From the IMG/VR virus record IMGVR_UViG_3300020183_000246, positions 1 through 35,160 of that record: a DNA stretch of 35,160 nt. One strand, given 5' to 3'. The notes under the pieces are model-generated. The model was not told the DNA's origin. It was given only the letters and a program-made list of their open reading frames with translations, and did not search any database. Positions 1-35,160 of this stretch are shown piece by piece. The position numbers and the translations under genes are program-made. Origin of the DNA: a virus. The first letter of the stretch is position 1. Each line of letters begins with the position of its first letter.

Positions 1-623
1 CTGCAATTACCAACAATGCTACAATTGGTAATAATCTAACGGTTACAGCCAACGTAGTAGCAAACAACCTAACAGTTAATAATAACGTTATAATTCAAGG
101 TAACCTAGAAGTTAACGGCACATTGACTACAATCGATACTGTTAACCTGGTCGTAGAAGATCCTCTGATCTTCTTGGCTAAGAACAACAACGTTGCAAAC
201 GGTGTATCTGTTGATGCTATTGACGCTGGTTTCTACTCAGTATATACTCCAGACGGTGTAACAGATTACTTTACTGGTCTAATCAGAGATGCTTCTGGTT
301 CTGGTAAGTATCGTCTATTTACCGGCCTAGATACTCAGCCAACCACAACTGTTGATACTACTGATCCTTCTTATACTGTTGCAACTCTTGTTGCTCATTT
401 GGAAGATTCAAACGTAACAATTACAGGTGGTTCAATTACTGGTATTACTGATCTAGCAGTTGCTGATGGTGGTACAGGAAGATCTTCTCTAACAGCAGCA
501 GGTATCATGTATGGTAACACTACTGGTCCTATTGGTGTAACGGCTGCTGGTGCAAACGGAAACGTATTGCAAGTGGTAAACAATCTGCCAGCATTTGGCA
601 TGCTAGATGGTGGAACATTCTAA
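1..623 (+). CDS. Tail fibre-like structural protein, 3' part (open at left edge)
   Basis: The reading frame is open from base 3 to the TAA at 621-623, so this is the C-terminal ~206 residues of a longer protein. The visible start has Asn/Val-rich beta-repeat sequence (NNLTVTANVVANN, then NLEVNGTLTTID), followed by VNLVVEDPLIFLAKNN. It ends in a VADGGTGRSS segment and a FGMLDGGTF tail. These elements are typical of long trimeric fibre or baseplate-attached proteins of cyanophage-like T4 relatives (recalled, not searched). The position ahead of gp13 matches the T4 gene 10-12/wac region, which fits a fibre or whisker role on the virion. The receptor and exact T4 counterpart cannot be told. A TTG at 123 could initiate, but the uninterrupted upstream frame with the same repeat style makes a longer gene far more likely. 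Confidence 0.75.
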   Translation, partial: AITNNATIGNNLTVTANVVANNLTVNNNVIIQGNLEVNGTLTTIDTVNLVVEDPLIFLAKNNNVANGVSVDAIDAGFYSVYTPDGVTDYFTGLIRDASGSGKYRLFTGLDTQPTTTVDTTDPSYTVATLVAHLEDSNVTITGGSITGITDLAVADGGTGRSSLTAAGIMYGNTTGPIGVTAAGANGNVLQVVNNLPAFGMLDGGTF

Positions 624-636
624 TCATGGAGTTATT

Positions 637-963
637 ATGTCTGTTGAACAAGAACTTATTAATGCGTACCTAGCCAAACAACGCGATTACATTACTGATA
701 TTATTTCAAAGAGCATTATGCTCGAAACTAGACTTGAGATGAACTCAAAACGTCTAGCTGATGCACAGAAGAGTGTTGAAGAAAAAGATGCTCTTCTGAT
801 GCAAATTCAAGAACAATTAAAAGAAGCCTCTGGACGTAATACAGTCTTTCTTGACGAAATTCAAAGACTAAAAGATGAGATTGATATGCTTACAGAGGTA
901 AAGAAAGAAATTGCGGAAGAAACTGTAGATGCCGACAAACACAAGAATAATATTAAAAAGTAA
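637..963 (+). CDS. Small coiled-coil protein between fibre genes
   Basis: A protein of 108 aa, almost wholly charged and helical. Heptad-like spacing of Leu/Ile/Met runs from about residue 15 to 100 (for example LEMNSKRLADAQKSVEEKD and FLDEIQRLKDEIDMLTEV), indicating an extended coiled coil. No catalytic motif is visible. I chose the ATG at 637 because GGAG lies 5-8 bases upstream. An in-frame ATG at 607 would overlap the upstream fibre gene and lacks that site. Its 3' end overlaps the next gene by 35 bases in another frame, implying translational coupling. Location suggests a fibre-associated, connector or chaperone role, but this is inference from position only. Confidence 0.7.
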   Translation: MSVEQELINAYLAKQRDYITDIISKSIMLETRLEMNSKRLADAQKSVEEKDALLMQIQEQLKEASGRNTVFLDEIQRLKDEIDMLTEVKKEIAEETVDADKHKNNIKK

Positions 964-1720
964 TACTACTTCTGGTGCGGTTCCTTCCAATACCGATCTA
1001 GTATACGGTGAGTTAGCAATTAACGTTGCTGACCGTAAACTATTTTCGATTGATACATCTAACACTGTTTTTGAAATTTCCGGGGGTGGAGGTGGAGGTG
1101 GAGGAGGTCCTGGGTTTGGAACGCTCTACTTTACAGATGGTATAAATGCAAACATTGCTGCTGACTTTGCAGGTGATATTCTTTTAGTCACCGGCAATAA
1201 CGGTATTCATTTTCTTTCAAATAATAGTAACGATGAATTAACTATCGGTATTAATGCAGCTGCCAATGTGGTAGTAAATAATCTTACTACCACAACCAGC
1301 CTTACAGTCGGTAACTCTACAGTAAACACATTTGTTAACTCATCAGTAGTTTCGGTAGGAAGCGATACAGTACTCAACACCTCTGCATTAGTCATTGGTA
1401 ATTCAACAGTAAATGCTTCTGTTAACTCATCGGTACTTACAGTAGGTAGTAATGTAGCACTCAACACCTCTGCATTATTCATTGGTAATTCAACAGTAAA
1501 TACAGTAATTAATTCTGTATCAGGAAGCTACTTAAAAGGTAACTATGGTAATGTTGGCTCGACATCTGCCATTAATAATATTTTTAGAGTGAATGCCAAC
1601 GTTATAAATAGTAATATAACGTTTATTGCTGGAGAGAATGTTTCAGCAGTGGGTCCGTTAGAAATTGCTAACGGAGTAACTATAGATATTCAAACAGGGG
1701 CAACGGTGGCCATAGTATAA
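929..1720 (+). CDS. Tail fibre-like protein with tandem repeats and poly-Gly linker
   Basis: 263 aa. The N-terminus (TRIILKSNTTSGAVPSNTDL then VYGELAINVADRKLF) is the attachment-type module often seen at the start of phage tail-fibre and structural proteins. It is followed by a run of nine glycines near residues 52-60, a beta-rich stretch, and a 29-residue repeat (LxVGNSTVNxxVNSSVxxVGS) present in two full copies and one partial copy at about residues 125-196. The start at 929 lies inside the preceding gene (35-base overlap), but the conserved N-terminal module demands it and GGAAG is positioned upstream. The TAA overlaps the next ATG. Likely a virion fibre component; receptor unknown. The repeat and glycine tract are the features most likely to vary between relatives. 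Confidence 0.75.
   Translation: MPTNTRIILKSNTTSGAVPSNTDLVYGELAINVADRKLFSIDTSNTVFEISGGGGGGGGGPGFGTLYFTDGINANIAADFAGDILLVTGNNGIHFLSNNSNDELTIGINAAANVVVNNLTTTTSLTVGNSTVNTFVNSSVVSVGSDTVLNTSALVIGNSTVNASVNSSVLTVGSNVALNTSALFIGNSTVNTVINSVSGSYLKGNYGNVGSTSAINNIFRVNANVINSNITFIAGENVSAVGPLEIANGVTIDIQTGATVAIV
1301..1516 (+). repeat. 87-bp tandem repeat inside fibre gene
   Basis: Copies begin at 1301, 1388 and 1475 (the third is partial). The sequence CTCAACACCTCTGCATTA occurs identically at 1373 and 1460, and GGTAA(C/T)TC(T/A)ACAGTAAA occurs at 1310, 1397 and 1484, all exactly 87 bases apart. The period is 29 codons, so copy-number change would keep the frame and alter fibre length. Seen directly in the sequence. 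Confidence 0.85.
1603..1610 (+). promoter_or_regulatory. Possible internal late promoter (TATAAATA)
   Basis: An exact TATAAATA lies inside the fibre gene about 110 bases ahead of the ATG at 1720. It matches the T4 late -10 element recognised through gp55, but because it is in coding sequence of AT-rich DNA it may be chance. Confidence 0.3.
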
Positions 1721-2838
1721 TGTCAGGAAATTTACGCTTATCTACAATTGAGTTTGACTCCGCTGGTGATACTACTATCAACCAGGCGTCAGCTAATACT
1801 CTCACAATTAAAGTTGCAAATAATAGTTTTCTTACTATTAACGCTACCACTATGGTTGTTAATGGTGCATTCAGCGTTAATGGGACTGGATCATTACCAG
1901 TCCCTGTAGATATTGGCGACTTCCATGTTTATGCTAATGGTAATATCAGCATGGGCAATACTGCTCCGACTGACAGACTGTCTGTAAATGGGCATCTTAG
2001 CATATCTAATGGTGGTATCAAGCTTAATAGTATTGATATCCCGACAGCACCGGCTACCAACACTGCCATAATCTTTGCCGATTCAATGGCAGGAAGAATT
2101 ATGACTGGTCAGATTGGACCGTCAGGTGTAGACTATGAGTTTCAGCCTCTGCTTGGTAGGAATAAGGTTATTAGTTTCTTCCCTAACGCAGGTGTAGCAA
2201 CGTTTTCTCTTCTTGGTCAAACAACAACTACTACCGGCACTGCAACCGCAAGGGTACTTGCTTCAACAAGCTTCCTAACAACAATCACCCGCGTAGGTTT
2301 TGTTTCTGCAGCTACCGCTGGCGCATCGGCTGGTTTACACCCTCTAGGTCTCTCTGTAACAAGAGGAAGTACATCAGGGCAGGGAGGTTTCTGGACTAAC
2401 TTTAAGTTTGGTATTGCTGCTACGGTTGCTGGTACAAGAATGTTTATTGGTCTAAGAAACGCTATTACTGTTATTGGTAACGTAGAACCTAACACGCTAA
2501 CTGATATTGTCGGCATAGGGTGTCTTACTACCCAATCTACTCTTTCAATCTATTACAATGATGCGTCAGGTACTGCATCTGCTATCCCGCTAGGTGCAAG
2601 CTTCCCTGTTACTAACAACGCTGTATATACTGCTATGTTCTTTAGTGCCCCAAACGGCTCTGAAATTGGATATAAAATCGAAAGACTGGATACAGCAGCA
2701 GTTGCTGAAGGTACTTTCTCTACCGATATTCCATCAAACACTACATTCCTTGGACCTCACGTTTGGATTAATAACGGCGCAACCGCAGCTGCAACCGCAG
2801 TCGACTTAATTAACATGTATATTGAAACTGACCATTAA
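1720..2838 (+). CDS. Putative tail fibre/receptor-binding protein
   Basis: 372 aa. A short N-terminal region (STIEFDSAGDTTINQ and LTIKVANNSFLTINATTMVV) with an Asn/Val pattern resembles that of the neighbouring fibre proteins. A collar-like stretch follows (DRLSVNGHLSISNGGIKLN), then a C-terminal domain of about 220 residues rich in Ser, Thr, Gly and aromatics. That domain runs from GRNKVISFFPNAG through WTNFKFGIAATV to FLGPHVWINN and MYIETDH. The composition suggests a beta-sandwich binding head (inference). The ATG overlaps the previous TAA (TAATG), so it is translationally coupled. I do not recognise a named family with certainty. Function on the virion is inferred from position among fibre genes. 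Confidence 0.65.
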   Translation: MSGNLRLSTIEFDSAGDTTINQASANTLTIKVANNSFLTINATTMVVNGAFSVNGTGSLPVPVDIGDFHVYANGNISMGNTAPTDRLSVNGHLSISNGGIKLNSIDIPTAPATNTAIIFADSMAGRIMTGQIGPSGVDYEFQPLLGRNKVISFFPNAGVATFSLLGQTTTTTGTATARVLASTSFLTTITRVGFVSAATAGASAGLHPLGLSVTRGSTSGQGGFWTNFKFGIAATVAGTRMFIGLRNAITVIGNVEPNTLTDIVGIGCLTTQSTLSIYYNDASGTASAIPLGASFPVTNNAVYTAMFFSAPNGSEIGYKIERLDTAAVAEGTFSTDIPSNTTFLGPHVWINNGATAAATAVDLINMYIETDH

Positions 2839-2849
2839 GGATTTTTATT

Positions 2850-3932
2850 ATGCCAAGTCGTTTTTCATCTAACGATGAGGTAGTGATCAGCCAACAGTCA
2901 GGATGTACACACCTTACCATAGAAACTAATTCTTCAAATAGCCTCTTCTTGAGCGCTAACGGTAAGGTATTTTTTCAAAACTATCCTAATGTAACATCTA
3001 ACAGCACGTTACATTTCAATACAATATCAGCAAACGGTATTGTAATTGAACATCTCTCCCACGCTAATTCTTTGCAGTCTGTGGTTATTCAGGCAAACAG
3101 CGTTATACAGGATAATTCTACTAATCCGGGTAAGGTTGGAGGGTATCGATATATTAAAACTTTTACGTCTAACACTACATGGACAATTCCTAAAGGTGTA
3201 ACAAGAGTGAGGTTTGTCGCGGTAGGAGGTGGTGGTGGCTCAGGCGCAGCAGGCATCATGGCTAACGGTACCGGTGGAGTGTCGCAGACGTCCTCAGTTC
3301 CTGGTGGAGGTGGTGGTGGCGCCACAGCTGTTAAGCACTACGAAGGTAATATTAGCGAACAGTCTATACGTATAATAGTAGGAAGAGGTGGTAATGGTGG
3401 GGTAGGATATTCTGATTCTGCTACATTGGGTGGTACTAATAATCTTAATACCCCTACATATGAAACTACAACCTACGGTGCTGGTATTGTTAATTTTGCT
3501 ACTACTGGGCTTCCTGGAGAAAAAACTGTAATATCATTTGGTAATACAGTGTTAGTATCTGCTGATGGTGGTGCAGGGGGAAGTGGTGCTGGATACGAGG
3601 GTACTGTAACGGTATTTGGAGGTGCAGGAGGTCAATCTGGCGCCAATGCTGATTTTTATATTCCTGGTGCTAATGGACAGCAAGGACAGCAAACTTTTAG
3701 TGGAACTTCAACATCCTTTAATCAGTTGATGTTTATGGGTTTTGGAGGCGGCTCTTCGTTAGGGTACGCTAATACGTCTCATCCAGTTCAAGCTACTCCG
3801 ATTGTGTTACCATTTCCTGCTCTATCATACGGATATGGTGCAGGAGGGTCAGGACCTAATATAATCGGTCTAACTACAGGGTACTTTGGTACATCTGGCA
3901 CTAATGGTATAGTCGTTGTGGAGTTTGGATAA
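2850..3932 (+). CDS. Glycine-rich tail adhesin-like protein 1
   Basis: 360 aa. N-terminal ~85 residues carry the attachment-type pattern (VVISQQSGCTHLTIETN, SLFLSANGKVFF). From about residue 105 comes a glycine-rich domain: TFTSNTTWTIPKGVTRVRFV leads into AVGGGGGSG, GGGGGGAT, VGRGGNGG and ADGGAGGSGAG blocks, ending in GTNGIVVVEF. This layout (TxPxGVTxVxxxxxGGGGG to a final VVVEY/F) is that of phage glycine-rich fibre-tip domains, comparable in style to polyglycine adhesins such as T-even gp38 (recalled family knowledge). It is the first of three consecutive genes sharing the layout. RBS AAGGA precedes the ATG. Likely a receptor-binding tip or accessory fibre. Confidence 0.7.
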   Translation: MPSRFSSNDEVVISQQSGCTHLTIETNSSNSLFLSANGKVFFQNYPNVTSNSTLHFNTISANGIVIEHLSHANSLQSVVIQANSVIQDNSTNPGKVGGYRYIKTFTSNTTWTIPKGVTRVRFVAVGGGGGSGAAGIMANGTGGVSQTSSVPGGGGGGATAVKHYEGNISEQSIRIIVGRGGNGGVGYSDSATLGGTNNLNTPTYETTTYGAGIVNFATTGLPGEKTVISFGNTVLVSADGGAGGSGAGYEGTVTVFGGAGGQSGANADFYIPGANGQQGQQTFSGTSTSFNQLMFMGFGGGSSLGYANTSHPVQATPIVLPFPALSYGYGAGGSGPNIIGLTTGYFGTSGTNGIVVVEFG

Positions 3933-4939
3933 TGACTTCAATTATTAAAACAAATACTCTTCAACCTAATGAAAATGATGATGTAATCTTAGGTGTTGGT
4001 AATGTGCACCTTCGTATCAGTACAGGCGGTGTATCTATAAATCACGCTGCTCATCAGCGTGTTTCAGCCTCTAATGGTAGTATTGCTGTTAGTGGTAATG
4101 TGAGAATTACAAATACAGTATTGAGTACATCAAATAATGTTGTTATAAACAACAGCATCACTCTTACATCTAATACGCAAGAAAATTTATACTCAGAGTA
4201 TAAGCTAGGGTATGGTCAAACAGCGATAATCAATGTAAATACAAATATTGGTAATACTGCATTTACCTATAAATCTCGTTACGCTAAGCTAACCATTATC
4301 GGTGCTGGTGGGGGAGGTGGGGGAGGTGGTGTTACTAACACCACTACTGGTCAGATGGCTGGTGGAGGTGGCTCAGGTGCGTCTATTACCCTGTGGGTAG
4401 ATTTAGGAACATCAGGCTCTAATTTAGATATCATTGTAGGTACAGGTGGTAATGGTGGCGCTAACAGTAATTTGAGCCCAGGCTCGGCAGGAACTAATAC
4501 CGTTGTAAGTATTAATGGATCTCAAATAGCAGTTGCTGCAGGAGGTACTGGTGGTAACGGACATACTTCTGCAACAGCCGATGCTGATGTACCAGGTGGT
4601 ATTGGAGGTGTATTTACAGTTAATACATCTCACGCAGCATATATTGCTCACGTCGGATCAAACGGACAAGATGGTGTAGGTGGTGTTGAGCGTACTACTC
4701 AAGAGTATAGCTGTAACGAAGGTTCACGTGGTGGAACTATTGCTGGAGGAATGTTTGGGTATTTAAGATCACCCTCACATCTAATGGGGCGTTCAGGCAC
4801 ATATGAAGGTGCCGCATCAGCTAATGCTGTCGGCTTCGGTAATGGTGGTACTGGTGATTATAATACTAGAACTACCACTAACACGAGAAATCCGTCTGGA
4901 GGTGTTGGATCAAATGGTGCAGTTATAGTGGAGTATTAA
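3932..4939 (+). CDS. Glycine-rich tail adhesin-like protein 2
   Basis: 335 aa. Start overlaps the previous stop (TAATG). The N-terminus (IIKTNTLQPNENDDVILGVG, LRISTGGVSIN) is a short anchor-like segment. The glycine-rich domain starts near residue 125 with KLTIIGAGGGGGGGGV, continues with GGGGSGASI, VGTGGNGG and AAGGTGGNGHTS, and closes with GSNGAVIVEY. It is clearly a diverged paralogue of the genes on either side, with the same order of elements but different loop sequences. Probable receptor-binding function by analogy; whether all three proteins sit on one virion cannot be told. Confidence 0.7.
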   Translation: MTSIIKTNTLQPNENDDVILGVGNVHLRISTGGVSINHAAHQRVSASNGSIAVSGNVRITNTVLSTSNNVVINNSITLTSNTQENLYSEYKLGYGQTAIINVNTNIGNTAFTYKSRYAKLTIIGAGGGGGGGGVTNTTTGQMAGGGGSGASITLWVDLGTSGSNLDIIVGTGGNGGANSNLSPGSAGTNTVVSINGSQIAVAAGGTGGNGHTSATADADVPGGIGGVFTVNTSHAAYIAHVGSNGQDGVGGVERTTQEYSCNEGSRGGTIAGGMFGYLRSPSHLMGRSGTYEGAASANAVGFGNGGTGDYNTRTTTNTRNPSGGVGSNGAVIVEY

Positions 4940-4941
4940 TT

Positions 4942-5892
4942 ATGTCAAAAGCCTTAGTAACCAGCATTCAATCATCAAATAGCGTCGTTCTCAAAGCAAA
5001 TAATGACATAGCTTTGACTGTTTCTGCTAACGGTGTTACATGGAAGCCAACCACGAATACAACTACAACCCCGTTAAATGAAGTGCTTTACATTCAAGAG
5101 CAGATAGTTGATAGTTTTTCTAAATTATCGTCGAATACTATTACCGTTCAGAGTACATCTAGCAATGTAAAGATTGTAGGGGTGGGTTCTGGAGGGTATT
5201 CTAGAGCGTTAGTGTTTACCGCTAATGGAAACTGGAGTATACCTACTGATGTTGATGTATTTAAAATTACCGCGGTGGGAGGTGGAGGTGGTGGAGGACC
5301 AGTAATAGGTGCTTCTACTTCAGTACAGTCAGGTGCTGGCGGAGGTGCTGGAGGTGTAGGAATAGTAGTATATGAGGTTAATACTGCTATTAGAGCAGCA
5401 GGATCTATTGATATTACAGTGGGTACTGGAGGACTTGGTGGTATAGCAAATACGACTGCCTTGGTATCAGCAGCCGATAGAGGAGGCAATACTATTGTAA
5501 CCTGTACTGGTGTTGGTGATTTAGTTGTTGCTACTGGAGGTTTCGGAGGAGGCAATAACGTTGTAGCAGGTCAACTTCCTGTAGGCGGTGTATACGGTAA
5601 TGCTTCTTTTTTAAACGATACATATTCTTTTAATGTACCTACTCAATCTGGATGGGGTGGATCTATCAGAAATACCGCATGGACAAGTCAAGGTACTGGA
5701 TCTGGAGGATCCGGACCTTACGGTACAGGAGGATCAGTAAAGTTTACCCGTGCAACAACTGTTACAAACGTGAACCCTGGCCAGAATGGTGCAGGGTATG
5801 GTGCAGGGGGAGCTGGCGCTTCTTCAGATAGATCTGTCAGTCCAGCAAACGGCGGAAACGGATCTGCTGGTCTGGTAATAGTAGAATATTAA
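4942..5892 (+). CDS. Glycine-rich tail adhesin-like protein 3
   Basis: 316 aa, two bases after the preceding stop. N-terminal anchor-like part (SIQSSNSVVLKANNDIALTV then SANGVTWKP). The domain begins with ALVFTANGNWSIPTDVDVFK and AVGGGGGGGP, then AGGGAGGVG, VGTGGLGG and ATGGFGGGN, and finishes GSAGLVIVEY. Third member of the tandem paralogous set. Loops between glycine blocks differ completely from those of the two upstream copies, as expected of surface loops under diversifying selection. Role inferred as receptor recognition. Confidence 0.7.
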   Translation: MSKALVTSIQSSNSVVLKANNDIALTVSANGVTWKPTTNTTTTPLNEVLYIQEQIVDSFSKLSSNTITVQSTSSNVKIVGVGSGGYSRALVFTANGNWSIPTDVDVFKITAVGGGGGGGPVIGASTSVQSGAGGGAGGVGIVVYEVNTAIRAAGSIDITVGTGGLGGIANTTALVSAADRGGNTIVTCTGVGDLVVATGGFGGGNNVVAGQLPVGGVYGNASFLNDTYSFNVPTQSGWGGSIRNTAWTSQGTGSGGSGPYGTGGSVKFTRATTVTNVNPGQNGAGYGAGGAGASSDRSVSPANGGNGSAGLVIVEY

Positions 5893-5908
5893 CAATGGAG
5901 ATATGATA

Positions 5909-5983
5909 ATGTATGAAAGTATACAGCATCAGTTAGGTTTTTTTGAAATATATGGTGATGGATGTAATTCTAACAATGCCTAA
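5909..5983 (+). CDS. Possible 24-aa peptide in the fibre-neck gap
   Basis: An ORF of 24 codons (MYESIQHQLGFFEIYGDGC...) begins at an ATG eight bases after GGAG (5897-5900) and fills most of the 115-base gap between the adhesin array and gp13. Its stop overlaps the promoter-like element before gp13. The good RBS is the only positive sign; no family recognised. It could also be a relic of a longer gene. Confidence 0.35.
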   Translation: MYESIQHQLGFFEIYGDGCNSNNA

Positions 5984-5986
5984 ATA
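5979..5986 (+). promoter_or_regulatory. Variant late promoter before gp13
   Basis: The 11-mer GCCTAAATATT (5978-5988) sits ahead of gp13 and is found identically at 19260-19270, ahead of the post-capsid tail genes. Its TAAATA core matches the 3' six bases of the T4 late consensus TATAAATA. Recurrence at the start of two transcription units supports a variant gp55-type promoter. Confidence 0.5.
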
Positions 5987-6007
5987 TTTTAAAATAGGGA
6001 GATCTCC

Positions 6008-6751
6008 ATGTCAGTTCCAACATCAAGAGCACAATTTAAAGAATATTGCCTAAGAAAGCTAGGCAAACCAGTAATTGAAATCAACGTAGATGATGATCAA
6101 GTAGAAGATCGTATTGATGAGTCGTTAAGATATTACTGGGACTATCACTTTGATGGCACAGAAAAAGTATATTACAAACATCAAGTAACCGCCAATAATA
6201 AGGCTGACGGTTACATTACTTTGCCTGAAAATATCTTAGGTGCTGTTTCTATATTTAATATTGGTGATCCATCAGTTTCTGCAAACGACTTATTCAACAT
6301 TCGCTATCAGATTGCACTTAATGATCTCTATAATCTAACATCTGTTTCTTTGGTTCCATATTATTCCGTTATGGAACATCTAGCTCTCATCACCGAGCTC
6401 TTGGTTGGTAAGCAACCTATTAGATTTAATAGACATACCGATAAACTTTATGTCGATATGGACTGGAATAAACTCAACGTAGGCTCATACATCATTGTTG
6501 AGGCTTATAAGGTTATTGATCCAGACGAATATACAGATGCCTGGGGAGATCGCTGGCTCCAAGAATATTGCACTCAAAAAATTAAAATGCAATGGGGTGC
6601 TAATCTTATTAAGTTCTCCGGAATGCAAATGCCTGGCGGTGTTACATTTAACGGAGAAAAAATCTACAATGATGCTGATGAAGCAATCAAAAAACTAGAG
6701 CAGGATATGATCTCATCATACTCATTACCAGCCGTTGATATGATTGGATAA
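6008..6751 (+). CDS. gp13: Neck protein gp13
   Basis: 247 aa. Part of the head-tail joining neck of T4-like phages; with gp14 it completes DNA-filled heads before tail attachment. The N-terminus (SRAQFKEYCLRKLGKPVIEI then NVDDDQVEDRIDESLRYYWD) is characteristic of cyanophage-like gp13 proteins as I recall them. The gene is somewhat shorter than T4 gp13 (~309 aa). It heads the block 13-14-15-16-17 in exact T4 order, which strongly supports the call. RBS GGGAG lies just upstream of the ATG, and a variant late promoter is at 5979. Confidence 0.85.
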   Translation: MSVPTSRAQFKEYCLRKLGKPVIEINVDDDQVEDRIDESLRYYWDYHFDGTEKVYYKHQVTANNKADGYITLPENILGAVSIFNIGDPSVSANDLFNIRYQIALNDLYNLTSVSLVPYYSVMEHLALITELLVGKQPIRFNRHTDKLYVDMDWNKLNVGSYIIVEAYKVIDPDEYTDAWGDRWLQEYCTQKIKMQWGANLIKFSGMQMPGGVTFNGEKIYNDADEAIKKLEQDMISSYSLPAVDMIG

Positions 6752-6756
6752 AGAGT

Positions 6757-7488
6757 ATGGCAACTAATTTCTTCTTTAATAACTATAGATCCTCAATGGA
6801 GCAGGATCTAATTGAGAGCTTAGTAACTGAAAGTATTCGCATATACGGTCAGGATATGTACTATCTTCCTCGCTCTCTAGTTAATAAAGACACTCTATAT
6901 CAACAAGACTCTACATCAGAATTTAACCGAGCTTACCTGATGGAATTCTATATTAAAAATGTAGAGGGCTTCCAGGGGCAAGGAGACTTTTTCTCAAAGT
7001 TTGGTGTTGAGATTAGAGACCGTGTAACATTTACATGTTCACGTAAGGTTTTTGATGAAGAGATTGGTACGCAAGAAGCTATCACACGTCCTAATGAAGG
7101 TGATCTAATTTACTTTCCAATGAATGGAAAGCTCTTTGAGATTAAGTTTGTTGAGCATGAGTCAATCTTCTATCAACTAGGCTCATTGCAGACTTTTGAT
7201 ATTCAGTGTGAGCTTTATGAAAATAATAACGACGATTTCAATACTGGCATCTTGGAAATTGATGACAAATACACCGCAATCTCTACAGATTACTTCGACT
7301 GGGCACTTCGTTTGGAGTCTGGCGATAATCTAACCACTGAAGACAGATATGTTCTAATGATTCAAGACAAGTATGTTTCAGATCCAGATGATTCAACTCA
7401 GTTTAACGACAACAATGTAGTAGAGACAGAAGCTGATAATTTAATTGACTGGTCGGAAATGGATCCGTTCAGTGAAGGTCAATACTAA
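6757..7488 (+). CDS. gp14: Neck protein gp14
   Basis: 243 aa, close to T4 gp14 (~256). Matches to T4 that I can recall include the segment around residues 120-130, where LIYFPMNGKLFEI corresponds to T4 LIYFPMDNSLFEI, and an early YYLPR corresponding to T4 YYVPR. It functions with gp13 at the head-tail interface. The C-terminus is acidic (DLTTEDRYVL-like region onward to WSEMDPFSEGQY). Follows gp13 by five bases and overlaps the gp15 start by one base (TAATG), so it is co-translated with both neighbours. Confidence 0.88.
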   Translation: MATNFFFNNYRSSMEQDLIESLVTESIRIYGQDMYYLPRSLVNKDTLYQQDSTSEFNRAYLMEFYIKNVEGFQGQGDFFSKFGVEIRDRVTFTCSRKVFDEEIGTQEAITRPNEGDLIYFPMNGKLFEIKFVEHESIFYQLGSLQTFDIQCELYENNNDDFNTGILEIDDKYTAISTDYFDWALRLESGDNLTTEDRYVLMIQDKYVSDPDDSTQFNDNNVVETEADNLIDWSEMDPFSEGQY

Positions 7489-8294
7489 TGTTTAATAATT
7501 TTTACCATAGACTTATTAGAAAATATGTGGTGCTATTTGGCACTTTATTCAACGAAATCTACATCGATAGACTCGATGAAGATGGTGTAATTATTTCGTC
7601 ATTTAAAATTCCTTTAACATATGGTCCAAAAGAAAAAATATTAGCTAGATTAGATCAAGATCCTAATCTTAACAGACCTGATGCTATTACTCTTCCAAGA
7701 ATATCTTTTGAGATTACAAATCTTCAGTATGCAAACGAAAGAAAACTTCCTACTGTTAACAAATTTGCATATTCAAAAAACTCTTCGGATACAGATAGAG
7801 TAAGATTTGTATACAATCCTGTTCCATATGATATTGATTTTCAACTCAATATTATGGTTAAAAATACAGAAGATGGAACTAGAATAATAGAGCAGATTCT
7901 TCCATACTTTACTCCAGATTGGACTCCTACCGTTACGTTAATTTCTGATCCAGAAATCAAGATGGATATCCCTATCATTCTCAAATCTGTTAGCATGCAG
8001 GATGATTATGAAGGGGATTTTGAAACTAGACGTGTATTAGTATGGACGCTAAACTTTACACTTAAAGGTTATTTGTTTGGTCCGGCTAGAAAAGCCAAGA
8101 TTGTTAAATTTGTTGAAGTTAATAGTGCCGATCTGGACATTGGAAGACGATACTCATCCGTGCAAGTAGAGCCAGGCTTAACAGCTAATGGTCTTCCCAC
8201 TCAAGATGGAACTATTACTATTGATTCTTCACTTATCGACTTTGACGATAATTGGGGTTATATTGTTACAGTTGTTGATAGGTCTGCAACCTAA
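7488..8294 (+). CDS. gp15: Tail sheath stabilizer / terminator gp15
   Basis: 268 aa, essentially the T4 length (272). The N-terminus MFNNFYHRLIRKYVVLFGTL aligns by eye with T4 gp15 (MFGYFYNSSFRRYATLMGDL), and the central IIEQILPYFTPDW matches T4 IVEQILPYFQPHF. gp15 forms a hexameric ring capping the last sheath and tube ring and connects the tail to the neck. The C-terminal extension is less conserved. Coupled by TAATG overlaps to gp14 and gp16. Confidence 0.9.
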   Translation: MFNNFYHRLIRKYVVLFGTLFNEIYIDRLDEDGVIISSFKIPLTYGPKEKILARLDQDPNLNRPDAITLPRISFEITNLQYANERKLPTVNKFAYSKNSSDTDRVRFVYNPVPYDIDFQLNIMVKNTEDGTRIIEQILPYFTPDWTPTVTLISDPEIKMDIPIILKSVSMQDDYEGDFETRRVLVWTLNFTLKGYLFGPARKAKIVKFVEVNSADLDIGRRYSSVQVEPGLTANGLPTQDGTITIDSSLIDFDDNWGYIVTVVDRSAT

Positions 8295-8686
8295 TGGAAA
8301 ATAAAGATACAATTGCTGACGCATTAGGAGTAGCTCCTTTAGATCAAGAAATCTTACCTGCAGAAGTTAAACCTATTATTGAAAACAATACTGCAGAAGA
8401 TGATTTTGAGGTAGCTAGAAACAACCTTCTCAATATTATTGATAAGGGTAATACAGCTTTGGATGGAATCCTGAGCGTAGCTGATCAAAGCCAGCATCCA
8501 AGAAGCTATGAGGTTGTCTCAACGCTCATTAAGACTCTTGCTGACGCAAACAAAGATTTGTTAGATCTCTCTAAGAAGAAAAAAGAGATTATTGGTAGGC
8601 AAGAACCTCAAACTATTAACAATAATCTATTTGTAGGAAGTACAGCTGAATTGCAAAAGATGTTAAAAAATGGTATTGAAGAGTAA
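8294..8686 (+). CDS. gp16: Small terminase subunit gp16
   Basis: 130 aa (T4 gp16 ~164). A poorly conserved N-terminus is followed by a predicted helical hairpin from about residue 35 to 100 (NNLLNIIDKGNTALDGIL, then VVSTLIKTLADANKDLLDLS and KKKKEIIG). This is the oligomerising coiled-coil core typical of small terminases. It regulates the large subunit and binds packaging substrate DNA. The call rests on order (between gp15 and an unmistakable gp17) plus the helical layout. ATG overlaps the gp15 stop. Confidence 0.82.
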   Translation: MENKDTIADALGVAPLDQEILPAEVKPIIENNTAEDDFEVARNNLLNIIDKGNTALDGILSVADQSQHPRSYEVVSTLIKTLADANKDLLDLSKKKKEIIGRQEPQTINNNLFVGSTAELQKMLKNGIEE

Positions 8687-8692
8687 TTCGAT

Positions 8693-10306
8693 ATGTCAGA
8701 ATCATATCTTGGAAATCTGAACTTAAAGCGTTCAAACGTTAAGCTTTCCTATACATTTGATCAGATTAAAGAGTGGCATAAGTGCTCTAAAGATCCAGTA
8801 TATTTTATTGAGACGTATGTTAAGATTGTTAACGTAGATTTAGGTTTAATTAACTTTCATCTATACGACTATCAAGAAAAGATTGTTAACCTAGCAGTTA
8901 ATGATCGCTTTGTTATTTGTAAGATGCCAAGACAGTGTGGTAAGACTACTACGATTGTCGGTGTAATGCTTTGGTATGTGCTCTTTCATGAGACCTTCTC
9001 TATTGCTATTCTAGCTAACAAGCTGGCACAAGCAAGAGAGATTCTTGGTCGAATACAATTGGCATATGAGCATCTTCCAAAGTGGATGCAACAAGGCATT
9101 GTTGAATGGAATAAAGGCAATATTGAATTAGAAAATGGCTCAAAGATATTAGCATCTGCCACTTCTTCTTCTGCTATTCGTGGTACATCTCAAAACTTAA
9201 TTTATCTGGATGAGTTTGCTTTCGTACCTAATAACATGCAAGAAGATTTCTTCTCATCGGTATATCCTACTATTTCATCTGGTAAGACTACTAAAGTTTT
9301 AATCACTTCTACTCCTAACGGTCTCAATGCTTTCTATAAGCTGTGGGTAGATTCGGAAGAAGGAAGAAACGAATATAAGCGTGTAGATGTTCATTGGTCT
9401 GATGTTCCTGGACGTGATGAAGAATGGAAAGAACAAACCATTCGCAACACATCAGAAGATCAGTTCAGAGTAGAGTTTGAGTGTGAGTTTGTTGGATCAA
9501 GTTCAACACTTATTTCCTCATCTAAACTTCGTAAATTGACTTATAATAAAGCTGAGTTTGAAACATCGGACTTTAAAGTATATTCTCAGCCGACCACAGA
9601 TCGATTATATACTATTATTGTAGATACGGCAAGAGGAATTGGTGGGGATTACTCTGCTTTCGTTGTTGTGGATATTACTGAGATTCCTTACAAAGTTGCC
9701 GCAGTATATCGCAACAACCTTATCTCACCGCTGTTGTATCCTCATATAATTTATGATACAGCAACAAAGTATAATAATGCGTTTGTGTTACCTGAAACTA
9801 ATGATATCGGTCAACAAGTGGCCGACATCCTTCATCAAGAGTTAGAGTATGAGAATATCTTCTTTGCATCTAACAATGGAAGATCTGGCCAGATTATCAG
9901 TGCCGGATTTGGAGGTGTTCATCATTCAGGAGTTCGCACAACAAAAACAGTCAAGCGTATAGGGTGCTCAACGCTAAAGACTCTTATTGAATCTGATAAA
10001 CTGATTATTAATGACTATCAAATTTTATATGAACTAACTCGCTTTTCTTTGCATAATAACTCTTATGAAGCAGAAGAAGGCAATGATGATCTTGTGATGT
10101 GTTTAGTTCTTTTTGGTTGGCTTGTAACACAGCCTTATTTCAAAGAACTGTCAAATATGGATATTCGCAAAAATCTATATATTGACAATGAGATAATGCT
10201 CGAGGAGGAAATGCTTCCTTTTGGCATTATTGCAGATGGTCATGATGAAGCAACAGAGCCCGTCGTTACTTTAGAAACTGATATACCAGATGCGTGGCTA
10301 AGGTAA
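8693..10306 (+). CDS. gp17: Large terminase, ATPase and nuclease gp17
   Basis: 537 aa (T4 gp17 is 610). Packages DNA into proheads through the portal. N-terminal ATPase: adenine/Q-motif-like region HLYDYQ (residues 56-61), Walker A MPRQCGKTT (78-86), Walker B LIYLDE (169-174) and coupling motif TSTPNG (205-210). C-terminal RNase H-like nuclease: IIVDTARGIGGDYSA with Asp311, a second acidic site in LPETND, and a late Asp pair in NDDLVMC. The RBS before the ATG is weak (GAAGAG). No intein or frameshift is visible. It ends just before the late promoter of gp18. Confidence 0.96.
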   Translation: MSESYLGNLNLKRSNVKLSYTFDQIKEWHKCSKDPVYFIETYVKIVNVDLGLINFHLYDYQEKIVNLAVNDRFVICKMPRQCGKTTTIVGVMLWYVLFHETFSIAILANKLAQAREILGRIQLAYEHLPKWMQQGIVEWNKGNIELENGSKILASATSSSAIRGTSQNLIYLDEFAFVPNNMQEDFFSSVYPTISSGKTTKVLITSTPNGLNAFYKLWVDSEEGRNEYKRVDVHWSDVPGRDEEWKEQTIRNTSEDQFRVEFECEFVGSSSTLISSSKLRKLTYNKAEFETSDFKVYSQPTTDRLYTIIVDTARGIGGDYSAFVVVDITEIPYKVAAVYRNNLISPLLYPHIIYDTATKYNNAFVLPETNDIGQQVADILHQELEYENIFFASNNGRSGQIISAGFGGVHHSGVRTTKTVKRIGCSTLKTLIESDKLIINDYQILYELTRFSLHNNSYEAEEGNDDLVMCLVLFGWLVTQPYFKELSNMDIRKNLYIDNEIMLEEEMLPFGIIADGHDEATEPVVTLETDIPDAWLR

Positions 10307-10319
10307 AGAACAGTCTTTT

Positions 10320-10327
10320 TATAAATA
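10320..10327 (+). promoter_or_regulatory. T4-type late promoter before gp18
   Basis: An exact TATAAATA 14 bases after the gp17 stop and 36 bases before the gp18 ATG. Matches the T4 late promoter consensus read by RNA polymerase carrying gp55, which is itself encoded at 23476-24063. Confidence 0.8.
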
Positions 10328-10363
10328 ATACAGAACAAATAACCTGAACGAGGGGAGATCAAA

Positions 10364-12472
10364 ATGCCATTCAAAGTAAGTCCTGGTGTTTCTATCACCG
10401 AAATCGACCAGACTTCTGGAGCTCCTGCAATTTCAACCACTGAGGGTGCAATTGCTGGACTATTCAGATGGGGTCCTGTTGGTGAACGAACACTTATTGA
10501 GTCAGAAGTAGAGCTTGTTGCAACATTCGGCAAGCCAACCTCACATAATCCGGAAACATGGTTTACAGCTGGAAACTTCTTAGCTTATTCTAACAAGCTA
10601 TATGTAGTACGTGCTGCTAATACCGTAGATTCATCTAACGGTGTACTGACAGCTATTGCTAATACAGGTTCAGTCGCCGATCCTCTTCCATTCGTCGTTA
10701 AGACTCGCGATGACTATGATGCGAAGAGAGAAGCTAATACATTTGTAACGTCAGATTCAGATGTTAAATTTGCTGCGCGTTGGCCAGGCGCTCTTGGTAA
10801 CTCGCTGAAGATATCAGTGTGCGACTCAGCAGCTGCATTCGAAGAAACACTTGACCTGGTAACTAACGCTACAACTATTGATTCCGGCAATACATCAGTA
10901 GCCGTTAACGTTGGTTCAAATACTGCTACTTTCGTGTTTGCTTACGATGCAGTATCTGGTGCTATTGGCGATGCTAATACAGCAGCTAATACTATTCTTA
11001 ATAAGCTATCTCTTGGTGATTTGCTAGAAGTTGGTAACTCGGATATTGGCAAACAGTATATGAAGATTACTGGTCTTCCATCATATGGTTCGAACGATTC
11101 TGGATACTATCAGAACTCAACCCATGCTTATTTTACCGTTAATCTAGAATCAAAAATGATTCTAAGATCTAATTTTGAAGCATCAACAATTACAAGATAT
11201 TGGGAGTATTTCTCAGTAGTTGAGCGTGCTCCAGGCAGATCACAATATATGATCAATCTTGGAGCTGCTGGTAATACTGCAGCTAATGACGAACTTCACG
11301 TAGCAGTTATTGACGAAGATGGTCAATTTTCCGGTGTACCAGGAACTGTGCTTGAAGTGTTCCAAAATATGTCTCGCGTAACAACAGCTAAGACAGAAGA
11401 TGGTGCAGATAACTATTACGGCAACGTAATCAAGGATTCATCGTACATTTGGTGGACGAACGATCGTGCTGGTGCTATTTCTGCTAATGCAAGTCATGTT
11501 GCATCTTCTGGTAACCAGAAACCTCTAACCATTAGCCTTTCTGGTGGTCAAGATGGTGACGACGAGGGAGTAGTTGAGTATGCAGTTGTAGCAGCAGGAT
11601 ATGATCAGTTTAAGTCAGCTGAAGATGTTGATATTTCTCTACTCTTGGCAGGTAAAGCACGTGGTGGTACTAACGGTGAGCTGCTTGCTAACTACATTAT
11701 TGATAACGTAGCTGAAAAGCGTAAAGACTGTGTGGCTTACATCTCTCCAGAAAGAGGAGACGTAGTTAACAAAGGTGGTAACGAAGCTTCTAACGTAATT
11801 AATTTTAGAAACTCTCTAACCTCATCTTCTTATGCGTTCCTTGACTCAGGATACAAGTATCAGTACGACCGCTATAACGACACCTATCGCTACCTACCAC
11901 TTAACGGTGATATGGCTGGCCTTGCAGCAAGAACAGATGATGTAAGAGATCCATGGTTCTCACCAGCTGGTTATAATAGAGGCGCAGTGAAGAATATTGT
12001 TCGTCTAGCTTATAACCCAAGTGAATCAGATCGTGACTCACTATATAAGAAAGATATTAACCCGGTAGTAACATTCCCTGGCCAGGGTACTGTTCTATTC
12101 GGTGATAAGACACTTCTTGGACGTACTAGCCCATTTGATCGTATTAACGTACGTAGATTGTTTATCGTTGTTGAAAAGTCAATTGCAACTGCAGCAAAAC
12201 AACAGCTGTTCGAGTTCAATGATGACTTTACAAGAGCTCAGTTTAAGAATCTAATTGAGCCGTTCCTACGTGACGTACAAGGTCGTCGTGGTATTTACGA
12301 TTTTAGAGTAGTCTGTGACGAAACAAATAATACATCTGAGATTATTGATAGCAATCAGTTCATTGGTGATATTTACATCAAGCCAACTAAGTCTATCAAC
12401 TTCATTCAGCTGAACTTCGTTGCAGTACGTTCTGGTGTTGAGTTCTCCGAAGTTGTCGGAACTACAGTCTAA
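10364..12472 (+). CDS. gp18: Tail sheath protein gp18
   Basis: 702 aa (T4 659). Contractile sheath subunit that surrounds the gp19 tube. The N-terminus KVSPGVSITEIDQTSGAP is the classic phage sheath start, and early AGLFRWGPVGERTLIESEVE is the usual sheath N-terminal arm region. The C-terminal part (GRTSPFDRINVRRLFIVVEK through SGVEFSEVVGT) is the conserved inner domain common to phage and T6SS-type sheaths. The middle (about residues 90-400) is the variable, surface-exposed insertion. RBS GAGGGGAG, late promoter 36 bases upstream. Confidence 0.96.
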   Translation: MPFKVSPGVSITEIDQTSGAPAISTTEGAIAGLFRWGPVGERTLIESEVELVATFGKPTSHNPETWFTAGNFLAYSNKLYVVRAANTVDSSNGVLTAIANTGSVADPLPFVVKTRDDYDAKREANTFVTSDSDVKFAARWPGALGNSLKISVCDSAAAFEETLDLVTNATTIDSGNTSVAVNVGSNTATFVFAYDAVSGAIGDANTAANTILNKLSLGDLLEVGNSDIGKQYMKITGLPSYGSNDSGYYQNSTHAYFTVNLESKMILRSNFEASTITRYWEYFSVVERAPGRSQYMINLGAAGNTAANDELHVAVIDEDGQFSGVPGTVLEVFQNMSRVTTAKTEDGADNYYGNVIKDSSYIWWTNDRAGAISANASHVASSGNQKPLTISLSGGQDGDDEGVVEYAVVAAGYDQFKSAEDVDISLLLAGKARGGTNGELLANYIIDNVAEKRKDCVAYISPERGDVVNKGGNEASNVINFRNSLTSSSYAFLDSGYKYQYDRYNDTYRYLPLNGDMAGLAARTDDVRDPWFSPAGYNRGAVKNIVRLAYNPSESDRDSLYKKDINPVVTFPGQGTVLFGDKTLLGRTSPFDRINVRRLFIVVEKSIATAAKQQLFEFNDDFTRAQFKNLIEPFLRDVQGRRGIYDFRVVCDETNNTSEIIDSNQFIGDIYIKPTKSINFIQLNFVAVRSGVEFSEVVGTTV

Positions 12473-12478
12473 TAAATA
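12471..12478 (+). promoter_or_regulatory. Late promoter before gp19
   Basis: AATAAATA overlaps the gp18 stop codon, 22 bases before the gp19 ATG. It differs from TATAAATA only at the first base, which is the least constrained position among the elements in this window. Confidence 0.6.
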
Positions 12479-12499
12479 ATAAGGACAAGGAGAACTAAT

Positions 12500-13045
12500 A
12501 TGGCTTTTAACGTAAACGATATCAGATCGCAGCTGGTACTTGGTGGTGCGCGTAGCTCACTATTCCAAGTTGATATTACAAACCCTGTAAACGGAGCCTC
12601 TAATCTGAAGACTCCGTTTATGGTACGCGCTGCTCAAATTCCTTCTTCATCACTAGGTGTTATTCAGGTACCATACTTTGGTAGAAAGATTAAGCTTGCT
12701 GGTGATAGAACATTTGATCAGTGGACAGTAACAGTTATTAACGACGAAGACTTTCTAATTAGAAATGCGCTTGAAGAGTGGTCTAATGCAATTAATGCAC
12801 TTCAAGTTAATACTTCAAGAGCTCTTACACCTCTTGCGTATAAAGCGCAAGCAATTGTAACACAGTTCTCAAAGGTAGGCTTGCCTATTAGACAGTATCG
12901 TTTTAATGGAATATTCCCATCTGAAATTTCTCCAATTGATCTAGATTGGAACAACACAGATGCGATTGAAGAGTTCCAAGTGACATTCCAGTACGACTGG
13001 TGGGATGTAGCTGGCGGTACAACAGGTAACGCTGGTGGATCATAA
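12500..13045 (+). CDS. gp19: Tail tube protein gp19
   Basis: 181 aa (T4 163). Forms the hexameric rings of the inner tail tube. Recognisable elements: FNVNDIRSQLVLGGARSSLF at the start, FMVRAAQIPSSSLGVIQVPY then FGRKIKLAG, and the central WTVTVINDEDFLIRNALEEW, followed by a C-terminal FQVTFQYDWWDV. This sequence pattern and its place directly after gp18 are diagnostic. RBS AAGGAG. A strong intrinsic terminator follows, so gp18-gp19 messages end here. Confidence 0.95.
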   Translation: MAFNVNDIRSQLVLGGARSSLFQVDITNPVNGASNLKTPFMVRAAQIPSSSLGVIQVPYFGRKIKLAGDRTFDQWTVTVINDEDFLIRNALEEWSNAINALQVNTSRALTPLAYKAQAIVTQFSKVGLPIRQYRFNGIFPSEISPIDLDWNNTDAIEEFQVTFQYDWWDVAGGTTGNAGGS

Positions 13046-13046
13046 G

Positions 13047-13072
13047 AGTAGGGGGTTCGCCCCCTACTTTTT
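13047..13072 (+). terminator. Intrinsic terminator after gp19
   Basis: A nine-base-pair perfect stem AGTAGGGGG/CCCCCTACT closes a TTCG tetraloop (13056-13059) and runs into a T-run ending at 13072. It starts two bases after the gp19 stop. Separates the tail genes from the portal/prohead unit. Confidence 0.95.
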
Positions 13073-13094
13073 GTTATTATAATGGAGGAATGTT

Positions 13095-14672
13095 ATGGCT
13101 GAGCTTTTCGGCTTCGAAATTAAAAAGAAACAACAAGAGTTAGCTTCTGATACCGCTATATCTTTTGCTCCTGAGCTAAAAGATGATGGCGCTGTTGTTG
13201 TGGCTGAGGGAGGCGCATACGGTACGTATGTTGACCTGGATGGTACTGTAAAAACAGAAGCCGAACTAGTTAGTAAGTATAGAGAAATGTCTCTCGTACA
13301 TGAAGTAGACGCAGCTATCGATGATGTAGTAAACGAATCAATTGTTTCTGAACCAGAGGAAGAGATTGTTTCAATTCAACTTGACAGTCTTGAGCTTCCA
13401 AAAAGAATTAAAGATGTTATTAGAGATGAATTTAATGCTGCTCTAGACTTACTAGAGTTCAAGCAAAACTCTTACGATATCTTCCGTAAGTGGTATATAG
13501 ATGGTAGATTATATTATCATGCTATTGTAGATGAAAAGAACCCTCAAGCTGGTATTCTAGAGCTTCGATATATTGACCCTCGCAAGATTCGTAAAGTAAG
13601 AGAGGTAAAGAAGCAGAGAGCACAACCTGGCACTCCTGTTCCAACAGTAAAAACAAAAGCTGAATACTTCATCTATAACGAAAGAGGTTTTAACAATAAT
13701 GCAGCTGCCACCTCATCTACTGCAGGTGCTTCCGGATTAAAGATTGCTAAAGATTCTATTGTACATTGTACATCTGGTCTTACAGATAAGAACGGCACAA
13801 TGGTTATTTCGTATCTACATAAAGCCATCAAGCCCCTTAACCAATTAAGAGCTCTAGAAGACGCAACCGTCATCTATAGAATCTCTAGAGCGCCTGAGCG
13901 TAGAGTGTTTTATATCGACGTAGGCAACCTTCCTAAGATGAAGGCTGAACAGTACCTACGAGATGTTATGACTAGATTCAAAAACAAACTAGTATATAAC
14001 GCTGATACAGGTGAGATTAAAGACGATCGCAAGTTTATGACTATGTTGGAAGATTTTTGGCTTCCAAGACGTGAAGGTGGTAAGGGTACAGAAATTACTA
14101 CTCTACCAGCTGGACAAAATCTAGGTGAATTGGAAGATGTTAAATACTTCCAGAGGAGACTGTACAAGGCGTTGAATGTTCCTATTACTCGTCTTGAGTC
14201 AGACTCTCAGTTCCAGCTTGGTCGCTCTAATGAAATTTCAAGAGACGAAGTTAAATTTACAAAATTTATTAATCGACTTCGCTCACGCTTCAGTCATCTA
14301 TTCCTCAAAGTTCTTGAAAAGCAATTAATTCTCAAGAACATTGTAACACCAGAGGAATGGCCATCTATTGCGCAAAACATTTCATTTGACTTTGCTAGAG
14401 ATAGTCAATTTGCAGAACTTAAAGACATTGAGATTCTTCGTGAGAGAGCAGGTATTCTTCGAGATCTTGATGATTATGTTGGTAAGTATTACTCTCATGA
14501 ATGGGTACGTAAGAGCGTTCTTCGCTTTAATGAAAACGAAATTGAAGAGATGGATGATCAGATTTCAAAAGAGCGAGACTCCGGATTATATGATCAGCCT
14601 GTAGACCCTAATGCTCAAGCAACACAGGGATTACCTCCTCAATCAAACACCCTTCCTGAGAATACTTTATGA
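13095..14672 (+). CDS. gp20: Portal vertex protein gp20
   Basis: 525 aa, practically identical in length to T4 gp20 (524). Dodecameric portal through which DNA enters and to which the neck binds. Recognised from EVDAAIDDVVNESIVSEPEE near residues 70-90, the IFRKWYIDGRLYYHAIVDEK segment, DPRKIRKVREV, and the clip/stem region with ALNVPITRLESDSQFQLGRS near residues 360-380. RBS GGAGGA is 7-12 bases before the ATG. The gene follows the terminator at 13047 and no good TATAAATA precedes it (only an ATTATAATGG stretch), so its promoter is uncertain. Confidence 0.95.
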   Translation: MAELFGFEIKKKQQELASDTAISFAPELKDDGAVVVAEGGAYGTYVDLDGTVKTEAELVSKYREMSLVHEVDAAIDDVVNESIVSEPEEEIVSIQLDSLELPKRIKDVIRDEFNAALDLLEFKQNSYDIFRKWYIDGRLYYHAIVDEKNPQAGILELRYIDPRKIRKVREVKKQRAQPGTPVPTVKTKAEYFIYNERGFNNNAAATSSTAGASGLKIAKDSIVHCTSGLTDKNGTMVISYLHKAIKPLNQLRALEDATVIYRISRAPERRVFYIDVGNLPKMKAEQYLRDVMTRFKNKLVYNADTGEIKDDRKFMTMLEDFWLPRREGGKGTEITTLPAGQNLGELEDVKYFQRRLYKALNVPITRLESDSQFQLGRSNEISRDEVKFTKFINRLRSRFSHLFLKVLEKQLILKNIVTPEEWPSIAQNISFDFARDSQFAELKDIEILRERAGILRDLDDYVGKYYSHEWVRKSVLRFNENEIEEMDDQISKERDSGLYDQPVDPNAQATQGLPPQSNTLPENTL

Positions 14673-14678
14673 TAAATA
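14671..14678 (+). promoter_or_regulatory. Late promoter before the prohead core genes
   Basis: GATAAATA overlaps the last bases of gp20, 19 bases before the gp67 ATG. Seven of eight bases match TATAAATA. Confidence 0.6.
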
Positions 14679-14696
14679 TATGAGAGGAATATAAGA

Positions 14697-14903
14697 ATGA
14701 GCGATTATACAACTGCAGACATTGTTAGACTTGCACGCGAGGAAAACCCAACAGAGATTGCTAAGGCATTCGATGCTATTGTTGGACCAAAAATCGTAGA
14801 CGCTTTAGAAACTAGAAAGCAAGAGATTGCTAAAACAATGTTCTCAAGCTCTGATGTTGAAATCGACCAAGATTTAGAAGACATAGAGGATACAGAAGAA
14901 TGA
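14697..14903 (+). CDS. gp67: Prohead core protein gp67-like
   Basis: 68 aa. A helical N-terminal half (IVRLAREENPTEIAKAFDAI then VGPKIVDALETRKQEIAKTM) precedes an acidic C-terminus (EIDQDLEDIEDTEE). T4 gp67 has the same design (helical with a very acidic tail, ~80 aa) and the same location right after gp20. In T4 it is an internal scaffold component degraded by gp21. The call rests on location and layout rather than clear residue identity. Start/stop overlap (ATGA) with the next gene. Confidence 0.75.
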   Translation: MSDYTTADIVRLAREENPTEIAKAFDAIVGPKIVDALETRKQEIAKTMFSSSDVEIDQDLEDIEDTEE

Positions 14904-15748
14904 AAACATTAGCCCAATTTAAAGAAGTTTACGAGCCTAAGTCTGCAGACGAGAAAAAGTTTAAAGACAAGCACGTTACTGTAAAACATAAATTAGATGC
15001 TCCATCTAACGACGATAAATTATTTCAAGCTACCAACATTAAAGCTGTTAGTAGAGAAGATGAGCACGGATATAACCCTGGCAATGACGCCAAGGTGTAT
15101 GAGGCTGTATCGGTAAAAGATACTGCTGATCGTAAAACAGTAATCGGTAAAGATGGTAAAGAATACAAGGTAGCTGCCCATGCTGTTTCTTTCGGTAAGA
15201 CTGAAAAGAACGACGTGGAAGAAGAGTTATCTCCAGAACAAACAAAAAAGCGTGAAGGGATCGTAAAAGGTATGAAAAAGTCTATTGGTGATTTTAGATC
15301 ACGCTACGGTAAGCAAGCCAAATCAGTAATGTATGCTACAGCTAATAAGCTAGCAAAAGAGGATGTTGATCAAGACGCAGAGTCAATGATTGCAGAGGCA
15401 AGCGCCGGCGCGCAAAGTCTTTACAAGATGCATCATGATAGAGTTAAAACTCTTTTAAAGGGTATTGGAGAAGGGCTTGATAAGCATAAAAAGAATGCAG
15501 GTCAAGGCATACATTACGGCCATGCGAGCTATCTAAATCATGTTGCTAATCAACTACAAGACGTGCATGACTCTCTTCTTGAGCGAGGTGAATATGCTAA
15601 GCCACCAAGAGAAGTAGGTGAAGAGTTCCTTGCAAAACTAGATACTATTTACGAACAGTTGGATGATGAAGGTAAAGCTGTTCTTAACGAAATGATCGAT
15701 AATGACGATCTAGAATTAATTGAGCAAACGTTTTTGACTGCAGAGTAA
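14900..15748 (+). CDS. Putative internal head / prohead core protein
   Basis: 282 aa, lysine- and glutamate-rich, soluble and mostly helical. N-terminus MKTLAQFKEVYEPKSADEKK; a central block SPEQTKKREGIVKGMKKSIG, then DFRSRYGKQAKSVMYATANK at about residues 112-152. I recall this block (KREEIVKxMKK...RYGxxAKxVMYATAxK) as widespread in structural or internal head proteins of marine T4-like phages. Placed between gp67 and gp21, where T4 has gp68, it is likely a core or encapsidated protein. A potential gp21 site (I-A-E before A) occurs near residue 166. C-terminal ~100 residues are helical with no motif I know. Confidence 0.55.
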   Translation: MKTLAQFKEVYEPKSADEKKFKDKHVTVKHKLDAPSNDDKLFQATNIKAVSREDEHGYNPGNDAKVYEAVSVKDTADRKTVIGKDGKEYKVAAHAVSFGKTEKNDVEEELSPEQTKKREGIVKGMKKSIGDFRSRYGKQAKSVMYATANKLAKEDVDQDAESMIAEASAGAQSLYKMHHDRVKTLLKGIGEGLDKHKKNAGQGIHYGHASYLNHVANQLQDVHDSLLERGEYAKPPREVGEEFLAKLDTIYEQLDDEGKAVLNEMIDNDDLELIEQTFLTAE

Positions 15749-15759
15749 GGTGATCAAAC

Positions 15760-16131
15760 ATGACCTATAAAGTAGTTACTAACAAGCCAGGTAATAAAGT
15801 AGTGTTGCGTATTTACGCTAACACAGAACTGTCTATTGCTAACCTGCAGTCTAATAACTCTGAAACAGTAACCGCTGCTCATGTTACTCAAATATTTTAT
15901 GGAGCAGACTCTGCTGCATCAGGCTCGATTACAATGCATAGAGCTAATACTTCCTCATCAAACAATTTAATCTTTAGAGTACCTGCTGGAGCGAGTGACT
16001 ATGTTGATATGACTGGTGTAGGATTAACAATGGATCACGATTTAAGAACTGCAAATATTATTTTTACCTTGCCAGCTAACACTCATATGGTAGCTGAGTT
16101 CAAAAAAGAATCCAACTACTCAACCAGTTAA
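15760..16131 (+). CDS. Hypothetical beta-rich protein in the head gene block
   Basis: 123 aa, predicted all-beta from alternating hydrophobic/Thr-rich segments (KVVLRIYANTELSIANL, NLIFRVPAGASDYVDM, ANIIFTLPANTHMVAEF). No cysteines, no signal peptide, no membrane segment. It sits between the core protein and the prohead protease, so a minor capsid or decoration role is possible, but this is position-based inference only. RBS AAGGTG upstream; twelve bases to gp21. Confidence 0.6.
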   Translation: MTYKVVTNKPGNKVVLRIYANTELSIANLQSNNSETVTAAHVTQIFYGADSAASGSITMHRANTSSSNNLIFRVPAGASDYVDMTGVGLTMDHDLRTANIIFTLPANTHMVAEFKKESNYSTS

Positions 16132-16143
16132 GGAATAATAAAA

Positions 16144-16794
16144 ATGAAACTCATCTGCGAAGTAGTAGAAGACATTAAATATATTACCGAAGAAAATGAA
16201 AAAGGTCAGAAAGACGTTTTCATTGAAGGCGTCTTCATGCAAGGTAATAGACAAAACAGAAACAATAGAGTATACTCCACTCCTATTCTAGCTAAAGAAG
16301 CTGCTCGATATACTAAAGAATATATTGATAAGAATAGAGCTTATGGTGAGCTTGGCCATCCAAGTGGCCCAACAATTAACCTTGAGCGTGTATCTCACAT
16401 GATTAAGAGCCTTAGACAAGAAGGCGACGACTTTATAGGTCGTGCAAAAATTATGGATACTCCATATGGCAACATCGTAAAAAATCTAATCCGTGAAGGC
16501 GCCAATCTAGGTGTCTCATCTCGCGGTATGGGTTCTCTAAAGCAAAATAGAGAGGGTATTAGCGAAGTTCAAAATGATTTCTATCTCGCAACAGCTGCTG
16601 ATATTGTAGCTGATCCTTCTGCTCCAGATGCGTTCGTAAGGGGTATTATGGAGGGTGTGGAGTGGGTTTGGGATAACGGTGTGCTTAAGGCTCAACAAAT
16701 TGAGGAAATCAAGAGAGAAGTTCAAAAGGCTTCTTCTAAGAACTTACACGAAGTTAAACTTCATGTATTTAAAAAGTTCCTCTCAAATCTTTAA
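16144..16794 (+). CDS. gp21: Prohead maturation protease gp21
   Basis: 216 aa (T4 gp21 212). Serine protease of the herpesvirus assemblin-like fold that cleaves core and capsid proteins at (L/I)xE sites during head maturation. Visible: FIEGVFMQGNRQNRNNRVYS at residues 26-45, catalytic-His region GELGHPSGPTINLERVSH (His72 and His85), and catalytic-Ser region GVSSRGMG (Ser125/126). The order 67-core-21-22-23 matches T4. RBS AAGGAATAA. Confidence 0.94.
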   Translation: MKLICEVVEDIKYITEENEKGQKDVFIEGVFMQGNRQNRNNRVYSTPILAKEAARYTKEYIDKNRAYGELGHPSGPTINLERVSHMIKSLRQEGDDFIGRAKIMDTPYGNIVKNLIREGANLGVSSRGMGSLKQNREGISEVQNDFYLATAADIVADPSAPDAFVRGIMEGVEWVWDNGVLKAQQIEEIKREVQKASSKNLHEVKLHVFKKFLSNL

Positions 16795-16805
16795 AGTCAT
16801 CGTTT

Positions 16806-16813
16806 TATAAATA
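16806..16813 (+). promoter_or_regulatory. T4-type late promoter before gp22
   Basis: An exact TATAAATA, 11 bases after the gp21 stop and 34 bases before the gp22 ATG. Confidence 0.8.
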
Positions 16814-16847
16814 ATAGTAGAAAATATCCAAATAAAGGAGAGGTTAA

Positions 16848-17828
16848 ATGTCAGAACTACTAGAGAAGGTTAACGTTGGTGGAGGCCAAACTGGCGCTTC
16901 TTCAACAGCTGACCCAGTGGGTGGTACAGCAACTCTCCCAGCTTCTAAAAAGCAGGGGGATGCAATGCAGAAGGGCCAAAACCCTGCTGGTACTGCCATT
17001 GAGGATACAGACTCAGACAACAACACCAAGCCAACAGGCGATGCTTCAGGTTCAAACAAAGCATCTATTGGTACTAAGGCATCAGCTGCTTCAGCTTCAA
17101 TGAAAGAAGATGTTGACGCTATGTTCAATGGCGAAGAATTAACTGAAGAATTCAAGGAAAAAGCTACCGTAATTTTCGAAGCAGCCGTTCAAGCTCGCAT
17201 TGATGAAGCAAAGGTTGCTCTTGAAGAAGAATACAAGATAAAGCTTGAAGAAGAAGTTTCAACTATTCAAGAAGAACTTGCAACAAAAGTCGACGAGTAC
17301 CTACAATACGTGGTACAAGAGTGGATGGCTGAAAACGAAGTAGCTATTCAATCATCATTGAAAGCAGAAATCACCGAAGAGTTTATCGACGGTATGAAGA
17401 GCTTATTTGCAGAGCACTACATTGAAGTGCCTAATGAGAAGCTTGATGTACTAGGTGAAATGAATGCAGAAATCGAAGAGCTTAAAGCTAAGCTAAACGA
17501 TCAGATCAATGAATCTATTGAACTAAAGACAAGACTAAATGAGAAGAGCAGAGACGAAGTCTTCGCTCAAGTATCAGAAGGCCTTGCCGCTACTCAAGTA
17601 GAGAAGCTAAAGACTCTGGCAGAAGGCGTTGACTTTGATAGTGCAGATTCTTTTAAGAAGAAGCTAGAGCTTGTCAAAGAGAACTACTTCCCAACTGAGA
17701 AGAAACAATCGGTATTGACTGAAGAAATTACCGGAGTTGATGATGATAGCACTGCATCTGCCGCAGCTCAGACTTCAGGTCCAATGGCAAAATATGTTAC
17801 AGCCATTTCAAGAACGCTGAAACAATAA
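16848..17828 (+). CDS. gp22: Prohead scaffold protein gp22
   Basis: 326 aa (T4 gp22 269). Major internal scaffold of the prohead, removed by gp21. An N-terminal low-complexity Gly/Ser/Ala/Thr region (residues 8-85) is followed by a long acidic helical core rich in Glu/Lys/Ala. The core includes FEAAVQARIDEAKVALEEEY, EELATKVDEYLQYVVQEWMA and EEFIDGMKSLFAEHYIEVPN, which resemble other gp22 proteins. Many LxE/IxE cleavage sites are present. Preceded by a perfect late promoter and RBS AAGGAGAGG, in keeping with high expression. Confidence 0.92.
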   Translation: MSELLEKVNVGGGQTGASSTADPVGGTATLPASKKQGDAMQKGQNPAGTAIEDTDSDNNTKPTGDASGSNKASIGTKASAASASMKEDVDAMFNGEELTEEFKEKATVIFEAAVQARIDEAKVALEEEYKIKLEEEVSTIQEELATKVDEYLQYVVQEWMAENEVAIQSSLKAEITEEFIDGMKSLFAEHYIEVPNEKLDVLGEMNAEIEELKAKLNDQINESIELKTRLNEKSRDEVFAQVSEGLAATQVEKLKTLAEGVDFDSADSFKKKLELVKENYFPTEKKQSVLTEEITGVDDDSTASAAAQTSGPMAKYVTAISRTLKQ

Positions 17829-17832
17829 TTTT

Positions 17833-17840
17833 TATAAATA
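17833..17840 (+). promoter_or_regulatory. T4-type late promoter before gp23
   Basis: An exact TATAAATA, four bases after the gp22 stop and 39 bases before the gp23 ATG. Same distance class as the gp18 and gp22 promoters. Confidence 0.8.
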
Positions 17841-17879
17841 CTCATAACCCAAATTAACAAAGGAAAAGGGGAGAAAAAA

Positions 17880-19205
17880 ATGATCCTTACTGAAGAAGCT
17901 CAAAGAAAGTGGCAGCCAGTTCTGGAGCATACTGATCTACCAGAGATCAAGGATGCACACCGCAGATCTGTAACTGCTATCATGCTAGAAAACACCGAGA
18001 ACGCACTGCGTGAAACTCGTGGTTCAAACGCATCACTACTAGGTGAAGCAGCACCATCCAACGCAACTGGTTCTGAAGTCGATAATTTCGACCCAGTTCT
18101 AATCAGCTTGGTTCGCCGTGCAATGCCAAATCTGATCGCGTATGACATCTGCGGCGTACAGCCAATGACTGGTCCTACAGGTCTTATTTTCGCAATGCGC
18201 GCACGCTATGCTAACCAAACTGGCGATGAAGCCTTCTACAACGAAAGCAATACTGCATTCGGTACAGTAGTATCTGGTGCAAATACTCTAGGTCAAAAGA
18301 ACGTAGGTGGTTATCCAGGTAACACATCTACAGGTACAGCTAACCTAGCATCTACTGGTATTTACAACTTCGGTGGTGGAATGTCCACAGCTCAATCTGA
18401 AGCACTAGGTACTTCAGGTAACACTGCATTCCCAGAAATGGCTTTCTCTATCGAGAAAGTAACTGTAACTGCTCAGTCACGTGCTCTAAAGGCTGAGTAC
18501 ACCATGGAACTAGCACAAGACCTGAAGGCAATTCATGGTCTAGACGCTGAGACCGAACTATCCAACATTCTTTCAGCAGAAATTCTCTCTGAAATTAACC
18601 GTGAAGTAGTTCGTACTATCAACGTAACCGCTACCCAGGGTGCTACAGAAGGCACAACCACATCTGGTCGTTTCGACCTTGACACCGATTCTAACGGTCG
18701 TTGGTCAGTTGAAAAGTTCAAGGGCCTAATGTTCCAAGTTGAACGTGAAGCTAACGCCATTGCCAAGGCTACTCGCCGTGGTAAGGGTAACATCATCATC
18801 TGTTCGTCAGACGTTGCTTCTGCACTTCAGATGGCTGGTGTTCTTGACTACGCACCTGCACTAAACTCTAATAACCTAAACGTTGACGATACTGGCGCTA
18901 CATTTGCTGGTGTTCTAAACGGTCGTATTCGCGTATACATCGACCCATATGCAACAGGCAACTACATGACTGTTGGTTATAAGGGCTCAAGCGCATTCGA
19001 CGCTGGTCTATTCTACTGCCCATACGTTCCTCTACAAATGGTTCGTGCAGTTGACACTGGTTCATTCCAGCCTAAGATTGGCTTCAAGACACGTTATGGT
19101 ATGGTTGCTAACCCATTTGCACAAGGCTCAGCAGCTGGTCTTGGCGCACTAACAAAGGACAGCAACGTTTACTATCGCCGTGTTCTAGTAGACAACATTA
19201 TGTAA
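17880..19205 (+). CDS. gp23: Major capsid protein gp23
   Basis: 441 aa (T4 521; shorter versions around 440-470 are usual in marine T4 relatives). HK97-fold subunit of the head. Diagnostic stretches: RRAMPNLIAYDICGVQPMTG then PTGLIFAMRARY (about residues 80-110), SIEKVTVTAQSRALKAEYTM (about 195-215), and FKTRYGMVANPFAQG near the C-terminus. A likely gp21 cleavage site is after Glu56 (L54-G55-E56, followed by AAPS), by analogy with T4 cleavage after Glu65. RBS AGGAAAAGGGGAG. The coding sequence has relatively more C-ending codons than its neighbours, as expected of a very highly expressed gene. Confidence 0.97.
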   Translation: MILTEEAQRKWQPVLEHTDLPEIKDAHRRSVTAIMLENTENALRETRGSNASLLGEAAPSNATGSEVDNFDPVLISLVRRAMPNLIAYDICGVQPMTGPTGLIFAMRARYANQTGDEAFYNESNTAFGTVVSGANTLGQKNVGGYPGNTSTGTANLASTGIYNFGGGMSTAQSEALGTSGNTAFPEMAFSIEKVTVTAQSRALKAEYTMELAQDLKAIHGLDAETELSNILSAEILSEINREVVRTINVTATQGATEGTTTSGRFDLDTDSNGRWSVEKFKGLMFQVEREANAIAKATRRGKGNIIICSSDVASALQMAGVLDYAPALNSNNLNVDDTGATFAGVLNGRIRVYIDPYATGNYMTVGYKGSSAFDAGLFYCPYVPLQMVRAVDTGSFQPKIGFKTRYGMVANPFAQGSAAGLGALTKDSNVYYRRVLVDNIM

Positions 19206-19231
19206 TATCCACCGCACAGGTGATTTACAAG

Positions 19232-19259
19232 AAAAGGGAGCGAAAGCTCCCTTTTTTTT
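19232..19259 (+). terminator. Intrinsic terminator after gp23
   Basis: Stem GGGAGC/GCTCCC, extendable by A-U pairs (AAAA on the left with the T-run on the right), with a GAAA tetraloop (19242-19245), followed by eight T (19252-19259). It lies 26 bases downstream of the gp23 stop. Confidence 0.95.
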
Positions 19260-19260
19260 G

Positions 19261-19268
19261 CCTAAATA
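19261..19268 (+). promoter_or_regulatory. Variant late promoter after the gp23 terminator
   Basis: GCCTAAATATT at 19260-19270 is identical to the element before gp13 (5978-5988) and lies right after a terminator, 27 bases before the next ATG, so a new transcript is expected to begin here. Confidence 0.55.
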
Positions 19269-19294
19269 TTATTAAACGTTGATGAGGATATTAT

Positions 19295-20071
19295 ATGCCA
19301 ATTGGTGACGTACACTTTTTACCTTTTTTAGCAGATGCATTCAGTAACACTGGAAACACTCCACCATCTATATCTTATGGAGATGGTTTATTTACATACC
19401 CAGTGCATACCTCAGTAACGAACTACGAGCAATCGGCGCGTGTAGTAACCGGCGAAACCTATGTTAATAATCAAGTAACATATGTATATGGAAGTTATTG
19501 TCCTGTAGTTATAACTAAAGGAACAGTCGCTAAGGTTGGTTATGGAGGACAGGGAGCTACAGTCTGGGGCGGGTTAAGGGAAGAGACAGACCCTAAACAG
19601 GTTCCTTCTACTAACGTTTTTATTATTAATGCAAGATCTAATACAGCTAATGAGTATGCAAACGGATCAGCATTAATATATGGAACCTTCTACGATGTAT
19701 TTCCAGGACTTGCAAGTTACTGGACTTCTTCTATCGAACCTCAAGTAAAACAATGGACGGGTATTCCAGTACACAACTATAGACAAAGCGACGTTCGTAA
19801 TGAACGAATATATGTTGGTGTATTGAATAATCAAACGGTAGAAGATGTTTATAAGTATGAAGCTAATACAGCCAGATTAATCAGCTATCAATTTGAATGT
19901 AAGGCGTGGAAGACGTGGGCAGAATATGATAGAGGAGATCCTCCAGCTAATACAGGGTTCCTATATATTACTAGAGAACATGAATACTCTTCTCTTGATG
20001 AAGAAATGAAGAAAGTCCTTTCACGAATTATACAAAACCGTGAAAACAGACATTTAAAAATTACTGCATAA
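19295..20071 (+). CDS. Unknown protein, probable tail or baseplate component
   Basis: 258 aa. I do not recognise it. N-terminal ~120 residues are beta-rich with many Tyr/Val/Gly (VTNYEQSARVVTGETYVNNQ, VVITKGTVAKVGYGGQG). The middle contains WTSSIEPQVKQWTGIPVHNY, and the C-terminal ~70 residues are more helical and charged (LISYQFECKAWKTWAEYDRG, YSSLDEEMKKVLSRIIQN). No signal peptide or membrane segment. It is the first gene after the gp23 terminator and is followed at 12 bases by a PAAR spike protein, so a virion role near the baseplate is plausible. T4 gp3, gp4 and gp53 were considered, but I saw no resemblance. Confidence 0.6.
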   Translation: MPIGDVHFLPFLADAFSNTGNTPPSISYGDGLFTYPVHTSVTNYEQSARVVTGETYVNNQVTYVYGSYCPVVITKGTVAKVGYGGQGATVWGGLREETDPKQVPSTNVFIINARSNTANEYANGSALIYGTFYDVFPGLASYWTSSIEPQVKQWTGIPVHNYRQSDVRNERIYVGVLNNQTVEDVYKYEANTARLISYQFECKAWKTWAEYDRGDPPANTGFLYITREHEYSSLDEEMKKVLSRIIQNRENRHLKITA

Positions 20072-20083
20072 GGAAGTATAGAT

Positions 20084-20545
20084 ATGCCAGGTTGGTCATT
20101 CAAAGGAGCAATGTCGTCAGGACACGGATGCTGGTGGCCAAATTTTGTTGTAAGTGGGTCTTCTAACGTCTTCGTTAATAAAATACCAGTAGCGCGGATT
20201 GGGGATGCGCTATCAGTTCATTGCTGTCCTAAAAAAGGTTGTCATCCAGATGCTGTTGCATCCGGTCAATGGTCAGTACTTGTTAATATGAGACCGGTAG
20301 CTACTATTGGATCAAAATGCTCACCAGGTGGTCGCTTGATTATTGGATCATATAACGTATCTTCTGGGGGTGGTGGTATATTGGGTAACTTGATGCCCTT
20401 TGCTGGTGACTTTTTAAGCGCTGCTGGAGTACAACTTCCAGTATTTAACAATGTATCAACAGGTCAGATGTTTTCAGGAGGGCTATTCAATAGCACAGGC
20501 ATTAGTCAGGCTATTAGTGGATTCTCTCCTCTTAAAACGGCTTAA
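20084..20545 (+). CDS. PAAR-domain tail spike tip protein
   Basis: 153 aa. The first ~95 residues form a PAAR repeat domain: SGHGCWWPNFVVSGSSNVFV, NKIPVARIGDALSVHCCP then KKGCHPDAVASGQWSVLVNM, RPVATIGSKCSPGGRLIIG. His and Cys residues (H in GHG, HCC, CH, KC) are placed like the PAAR metal-binding set that sharpens the tip of contractile injection machines. T4 gp5.4 (97 aa) fills this role at the tip of the gp5 spike. The ~55-residue C-terminal extension is Gly/Ser/Phe-rich (LGNLMPFAGDFLSAAGVQLP) and may contact another baseplate protein. Expected at the distal centre of the baseplate. Confidence 0.88.
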   Translation: MPGWSFKGAMSSGHGCWWPNFVVSGSSNVFVNKIPVARIGDALSVHCCPKKGCHPDAVASGQWSVLVNMRPVATIGSKCSPGGRLIIGSYNVSSGGGGILGNLMPFAGDFLSAAGVQLPVFNNVSTGQMFSGGLFNSTGISQAISGFSPLKTA

Positions 20546-20555
20546 GGAATAATAA

Positions 20556-21059
20556 ATGGCAGCTACAATCAAAAACGCATTATCACCGATTAATTTTCAG
20601 TTTACTATTAAGAAGCTACCTACAGTAAACTTATACGTGCAGCAAGTTACCTTACCTAGTCTGACACTCGGTGCATCTAATATTCTGACACCCTTCATCA
20701 AATTGCCTATTCCAGGTGATCACTTAGTCTTCGGTGACCTTAACGTCACATTCAAAGTAGATGAGGATCTTAAGAACTATAAAGAGATGTATGATTGGCT
20801 CATTGCTGTAGGCTTCCCTGACTCATTTGATCAATATAAGACTATTGCTAATCAAGCTTCAGGTTTAGGGGTATACTCAGATGCTACACTCATCATCCTG
20901 AACTCAGCAAAGAATCCCAACTACAGTATTCTATTCACAGATCTATATCCTATTTCACTAACAGAGCTAACATTTGACACAAGAGCTATAGACGTTGAGT
21001 ATCTTGAAGCAACGGCCACATTTGCTTTTAAATCATACACAATAAACAAAACTACATAA
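20556..21059 (+). CDS. Tail-tube-fold protein (gp19/gp54-like family)
   Basis: 167 aa. The order of elements parallels the gp19 tube protein: NFQFTIKKLPTVNLYVQQVT, LPSLTLGASNILTPFIKLPI, PGDHLVFGDLNVTFKVDEDL then KNYKEMYDWLIAVGFP, ending in EATATFAFKSYTI. Compare gp19's QIPSSSLG, KLAGDRTFDQWTVTVINDED and FQVTFQYDWW. I infer the same tube fold, suggesting a tube initiator, terminator or completion protein rather than the main tube, which is at 12500. The T4 equivalent cannot be fixed from sequence. It closes the late block; the early-type promoters of uvsY begin right after it. Confidence 0.65.
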   Translation: MAATIKNALSPINFQFTIKKLPTVNLYVQQVTLPSLTLGASNILTPFIKLPIPGDHLVFGDLNVTFKVDEDLKNYKEMYDWLIAVGFPDSFDQYKTIANQASGLGVYSDATLIILNSAKNPNYSILFTDLYPISLTELTFDTRAIDVEYLEATATFAFKSYTINKTT

Positions 21060-21064
21060 AACAG

Positions 21065-21134
21065 TTGATTTCATTCTGCAATGGGTATATAATCACTATG
21101 TGTATCCATGAAGAGTATATAATGCGTTTATAAT
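21065..21134 (+). promoter_or_regulatory. Cluster of three sigma70-like -10 boxes before uvsY
   Basis: TTGATT (21065-21070), a 17-base spacer and TATAAT (21088-21093) make a near-consensus host sigma70 promoter. Two further TATAAT boxes follow at 21118-21123 and 21129-21134, without convincing -35 elements. The region lies in the 87-base gap between the last structural gene and uvsY, where transcription should change from late to early/middle. Confidence 0.7.
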
Positions 21135-21146
21135 GGAGTAAACTGA

Positions 21147-21581
21147 ATGAAGCTAGAAGAAATCTATCAGCTGTGGGAAGAAGACTCACAGATCAATAAG
21201 ATGGAGTTAGGAGACGAGGCAATCCGTATACCTAAGCTCCATCATAAATACTTTAAGATCTTTAGCAACGAGCGTCTATTGATGCGCAAGCTAGAGACAG
21301 AATACAAGGAGATGTATAAGCTACGACACTCTTTCTATTCCGGCACAATTGATGAAGACACTCTAAGAGAGTATGATTGGGAACCTAATCCACTTAAGAT
21401 CCTGCGTGCTGATATTCCTATGCATTTGGAGTCTGATCCTCTTCTTAGTACAGTAAGCATGAAGATATCCATGCAGAACGAAAAGATCGAACTGCTTGAG
21501 TCTATCATTAAATCTCTCACCCAGCGTGGATATAATATTAACGCAGCAATCACCTGGGAAAAGTTTAAGGTTGGAGCATAA
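21147..21581 (+). CDS. uvsY: Recombination mediator UvsY
   Basis: 144 aa (T4 UvsY 137). Loads the UvsX recombinase onto gp32-covered ssDNA during recombination-dependent replication and repair. Sequence is helical and charged, with IRIPKLHHKYFKIFSNERLL, LETEYKEMYKLRHSFYSGTI and a C-terminal MQNEKIELLESIIKSLTQRG, paralleling T4 UvsY (ALKARLDYYSGR, and DAIKSRGFAIKHI near the end). UvsX itself is not in the window. RBS GGAG. It immediately precedes uvsW; the two are adjacent in T4 as well. Confidence 0.9.
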   Translation: MKLEEIYQLWEEDSQINKMELGDEAIRIPKLHHKYFKIFSNERLLMRKLETEYKEMYKLRHSFYSGTIDEDTLREYDWEPNPLKILRADIPMHLESDPLLSTVSMKISMQNEKIELLESIIKSLTQRGYNINAAITWEKFKVGA

Positions 21582-23033
21582 TTGACACGTGAAAAGGTTG
21601 GCATAGAAAAGTATGATGAGGTATACAACCGTATACATTGCGACTCTTCTATCGCATACGAGCTAGCAGAATACTTTACCTTCTCTGTACCCGGAGCTCA
21701 ATTTACACCCCAGTATAAAATGAAGGTCTGGGACGGTAAGATTCGTCTCTTTAATCCTGCGACAAGACTGCTATACGGTGGTCTGTTTACCTATGTGCGA
21801 AAGTTTTGCAAGGAGAGAGAATACGATGTTGAGTATATTACTGATTTCTCTGCTGAAGAATTTTCTGAAGAAGAAGCTAAACAGTTCGTAGAGGATCTTA
21901 AACCAAAATTTCTTCCGAGGGATTATCAACTAGAAGCCTTCATTTACGGTGTACGTTATAGAAGAGGTGTATTAGTATCACCAACAGCTTCTGGTAAATC
22001 TTTTATCATCTACCTTCTTACTAGATGGTTTAGTAAAAAGACTCTCATTATCGTACCGACTACTTCCTTGGTACATCAGATGTATTCTGATTTTGAGGAC
22101 TATGGCTTTAACTCTGAAAAGTTTTGTCATAAGATATACTCAGGTCAGGAGAAGATGGATATTCAAAAGCCAGTTACTATCACTACTTGGCAATCAATCT
22201 ATAAGATGCCAAAGAAGTGGTTTGAGCAGTTTGAGGTTTGTATTGGAGACGAAGCCCATCTATTCAAAGCTAAGTCACTTACATCCATTATGACTAAGCT
22301 TATTAACTGTAAATATAGATACGGGTTTACTGGTACACTTGATGGAACTCAAACCCATAAACTAGTACTTGAGGGTCTATTTGGTGCTGTACGTCAAGTG
22401 ACTACAACAGCTGAGCTAATCGAAAAGAAGCAGTTGTCGGATTTCTATATCAAAGCTATTGTGCTTAGCTATCCTGATGAAGTCAGGCAAATGATAAAAG
22501 GACAAGACTATCATGACGAAGTCGATTATATTGTACGCAATAATGCTCGTAACAACTTCATTAAGAACCTTGCCTTATCCACGAAAGGAAACACCCTCGT
22601 ACTATTTCAGTTTGTGGAAAAACACGGCAAAGAGTTGTTAAAGATAATAGAAGACTCGAACAAACAAGTCGCCTATGTAACGGGTGAAGTGGATGGTTTA
22701 GCAAGAGAAGAAATTCGCAAGCTTGCAGAACAACATGATGACATGATTATATTAGCATCCTACGGAACATTCTCTACCGGTGTCAATGTTAAGAATATTC
22801 ATAATATTATTTTTGCAAGCCCATCAAAGTCAAGAGTTCGAAACTTGCAATCTATAGGTAGAGGGCTTCGTCTAAACGATAATAAAGAGCGATGCATTCT
22901 TTATGATATTGCTGATGATCTTACATGGAAGTCGAAAAAGAACCATACAATTTTGCACTTTGCAGAACGCATCAAGATATACAATGAAGAAAAATTTGAC
23001 TACAAAATTTATACGGTAAAGCTAAAGGTGTAG
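21582..23033 (+). CDS. uvsW: DNA/RNA helicase UvsW
   Basis: 483 aa (T4 UvsW 503). Superfamily 2 helicase that unwinds R-loops and branched DNA and shifts replication from origin-dependent to recombination-dependent. N-terminal DNA-binding domain (residues 1-85, FTPQYKMKVWDGKIRLFNPA) matches T4 RFNPRFRYGNWDGRIRLLD by eye. Motif I is SPTASGKS (133-140), motif II is GDEAH (222-226), motif III region is GFTGTL, and motif VI is SIGRGLRL. The start is a TTG directly after the uvsY TAA, with GGAG five bases upstream; there is no suitable ATG before residue 46, so TTG is needed to keep the N-terminal domain. Confidence 0.95.
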   Translation: MTREKVGIEKYDEVYNRIHCDSSIAYELAEYFTFSVPGAQFTPQYKMKVWDGKIRLFNPATRLLYGGLFTYVRKFCKEREYDVEYITDFSAEEFSEEEAKQFVEDLKPKFLPRDYQLEAFIYGVRYRRGVLVSPTASGKSFIIYLLTRWFSKKTLIIVPTTSLVHQMYSDFEDYGFNSEKFCHKIYSGQEKMDIQKPVTITTWQSIYKMPKKWFEQFEVCIGDEAHLFKAKSLTSIMTKLINCKYRYGFTGTLDGTQTHKLVLEGLFGAVRQVTTTAELIEKKQLSDFYIKAIVLSYPDEVRQMIKGQDYHDEVDYIVRNNARNNFIKNLALSTKGNTLVLFQFVEKHGKELLKIIEDSNKQVAYVTGEVDGLAREEIRKLAEQHDDMIILASYGTFSTGVNVKNIHNIIFASPSKSRVRNLQSIGRGLRLNDNKERCILYDIADDLTWKSKKNHTILHFAERIKIYNEEKFDYKIYTVKLKV

Positions 23034-23035
23034 CA

Positions 23036-23458
23036 ATGGAAGATCTAATCTATTTTAAATTGGTTAATGGACTAGAGGTAGTAGGAAAAGTCCTGGGTGA
23101 AGAAGAGGGTACAATTCTAGTAGAAAATCCACTCACAGTATTATATAGATGGAACCCTATCGCAGGCATGCCTACCATCGCCATGCAACGATATATGGCG
23201 TTTGGAAAAGAGCCGTTGATTGTATTTCAGAAAGATGATATAATGAACTGGATGGAACCAAGTGACGGTATGAATAACTACTACACATATTGTCTATCAC
23301 AAATAGAGCAAACGTTTGACAAAAATATTGCTAATGATTTTGCTCTTCTTAACAAACAAGAAGCCGACGATCAACACGCTACGAAGAACGCTGAAGAGCA
23401 AGCAAAAGATCTTCTAAAGCGTATGATGGATCCAGGAGCTAATAATACTTTACACTAG
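23036..23458 (+). CDS. Hypothetical protein, possible Sm-like small barrel
   Basis: 140 aa. The N-terminal ~75 residues read as short beta strands (LIYFKLVNGLEVVGKVLGEE, GTILVENPLTVLYRWNP, QRYMAFGKEPLIVFQKDDIM). The LxNGxExxGKVxxxxxxxIxxxNP pattern recalls Sm/LSm-like small barrels, but I would not claim homology. The C-terminal third is charged and helical. Located two bases after uvsW and before gp55, so it may act in RNA or transcription-related processes; function unknown. Confidence 0.6.
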   Translation: MEDLIYFKLVNGLEVVGKVLGEEEGTILVENPLTVLYRWNPIAGMPTIAMQRYMAFGKEPLIVFQKDDIMNWMEPSDGMNNYYTYCLSQIEQTFDKNIANDFALLNKQEADDQHATKNAEEQAKDLLKRMMDPGANNTLH

Positions 23459-23475
23459 AGGTTAAATGATGCATT

Positions 23476-24063
23476 ATGGCGGATAATCATTACGTAGATA
23501 ATAAAAAACTCTTTCAGGCTATGAAAGAGTATAGAGAAGCAGTTCAGAGTTCTAAAGCTAACAATACAAAGAGGCCGGAGATACCGAGGTATGTCGGGGA
23601 GTGTATTCTTCTGATTGGTAAGCGATTGGCAATGAAGCCCAATTTTGCTAACTATTCATATAAAGAAGAAATGATATCTGACGGTATTGAAAACTGTATT
23701 TGCTATATTGATAATTTTGATCCTGCCAAGTCTGATAACCCATTTGCTTATTTTACTCAAATTATTTACTTTGCTTTCCTCAGACGAATTGCTAAAGAGA
23801 AGAAGCAAATGTATATTAAACATAAGACGTTTGAAAACTCGATGTTATTTGATCAGTTAGTAGAGCAAAGTGAATGGGATGATGTAACCTATCATCCACA
23901 CAATGACTTTGATAATGATAATATCTCTGAGTTCATTAAAACCTTTGAAGCTAATGCCGCTAAGAAAAAAGAAAAAGGCAAGACTGGTGTAGAAGCTTTT
24001 ATTGAAGAAGAGCTAGGTGTAGTTGAAAAAGAGGATCTTAATGAAGATAGCGCTAATAACTGA
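23476..24063 (+). CDS. gp55: Late transcription sigma factor gp55
   Basis: 195 aa (T4 gp55 185). Directs host RNA polymerase to TATAAATA late promoters. The sigma region-2-like segment is clear at about residues 73-115: SDGIENCICYIDNFDPAKSD then NPFAYFTQIIYFAFLRRIAK EKKQ. Presence of several TATAAATA elements upstream of head and tail genes supports the role. The C-terminus (EEELGVVEKEDLNEDSANN) is acidic and shows no obvious hydrophobic clamp-binding tail of the T4 type. The 3' end overlaps gp47 by 23 bases. Confidence 0.92.
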   Translation: MADNHYVDNKKLFQAMKEYREAVQSSKANNTKRPEIPRYVGECILLIGKRLAMKPNFANYSYKEEMISDGIENCICYIDNFDPAKSDNPFAYFTQIIYFAFLRRIAKEKKQMYIKHKTFENSMLFDQLVEQSEWDDVTYHPHNDFDNDNISEFIKTFEANAAKKKEKGKTGVEAFIEEELGVVEKEDLNEDSANN

Positions 24064-25105
24064 TACACATTTTGGAGCTCGTAATGACAACCCGATCTTT
24101 GCAGACTATTTTGCGATGTTTTATCGCGACTGCTTCTTCCCCTACTTGGAGCGACAGGGCATTAGTACTGTCATTCATCTTGGCGATATCGTTGACCGCC
24201 GCAAGTATATTAATTTTGTAACTGCGCGCAGATTGCGTCGCGACTTTATTGACCCTTGCGTTAATAATGGAATTAAGTTGCATGTGATTATCGGTAACCA
24301 TGATATCTACTATAAAAATACAAATGAGGTAAATGCTATGGAAGAGCTATATTCAGATCGATATAGCGATGTTTTATTCCATAGTGGACCTACCGTAGAA
24401 TATTTTGACGATCTTCCTATTGCTTTCCTTCCATGGATTTGTACTGACAATTATGAACGATCTATGGAGTTTCTTAAAACTACTAATGCACAAGTACTGT
24501 TTGGACATCTCGAGCTCGCAGGCTTTGAGATGTATAAAGGTAGTGTGAACGATCATGGCTTTGATGCGAAAATTTTCAGTAAGTTCGATGTGGTATGTAC
24601 TGGCCATTTCCATCATAAAAGTACTAGAGATAATATTAACTATCTTGGAGCTCCTTACGAAATTACTTGGTCTGATTATAACGATCCCCGCGGCTTTCAT
24701 ATCTTTGATACGGAAACTAGGACGATAGAGTTCATTGAGAACCCGTTCAAGATCTTCCATAAGATTCACTACGACGATCTCAACAAGTCCATGGACGAGG
24801 TTGTTGCAATCGACCCCTCTCAATATAAAAATACAATTGTAAAAGTAATTGTACGTAACAAGACAAATCCGTTTTGGTTTGATATGGTAATTGAGAAACT
24901 TGAACGTGCAGGTGTACTTGATATGCAGGTAGTAGAAGATCACTTCTATCTTAATCTTGAAGACGATCAAGATATTGTGAATGAAGCTGAAGACACGATT
25001 ACTATTCTCAACAAATTCGTTGACCAAATGGAACTAAACGTCGACAAGAAAAAGCTGGAAATATTAATGCAAAGCTTATATAATGAAGCATTAACAATTG
25101 AGTAG
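24041..25105 (+). CDS. gp47: Recombination nuclease subunit gp47 (Mre11/SbcD-like)
   Basis: 354 aa (T4 gp47 339). Metallophosphoesterase nuclease that works with gp46 in end resection and host DNA breakdown. Motifs: DTHFG with Asp8/His10, HLGDIVDRR, IGNHD, FGHLEL, and TGHFHHKS. I chose ATG 24041 because the protein then begins MKIALITDTHFG, as in the family, and GAGG lies upstream. An in-frame ATG 18 bases earlier adds only a non-family extension. The ATG lies within the gp55 3' end, so translation is coupled. Confidence 0.95.
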   Translation: MKIALITDTHFGARNDNPIFADYFAMFYRDCFFPYLERQGISTVIHLGDIVDRRKYINFVTARRLRRDFIDPCVNNGIKLHVIIGNHDIYYKNTNEVNAMEELYSDRYSDVLFHSGPTVEYFDDLPIAFLPWICTDNYERSMEFLKTTNAQVLFGHLELAGFEMYKGSVNDHGFDAKIFSKFDVVCTGHFHHKSTRDNINYLGAPYEITWSDYNDPRGFHIFDTETRTIEFIENPFKIFHKIHYDDLNKSMDEVVAIDPSQYKNTIVKVIVRNKTNPFWFDMVIEKLERAGVLDMQVVEDHFYLNLEDDQDIVNEAEDTITILNKFVDQMELNVDKKKLEILMQSLYNEALTIE

Positions 25106-25111
25106 GTGTGA

Positions 25112-26824
25112 ATGATTCTCTTTAAAAAGATTCGTTGGAAGAACTTTCTTTCAACTGGAAACGTATTTACTGAAATCGATTTCCTAAAATCAAAATCAAC
25201 TCTTATTGTAGGTGAGAACGGTGCTGGTAAGTCTACCTTACTTGACGCTTTGTCGTATGCGCTTTACTCTAAGCCGTTTAGATCGATTACTAAACCTCAA
25301 CTAATTAACTCTATTAACCAGAAGGGAATGGTTGTAGAGTTGGAATTCAATGCAGGCAACAAAGAGTATAAGATTATTAGGGGTGCTAAGCCTACCATTT
25401 TTGAAATCTATCAAAACGGTCAACTGATTAATCAGAACGCTGAAGCAAGAGAGTATCAAGAGATGCTTGAGAAGCATATTCTTAAACTCAGTCAGAAATC
25501 CTTTAATCAGATTGTCATTCTAGGCTCAGCTTCCTTTACTCCATTCATGCAATTGTCAGCAATGAATAGGCGCGAGGTTATTGAGGATCTTCTTGACATT
25601 CAGATCTTTACTACGATGAATGTTCTTCTTAAGGAACGCATTACACAAAATAAAACTCTGCTGACTGAAACATCTTATCAGATGAAGACGACAGCTGATA
25701 AGATTGAACTAGTAAAGAAGCATATTCAATCGCTAAAACGTAACAACGACGAACTTATTAAACAAAAAGAAGATAAGATTTCTGAACTACAAAATAACAT
25801 TAATAAAGCACAGACTGATATTGCATCTACTAAGCAAGCAATTGACGCCGCCAAAAAGTCTATTGAGGATAAGGATAAGGCACATAATAAGCTGGATAAA
25901 ATTCGCGAGTTAGAGATTCAACTTGATGATAAAATAACTAAGCTTAAAAAAGAGATTATGTTCTTTGAAGAGCATGACAGCTGTCCTACCTGTAGGCAAG
26001 GTATTGAACATGAACACAAACATCAAATCGTTTCTAAAGACGAGCAATCTATATCTGAAGTTGAGTCAGGAAGAGCTAAGCTTACTGAACAATACGATCA
26101 GGTTAAAGCGCGTATCAAGGAGATATCAGAAATACAAGACTCCATCACAGAATACAATTCAACTGTTACCGAACTAAACACCCAGGTAATAGCATTTACT
26201 AGCTTTATTAACTCTCTCAATACGGAGATTGATGCACTAAAGAGCGATGCAACTAACATCAGCGACAATAATACCGAGATTAATAGTTTAAAGAGTGAAC
26301 TTGTCTTACTCATGCAAAAGAAAGAAGATCTCACTCAAGAAAGATCATTGCATGAAGTAGCGCATGTATTGTTAAAAGATACTGGCATTAAGACTAAAAT
26401 TATTAAGCAGTACGTCCCTATCATGAACAAGCTAATTAATAAGTATCTGGCGTCGATGGACTTCTTTGTTAATTTTGAATTGAACGAGCAGTTTGAGGAA
26501 ACGATCAAGTCTAGATTTAGAGATGAGTTTACATATGCGTCGTTTAGTGAAGGTGAGAAGCTACGAATTGATTTATCGTTGCTATTTACTTGGCGTGCGA
26601 TTGCTAAGCTTAGAAATAGCGCAACAACCAATCTACTCATAATGGATGAAATTTTTGACTCGTCGCTCGACAATTCTGGTACTGAAGAGTTTCTTAAAAT
26701 TCTTAGCACACTAACTAGCGATACTAACATATTCATTATCAGCCATAAAGGTGATCAGTTGTACGATAAGTTCCATTCTGTAATTAAGTTTGAGAAGCAT
26801 AAAAACTTCTCGAGAATGGCATAA
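25112..26824 (+). CDS. gp46: Recombination nuclease ATPase gp46 (Rad50/SbcC-like)
   Basis: 570 aa (T4 560). SMC-like ATPase partner of gp47. Walker A GENGAGKST (residues 34-42), Q-loop region near QKSFNQIVILGSASF, long coiled coil from about residue 170 to 410 with a zinc hook CPTCRQG near residues 291-297, ABC signature FSEGEKLRIDLS, Walker B LLIMDEIFDSSLD (about 508-520) and switch His in ISHKGD. All expected parts are intact. It follows gp47 by six bases. Confidence 0.96.
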   Translation: MILFKKIRWKNFLSTGNVFTEIDFLKSKSTLIVGENGAGKSTLLDALSYALYSKPFRSITKPQLINSINQKGMVVELEFNAGNKEYKIIRGAKPTIFEIYQNGQLINQNAEAREYQEMLEKHILKLSQKSFNQIVILGSASFTPFMQLSAMNRREVIEDLLDIQIFTTMNVLLKERITQNKTLLTETSYQMKTTADKIELVKKHIQSLKRNNDELIKQKEDKISELQNNINKAQTDIASTKQAIDAAKKSIEDKDKAHNKLDKIRELEIQLDDKITKLKKEIMFFEEHDSCPTCRQGIEHEHKHQIVSKDEQSISEVESGRAKLTEQYDQVKARIKEISEIQDSITEYNSTVTELNTQVIAFTSFINSLNTEIDALKSDATNISDNNTEINSLKSELVLLMQKKEDLTQERSLHEVAHVLLKDTGIKTKIIKQYVPIMNKLINKYLASMDFFVNFELNEQFEETIKSRFRDEFTYASFSEGEKLRIDLSLLFTWRAIAKLRNSATTNLLIMDEIFDSSLDNSGTEEFLKILSTLTSDTNIFIISHKGDQLYDKFHSVIKFEKHKNFSRMA

Positions 26825-26833
26825 GGAGATATT

Positions 26834-27382
26834 ATGATTTATAAACTAGTTGAATCTAACCACTCTATACTCACTCAAAGATTAGAGTTGTTTAATTTCA
26901 AAGATCCCCCTATCGATCCAGTTGAGTTAGGTAACAACTTGATTGAAACTATGGTAGCTAATAAAGGTATTGGTCTATCAGCCAATCAATGCGGACTACC
27001 ATATAGGGTTTTTGTAATGTTCTCTGAACAACCTTTTGTATGTTTTAATCCACGCGTAGTTGACGTCGCCTCAGAACAAATCTTACTTGACGAGGGGTGT
27101 CTCTCATTTCCTAATCTATGGGTCAAGATTAAAAGACCAAAGATGATTAAAGTTCGCTATCAAGACGCATTTGGTGAGACTCATACTCAGCAATTGATTG
27201 GTATGTCAGCTAGATGTTTCTTACACGAGCTAGATCATATGGATGGTATTGTATATACAAGACGCGCAAACCCTTTTCATCTAAACCAAGCACGCAATCT
27301 TAAAAAGAAGATAGATAAGGGTTTAAAGAAAATAGTTATTAAGGAGCACAAAGATGGGCCTCAAAATACCTTCTTGTCCTAA
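26834..27382 (+). CDS. def: Peptide deformylase
   Basis: 182 aa. Removes the N-formyl group from nascent proteins at the ribosome exit. All three family motifs are present: GIGLSANQCG (residues 45-54; usual GxGLAAxQ), EGCLS (87-91, metal ligand Cys89) and HELDH (131-135, two metal His and catalytic Glu132). Known in marine T4-like phages and cyanophages. A basic C-terminal tail (LKKKIDKGLKKIVIKEHK) resembles the C-terminal helix of PDFs that docks on the ribosome. RBS AAGGAG. The gene overlaps the next by 29 bases. Confidence 0.95.
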   Translation: MIYKLVESNHSILTQRLELFNFKDPPIDPVELGNNLIETMVANKGIGLSANQCGLPYRVFVMFSEQPFVCFNPRVVDVASEQILLDEGCLSFPNLWVKIKRPKMIKVRYQDAFGETHTQQLIGMSARCFLHELDHMDGIVYTRRANPFHLNQARNLKKKIDKGLKKIVIKEHKDGPQNTFLS

Positions 27383-27635
27383 CCCAGGAGAAGAGTGTCA
27401 ACCGTTTACTGTGACCGGTAACACTAATTCCTTTTCTTCTGCTGTGAATATGCCCACAGTTCAAGATACAATCCAAACTAAAACTTTTGCTGGAGTTATT
27501 TCTTCAGATATAGTACAATGTAAAAGATGCGGAGATTTTTATAGAGTAGTTGACTCATTAGGTTCAAAGATATATACTAGAACAGAGGATCCCTCTTACA
27601 CACCTCCTACGGAATTTGATCCAGGAGAGGTATAA
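27354..27635 (+). CDS. Hypothetical small CxxC protein
   Basis: 93 aa. The only motif is CKRCGDFYR near residue 62, a possible half zinc-binding site, with two further Cys near the N-terminus (PSCPNPGEECQPF). The rest is Thr/Ser/Asn-rich. The start lies inside def, with AAGGAG (27340-27345) placed to serve this ATG. Function unknown; may be co-regulated with def. Confidence 0.6.
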   Translation: MGLKIPSCPNPGEECQPFTVTGNTNSFSSAVNMPTVQDTIQTKTFAGVISSDIVQCKRCGDFYRVVDSLGSKIYTRTEDPSYTPPTEFDPGEV

Positions 27636-27740
27636 ATGCTCCGTGCCCTTCCACGTAAACTAGGAGAACATAATTGTTATCTAAAATTCTTTTCACTGGT
27701 ATTGATCCTAACCAGCCAGACCCTGTCAAACATAAACTAA
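27636..27740 (+). CDS. Doubtful 34-aa ORF with hydrophobic segment
   Basis: ATG at 27636 directly follows the previous stop and is preceded by AGGAGAGG. It encodes MLRALPRKLGEHNCYLKFFS followed by LVLILTSQTLSNIN. It overlaps the better-looking TTG-started gene at 27674 in another frame. It may be a leader peptide, or the RBS may be a leftover. Kept only as a possibility. Confidence 0.25.
   Translation: MLRALPRKLGEHNCYLKFFSLVLILTSQTLSNIN
27641..27666 (+). repeat. Intergenic repeat element, copy 1
   Basis: CCGTGCCCTTCCACGT followed by AAACTAGGAG. The same arrangement, CGTGACCTTCCACGT then (with 8 extra bases) AACTAGGAG, recurs at 27866-27898. Inside the unit CGTG and CACG can pair around CCCTTC. 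It ends in the RBS of the TTG-started gene. Confidence 0.6.
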
Positions 27741-27865
27741 TCAGCTTCGGTAAGAGTGCTATTCGCATTGCTGCCGGAGCTTCCCTTTTGGTCGGTTCCA
27801 TCACGTGGGCCGGCATACTCTTGATCGTAGCTGAATTTCTTGGCATCGTTGAAGAGATGGTCTGA
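27674..27865 (+). CDS. Small membrane protein
   Basis: 63 aa. A cytoplasmic-looking N-terminus (LSKILFTGIDPNQPDPVKHK) is followed by a hydrophobic stretch from about residue 32 to 58 (IAAGASLLVGSITWAGILLI then VAEFLG), consistent with one membrane helix. The start is TTG with AGGAG seven bases upstream; no ATG or GTG is available in frame. It is bracketed by the two copies of the CGTGNCCTTCCACGT repeat. No family recognised. Confidence 0.5.
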   Translation: MLSKILFTGIDPNQPDPVKHKLISFGKSAIRIAAGASLLVGSITWAGILLIVAEFLGIVEEMV

Positions 27866-27898
27866 CGTGACCTTCCACGTCGTAAATATAACTAGGAG
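27863..27898 (+). repeat. Intergenic repeat element, copy 2, with hairpin
   Basis: GACGTG (27864-27869) pairs perfectly with CACGTC (27876-27881 region) around the loop ACCTTC, giving a six-base-pair hairpin. The unit shares CGTGNCCTTCCACGT and AACTAGGAG with 27641-27666. GTAAATATA between hairpin and RBS looks like a weak late-promoter core. It ends in the queE RBS. Confidence 0.6.
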
Positions 27899-27904
27899 TT
27901 CCTA

Positions 27905-28759
27905 ATGTCAAAACTAAAAGTAGCGGAGTTATTTTACTCTATTCAAGGCGAAGGTCGCTATATGGGCGTGCCTTCTGTCTTCCTTCGAACCTTTGGATGT
28001 AACTTTAAATGTGCAGGGTTTGGTATGCCGAGAGGACAACTAAGCACCGAGGCAGAAGATATTGCCAAGCGTGCCGATACATTCAAATCATATAAGGATC
28101 TGCCTCTGGTATCTACTGGTTGCGATTCGTATGCTTCTTGGCACCCTTCGTTCAAGCATCTAAGTCCAATGCTAGAGTCTAATGCTATTGTAGAGGCTAT
28201 CATGGGCATGCTTCCTCACGGAAAGTGGGAAGAAGAACATTTGGTAATTACAGGGGGTGAACCTTTGTTAGGATGGCAACGCGCATATCCCGATCTTCTT
28301 AATCACCCTCTAATGAGCTCTCTCAAAGAGATTACGTTTGAGACCAATGGTACTCAGCCTCTTTCAAAAGAGTTTAGTGACTACCTTAATGAATGGACGT
28401 TTGAAAGGGCTATGGGATATGCTAATTTAACATTTTCTGTATCTCCTAAGCTTCCCGTTTCAGGAGAAGTGTGGGAAGAAGCTATCAAGCCAGAGATTGT
28501 TTATCAGTATGCAGCAATTGGTTATACCTACCTTAAGTTTGTTGTAGCTACAGAAGAGGACGTACAAGATGTAGAGCGTGCGGTGGAAGCCTATCGCGAT
28601 CACTTCTTTGATGGTCCTGTTTATCTAATGCCTGTTGGCGGTGTTGAATCTGTTTACTCTCTTAATAATAGACGAGTAGCTGAGCTTGCCATGAAGAAGG
28701 GTTGGCGTTATTCTGATCGCTTGCAGGTACCTTTGTTTAAGAATGAGTGGGGTACTTAA
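27905..28759 (+). CDS. queE: 7-carboxy-7-deazaguanine synthase, QueE-like radical SAM enzyme
   Basis: 284 aa. QueE converts 6-carboxy-tetrahydropterin (CPH4) to CDG, the base precursor of queuosine and of deazaguanine DNA modifications. The N-terminus has the QueE signature ELFYSIQGEGRYMGVPSVFL and RTFGCNFKC. The radical-SAM cysteines read Cys32-x3-Cys36, then a ~36-residue insertion, then Cys73 in TGCDSYASW, which resembles the WCDSxFTW part of bacterial QueE. A GGEPLL SAM-binding motif is near residues 117-122 and ETNGT follows. The cluster-binding motif is thus split, which is unusual. RBS AGGAG. Stop overlaps the next ATG (TAATG). Confidence 0.88.
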   Translation: MSKLKVAELFYSIQGEGRYMGVPSVFLRTFGCNFKCAGFGMPRGQLSTEAEDIAKRADTFKSYKDLPLVSTGCDSYASWHPSFKHLSPMLESNAIVEAIMGMLPHGKWEEEHLVITGGEPLLGWQRAYPDLLNHPLMSSLKEITFETNGTQPLSKEFSDYLNEWTFERAMGYANLTFSVSPKLPVSGEVWEEAIKPEIVYQYAAIGYTYLKFVVATEEDVQDVERAVEAYRDHFFDGPVYLMPVGGVESVYSLNNRRVAELAMKKGWRYSDRLQVPLFKNEWGT

Positions 28760-29193
28760 TGGATTATACTTTTGATGACATGCTTGAAGGTGTAAAGCAT
28801 ATTAGAGAAACCTTTGAGGATGTCAAGTTTGATTATGTAGTAGGTATTGCGCGTGGAGGTGTTATTCCTGGAGTAATACTTTCACATCAACTTAAAGTAC
28901 CTTTCGTTGCACTGCATTGGCAAACGCGTGATGTAGAGAATCAAGAACATAATGCATGGATGTGCGATTATGCACACGAAGGCAAACAGATTCTACTAGT
29001 AGATGATATCTGCGACTCAGGAAAAACCTTTAGAGGTATCTTACGAGATTGGGATGCACATGAGCTAGCAAACGTCAAGTTGTCGTGTCTTATATTCAAT
29101 AAGGGTGTAGATTTAATTCATCCAGTCATCTATCATAAGACGATTGATAGAAATACTAATGTAGACTGGGTTAACTTTTGGTGGGAGAAGTAA
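28759..29193 (+). CDS. Type I phosphoribosyltransferase (purine-like)
   Basis: 144 aa. The PRPP-binding loop ILLVDDICDSGKT is at residues 78-90, the pyrophosphate loop ARGGVIPG at 31-38, and a C-terminal VDWVNFWWEK resembles the hood of xanthine/guanine phosphoribosyltransferases (WxxFPWE). It would join a purine-like base to PRPP. Start ATG 28759 is coupled to the queE stop; an in-frame GTG at 28747 lies inside queE and adds no conserved residues. Being between queE and queD, the base it handles may be guanine/xanthine (feeding GTP to FolE) or a 7-deazaguanine; neither can be proven here. Confidence 0.88.
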   Translation: MDYTFDDMLEGVKHIRETFEDVKFDYVVGIARGGVIPGVILSHQLKVPFVALHWQTRDVENQEHNAWMCDYAHEGKQILLVDDICDSGKTFRGILRDWDAHELANVKLSCLIFNKGVDLIHPVIYHKTIDRNTNVDWVNFWWEK

Positions 29194-29194
29194 A

Positions 29195-29764
29195 ATGTCA
29201 AAATATTATTCAACAAAGACTTATGGTAATGATCGCGGACTATCGTGTACTTTTAGGCAATGGCGTTCAACACACTCACATTGTTCGCTTCTTCACGGGT
29301 ACTCTATCGGCATCAAGTTGATCTTCGAATCAGAGACTCTTGATGATCGTAACTGGGTCATGGACTTTGGTGGTTTAAAAGCTTTCAAGGAGTGGTCCGA
29401 GTATATGTTCGATCATACTCTTATTATTGCAGAGGATGATCCTTTCCTGAGCAAGTTTAAGGAACTAAACGCAATAGTTCGCACAGACTCAGAAGACCCT
29501 AACAGCGAGGTACCACAAAAGCGTGGCGCTGTATGTGATATTCGAATTGTTGAAGGTGTTGGTTGCGAAAAGTTTGCCGAGCTTGTATATAAGAAGATGG
29601 ACAGCATTCTTAAGTCATTTCAGAAGCACGGACACTGGGAGTATGTTGACAACAACCAACACGTGCATAGGTATGAATGCCGCTATCCAGTAGGGGTGGG
29701 TGTACGTTTGAAGTCAGCAGAAGTTTTTGAGCATGCGGGTAATTCTGCAGTGTATGAGGGTTAA
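29195..29764 (+). CDS. queD: 6-carboxy-tetrahydropterin synthase-like protein (QueD family)
   Basis: 189 aa, longer than E. coli QueD (121). QueD converts dihydroneopterin triphosphate to CPH4. Visible family core: STHSHCSLLHGYSIGIKLIF with the likely catalytic Cys and zinc His, then NWVMDFGGLKAFKEW and FDHTLIIAEDDPF. The usual HGH zinc pair is HGY here, while extra His precede the Cys (THSHC), so the metal site may be rearranged. I recall similar versions in alphaproteobacterial 6-pyruvoyl-tetrahydropterin synthase homologues. C-terminal VGVGVRLKSAEVFEHAGN. Directly precedes folE. Confidence 0.82.
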   Translation: MSKYYSTKTYGNDRGLSCTFRQWRSTHSHCSLLHGYSIGIKLIFESETLDDRNWVMDFGGLKAFKEWSEYMFDHTLIIAEDDPFLSKFKELNAIVRTDSEDPNSEVPQKRGAVCDIRIVEGVGCEKFAELVYKKMDSILKSFQKHGHWEYVDNNQHVHRYECRYPVGVGVRLKSAEVFEHAGNSAVYEG

Positions 29765-29766
29765 TT

Positions 29767-30456
29767 ATGAAAAATAATCTAAGTGATATTATTAGAGATC
29801 AGATGCGTAAGGATGGAAAGCGCTTCCATGCTTGTGATAACGTATCTGAATATCTTGATGATGAGAAGCGTAGTTTGTTGGTAGATGAGCTGTCGATTAA
29901 GTTTAGAGCCGTTCTTAATTCTCTTCTTATCGATGTAGAAACTGACCCTAACTCGATGGATACAGCCAAGCGATTGGCTAAGATGTATGTTTATGAGATT
30001 ATGGAAGGACGATACTTTAGTCAACCTGATGTGACAGCATTCCCTAACGATGATGGAGATGCATATAAAGGTATGCTAGTCATTCGCGCAGAGATTCGTT
30101 CTATGTGTTCTCATCACCATCAACCAGTTAACGGTACCGTCTATATCGGTATCATTCCTAATGAAAAGGTAATTGGACTATCCAAGTATATTCGATTAGC
30201 TCAATGGCATGCACGTCGCGGTACTCTTCAAGAAGAACTATGCAATCGTATTGCTAAAGCAATCTCTGAAGCAACCGGCTCTCCTGATGTAGCTGTGTAT
30301 ATTCAAGCAACTCATGGCTGCTGTGAAAATAGAGGTGTGATGGCTCATTCATCTCTTACACAGACTACTGTTCTAAGAGGTGAATTCGATAGCGCTGATG
30401 TGAAGAAGGAGTTTTTCGATAACATCCAGCTACAGCAGACCTATAGAAAAGACTAA
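29767..30456 (+). CDS. folE: GTP cyclohydrolase I
   Basis: 229 aa. Converts GTP to dihydroneopterin triphosphate, the first step toward CPH4, CDG and (in hosts) folate. Core elements: SMDTAKRLAKMYVYEIMEGR, zinc-binding SMCSHHHQPVNGTVYIGIIP with Cys and His as in the CEHH motif, KVIGLSKYIRL, and the second zinc Cys in ATHGCCENRGVMA (usual EHxCMxxRG). All catalytic positions look intact. It is the last gene of the operon queE-PRT-queD-folE; a 181-base structured gap follows. Confidence 0.94.
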   Translation: MKNNLSDIIRDQMRKDGKRFHACDNVSEYLDDEKRSLLVDELSIKFRAVLNSLLIDVETDPNSMDTAKRLAKMYVYEIMEGRYFSQPDVTAFPNDDGDAYKGMLVIRAEIRSMCSHHHQPVNGTVYIGIIPNEKVIGLSKYIRLAQWHARRGTLQEELCNRIAKAISEATGSPDVAVYIQATHGCCENRGVMAHSSLTQTTVLRGEFDSADVKKEFFDNIQLQQTYRKD

Positions 30457-30479
30457 TTAAGAATCATTCTTATCTAGAG

Positions 30480-30519
30480 TCCACGGAATTTTGGATGGAA
30501 ACACCACAGATTCCGTGGA
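30480..30519 (+). other. Long hairpin downstream of folE
   Basis: TCCACGGAAT (30480-30489) and ATTCCGTGGA (30510-30519) are perfect 10-base inverted repeats around a 20-base loop. No T-run follows (ATCTTCTGCG), so a canonical intrinsic terminator is doubtful. It may be an mRNA 3'-end stabiliser or processing site. A smaller palindrome, AAGAATCATTCTT, sits at 30459-30471. Confidence 0.7.
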
Positions 30520-30548
30520 TCTTCTGCGCTAACTCATTGATTTTATTG

Positions 30549-30600
30549 GGGAATTCCCGGGGAAAAAGTAGTGGATTTAATTTCCCCACGGGTCTATAAT
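30549..30600 (+). promoter_or_regulatory. Promoter with embedded palindrome and hairpin before AAA+ gene
   Basis: TATAAT at 30595-30600 with TGGATT at 30572-30577 (17-base spacer) forms a plausible sigma70-type promoter. Overlapping it are the palindrome GGGAATTCCC (30549-30558) and a strong hairpin CCCGGGGAAA (30556-30565) with TTTCCCC-ac-GGG (30581-30592). The inverted repeats cover the -35 area, as expected of an operator or of a structured control element. The rest of the 181-base gap between folE and the AAA+ gene holds no ORF with an RBS and no tRNA. Confidence 0.55.
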
Positions 30601-30637
30601 CAATATATTGAATGAGACAACACACACAGGAGATGAT

Positions 30638-31537
30638 ATGAAAATTGTCGAGAAGTCGGGTAAGTTCTACGGTTATGATGTTAACGATAACCTCATCGTA
30701 AAGTCATCTAGTCGCTATTACGTTGAGCGTAAGTTGAAAATGAATACTAGTGCAGTAGCAAGTAACGCTGGCTTTTCTGTTATTACGGAGCCTGTTGCTC
30801 CTAGAGTAGAGTTTCCCATCAACCAGCGTTTTGAGTTCGTCTCTCAGCTCGTTAAGATGGTTGCTACGGGATCTGCTCCTTCTGCTGTTATTACTGGTGA
30901 GGGTGGTCTAGGTAAAACCTATACGGTTGTTAAGACCTTGGTTGATAACGGCTATCAGGATATCTCAGAAATCGACCCTGACGATATGGATGTTGCTCCG
31001 GAAAAGTGTTTCCGAGTCATCAAGGGCTTCTCTACCGCTAAAGGCTTGTATCGTGTTCTCTACGAGAACCAAAACTCAATTATCGTCTTCGACGACTGCG
31101 ACTCTGTTCTCAAAGATGCAGACGCCTTGAACTTGCTTAAGGGCGCTCTTGACTCTTATGATCGCCGAGTCATTACTTGGAATACTTCTCTTCGTGGCGA
31201 TGAACTACCCCGTACATTCGTATTCAAGGGCTCGGTTATCTTCATCTCCAACCTCAACAAAGAGAAGATTGACCAAGCGTTGCGTACTCGTTCGATGTGC
31301 GTTGACTTATCTATGACTACCGATCAGAAACTTGAGCGTATGAAAGTGCTGGTTGAATCTCCTGAGTTCCTTCCTGAATACGATATGTCTATCAAGACTA
31401 ATGCTCTAGAGATGCTAAAAGAGAATAAGACTCTTGCTCGCGAAATATCGCTCCGTACTCTGGTGAAGGTCTCTAAGATCTGCGCTAATAATCCTGGCAA
31501 CTGGATTGAGCTGTCCAAGTACATGATTTCTCAATAA
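30638..31537 (+). CDS. AAA+ family ATPase
   Basis: 299 aa. Walker A GEGGLGKT (residues 87-94), Walker B IIVFDDCD (148-155), sensor 1 VIFISNLNK (200-208) and a likely arginine-finger region ALRTRSM (214-220). An N-terminal ~55-residue domain (KFYGYDVNDNLIVKSSSRYY) precedes the ATPase core. The ATG at 30638 was chosen over 30608 because GGAG sits six bases upstream. Its partner and substrate are unknown. Position next to ligase and small genes suggests a role in early DNA or host-takeover processes, as inference only. Confidence 0.85.
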   Translation: MKIVEKSGKFYGYDVNDNLIVKSSSRYYVERKLKMNTSAVASNAGFSVITEPVAPRVEFPINQRFEFVSQLVKMVATGSAPSAVITGEGGLGKTYTVVKTLVDNGYQDISEIDPDDMDVAPEKCFRVIKGFSTAKGLYRVLYENQNSIIVFDDCDSVLKDADALNLLKGALDSYDRRVITWNTSLRGDELPRTFVFKGSVIFISNLNKEKIDQALRTRSMCVDLSMTTDQKLERMKVLVESPEFLPEYDMSIKTNALEMLKENKTLAREISLRTLVKVSKICANNPGNWIELSKYMISQ

Positions 31538-31547
31538 GGAGTATATT

Positions 31548-31781
31548 ATGAATGACGCTTTCATTGCTAGTTTGTGGAAGGAGGAGTTGATGGATACATT
31601 GTTCTTCTCCGGACTCAATACAGAGTACACTCGTGAGATGACTAAGGGCAAAAAGACCTATGTGTTTAACAAGAACAAAGATCTTATTCTTACCATCACC
31701 GGGCGCTCTATCGTAGTTAACGGTAACAAGTTTACTAATACTCGTGCAGCTAAACAATATATCGTAGAGAGGTTCCTATGA
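31548..31781 (+). CDS. Hypothetical 77-aa protein
   Basis: Basic protein with no known motif. Its central part (KKTYVFNKNKDLILTITGRS, then AAKQYIVERFL) faintly resembles the N-terminal domain of the preceding AAA+ protein (YGYDVNDNLIVKSSSRYYVE), perhaps a shared small domain. RBS AAGGAG. Its stop overlaps the next start by four bases (ATGA), so it is co-translated. Confidence 0.65.
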   Translation: MNDAFIASLWKEELMDTLFFSGLNTEYTREMTKGKKTYVFNKNKDLILTITGRSIVVNGNKFTNTRAAKQYIVERFL

Positions 31782-31963
31782 AAGGTTCAATTCGTATCGC
31801 GCTAGGCTTCCTAGTAGTGTTTGGTGCAATCGGTCATGATGACTTTAACACCATGCAAGGTATCGTAGTACCACTTTGGGAGACTATTGTTAAGTCAGCA
31901 ATCGGTCTTATGATTATGCTTTGGGGCGTAAATGCTCACGTACAACAAACTGGAGGTCGCTAA
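31778..31963 (+). CDS. Small two-helix membrane protein
   Basis: 61 aa. Two hydrophobic segments, at about residues 6-20 (RIALGFLVVFGAIG) and 38-52 (IVKSAIGLMIMLWGV), separated by a polar loop HDDFNTMQG. Probably inserted in the host inner membrane. No family recognised. Coupled to its neighbours by an ATGA overlap upstream and a one-base gap downstream. Confidence 0.65.
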   Translation: MKGSIRIALGFLVVFGAIGHDDFNTMQGIVVPLWETIVKSAIGLMIMLWGVNAHVQQTGGR

Positions 31964-31964
31964 T

Positions 31965-32231
31965 ATGCAACTCGCTACACAACACACATCTAAGTCTCGA
32001 GTTAAGAACGATCAGTTCGGTGATACCGGATTTGAGCGCATGTTTAAGAACTATAACGATATGACTGTAGACGGCTTTCGACAATTCTGTATTGCAGAAG
32101 TGGAAGCTAGTCACGGTAAGAAAGAAACAAAGTTTACATTTGTCGAAGCATTTAATAAAATGAAATCTAAAGATACCATGCTTCAGAAGCTGACTAACTA
32201 TATGCTCGCAGGACAGGGTTTCAAGGTTTAA
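31965..32231 (+). CDS. Hypothetical 88-aa protein
   Basis: ATG 31965 chosen because GGAGGT (31952-31957) lies seven bases upstream; a longer in-frame ATG at 31932 would run into the preceding gene. Soluble, mixed charge, helical in its second half (FVEAFNKMKSKDTMLQKLTN). No motif I know. It directly precedes DNA ligase in what looks like one operon. Confidence 0.65.
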   Translation: MQLATQHTSKSRVKNDQFGDTGFERMFKNYNDMTVDGFRQFCIAEVEASHGKKETKFTFVEAFNKMKSKDTMLQKLTNYMLAGQGFKV

Positions 32232-32239
32232 GGAACAAT

Positions 32240-33559
32240 ATGACTACACTTTCTATTTTAAAACAGCTCGAGGGTACTTCTTCTCGTAATGAGAAAGAGA
32301 GCATCCTACGCGCAAACGAAAATAATGAGCTGTTGAAACGTGTTATCAAGTATGCACTCGATCCATACACGCAGTTCTATATTCGTAAGATTCCAAAGTA
32401 TACTCCTGCAGCCGATAACCAAGCTGACTCTCTTGACTCCGTTCTAGATAGTCTTAACATGCTATCTACCCGCCAGGTTACCGGTAATGCAGCTATTGAT
32501 TATCTAACTAAGCTGCTATCTTCTCTCGTTGCCGACGATGCAGAGGTTGTTGAACGAGTAGTAAAGAGAGATCTTCGTTGCGGGGTACAAGAAGCTACCG
32601 CTAATAAGATTTGGTCTGGGCTTGTAGAAGAATATCCCTGCATGCTATGCTCTCAATATGAAGAGCGTAACGTTAGTAAGATGAAGTATCCTGCCTACGC
32701 ACAAATGAAGATGGACGGTATGCGCTTTAATGCTATCGTTACCAATAACGGAGTTACCTTTCGTTCCCGTAATGGTAAGGTAATGGACCTAGGCGGCAAC
32801 CTTGAGAGCGAGTTTATCGAGCTAGCATCTCTTATAGGTAATGATAGTGTAGTGTTTGATGGTGAACTAATGATCATGTATCCAGACGACATTCAGTTTG
32901 CCGATCGTCAGACCGGTAACGGTATTCTTTCTAAAGCACAAAAAGGCACTATGAGTGCCAAGGAAGCTGCCATGGTGCACGCTTCATTATGGGATTGTAT
33001 TCCTCTGAAAGAGTTTAAAGATGGTGCCTACAATGTCTCATACGAGAGTCGTTTTGAGCCTATCAACAAGCTTTGGAAGGATAATAAATTGCCAAAGAAG
33101 ATACATATCGTCTATAGTCAAACGGTCGATAGTTTAGAACAAGCAAAAGAGTTGTTTCAAGAGTTGCTTGGCAATGGACATGAAGGTATTATTCTTAAAG
33201 ATAAGAATGGTGTATGGGAAAATAAACGAGTAAAGCATCAGATTAAATTCAAGGGTGAACTTGAATGTGATCTTATCGTAACCGACTGGGAAGAAGGAAC
33301 AGGTAAAAATGCAGGTAAGCTCGGAGCTATCATTTGCGAATCAAGCGACGGTAAAGTTAAGGTTGGGGTCGGAACTGGCTTCACAGACGCTCAAAGAACT
33401 CTTTATACACGAGAAGAGACTGTCGGCAAGATTGTCGCAATCAAGTACAACGCCAGGATTGCTGATCGAAACACAGGACAAGAAAGTTTGTTTCTTCCTG
33501 TATTCACCGAGCTAAGGCTCGATAAAGATAAACCAGATTCATCTGAATCAATAAAATAG
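32240..33559 (+). CDS. gp30: ATP-dependent DNA ligase (gp30-like)
   Basis: 439 aa (T4 ligase 487). Seals nicks using ATP. Motif I is AQMKMDGMR with the adenylated Lys157 (T4 Lys159). Later motifs: FDGELMI (III-like), [11 protein letters not shown] (IV), and [14 protein letters not shown] (V). The N-terminal helical domain contains [15 protein letters not shown], as in T4-type ligases. C-terminal OB-fold region [15 protein letters not shown] and [10 protein letters not shown]. All catalytic residues visible; eight bases from the previous gene and seven from bS21. Confidence 0.94.
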
Positions 33560-33566
33560 GAGATAT

Positions 33567-33797
33567 ATGAAACTAAAACGTTTTACAAGACACGATTCAC
33601 CTCCGAAAGAGGTTCCGTTTGAGGTAATGCTTAGACGCTTTAAAAAGAAGACTGAACGAGCAGGCACTCTCAATGATCTAAGAGAGAAAGAGTTCTACGA
33701 AAAGCCATCTGCAAAAAGAAAGCGTCAAAAAGCAGCCGCAGTAAAACGTTGGCAAAAGCAACTTCGTATGTCAGAACTTCCAAAGAAGAACTACTAA
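33567..33797 (+). CDS. rpsU: Ribosomal protein bS21 homologue
   Basis: 76 aa, very basic. Residues 17-33 ([17 protein letters not shown]) and 43-61 ([19 protein letters not shown]) match the bacterial S21 family closely (E. coli PFDVALRRFKRSCEKAG and FYEKPTTERKRAKASAVKR). An N-terminal extension of ~12 residues ([14 protein letters not shown]) and a short C-terminal tail differ from E. coli. bS21 sits on the 30S platform near the 3' end of 16S rRNA and helps initiation. Viral bS21 genes are known, including in marine T4-like Pelagibacter phages. GGAG RBS. Placed after ligase, coupled by TAATG to the next small gene. Confidence 0.93.
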
Positions 33798-33913
33798 TGT
33801 ACAAGCCCTCACTCCGTGATCGTATTTACGACCTGTATGTAAAATACAATTGTAACTTTACGGTTATGGAGTGGATTTTTATTATGGGAGTGATTATAAT
33901 AATCATTCTATGA
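33797..33913 (+). CDS. 38-aa membrane peptide downstream of bS21
   Basis: ATG overlaps the bS21 stop (TAATG). The encoded peptide [20 protein letters not shown] ends in a hydrophobic stretch FTVMEWIFIMGVIIIIIL, consistent with a single C-terminal membrane helix. Translational coupling at the start supports it being real; it has no recognisable family. Its TGA overlaps an ATG of the following frame. Confidence 0.55.
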   Translation: MYKPSLRDRIYDLYVKYNCNFTVMEWIFIMGVIIIIIL

Positions 33914-33927
33914 AAGGTATGTTCATA

Positions 33928-34446
33928 ATGACTCAAGTGATCAAGTCTCCTTATAATGATGATATAAGAAAGGCTGTGTGGTACTCATTCAAGAAATCGA
34001 ATGTAGACAAGCATGGCAATAGCGGAGCTATTGGTGAGCGAGGAGAGCAAAACGCTATTAAACTGCTCACTGAGATTATGTCGCCTAAAAGTATAGTCGA
34101 CCACTCAGAGGATGCTTTGATGCAGCTTCTGGGAGTCGACTTAACTGTAGTTGGCGATAAGATAAGAACTATAGATGTCAAGTCTGGTAAGACGGGCCTT
34201 TACTGGAATAGAGATCGTAGTTATTGGTATATTACTATTAAAGAAGAATTCTTTAAACCTGAAAAGGTTAATACTCACTTTATGCATCTAGGTCCTAAGG
34301 GTGATGTTTACGTTATGTATTCTAAAACTGACCTCATCAATTGGATGTCTAGCGACGAAAATAAAAAGAGATTGATTAAAGATGACTATGGGTATAGAAT
34401 TAGACGAGAAGACTGGCCAGATTTTATGCACACTAATATGAGGTAA
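33928..34446 (+). CDS. Putative PD-(D/E)XK nuclease-like protein
   Basis: 172 aa. Candidate active site: helix with GERGEQNAIKLL (Glu37/Glu40), then GVDLTVVGDKIRTIDVKSGK with Asp71 and Asp83-Val-Lys85, i.e. the E...D...(D/E)xK arrangement of the fold. The remaining sequence (YWYITIKEEFF, DVYVMYSKTDLINW) fits the alpha/beta core edges. I chose ATG 33928, preceded by AAAGGT at a nine-base spacing; in-frame ATGs at 33910 and 33919 are alternatives. It sits four bases before the dpdA-like gene. Function (host DNA degradation, exclusion or repair) is not known. Confidence 0.6.
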   Translation: MTQVIKSPYNDDIRKAVWYSFKKSNVDKHGNSGAIGERGEQNAIKLLTEIMSPKSIVDHSEDALMQLLGVDLTVVGDKIRTIDVKSGKTGLYWNRDRSYWYITIKEEFFKPEKVNTHFMHLGPKGDVYVMYSKTDLINWMSSDENKKRLIKDDYGYRIRREDWPDFMHTNMR

Positions 34447-34449
34447 CAA

Positions 34450-35160
34450 ATGATTAAAATAGCACACGAAGCTCCTATTGCACTATTTGATGAAGTGCAA
34501 ATGATGACTGACTATGACTATGCTTTGGTTCATCTTCTTGATGAGAATACAAGCTATCGAAATAAATTTAAAAAAGCTAAGAAGCAGGGGCGCGAGGTAC
34601 TTCTCGATAACTCTATCTTTGAACTAGGCACCTCTTTTGATCCAGACAAGTATAAAGAGTGGATTGTTGATCTTAACCCGGACTGGTATATTATTCCCGA
34701 CGTACTTGAAGATGCAGAGGCTACCGTTAAGTATGTTAAGGATTGGGACTTTGATCACCCAGCTAAGACTATTGGTGTAGTGCAAGGCAAGTCTATTGAA
34801 GAGATTGCGCAATGCTATCTTGAGGTGGAACCTTTAGTTGATAAGGTTGCCATCTCGTTTGATTATTCATTCTTTATATCAGAGAGTATGTTTGGTAAGA
34901 TGCCTACTCAATACCATTACTATATGCTGGGTCGTCGTAAGATGATTGAGATGCTTCTTGAGAATAATATCATCAATCAAGATAAACCTCATCACCTATT
35001 AGGTTGCGGCCTACCTCAAGAGTTTGCCGTATATAAAGACTATAAGTGGGTTGACTCCCTTGATACATCTAATCCGGTTGTAGCAGGTATCAAGGGTATG
35101 CGATATGATGGGCTAAATGGACTACAAGACAAGCCATCTCAAAAGCTGTTTACTCTTATT
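34450..35160 (+). CDS. dpdA: DpdA-like DNA guanine transglycosylase, 5' part (cut by window edge)
   Basis: First 237 residues, open at the right edge. The sequence follows the TIM-barrel order of tRNA-guanine transglycosylases: LLDNSIFE (Asp53, where TGT has DSGGF), WYIIPDV (Asp84), IGVVQGKS (109-115; TGT GIVQGG), LLGCGLPQ (183-190; TGT LMGVGxP), and WVDSLDTSNPV (Asp202 as likely nucleophile; TGT has D at this place before P-T-R). DpdA enzymes exchange guanine in DNA for a 7-deazaguanine. The queE/queD/folE operon in the same window makes DNA rather than tRNA the likely substrate. Compact size suggests a DpdA2-like type, which I cannot confirm. Confidence 0.8.
   Translation, partial: MIKIAHEAPIALFDEVQMMTDYDYALVHLLDENTSYRNKFKKAKKQGREVLLDNSIFELGTSFDPDKYKEWIVDLNPDWYIIPDVLEDAEATVKYVKDWDFDHPAKTIGVVQGKSIEEIAQCYLEVEPLVDKVAISFDYSFFISESMFGKMPTQYHYYMLGRRKMIEMLLENNIINQDKPHHLLGCGLPQEFAVYKDYKWVDSLDTSNPVVAGIKGMRYDGLNGLQDKPSQKLFTLI

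Follow-up and report, generated by a model that had tools for sequence, protein, structure and literature searches.

In a stretch of viral DNA of 35,160 nucleotides (the window; positions 1 to 35,160 of IMG/VR record IMGVR_UViG_3300020183_000246, from an uncultured virus of bacteria), a gene for a PD-(D/E)XK nuclease-like protein, here assigned to family N1, lies directly before a dpdA-like gene. Its product is, with moderate confidence, taken to be a small PD-(D/E)XK DNase acting in concert with the phage 7-deazaguanine modification and cutting unmodified DNA, chiefly that of the host. The evidence comes from the conservation and predicted fold of the protein, from its linkage to dpdA in related phages and from the replacement of its gene by other nuclease genes.

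By its gene content the window belongs to a 7-deazaguanine phage; this is drawn from the QueE, phosphoribosyltransferase, QueD and FolE genes found in it (Table 1), together with the continuation of the cluster in IMG/VR contig IMGVR_UViG_3300021093_002354 (L001), which encodes identical nuclease and DpdA proteins and extends past the window edge. In L001 the nuclease gene is followed by dpdA (262 aa) and by genes for a formyltransferase-like protein, a P-loop kinase-like protein, a two-domain QueF and QueC, with Pfam matches to formyltransferase, QueF, QueC and AAA_28; reading of the sequence adds a putative class II amidotransferase-like N-terminus, which has no Pfam match, and a putative dCTP-deaminase-like protein. 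The phosphoribosyltransferase of the window and the formyltransferase-like and P-loop kinase-like proteins (L001:7304-8397) belong to the 7-deazaguanine cluster, and these three proteins could indicate a formylated preQ1-type base or a nucleotide-level route, beyond base exchange in DNA alone. A DNA ligase gene is present upstream of the nuclease gene within the window, and a homologue of ribosomal protein S21 (PF01165, 2.1e-16) is encoded between the two, at 33567-33797.

The putative DpdA of the window is assigned by homology to annotated phage genes: it shares 54% identity with the annotated DpdA of Flavobacterium phage immuto and about 40% with homologues in Campylobacter phages CP220/CPt10, gives a weak local match to CAjan DpdA (E 0.011) and has no match to TGT (PF01702). 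In CP220, CPt10 and CP20 (L005:5995-6771) this homologue, about 40% identical, is an unannotated 'hypothetical protein'; a 2019 paper listed Campylobacter phages as being without DpdA, though their dG is reported as fully replaced.

Table 1. Features of the window and related genes in other contigs (positions without a locus prefix refer to the window)
Feature	Position	Strand	Evidence
QueE-like radical SAM protein, 7-deazaguanine pathway	27905..28759	+	phrog_2076 4.9e-53
Phosphoribosyltransferase	28747..29193	+	PF00156 1.2e-14
QueD-like protein	29195..29764	+	phrog_2389 8.4e-33
FolE, GTP cyclohydrolase I	29767..30456	+	PF01227 6.2e-38
PD-(D/E)XK nuclease-like protein, family N1, 172 aa	33928..34446	+	ORF with ATG; 48-row alignment; AF2 model; fold matches
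Glu40 codon, helix A acidic residue of the PD-(D/E)XK core	34045..34047	+	invariant in 48 sequences
Asp71 codon, 'PD' aspartate	34138..34140	+	invariant in 48 sequences; precedes strand 72-75
Asp83-Val84-Lys85 codons, (D/E)XK motif	34174..34182	+	K85 invariant, D83 at least 90%; on strand 79-85
dpdA-like gene, truncated at the window edge; complete (262 aa) at L001:6523-7311	34450..35160	+	phrog_19058 1.9e-45
Related PD-(D/E)XK genes in immuto relatives	L033:11252-11725, L075:9122-9607, L077:11575-12069		

A sequence-only reading of the window had described a PD-(D/E)XK-like gene with Asp71 and Asp83-x-Lys85, ending four bases before dpdA. The residues are as described, and Glu40 completes the motif; the adjacency also stands, with 3 bases between the two genes (the stop codon ends at 34446 and the ATG is at 34450). 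Used as a single query, the N1 protein of the window has no match above threshold in Pfam or PHROG and none among PDB sequences; thus, the motif could be tested only with relatives. Homologues with 30-57% identity occupy the same place at several loci of a DpdA scan, and the motif is also present in a second, shorter PD-(D/E)XK family, N2 (about 145 aa), which can be aligned with N1. In the resulting alignment of 48 sequences, G36, E40, Q66, D71 and K85 do not vary, and D83 is conserved in at least 90% (L022 has Gln at this position, L033 Glu); given this conservation, the motif residues of N1 are no chance letters. The nuclease gene shows dN/dS values of 0.02-0.17 in relatives, indicating strong purifying selection.

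A structure model from the single N1 sequence was poor (pLDDT 43), but neither this value nor the lack of matches in lone-sequence searches was read as a missing fold, and an alignment of the window protein with 47 relatives gave a confident AlphaFold2 model (pLDDT 92.4, pTM 0.87). This model has the PD-(D/E)XK fold that had been suspected from the motif, with an alpha-beta core, a helix at residues 31-51 and strands at 72-75 and 79-85. The best solved fold is I-Ssp6803I (2ost_A; Z 9.0, 3.2 A over 115 residues), followed by an NhoI/Eco15I domain (Z 8.0), Hjc (7.7) and the SPARDA nuclease (7.5); RecU is also among the neighbours, and DpnI and PvuII rank lower. Foldseek E-values are modest (1.1e-3) and a Z below 8 is weak by itself, so the assignment leans on top rows that come nearly all from one nuclease superfamily and on the agreement of the catalytic residues. 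By modelled fold and catalytic residues the N1 protein is thus a member of the PD-(D/E)XK superfamily, with DNA cleavage as its predicted activity. One relative, L072, 56-57% identical to N1, scores above the cut-off of the Pfam family NERD (PF08378; 25.4 vs 22.1 bits); the window protein has no match to NERD and the consensus stays under the cut-off.

The linkage of the nuclease gene to dpdA was followed in IMG/VR contigs, which are mostly fragments, and a scan with a DpdA alignment retrieved 80 related loci. When only the nuclease profiles were used, so that the scan was blind to DpdA, dpdA was found directly downstream at 12 of the 13 N1 loci and at 43 of the 45 N2 loci with enough DNA; the conserved linkage on which the sequence-only reading depended is therefore borne out. 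In two of the three exceptions (L088 and L112) dpdA lies elsewhere in the same cluster, at a distance of about 2 kb, while the third (L122, N2) has neither dpdA nor folE on its 119 kb contig and is the one true exception. At this locus (L122:4441-6444) the N2 nuclease follows a PurT-like ATP-grasp gene and is possibly tied to another DNA modification. A 4-nt overlap with dpdA is present in 80 of 101 PD-(D/E)XK instances, a count in which some contigs appear repeatedly. The same nucleases are also found within que/dpd clusters of phages whose DpdA is only 29-35% identical, not always adjacent to it; because they accompany such divergent DpdAs, these genes are linked to the pathway and not to a particular site in the DNA. 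The position directly upstream of dpdA is called the slot here; in each of five contigs of about 160 kb whose slot holds a nuclease there is exactly one copy, of one type.

Searching from the opposite side, with DpdA only, a slot nuclease was found at 27 of 77 untruncated loci with a first query and at 43 of 77 loci with a second one; in one DpdA clade the slot is occupied by a nuclease at all 43 of 43 loci. The remaining loci are mostly in clades with an ORF of 60-80 aa, folE, queD or a family B DNA polymerase upstream, and two large DpdA clades, with the small ORF or the DNA polymerase upstream, have no such nuclease adjoining dpdA. Of the contigs with a nuclease-less slot that were searched whole by profile, most have neither the PD-(D/E)XK nor the GIY-YIG-like family described below; hence, the modification works without the nuclease. 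The nuclease-dpdA pair is clade-bound and not universal. In the immuto-like clade a conserved protein of 60-80 aa fills the slot (L004:7796-8008, about 25 loci), and in immuto-related phages, whose slot has no nuclease, a related PD-(D/E)XK gene follows dpdA at a distance of about 2-3 kb (Table 1). In the L222-L257 clade, without slot nuclease, dpdA comes right after a family B DNA polymerase gene and often overlaps it; this link between polymerase and dpdA may be functional in itself.

In many relatives the slot holds a different protein, of 118-133 aa, with a GIY-YIG-like pattern in which Y6, K22, G24, R34 and N74 are invariant (29 rows). The consensus of one branch reaches T5orf172 narrowly over the cut-off (20.6 vs 20 bits) and four members match the phrog_681 endonuclease; on these motifs and weak profile matches, the replacements are putatively assigned to the GIY-YIG class. 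A GIY-YIG-like branch distant from dpdA (L167-L175) has neither dpdA nor folE on its whole contigs, and is thus broader than the dpd phages.

The type of upstream gene changes at least 24 times on the DpdA tree, some of the types being non-nuclease. Exchanges are found between very close relatives: dpdA DNA is 96.7% identical between L018 (N2) and L022 (N1), 95.1% between L027 (GIY-YIG-like) and L092 (N1), and 95.1% between L105 (N2) and L178 (GIY-YIG-like). DNA identity of 92-95% breaks at the nuclease gene and returns at the ATG of dpdA, an exchange exactly at the gene borders. Pairs of loci were counted only among those fetched by the DpdA query, which removes the bias from nuclease-query loci. 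At dpdA identities of at least 85%, 30 of 130 nuclease/nuclease pairs are of different family (the pairs are non-independent and come from few clades), and among these DpdA-query loci there are 0 nuclease/empty-slot pairs; one nuclease/none pair was found at 80% dpdA identity. Since the gene is repeatedly replaced yet never lost among close relatives, its activity appears to be kept. PD-(D/E)XK and GIY-YIG proteins have nuclease activity in common and not fold; to judge from these exchanges of unrelated types in the slot, having a nuclease would matter more than which one.

The following course can be proposed. A 7-deazaguanine base would be made by FolE, QueD and QueE, encoded in the window, and by QueC, the two-domain QueF and the formyltransferase-like protein, encoded beyond it; the DpdA-like enzyme would then put this base into phage DNA instead of G. 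The nuclease is probably co-produced with DpdA, their genes overlapping by 4 bases in most relatives, and would cut DNA that still bears normal G, the modified phage genome being shielded. The nuclease would most likely act chiefly on the host chromosome, shutting down the host and supplying nucleotides; unmodified rival phages or plasmids may be attacked as well. In this scheme we infer that the protein is catalytic, that it depends on unmodified G, that the modification protects phage DNA and that the host is attacked. DNA with 7-deazaguanines is resistant to many restriction enzymes, and a dpdA mutant of CAjan loses this resistance (PMC6884629); in CP220 and CPt10, 100% of dG is reportedly replaced by dADG (PMC8306585), and by analogy with these phages full replacement may also occur in the phage of the window. 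A near-complete shield would explain how nucleases can be exchanged without matching specificity. A broader and more tentative idea, possible but not favoured by the odds, is that of an RM-like phage unit, in which a base-replacement shield in place of methylation is combined with interchangeable, unrelated nucleases, exchanged as exact cassettes in one fixed slot under pressure from conflict with hosts and rival phages; a shield over most or all guanines would let any G-dependent nuclease fit without matching specificity.

The main rival explanation regards the slot gene as a free-standing homing endonuclease, that is, a selfish gene that cuts related phages without it and copies itself into the slot, where different ones compete for the site. 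The best fold match of the N1 model would agree with it, I-Ssp6803I being a PD-(D/E)XK homing endonuclease (Z 9.0), as would the occurrence of homing endonucleases in both slot fold classes, the swapping of unrelated genes at one slot between near-identical phages and the presence of one GIY-YIG-like branch also in phages without dpdA. As a rule, however, homing endonucleases occur at several insertion sites and coexist with empty alleles. No empty allele accompanies the 130 nuclease/nuclease pairs at dpdA identity of at least 85%, occupancy reaches 43/43 in one clade, and the five large contigs have a single copy per genome and none at other sites; moreover, N1 and N2 are almost confined to dpd clusters, even where DpdA is 29-35% identical, which makes a common DNA target unlikely, and the gene is under strong purifying selection. 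Because of this swapping without loss, the linkage to the cluster, the single copy and the selection, a function coupled to the modification is preferred, and homing, downgraded for the missing empty alleles and extra copies, is considered unlikely.

Linkage to dpdA itself would also be expected of a DNA-processing partner of modification or replication, which nicks DNA for base exchange, resolves junctions in the manner of Hjc or trims replication products, with no role in self/non-self distinction; the fold matches include Hjc and RecU, and the window encodes a DNA ligase upstream of the nuclease. Nevertheless, a protein docking on DpdA or on a junction would not be expected to be swapped freely for an unrelated fold, and the gene is missing from many DpdA phages, so that such a role seems quite improbable. 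The rapid turnover of nuclease types beside a constant dpdA, on the other hand, resembles diversification under conflict, as in a phage arms race in which a modification-sensitive nuclease acts mainly on the DNA of rival phages or plasmids and not on the host chromosome. Close relatives with the same modification would be immune to it, though, and rival DNA as substrate is a proposal to which the present data lend no support; as the principal role it is therefore judged very doubtful. A nuclease coupled to the modification and directed chiefly against host DNA remains the preferred explanation.

The nuclease-dpdA pairing is not described in the open-licence literature searched, an earlier mention elsewhere being possible, and the words 'nuclease' and 'endonuclease' are absent from the main text of the main paper on phage 7-deazaguanines (PMC6884629). 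Among 84,980 cellular genomes scanned, none had a relative of the window family N1. The 7-deazaguanines of phage DNA are known to protect it passively from restriction by the host; with a nuclease linked to them and kept by selection, this protection would become half of an active weapon, similar to that of T4 but built on guanine. The swap of nucleases beside near-identical dpdA genes is a natural experiment, in which cutting would be kept and not a particular protein, and it predicts broad protection of guanines. The cassettes are small, about 120-175 aa, which makes the idea directly testable in the laboratory.

With respect to known systems, the phage 7-deazaguanine clusters (9g, CAjan and Rosebush; CP220/CPt10; immuto) likewise combine FolE/QueD/QueE/QueC with DpdA, but representatives of all the nuclease families had no tblastn match in 50,697 phage records, and the immuto and CP20 records hold no slot nucleases by profile. 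I-Ssp6803I is the closest solved fold (Z 9.0, 115 residues) and of similar size, whereas identity is only about 12% and the window nuclease is not intronic, is tied to dpd clusters and has no empty alleles in near relatives. Bacterial dpd islands, with which the sequence-only reading had drawn a parallel, also join 7-deazaguanine modification to DNA cleavage through DpdA and restriction genes, while here a single small nuclease is borne by a phage; the parallel finds no support in homology, since neither the slot nucleases nor the window DpdA match PADLOC defence models above noise.

The parallel with T4 drawn in the same reading holds as logic and fails as homology. In T4, two endonucleases specific for cytosine DNA start the breakdown of host DNA, leaving its own modified DNA intact (PMC6071114); endonuclease II (DenA) and hydroxymethylcytosine DNA are thus similar to the proposed system in coupling self-modification with endonucleases for unmodified host DNA, and the GIY-YIG-like slot genes of some relatives would be of the nuclease class of EndoII. 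The window protein is of the PD-(D/E)XK and not the GIY-YIG type, and homology of the GIY-YIG-like slot genes to DenA was looked for and none was detected. Conversely to T4, guanine and not cytosine is the base concerned, and the nuclease gene adjoins the modification gene. The logic is known from T4; novelty lies in the base concerned, in the nucleases and in the swappable cassette.
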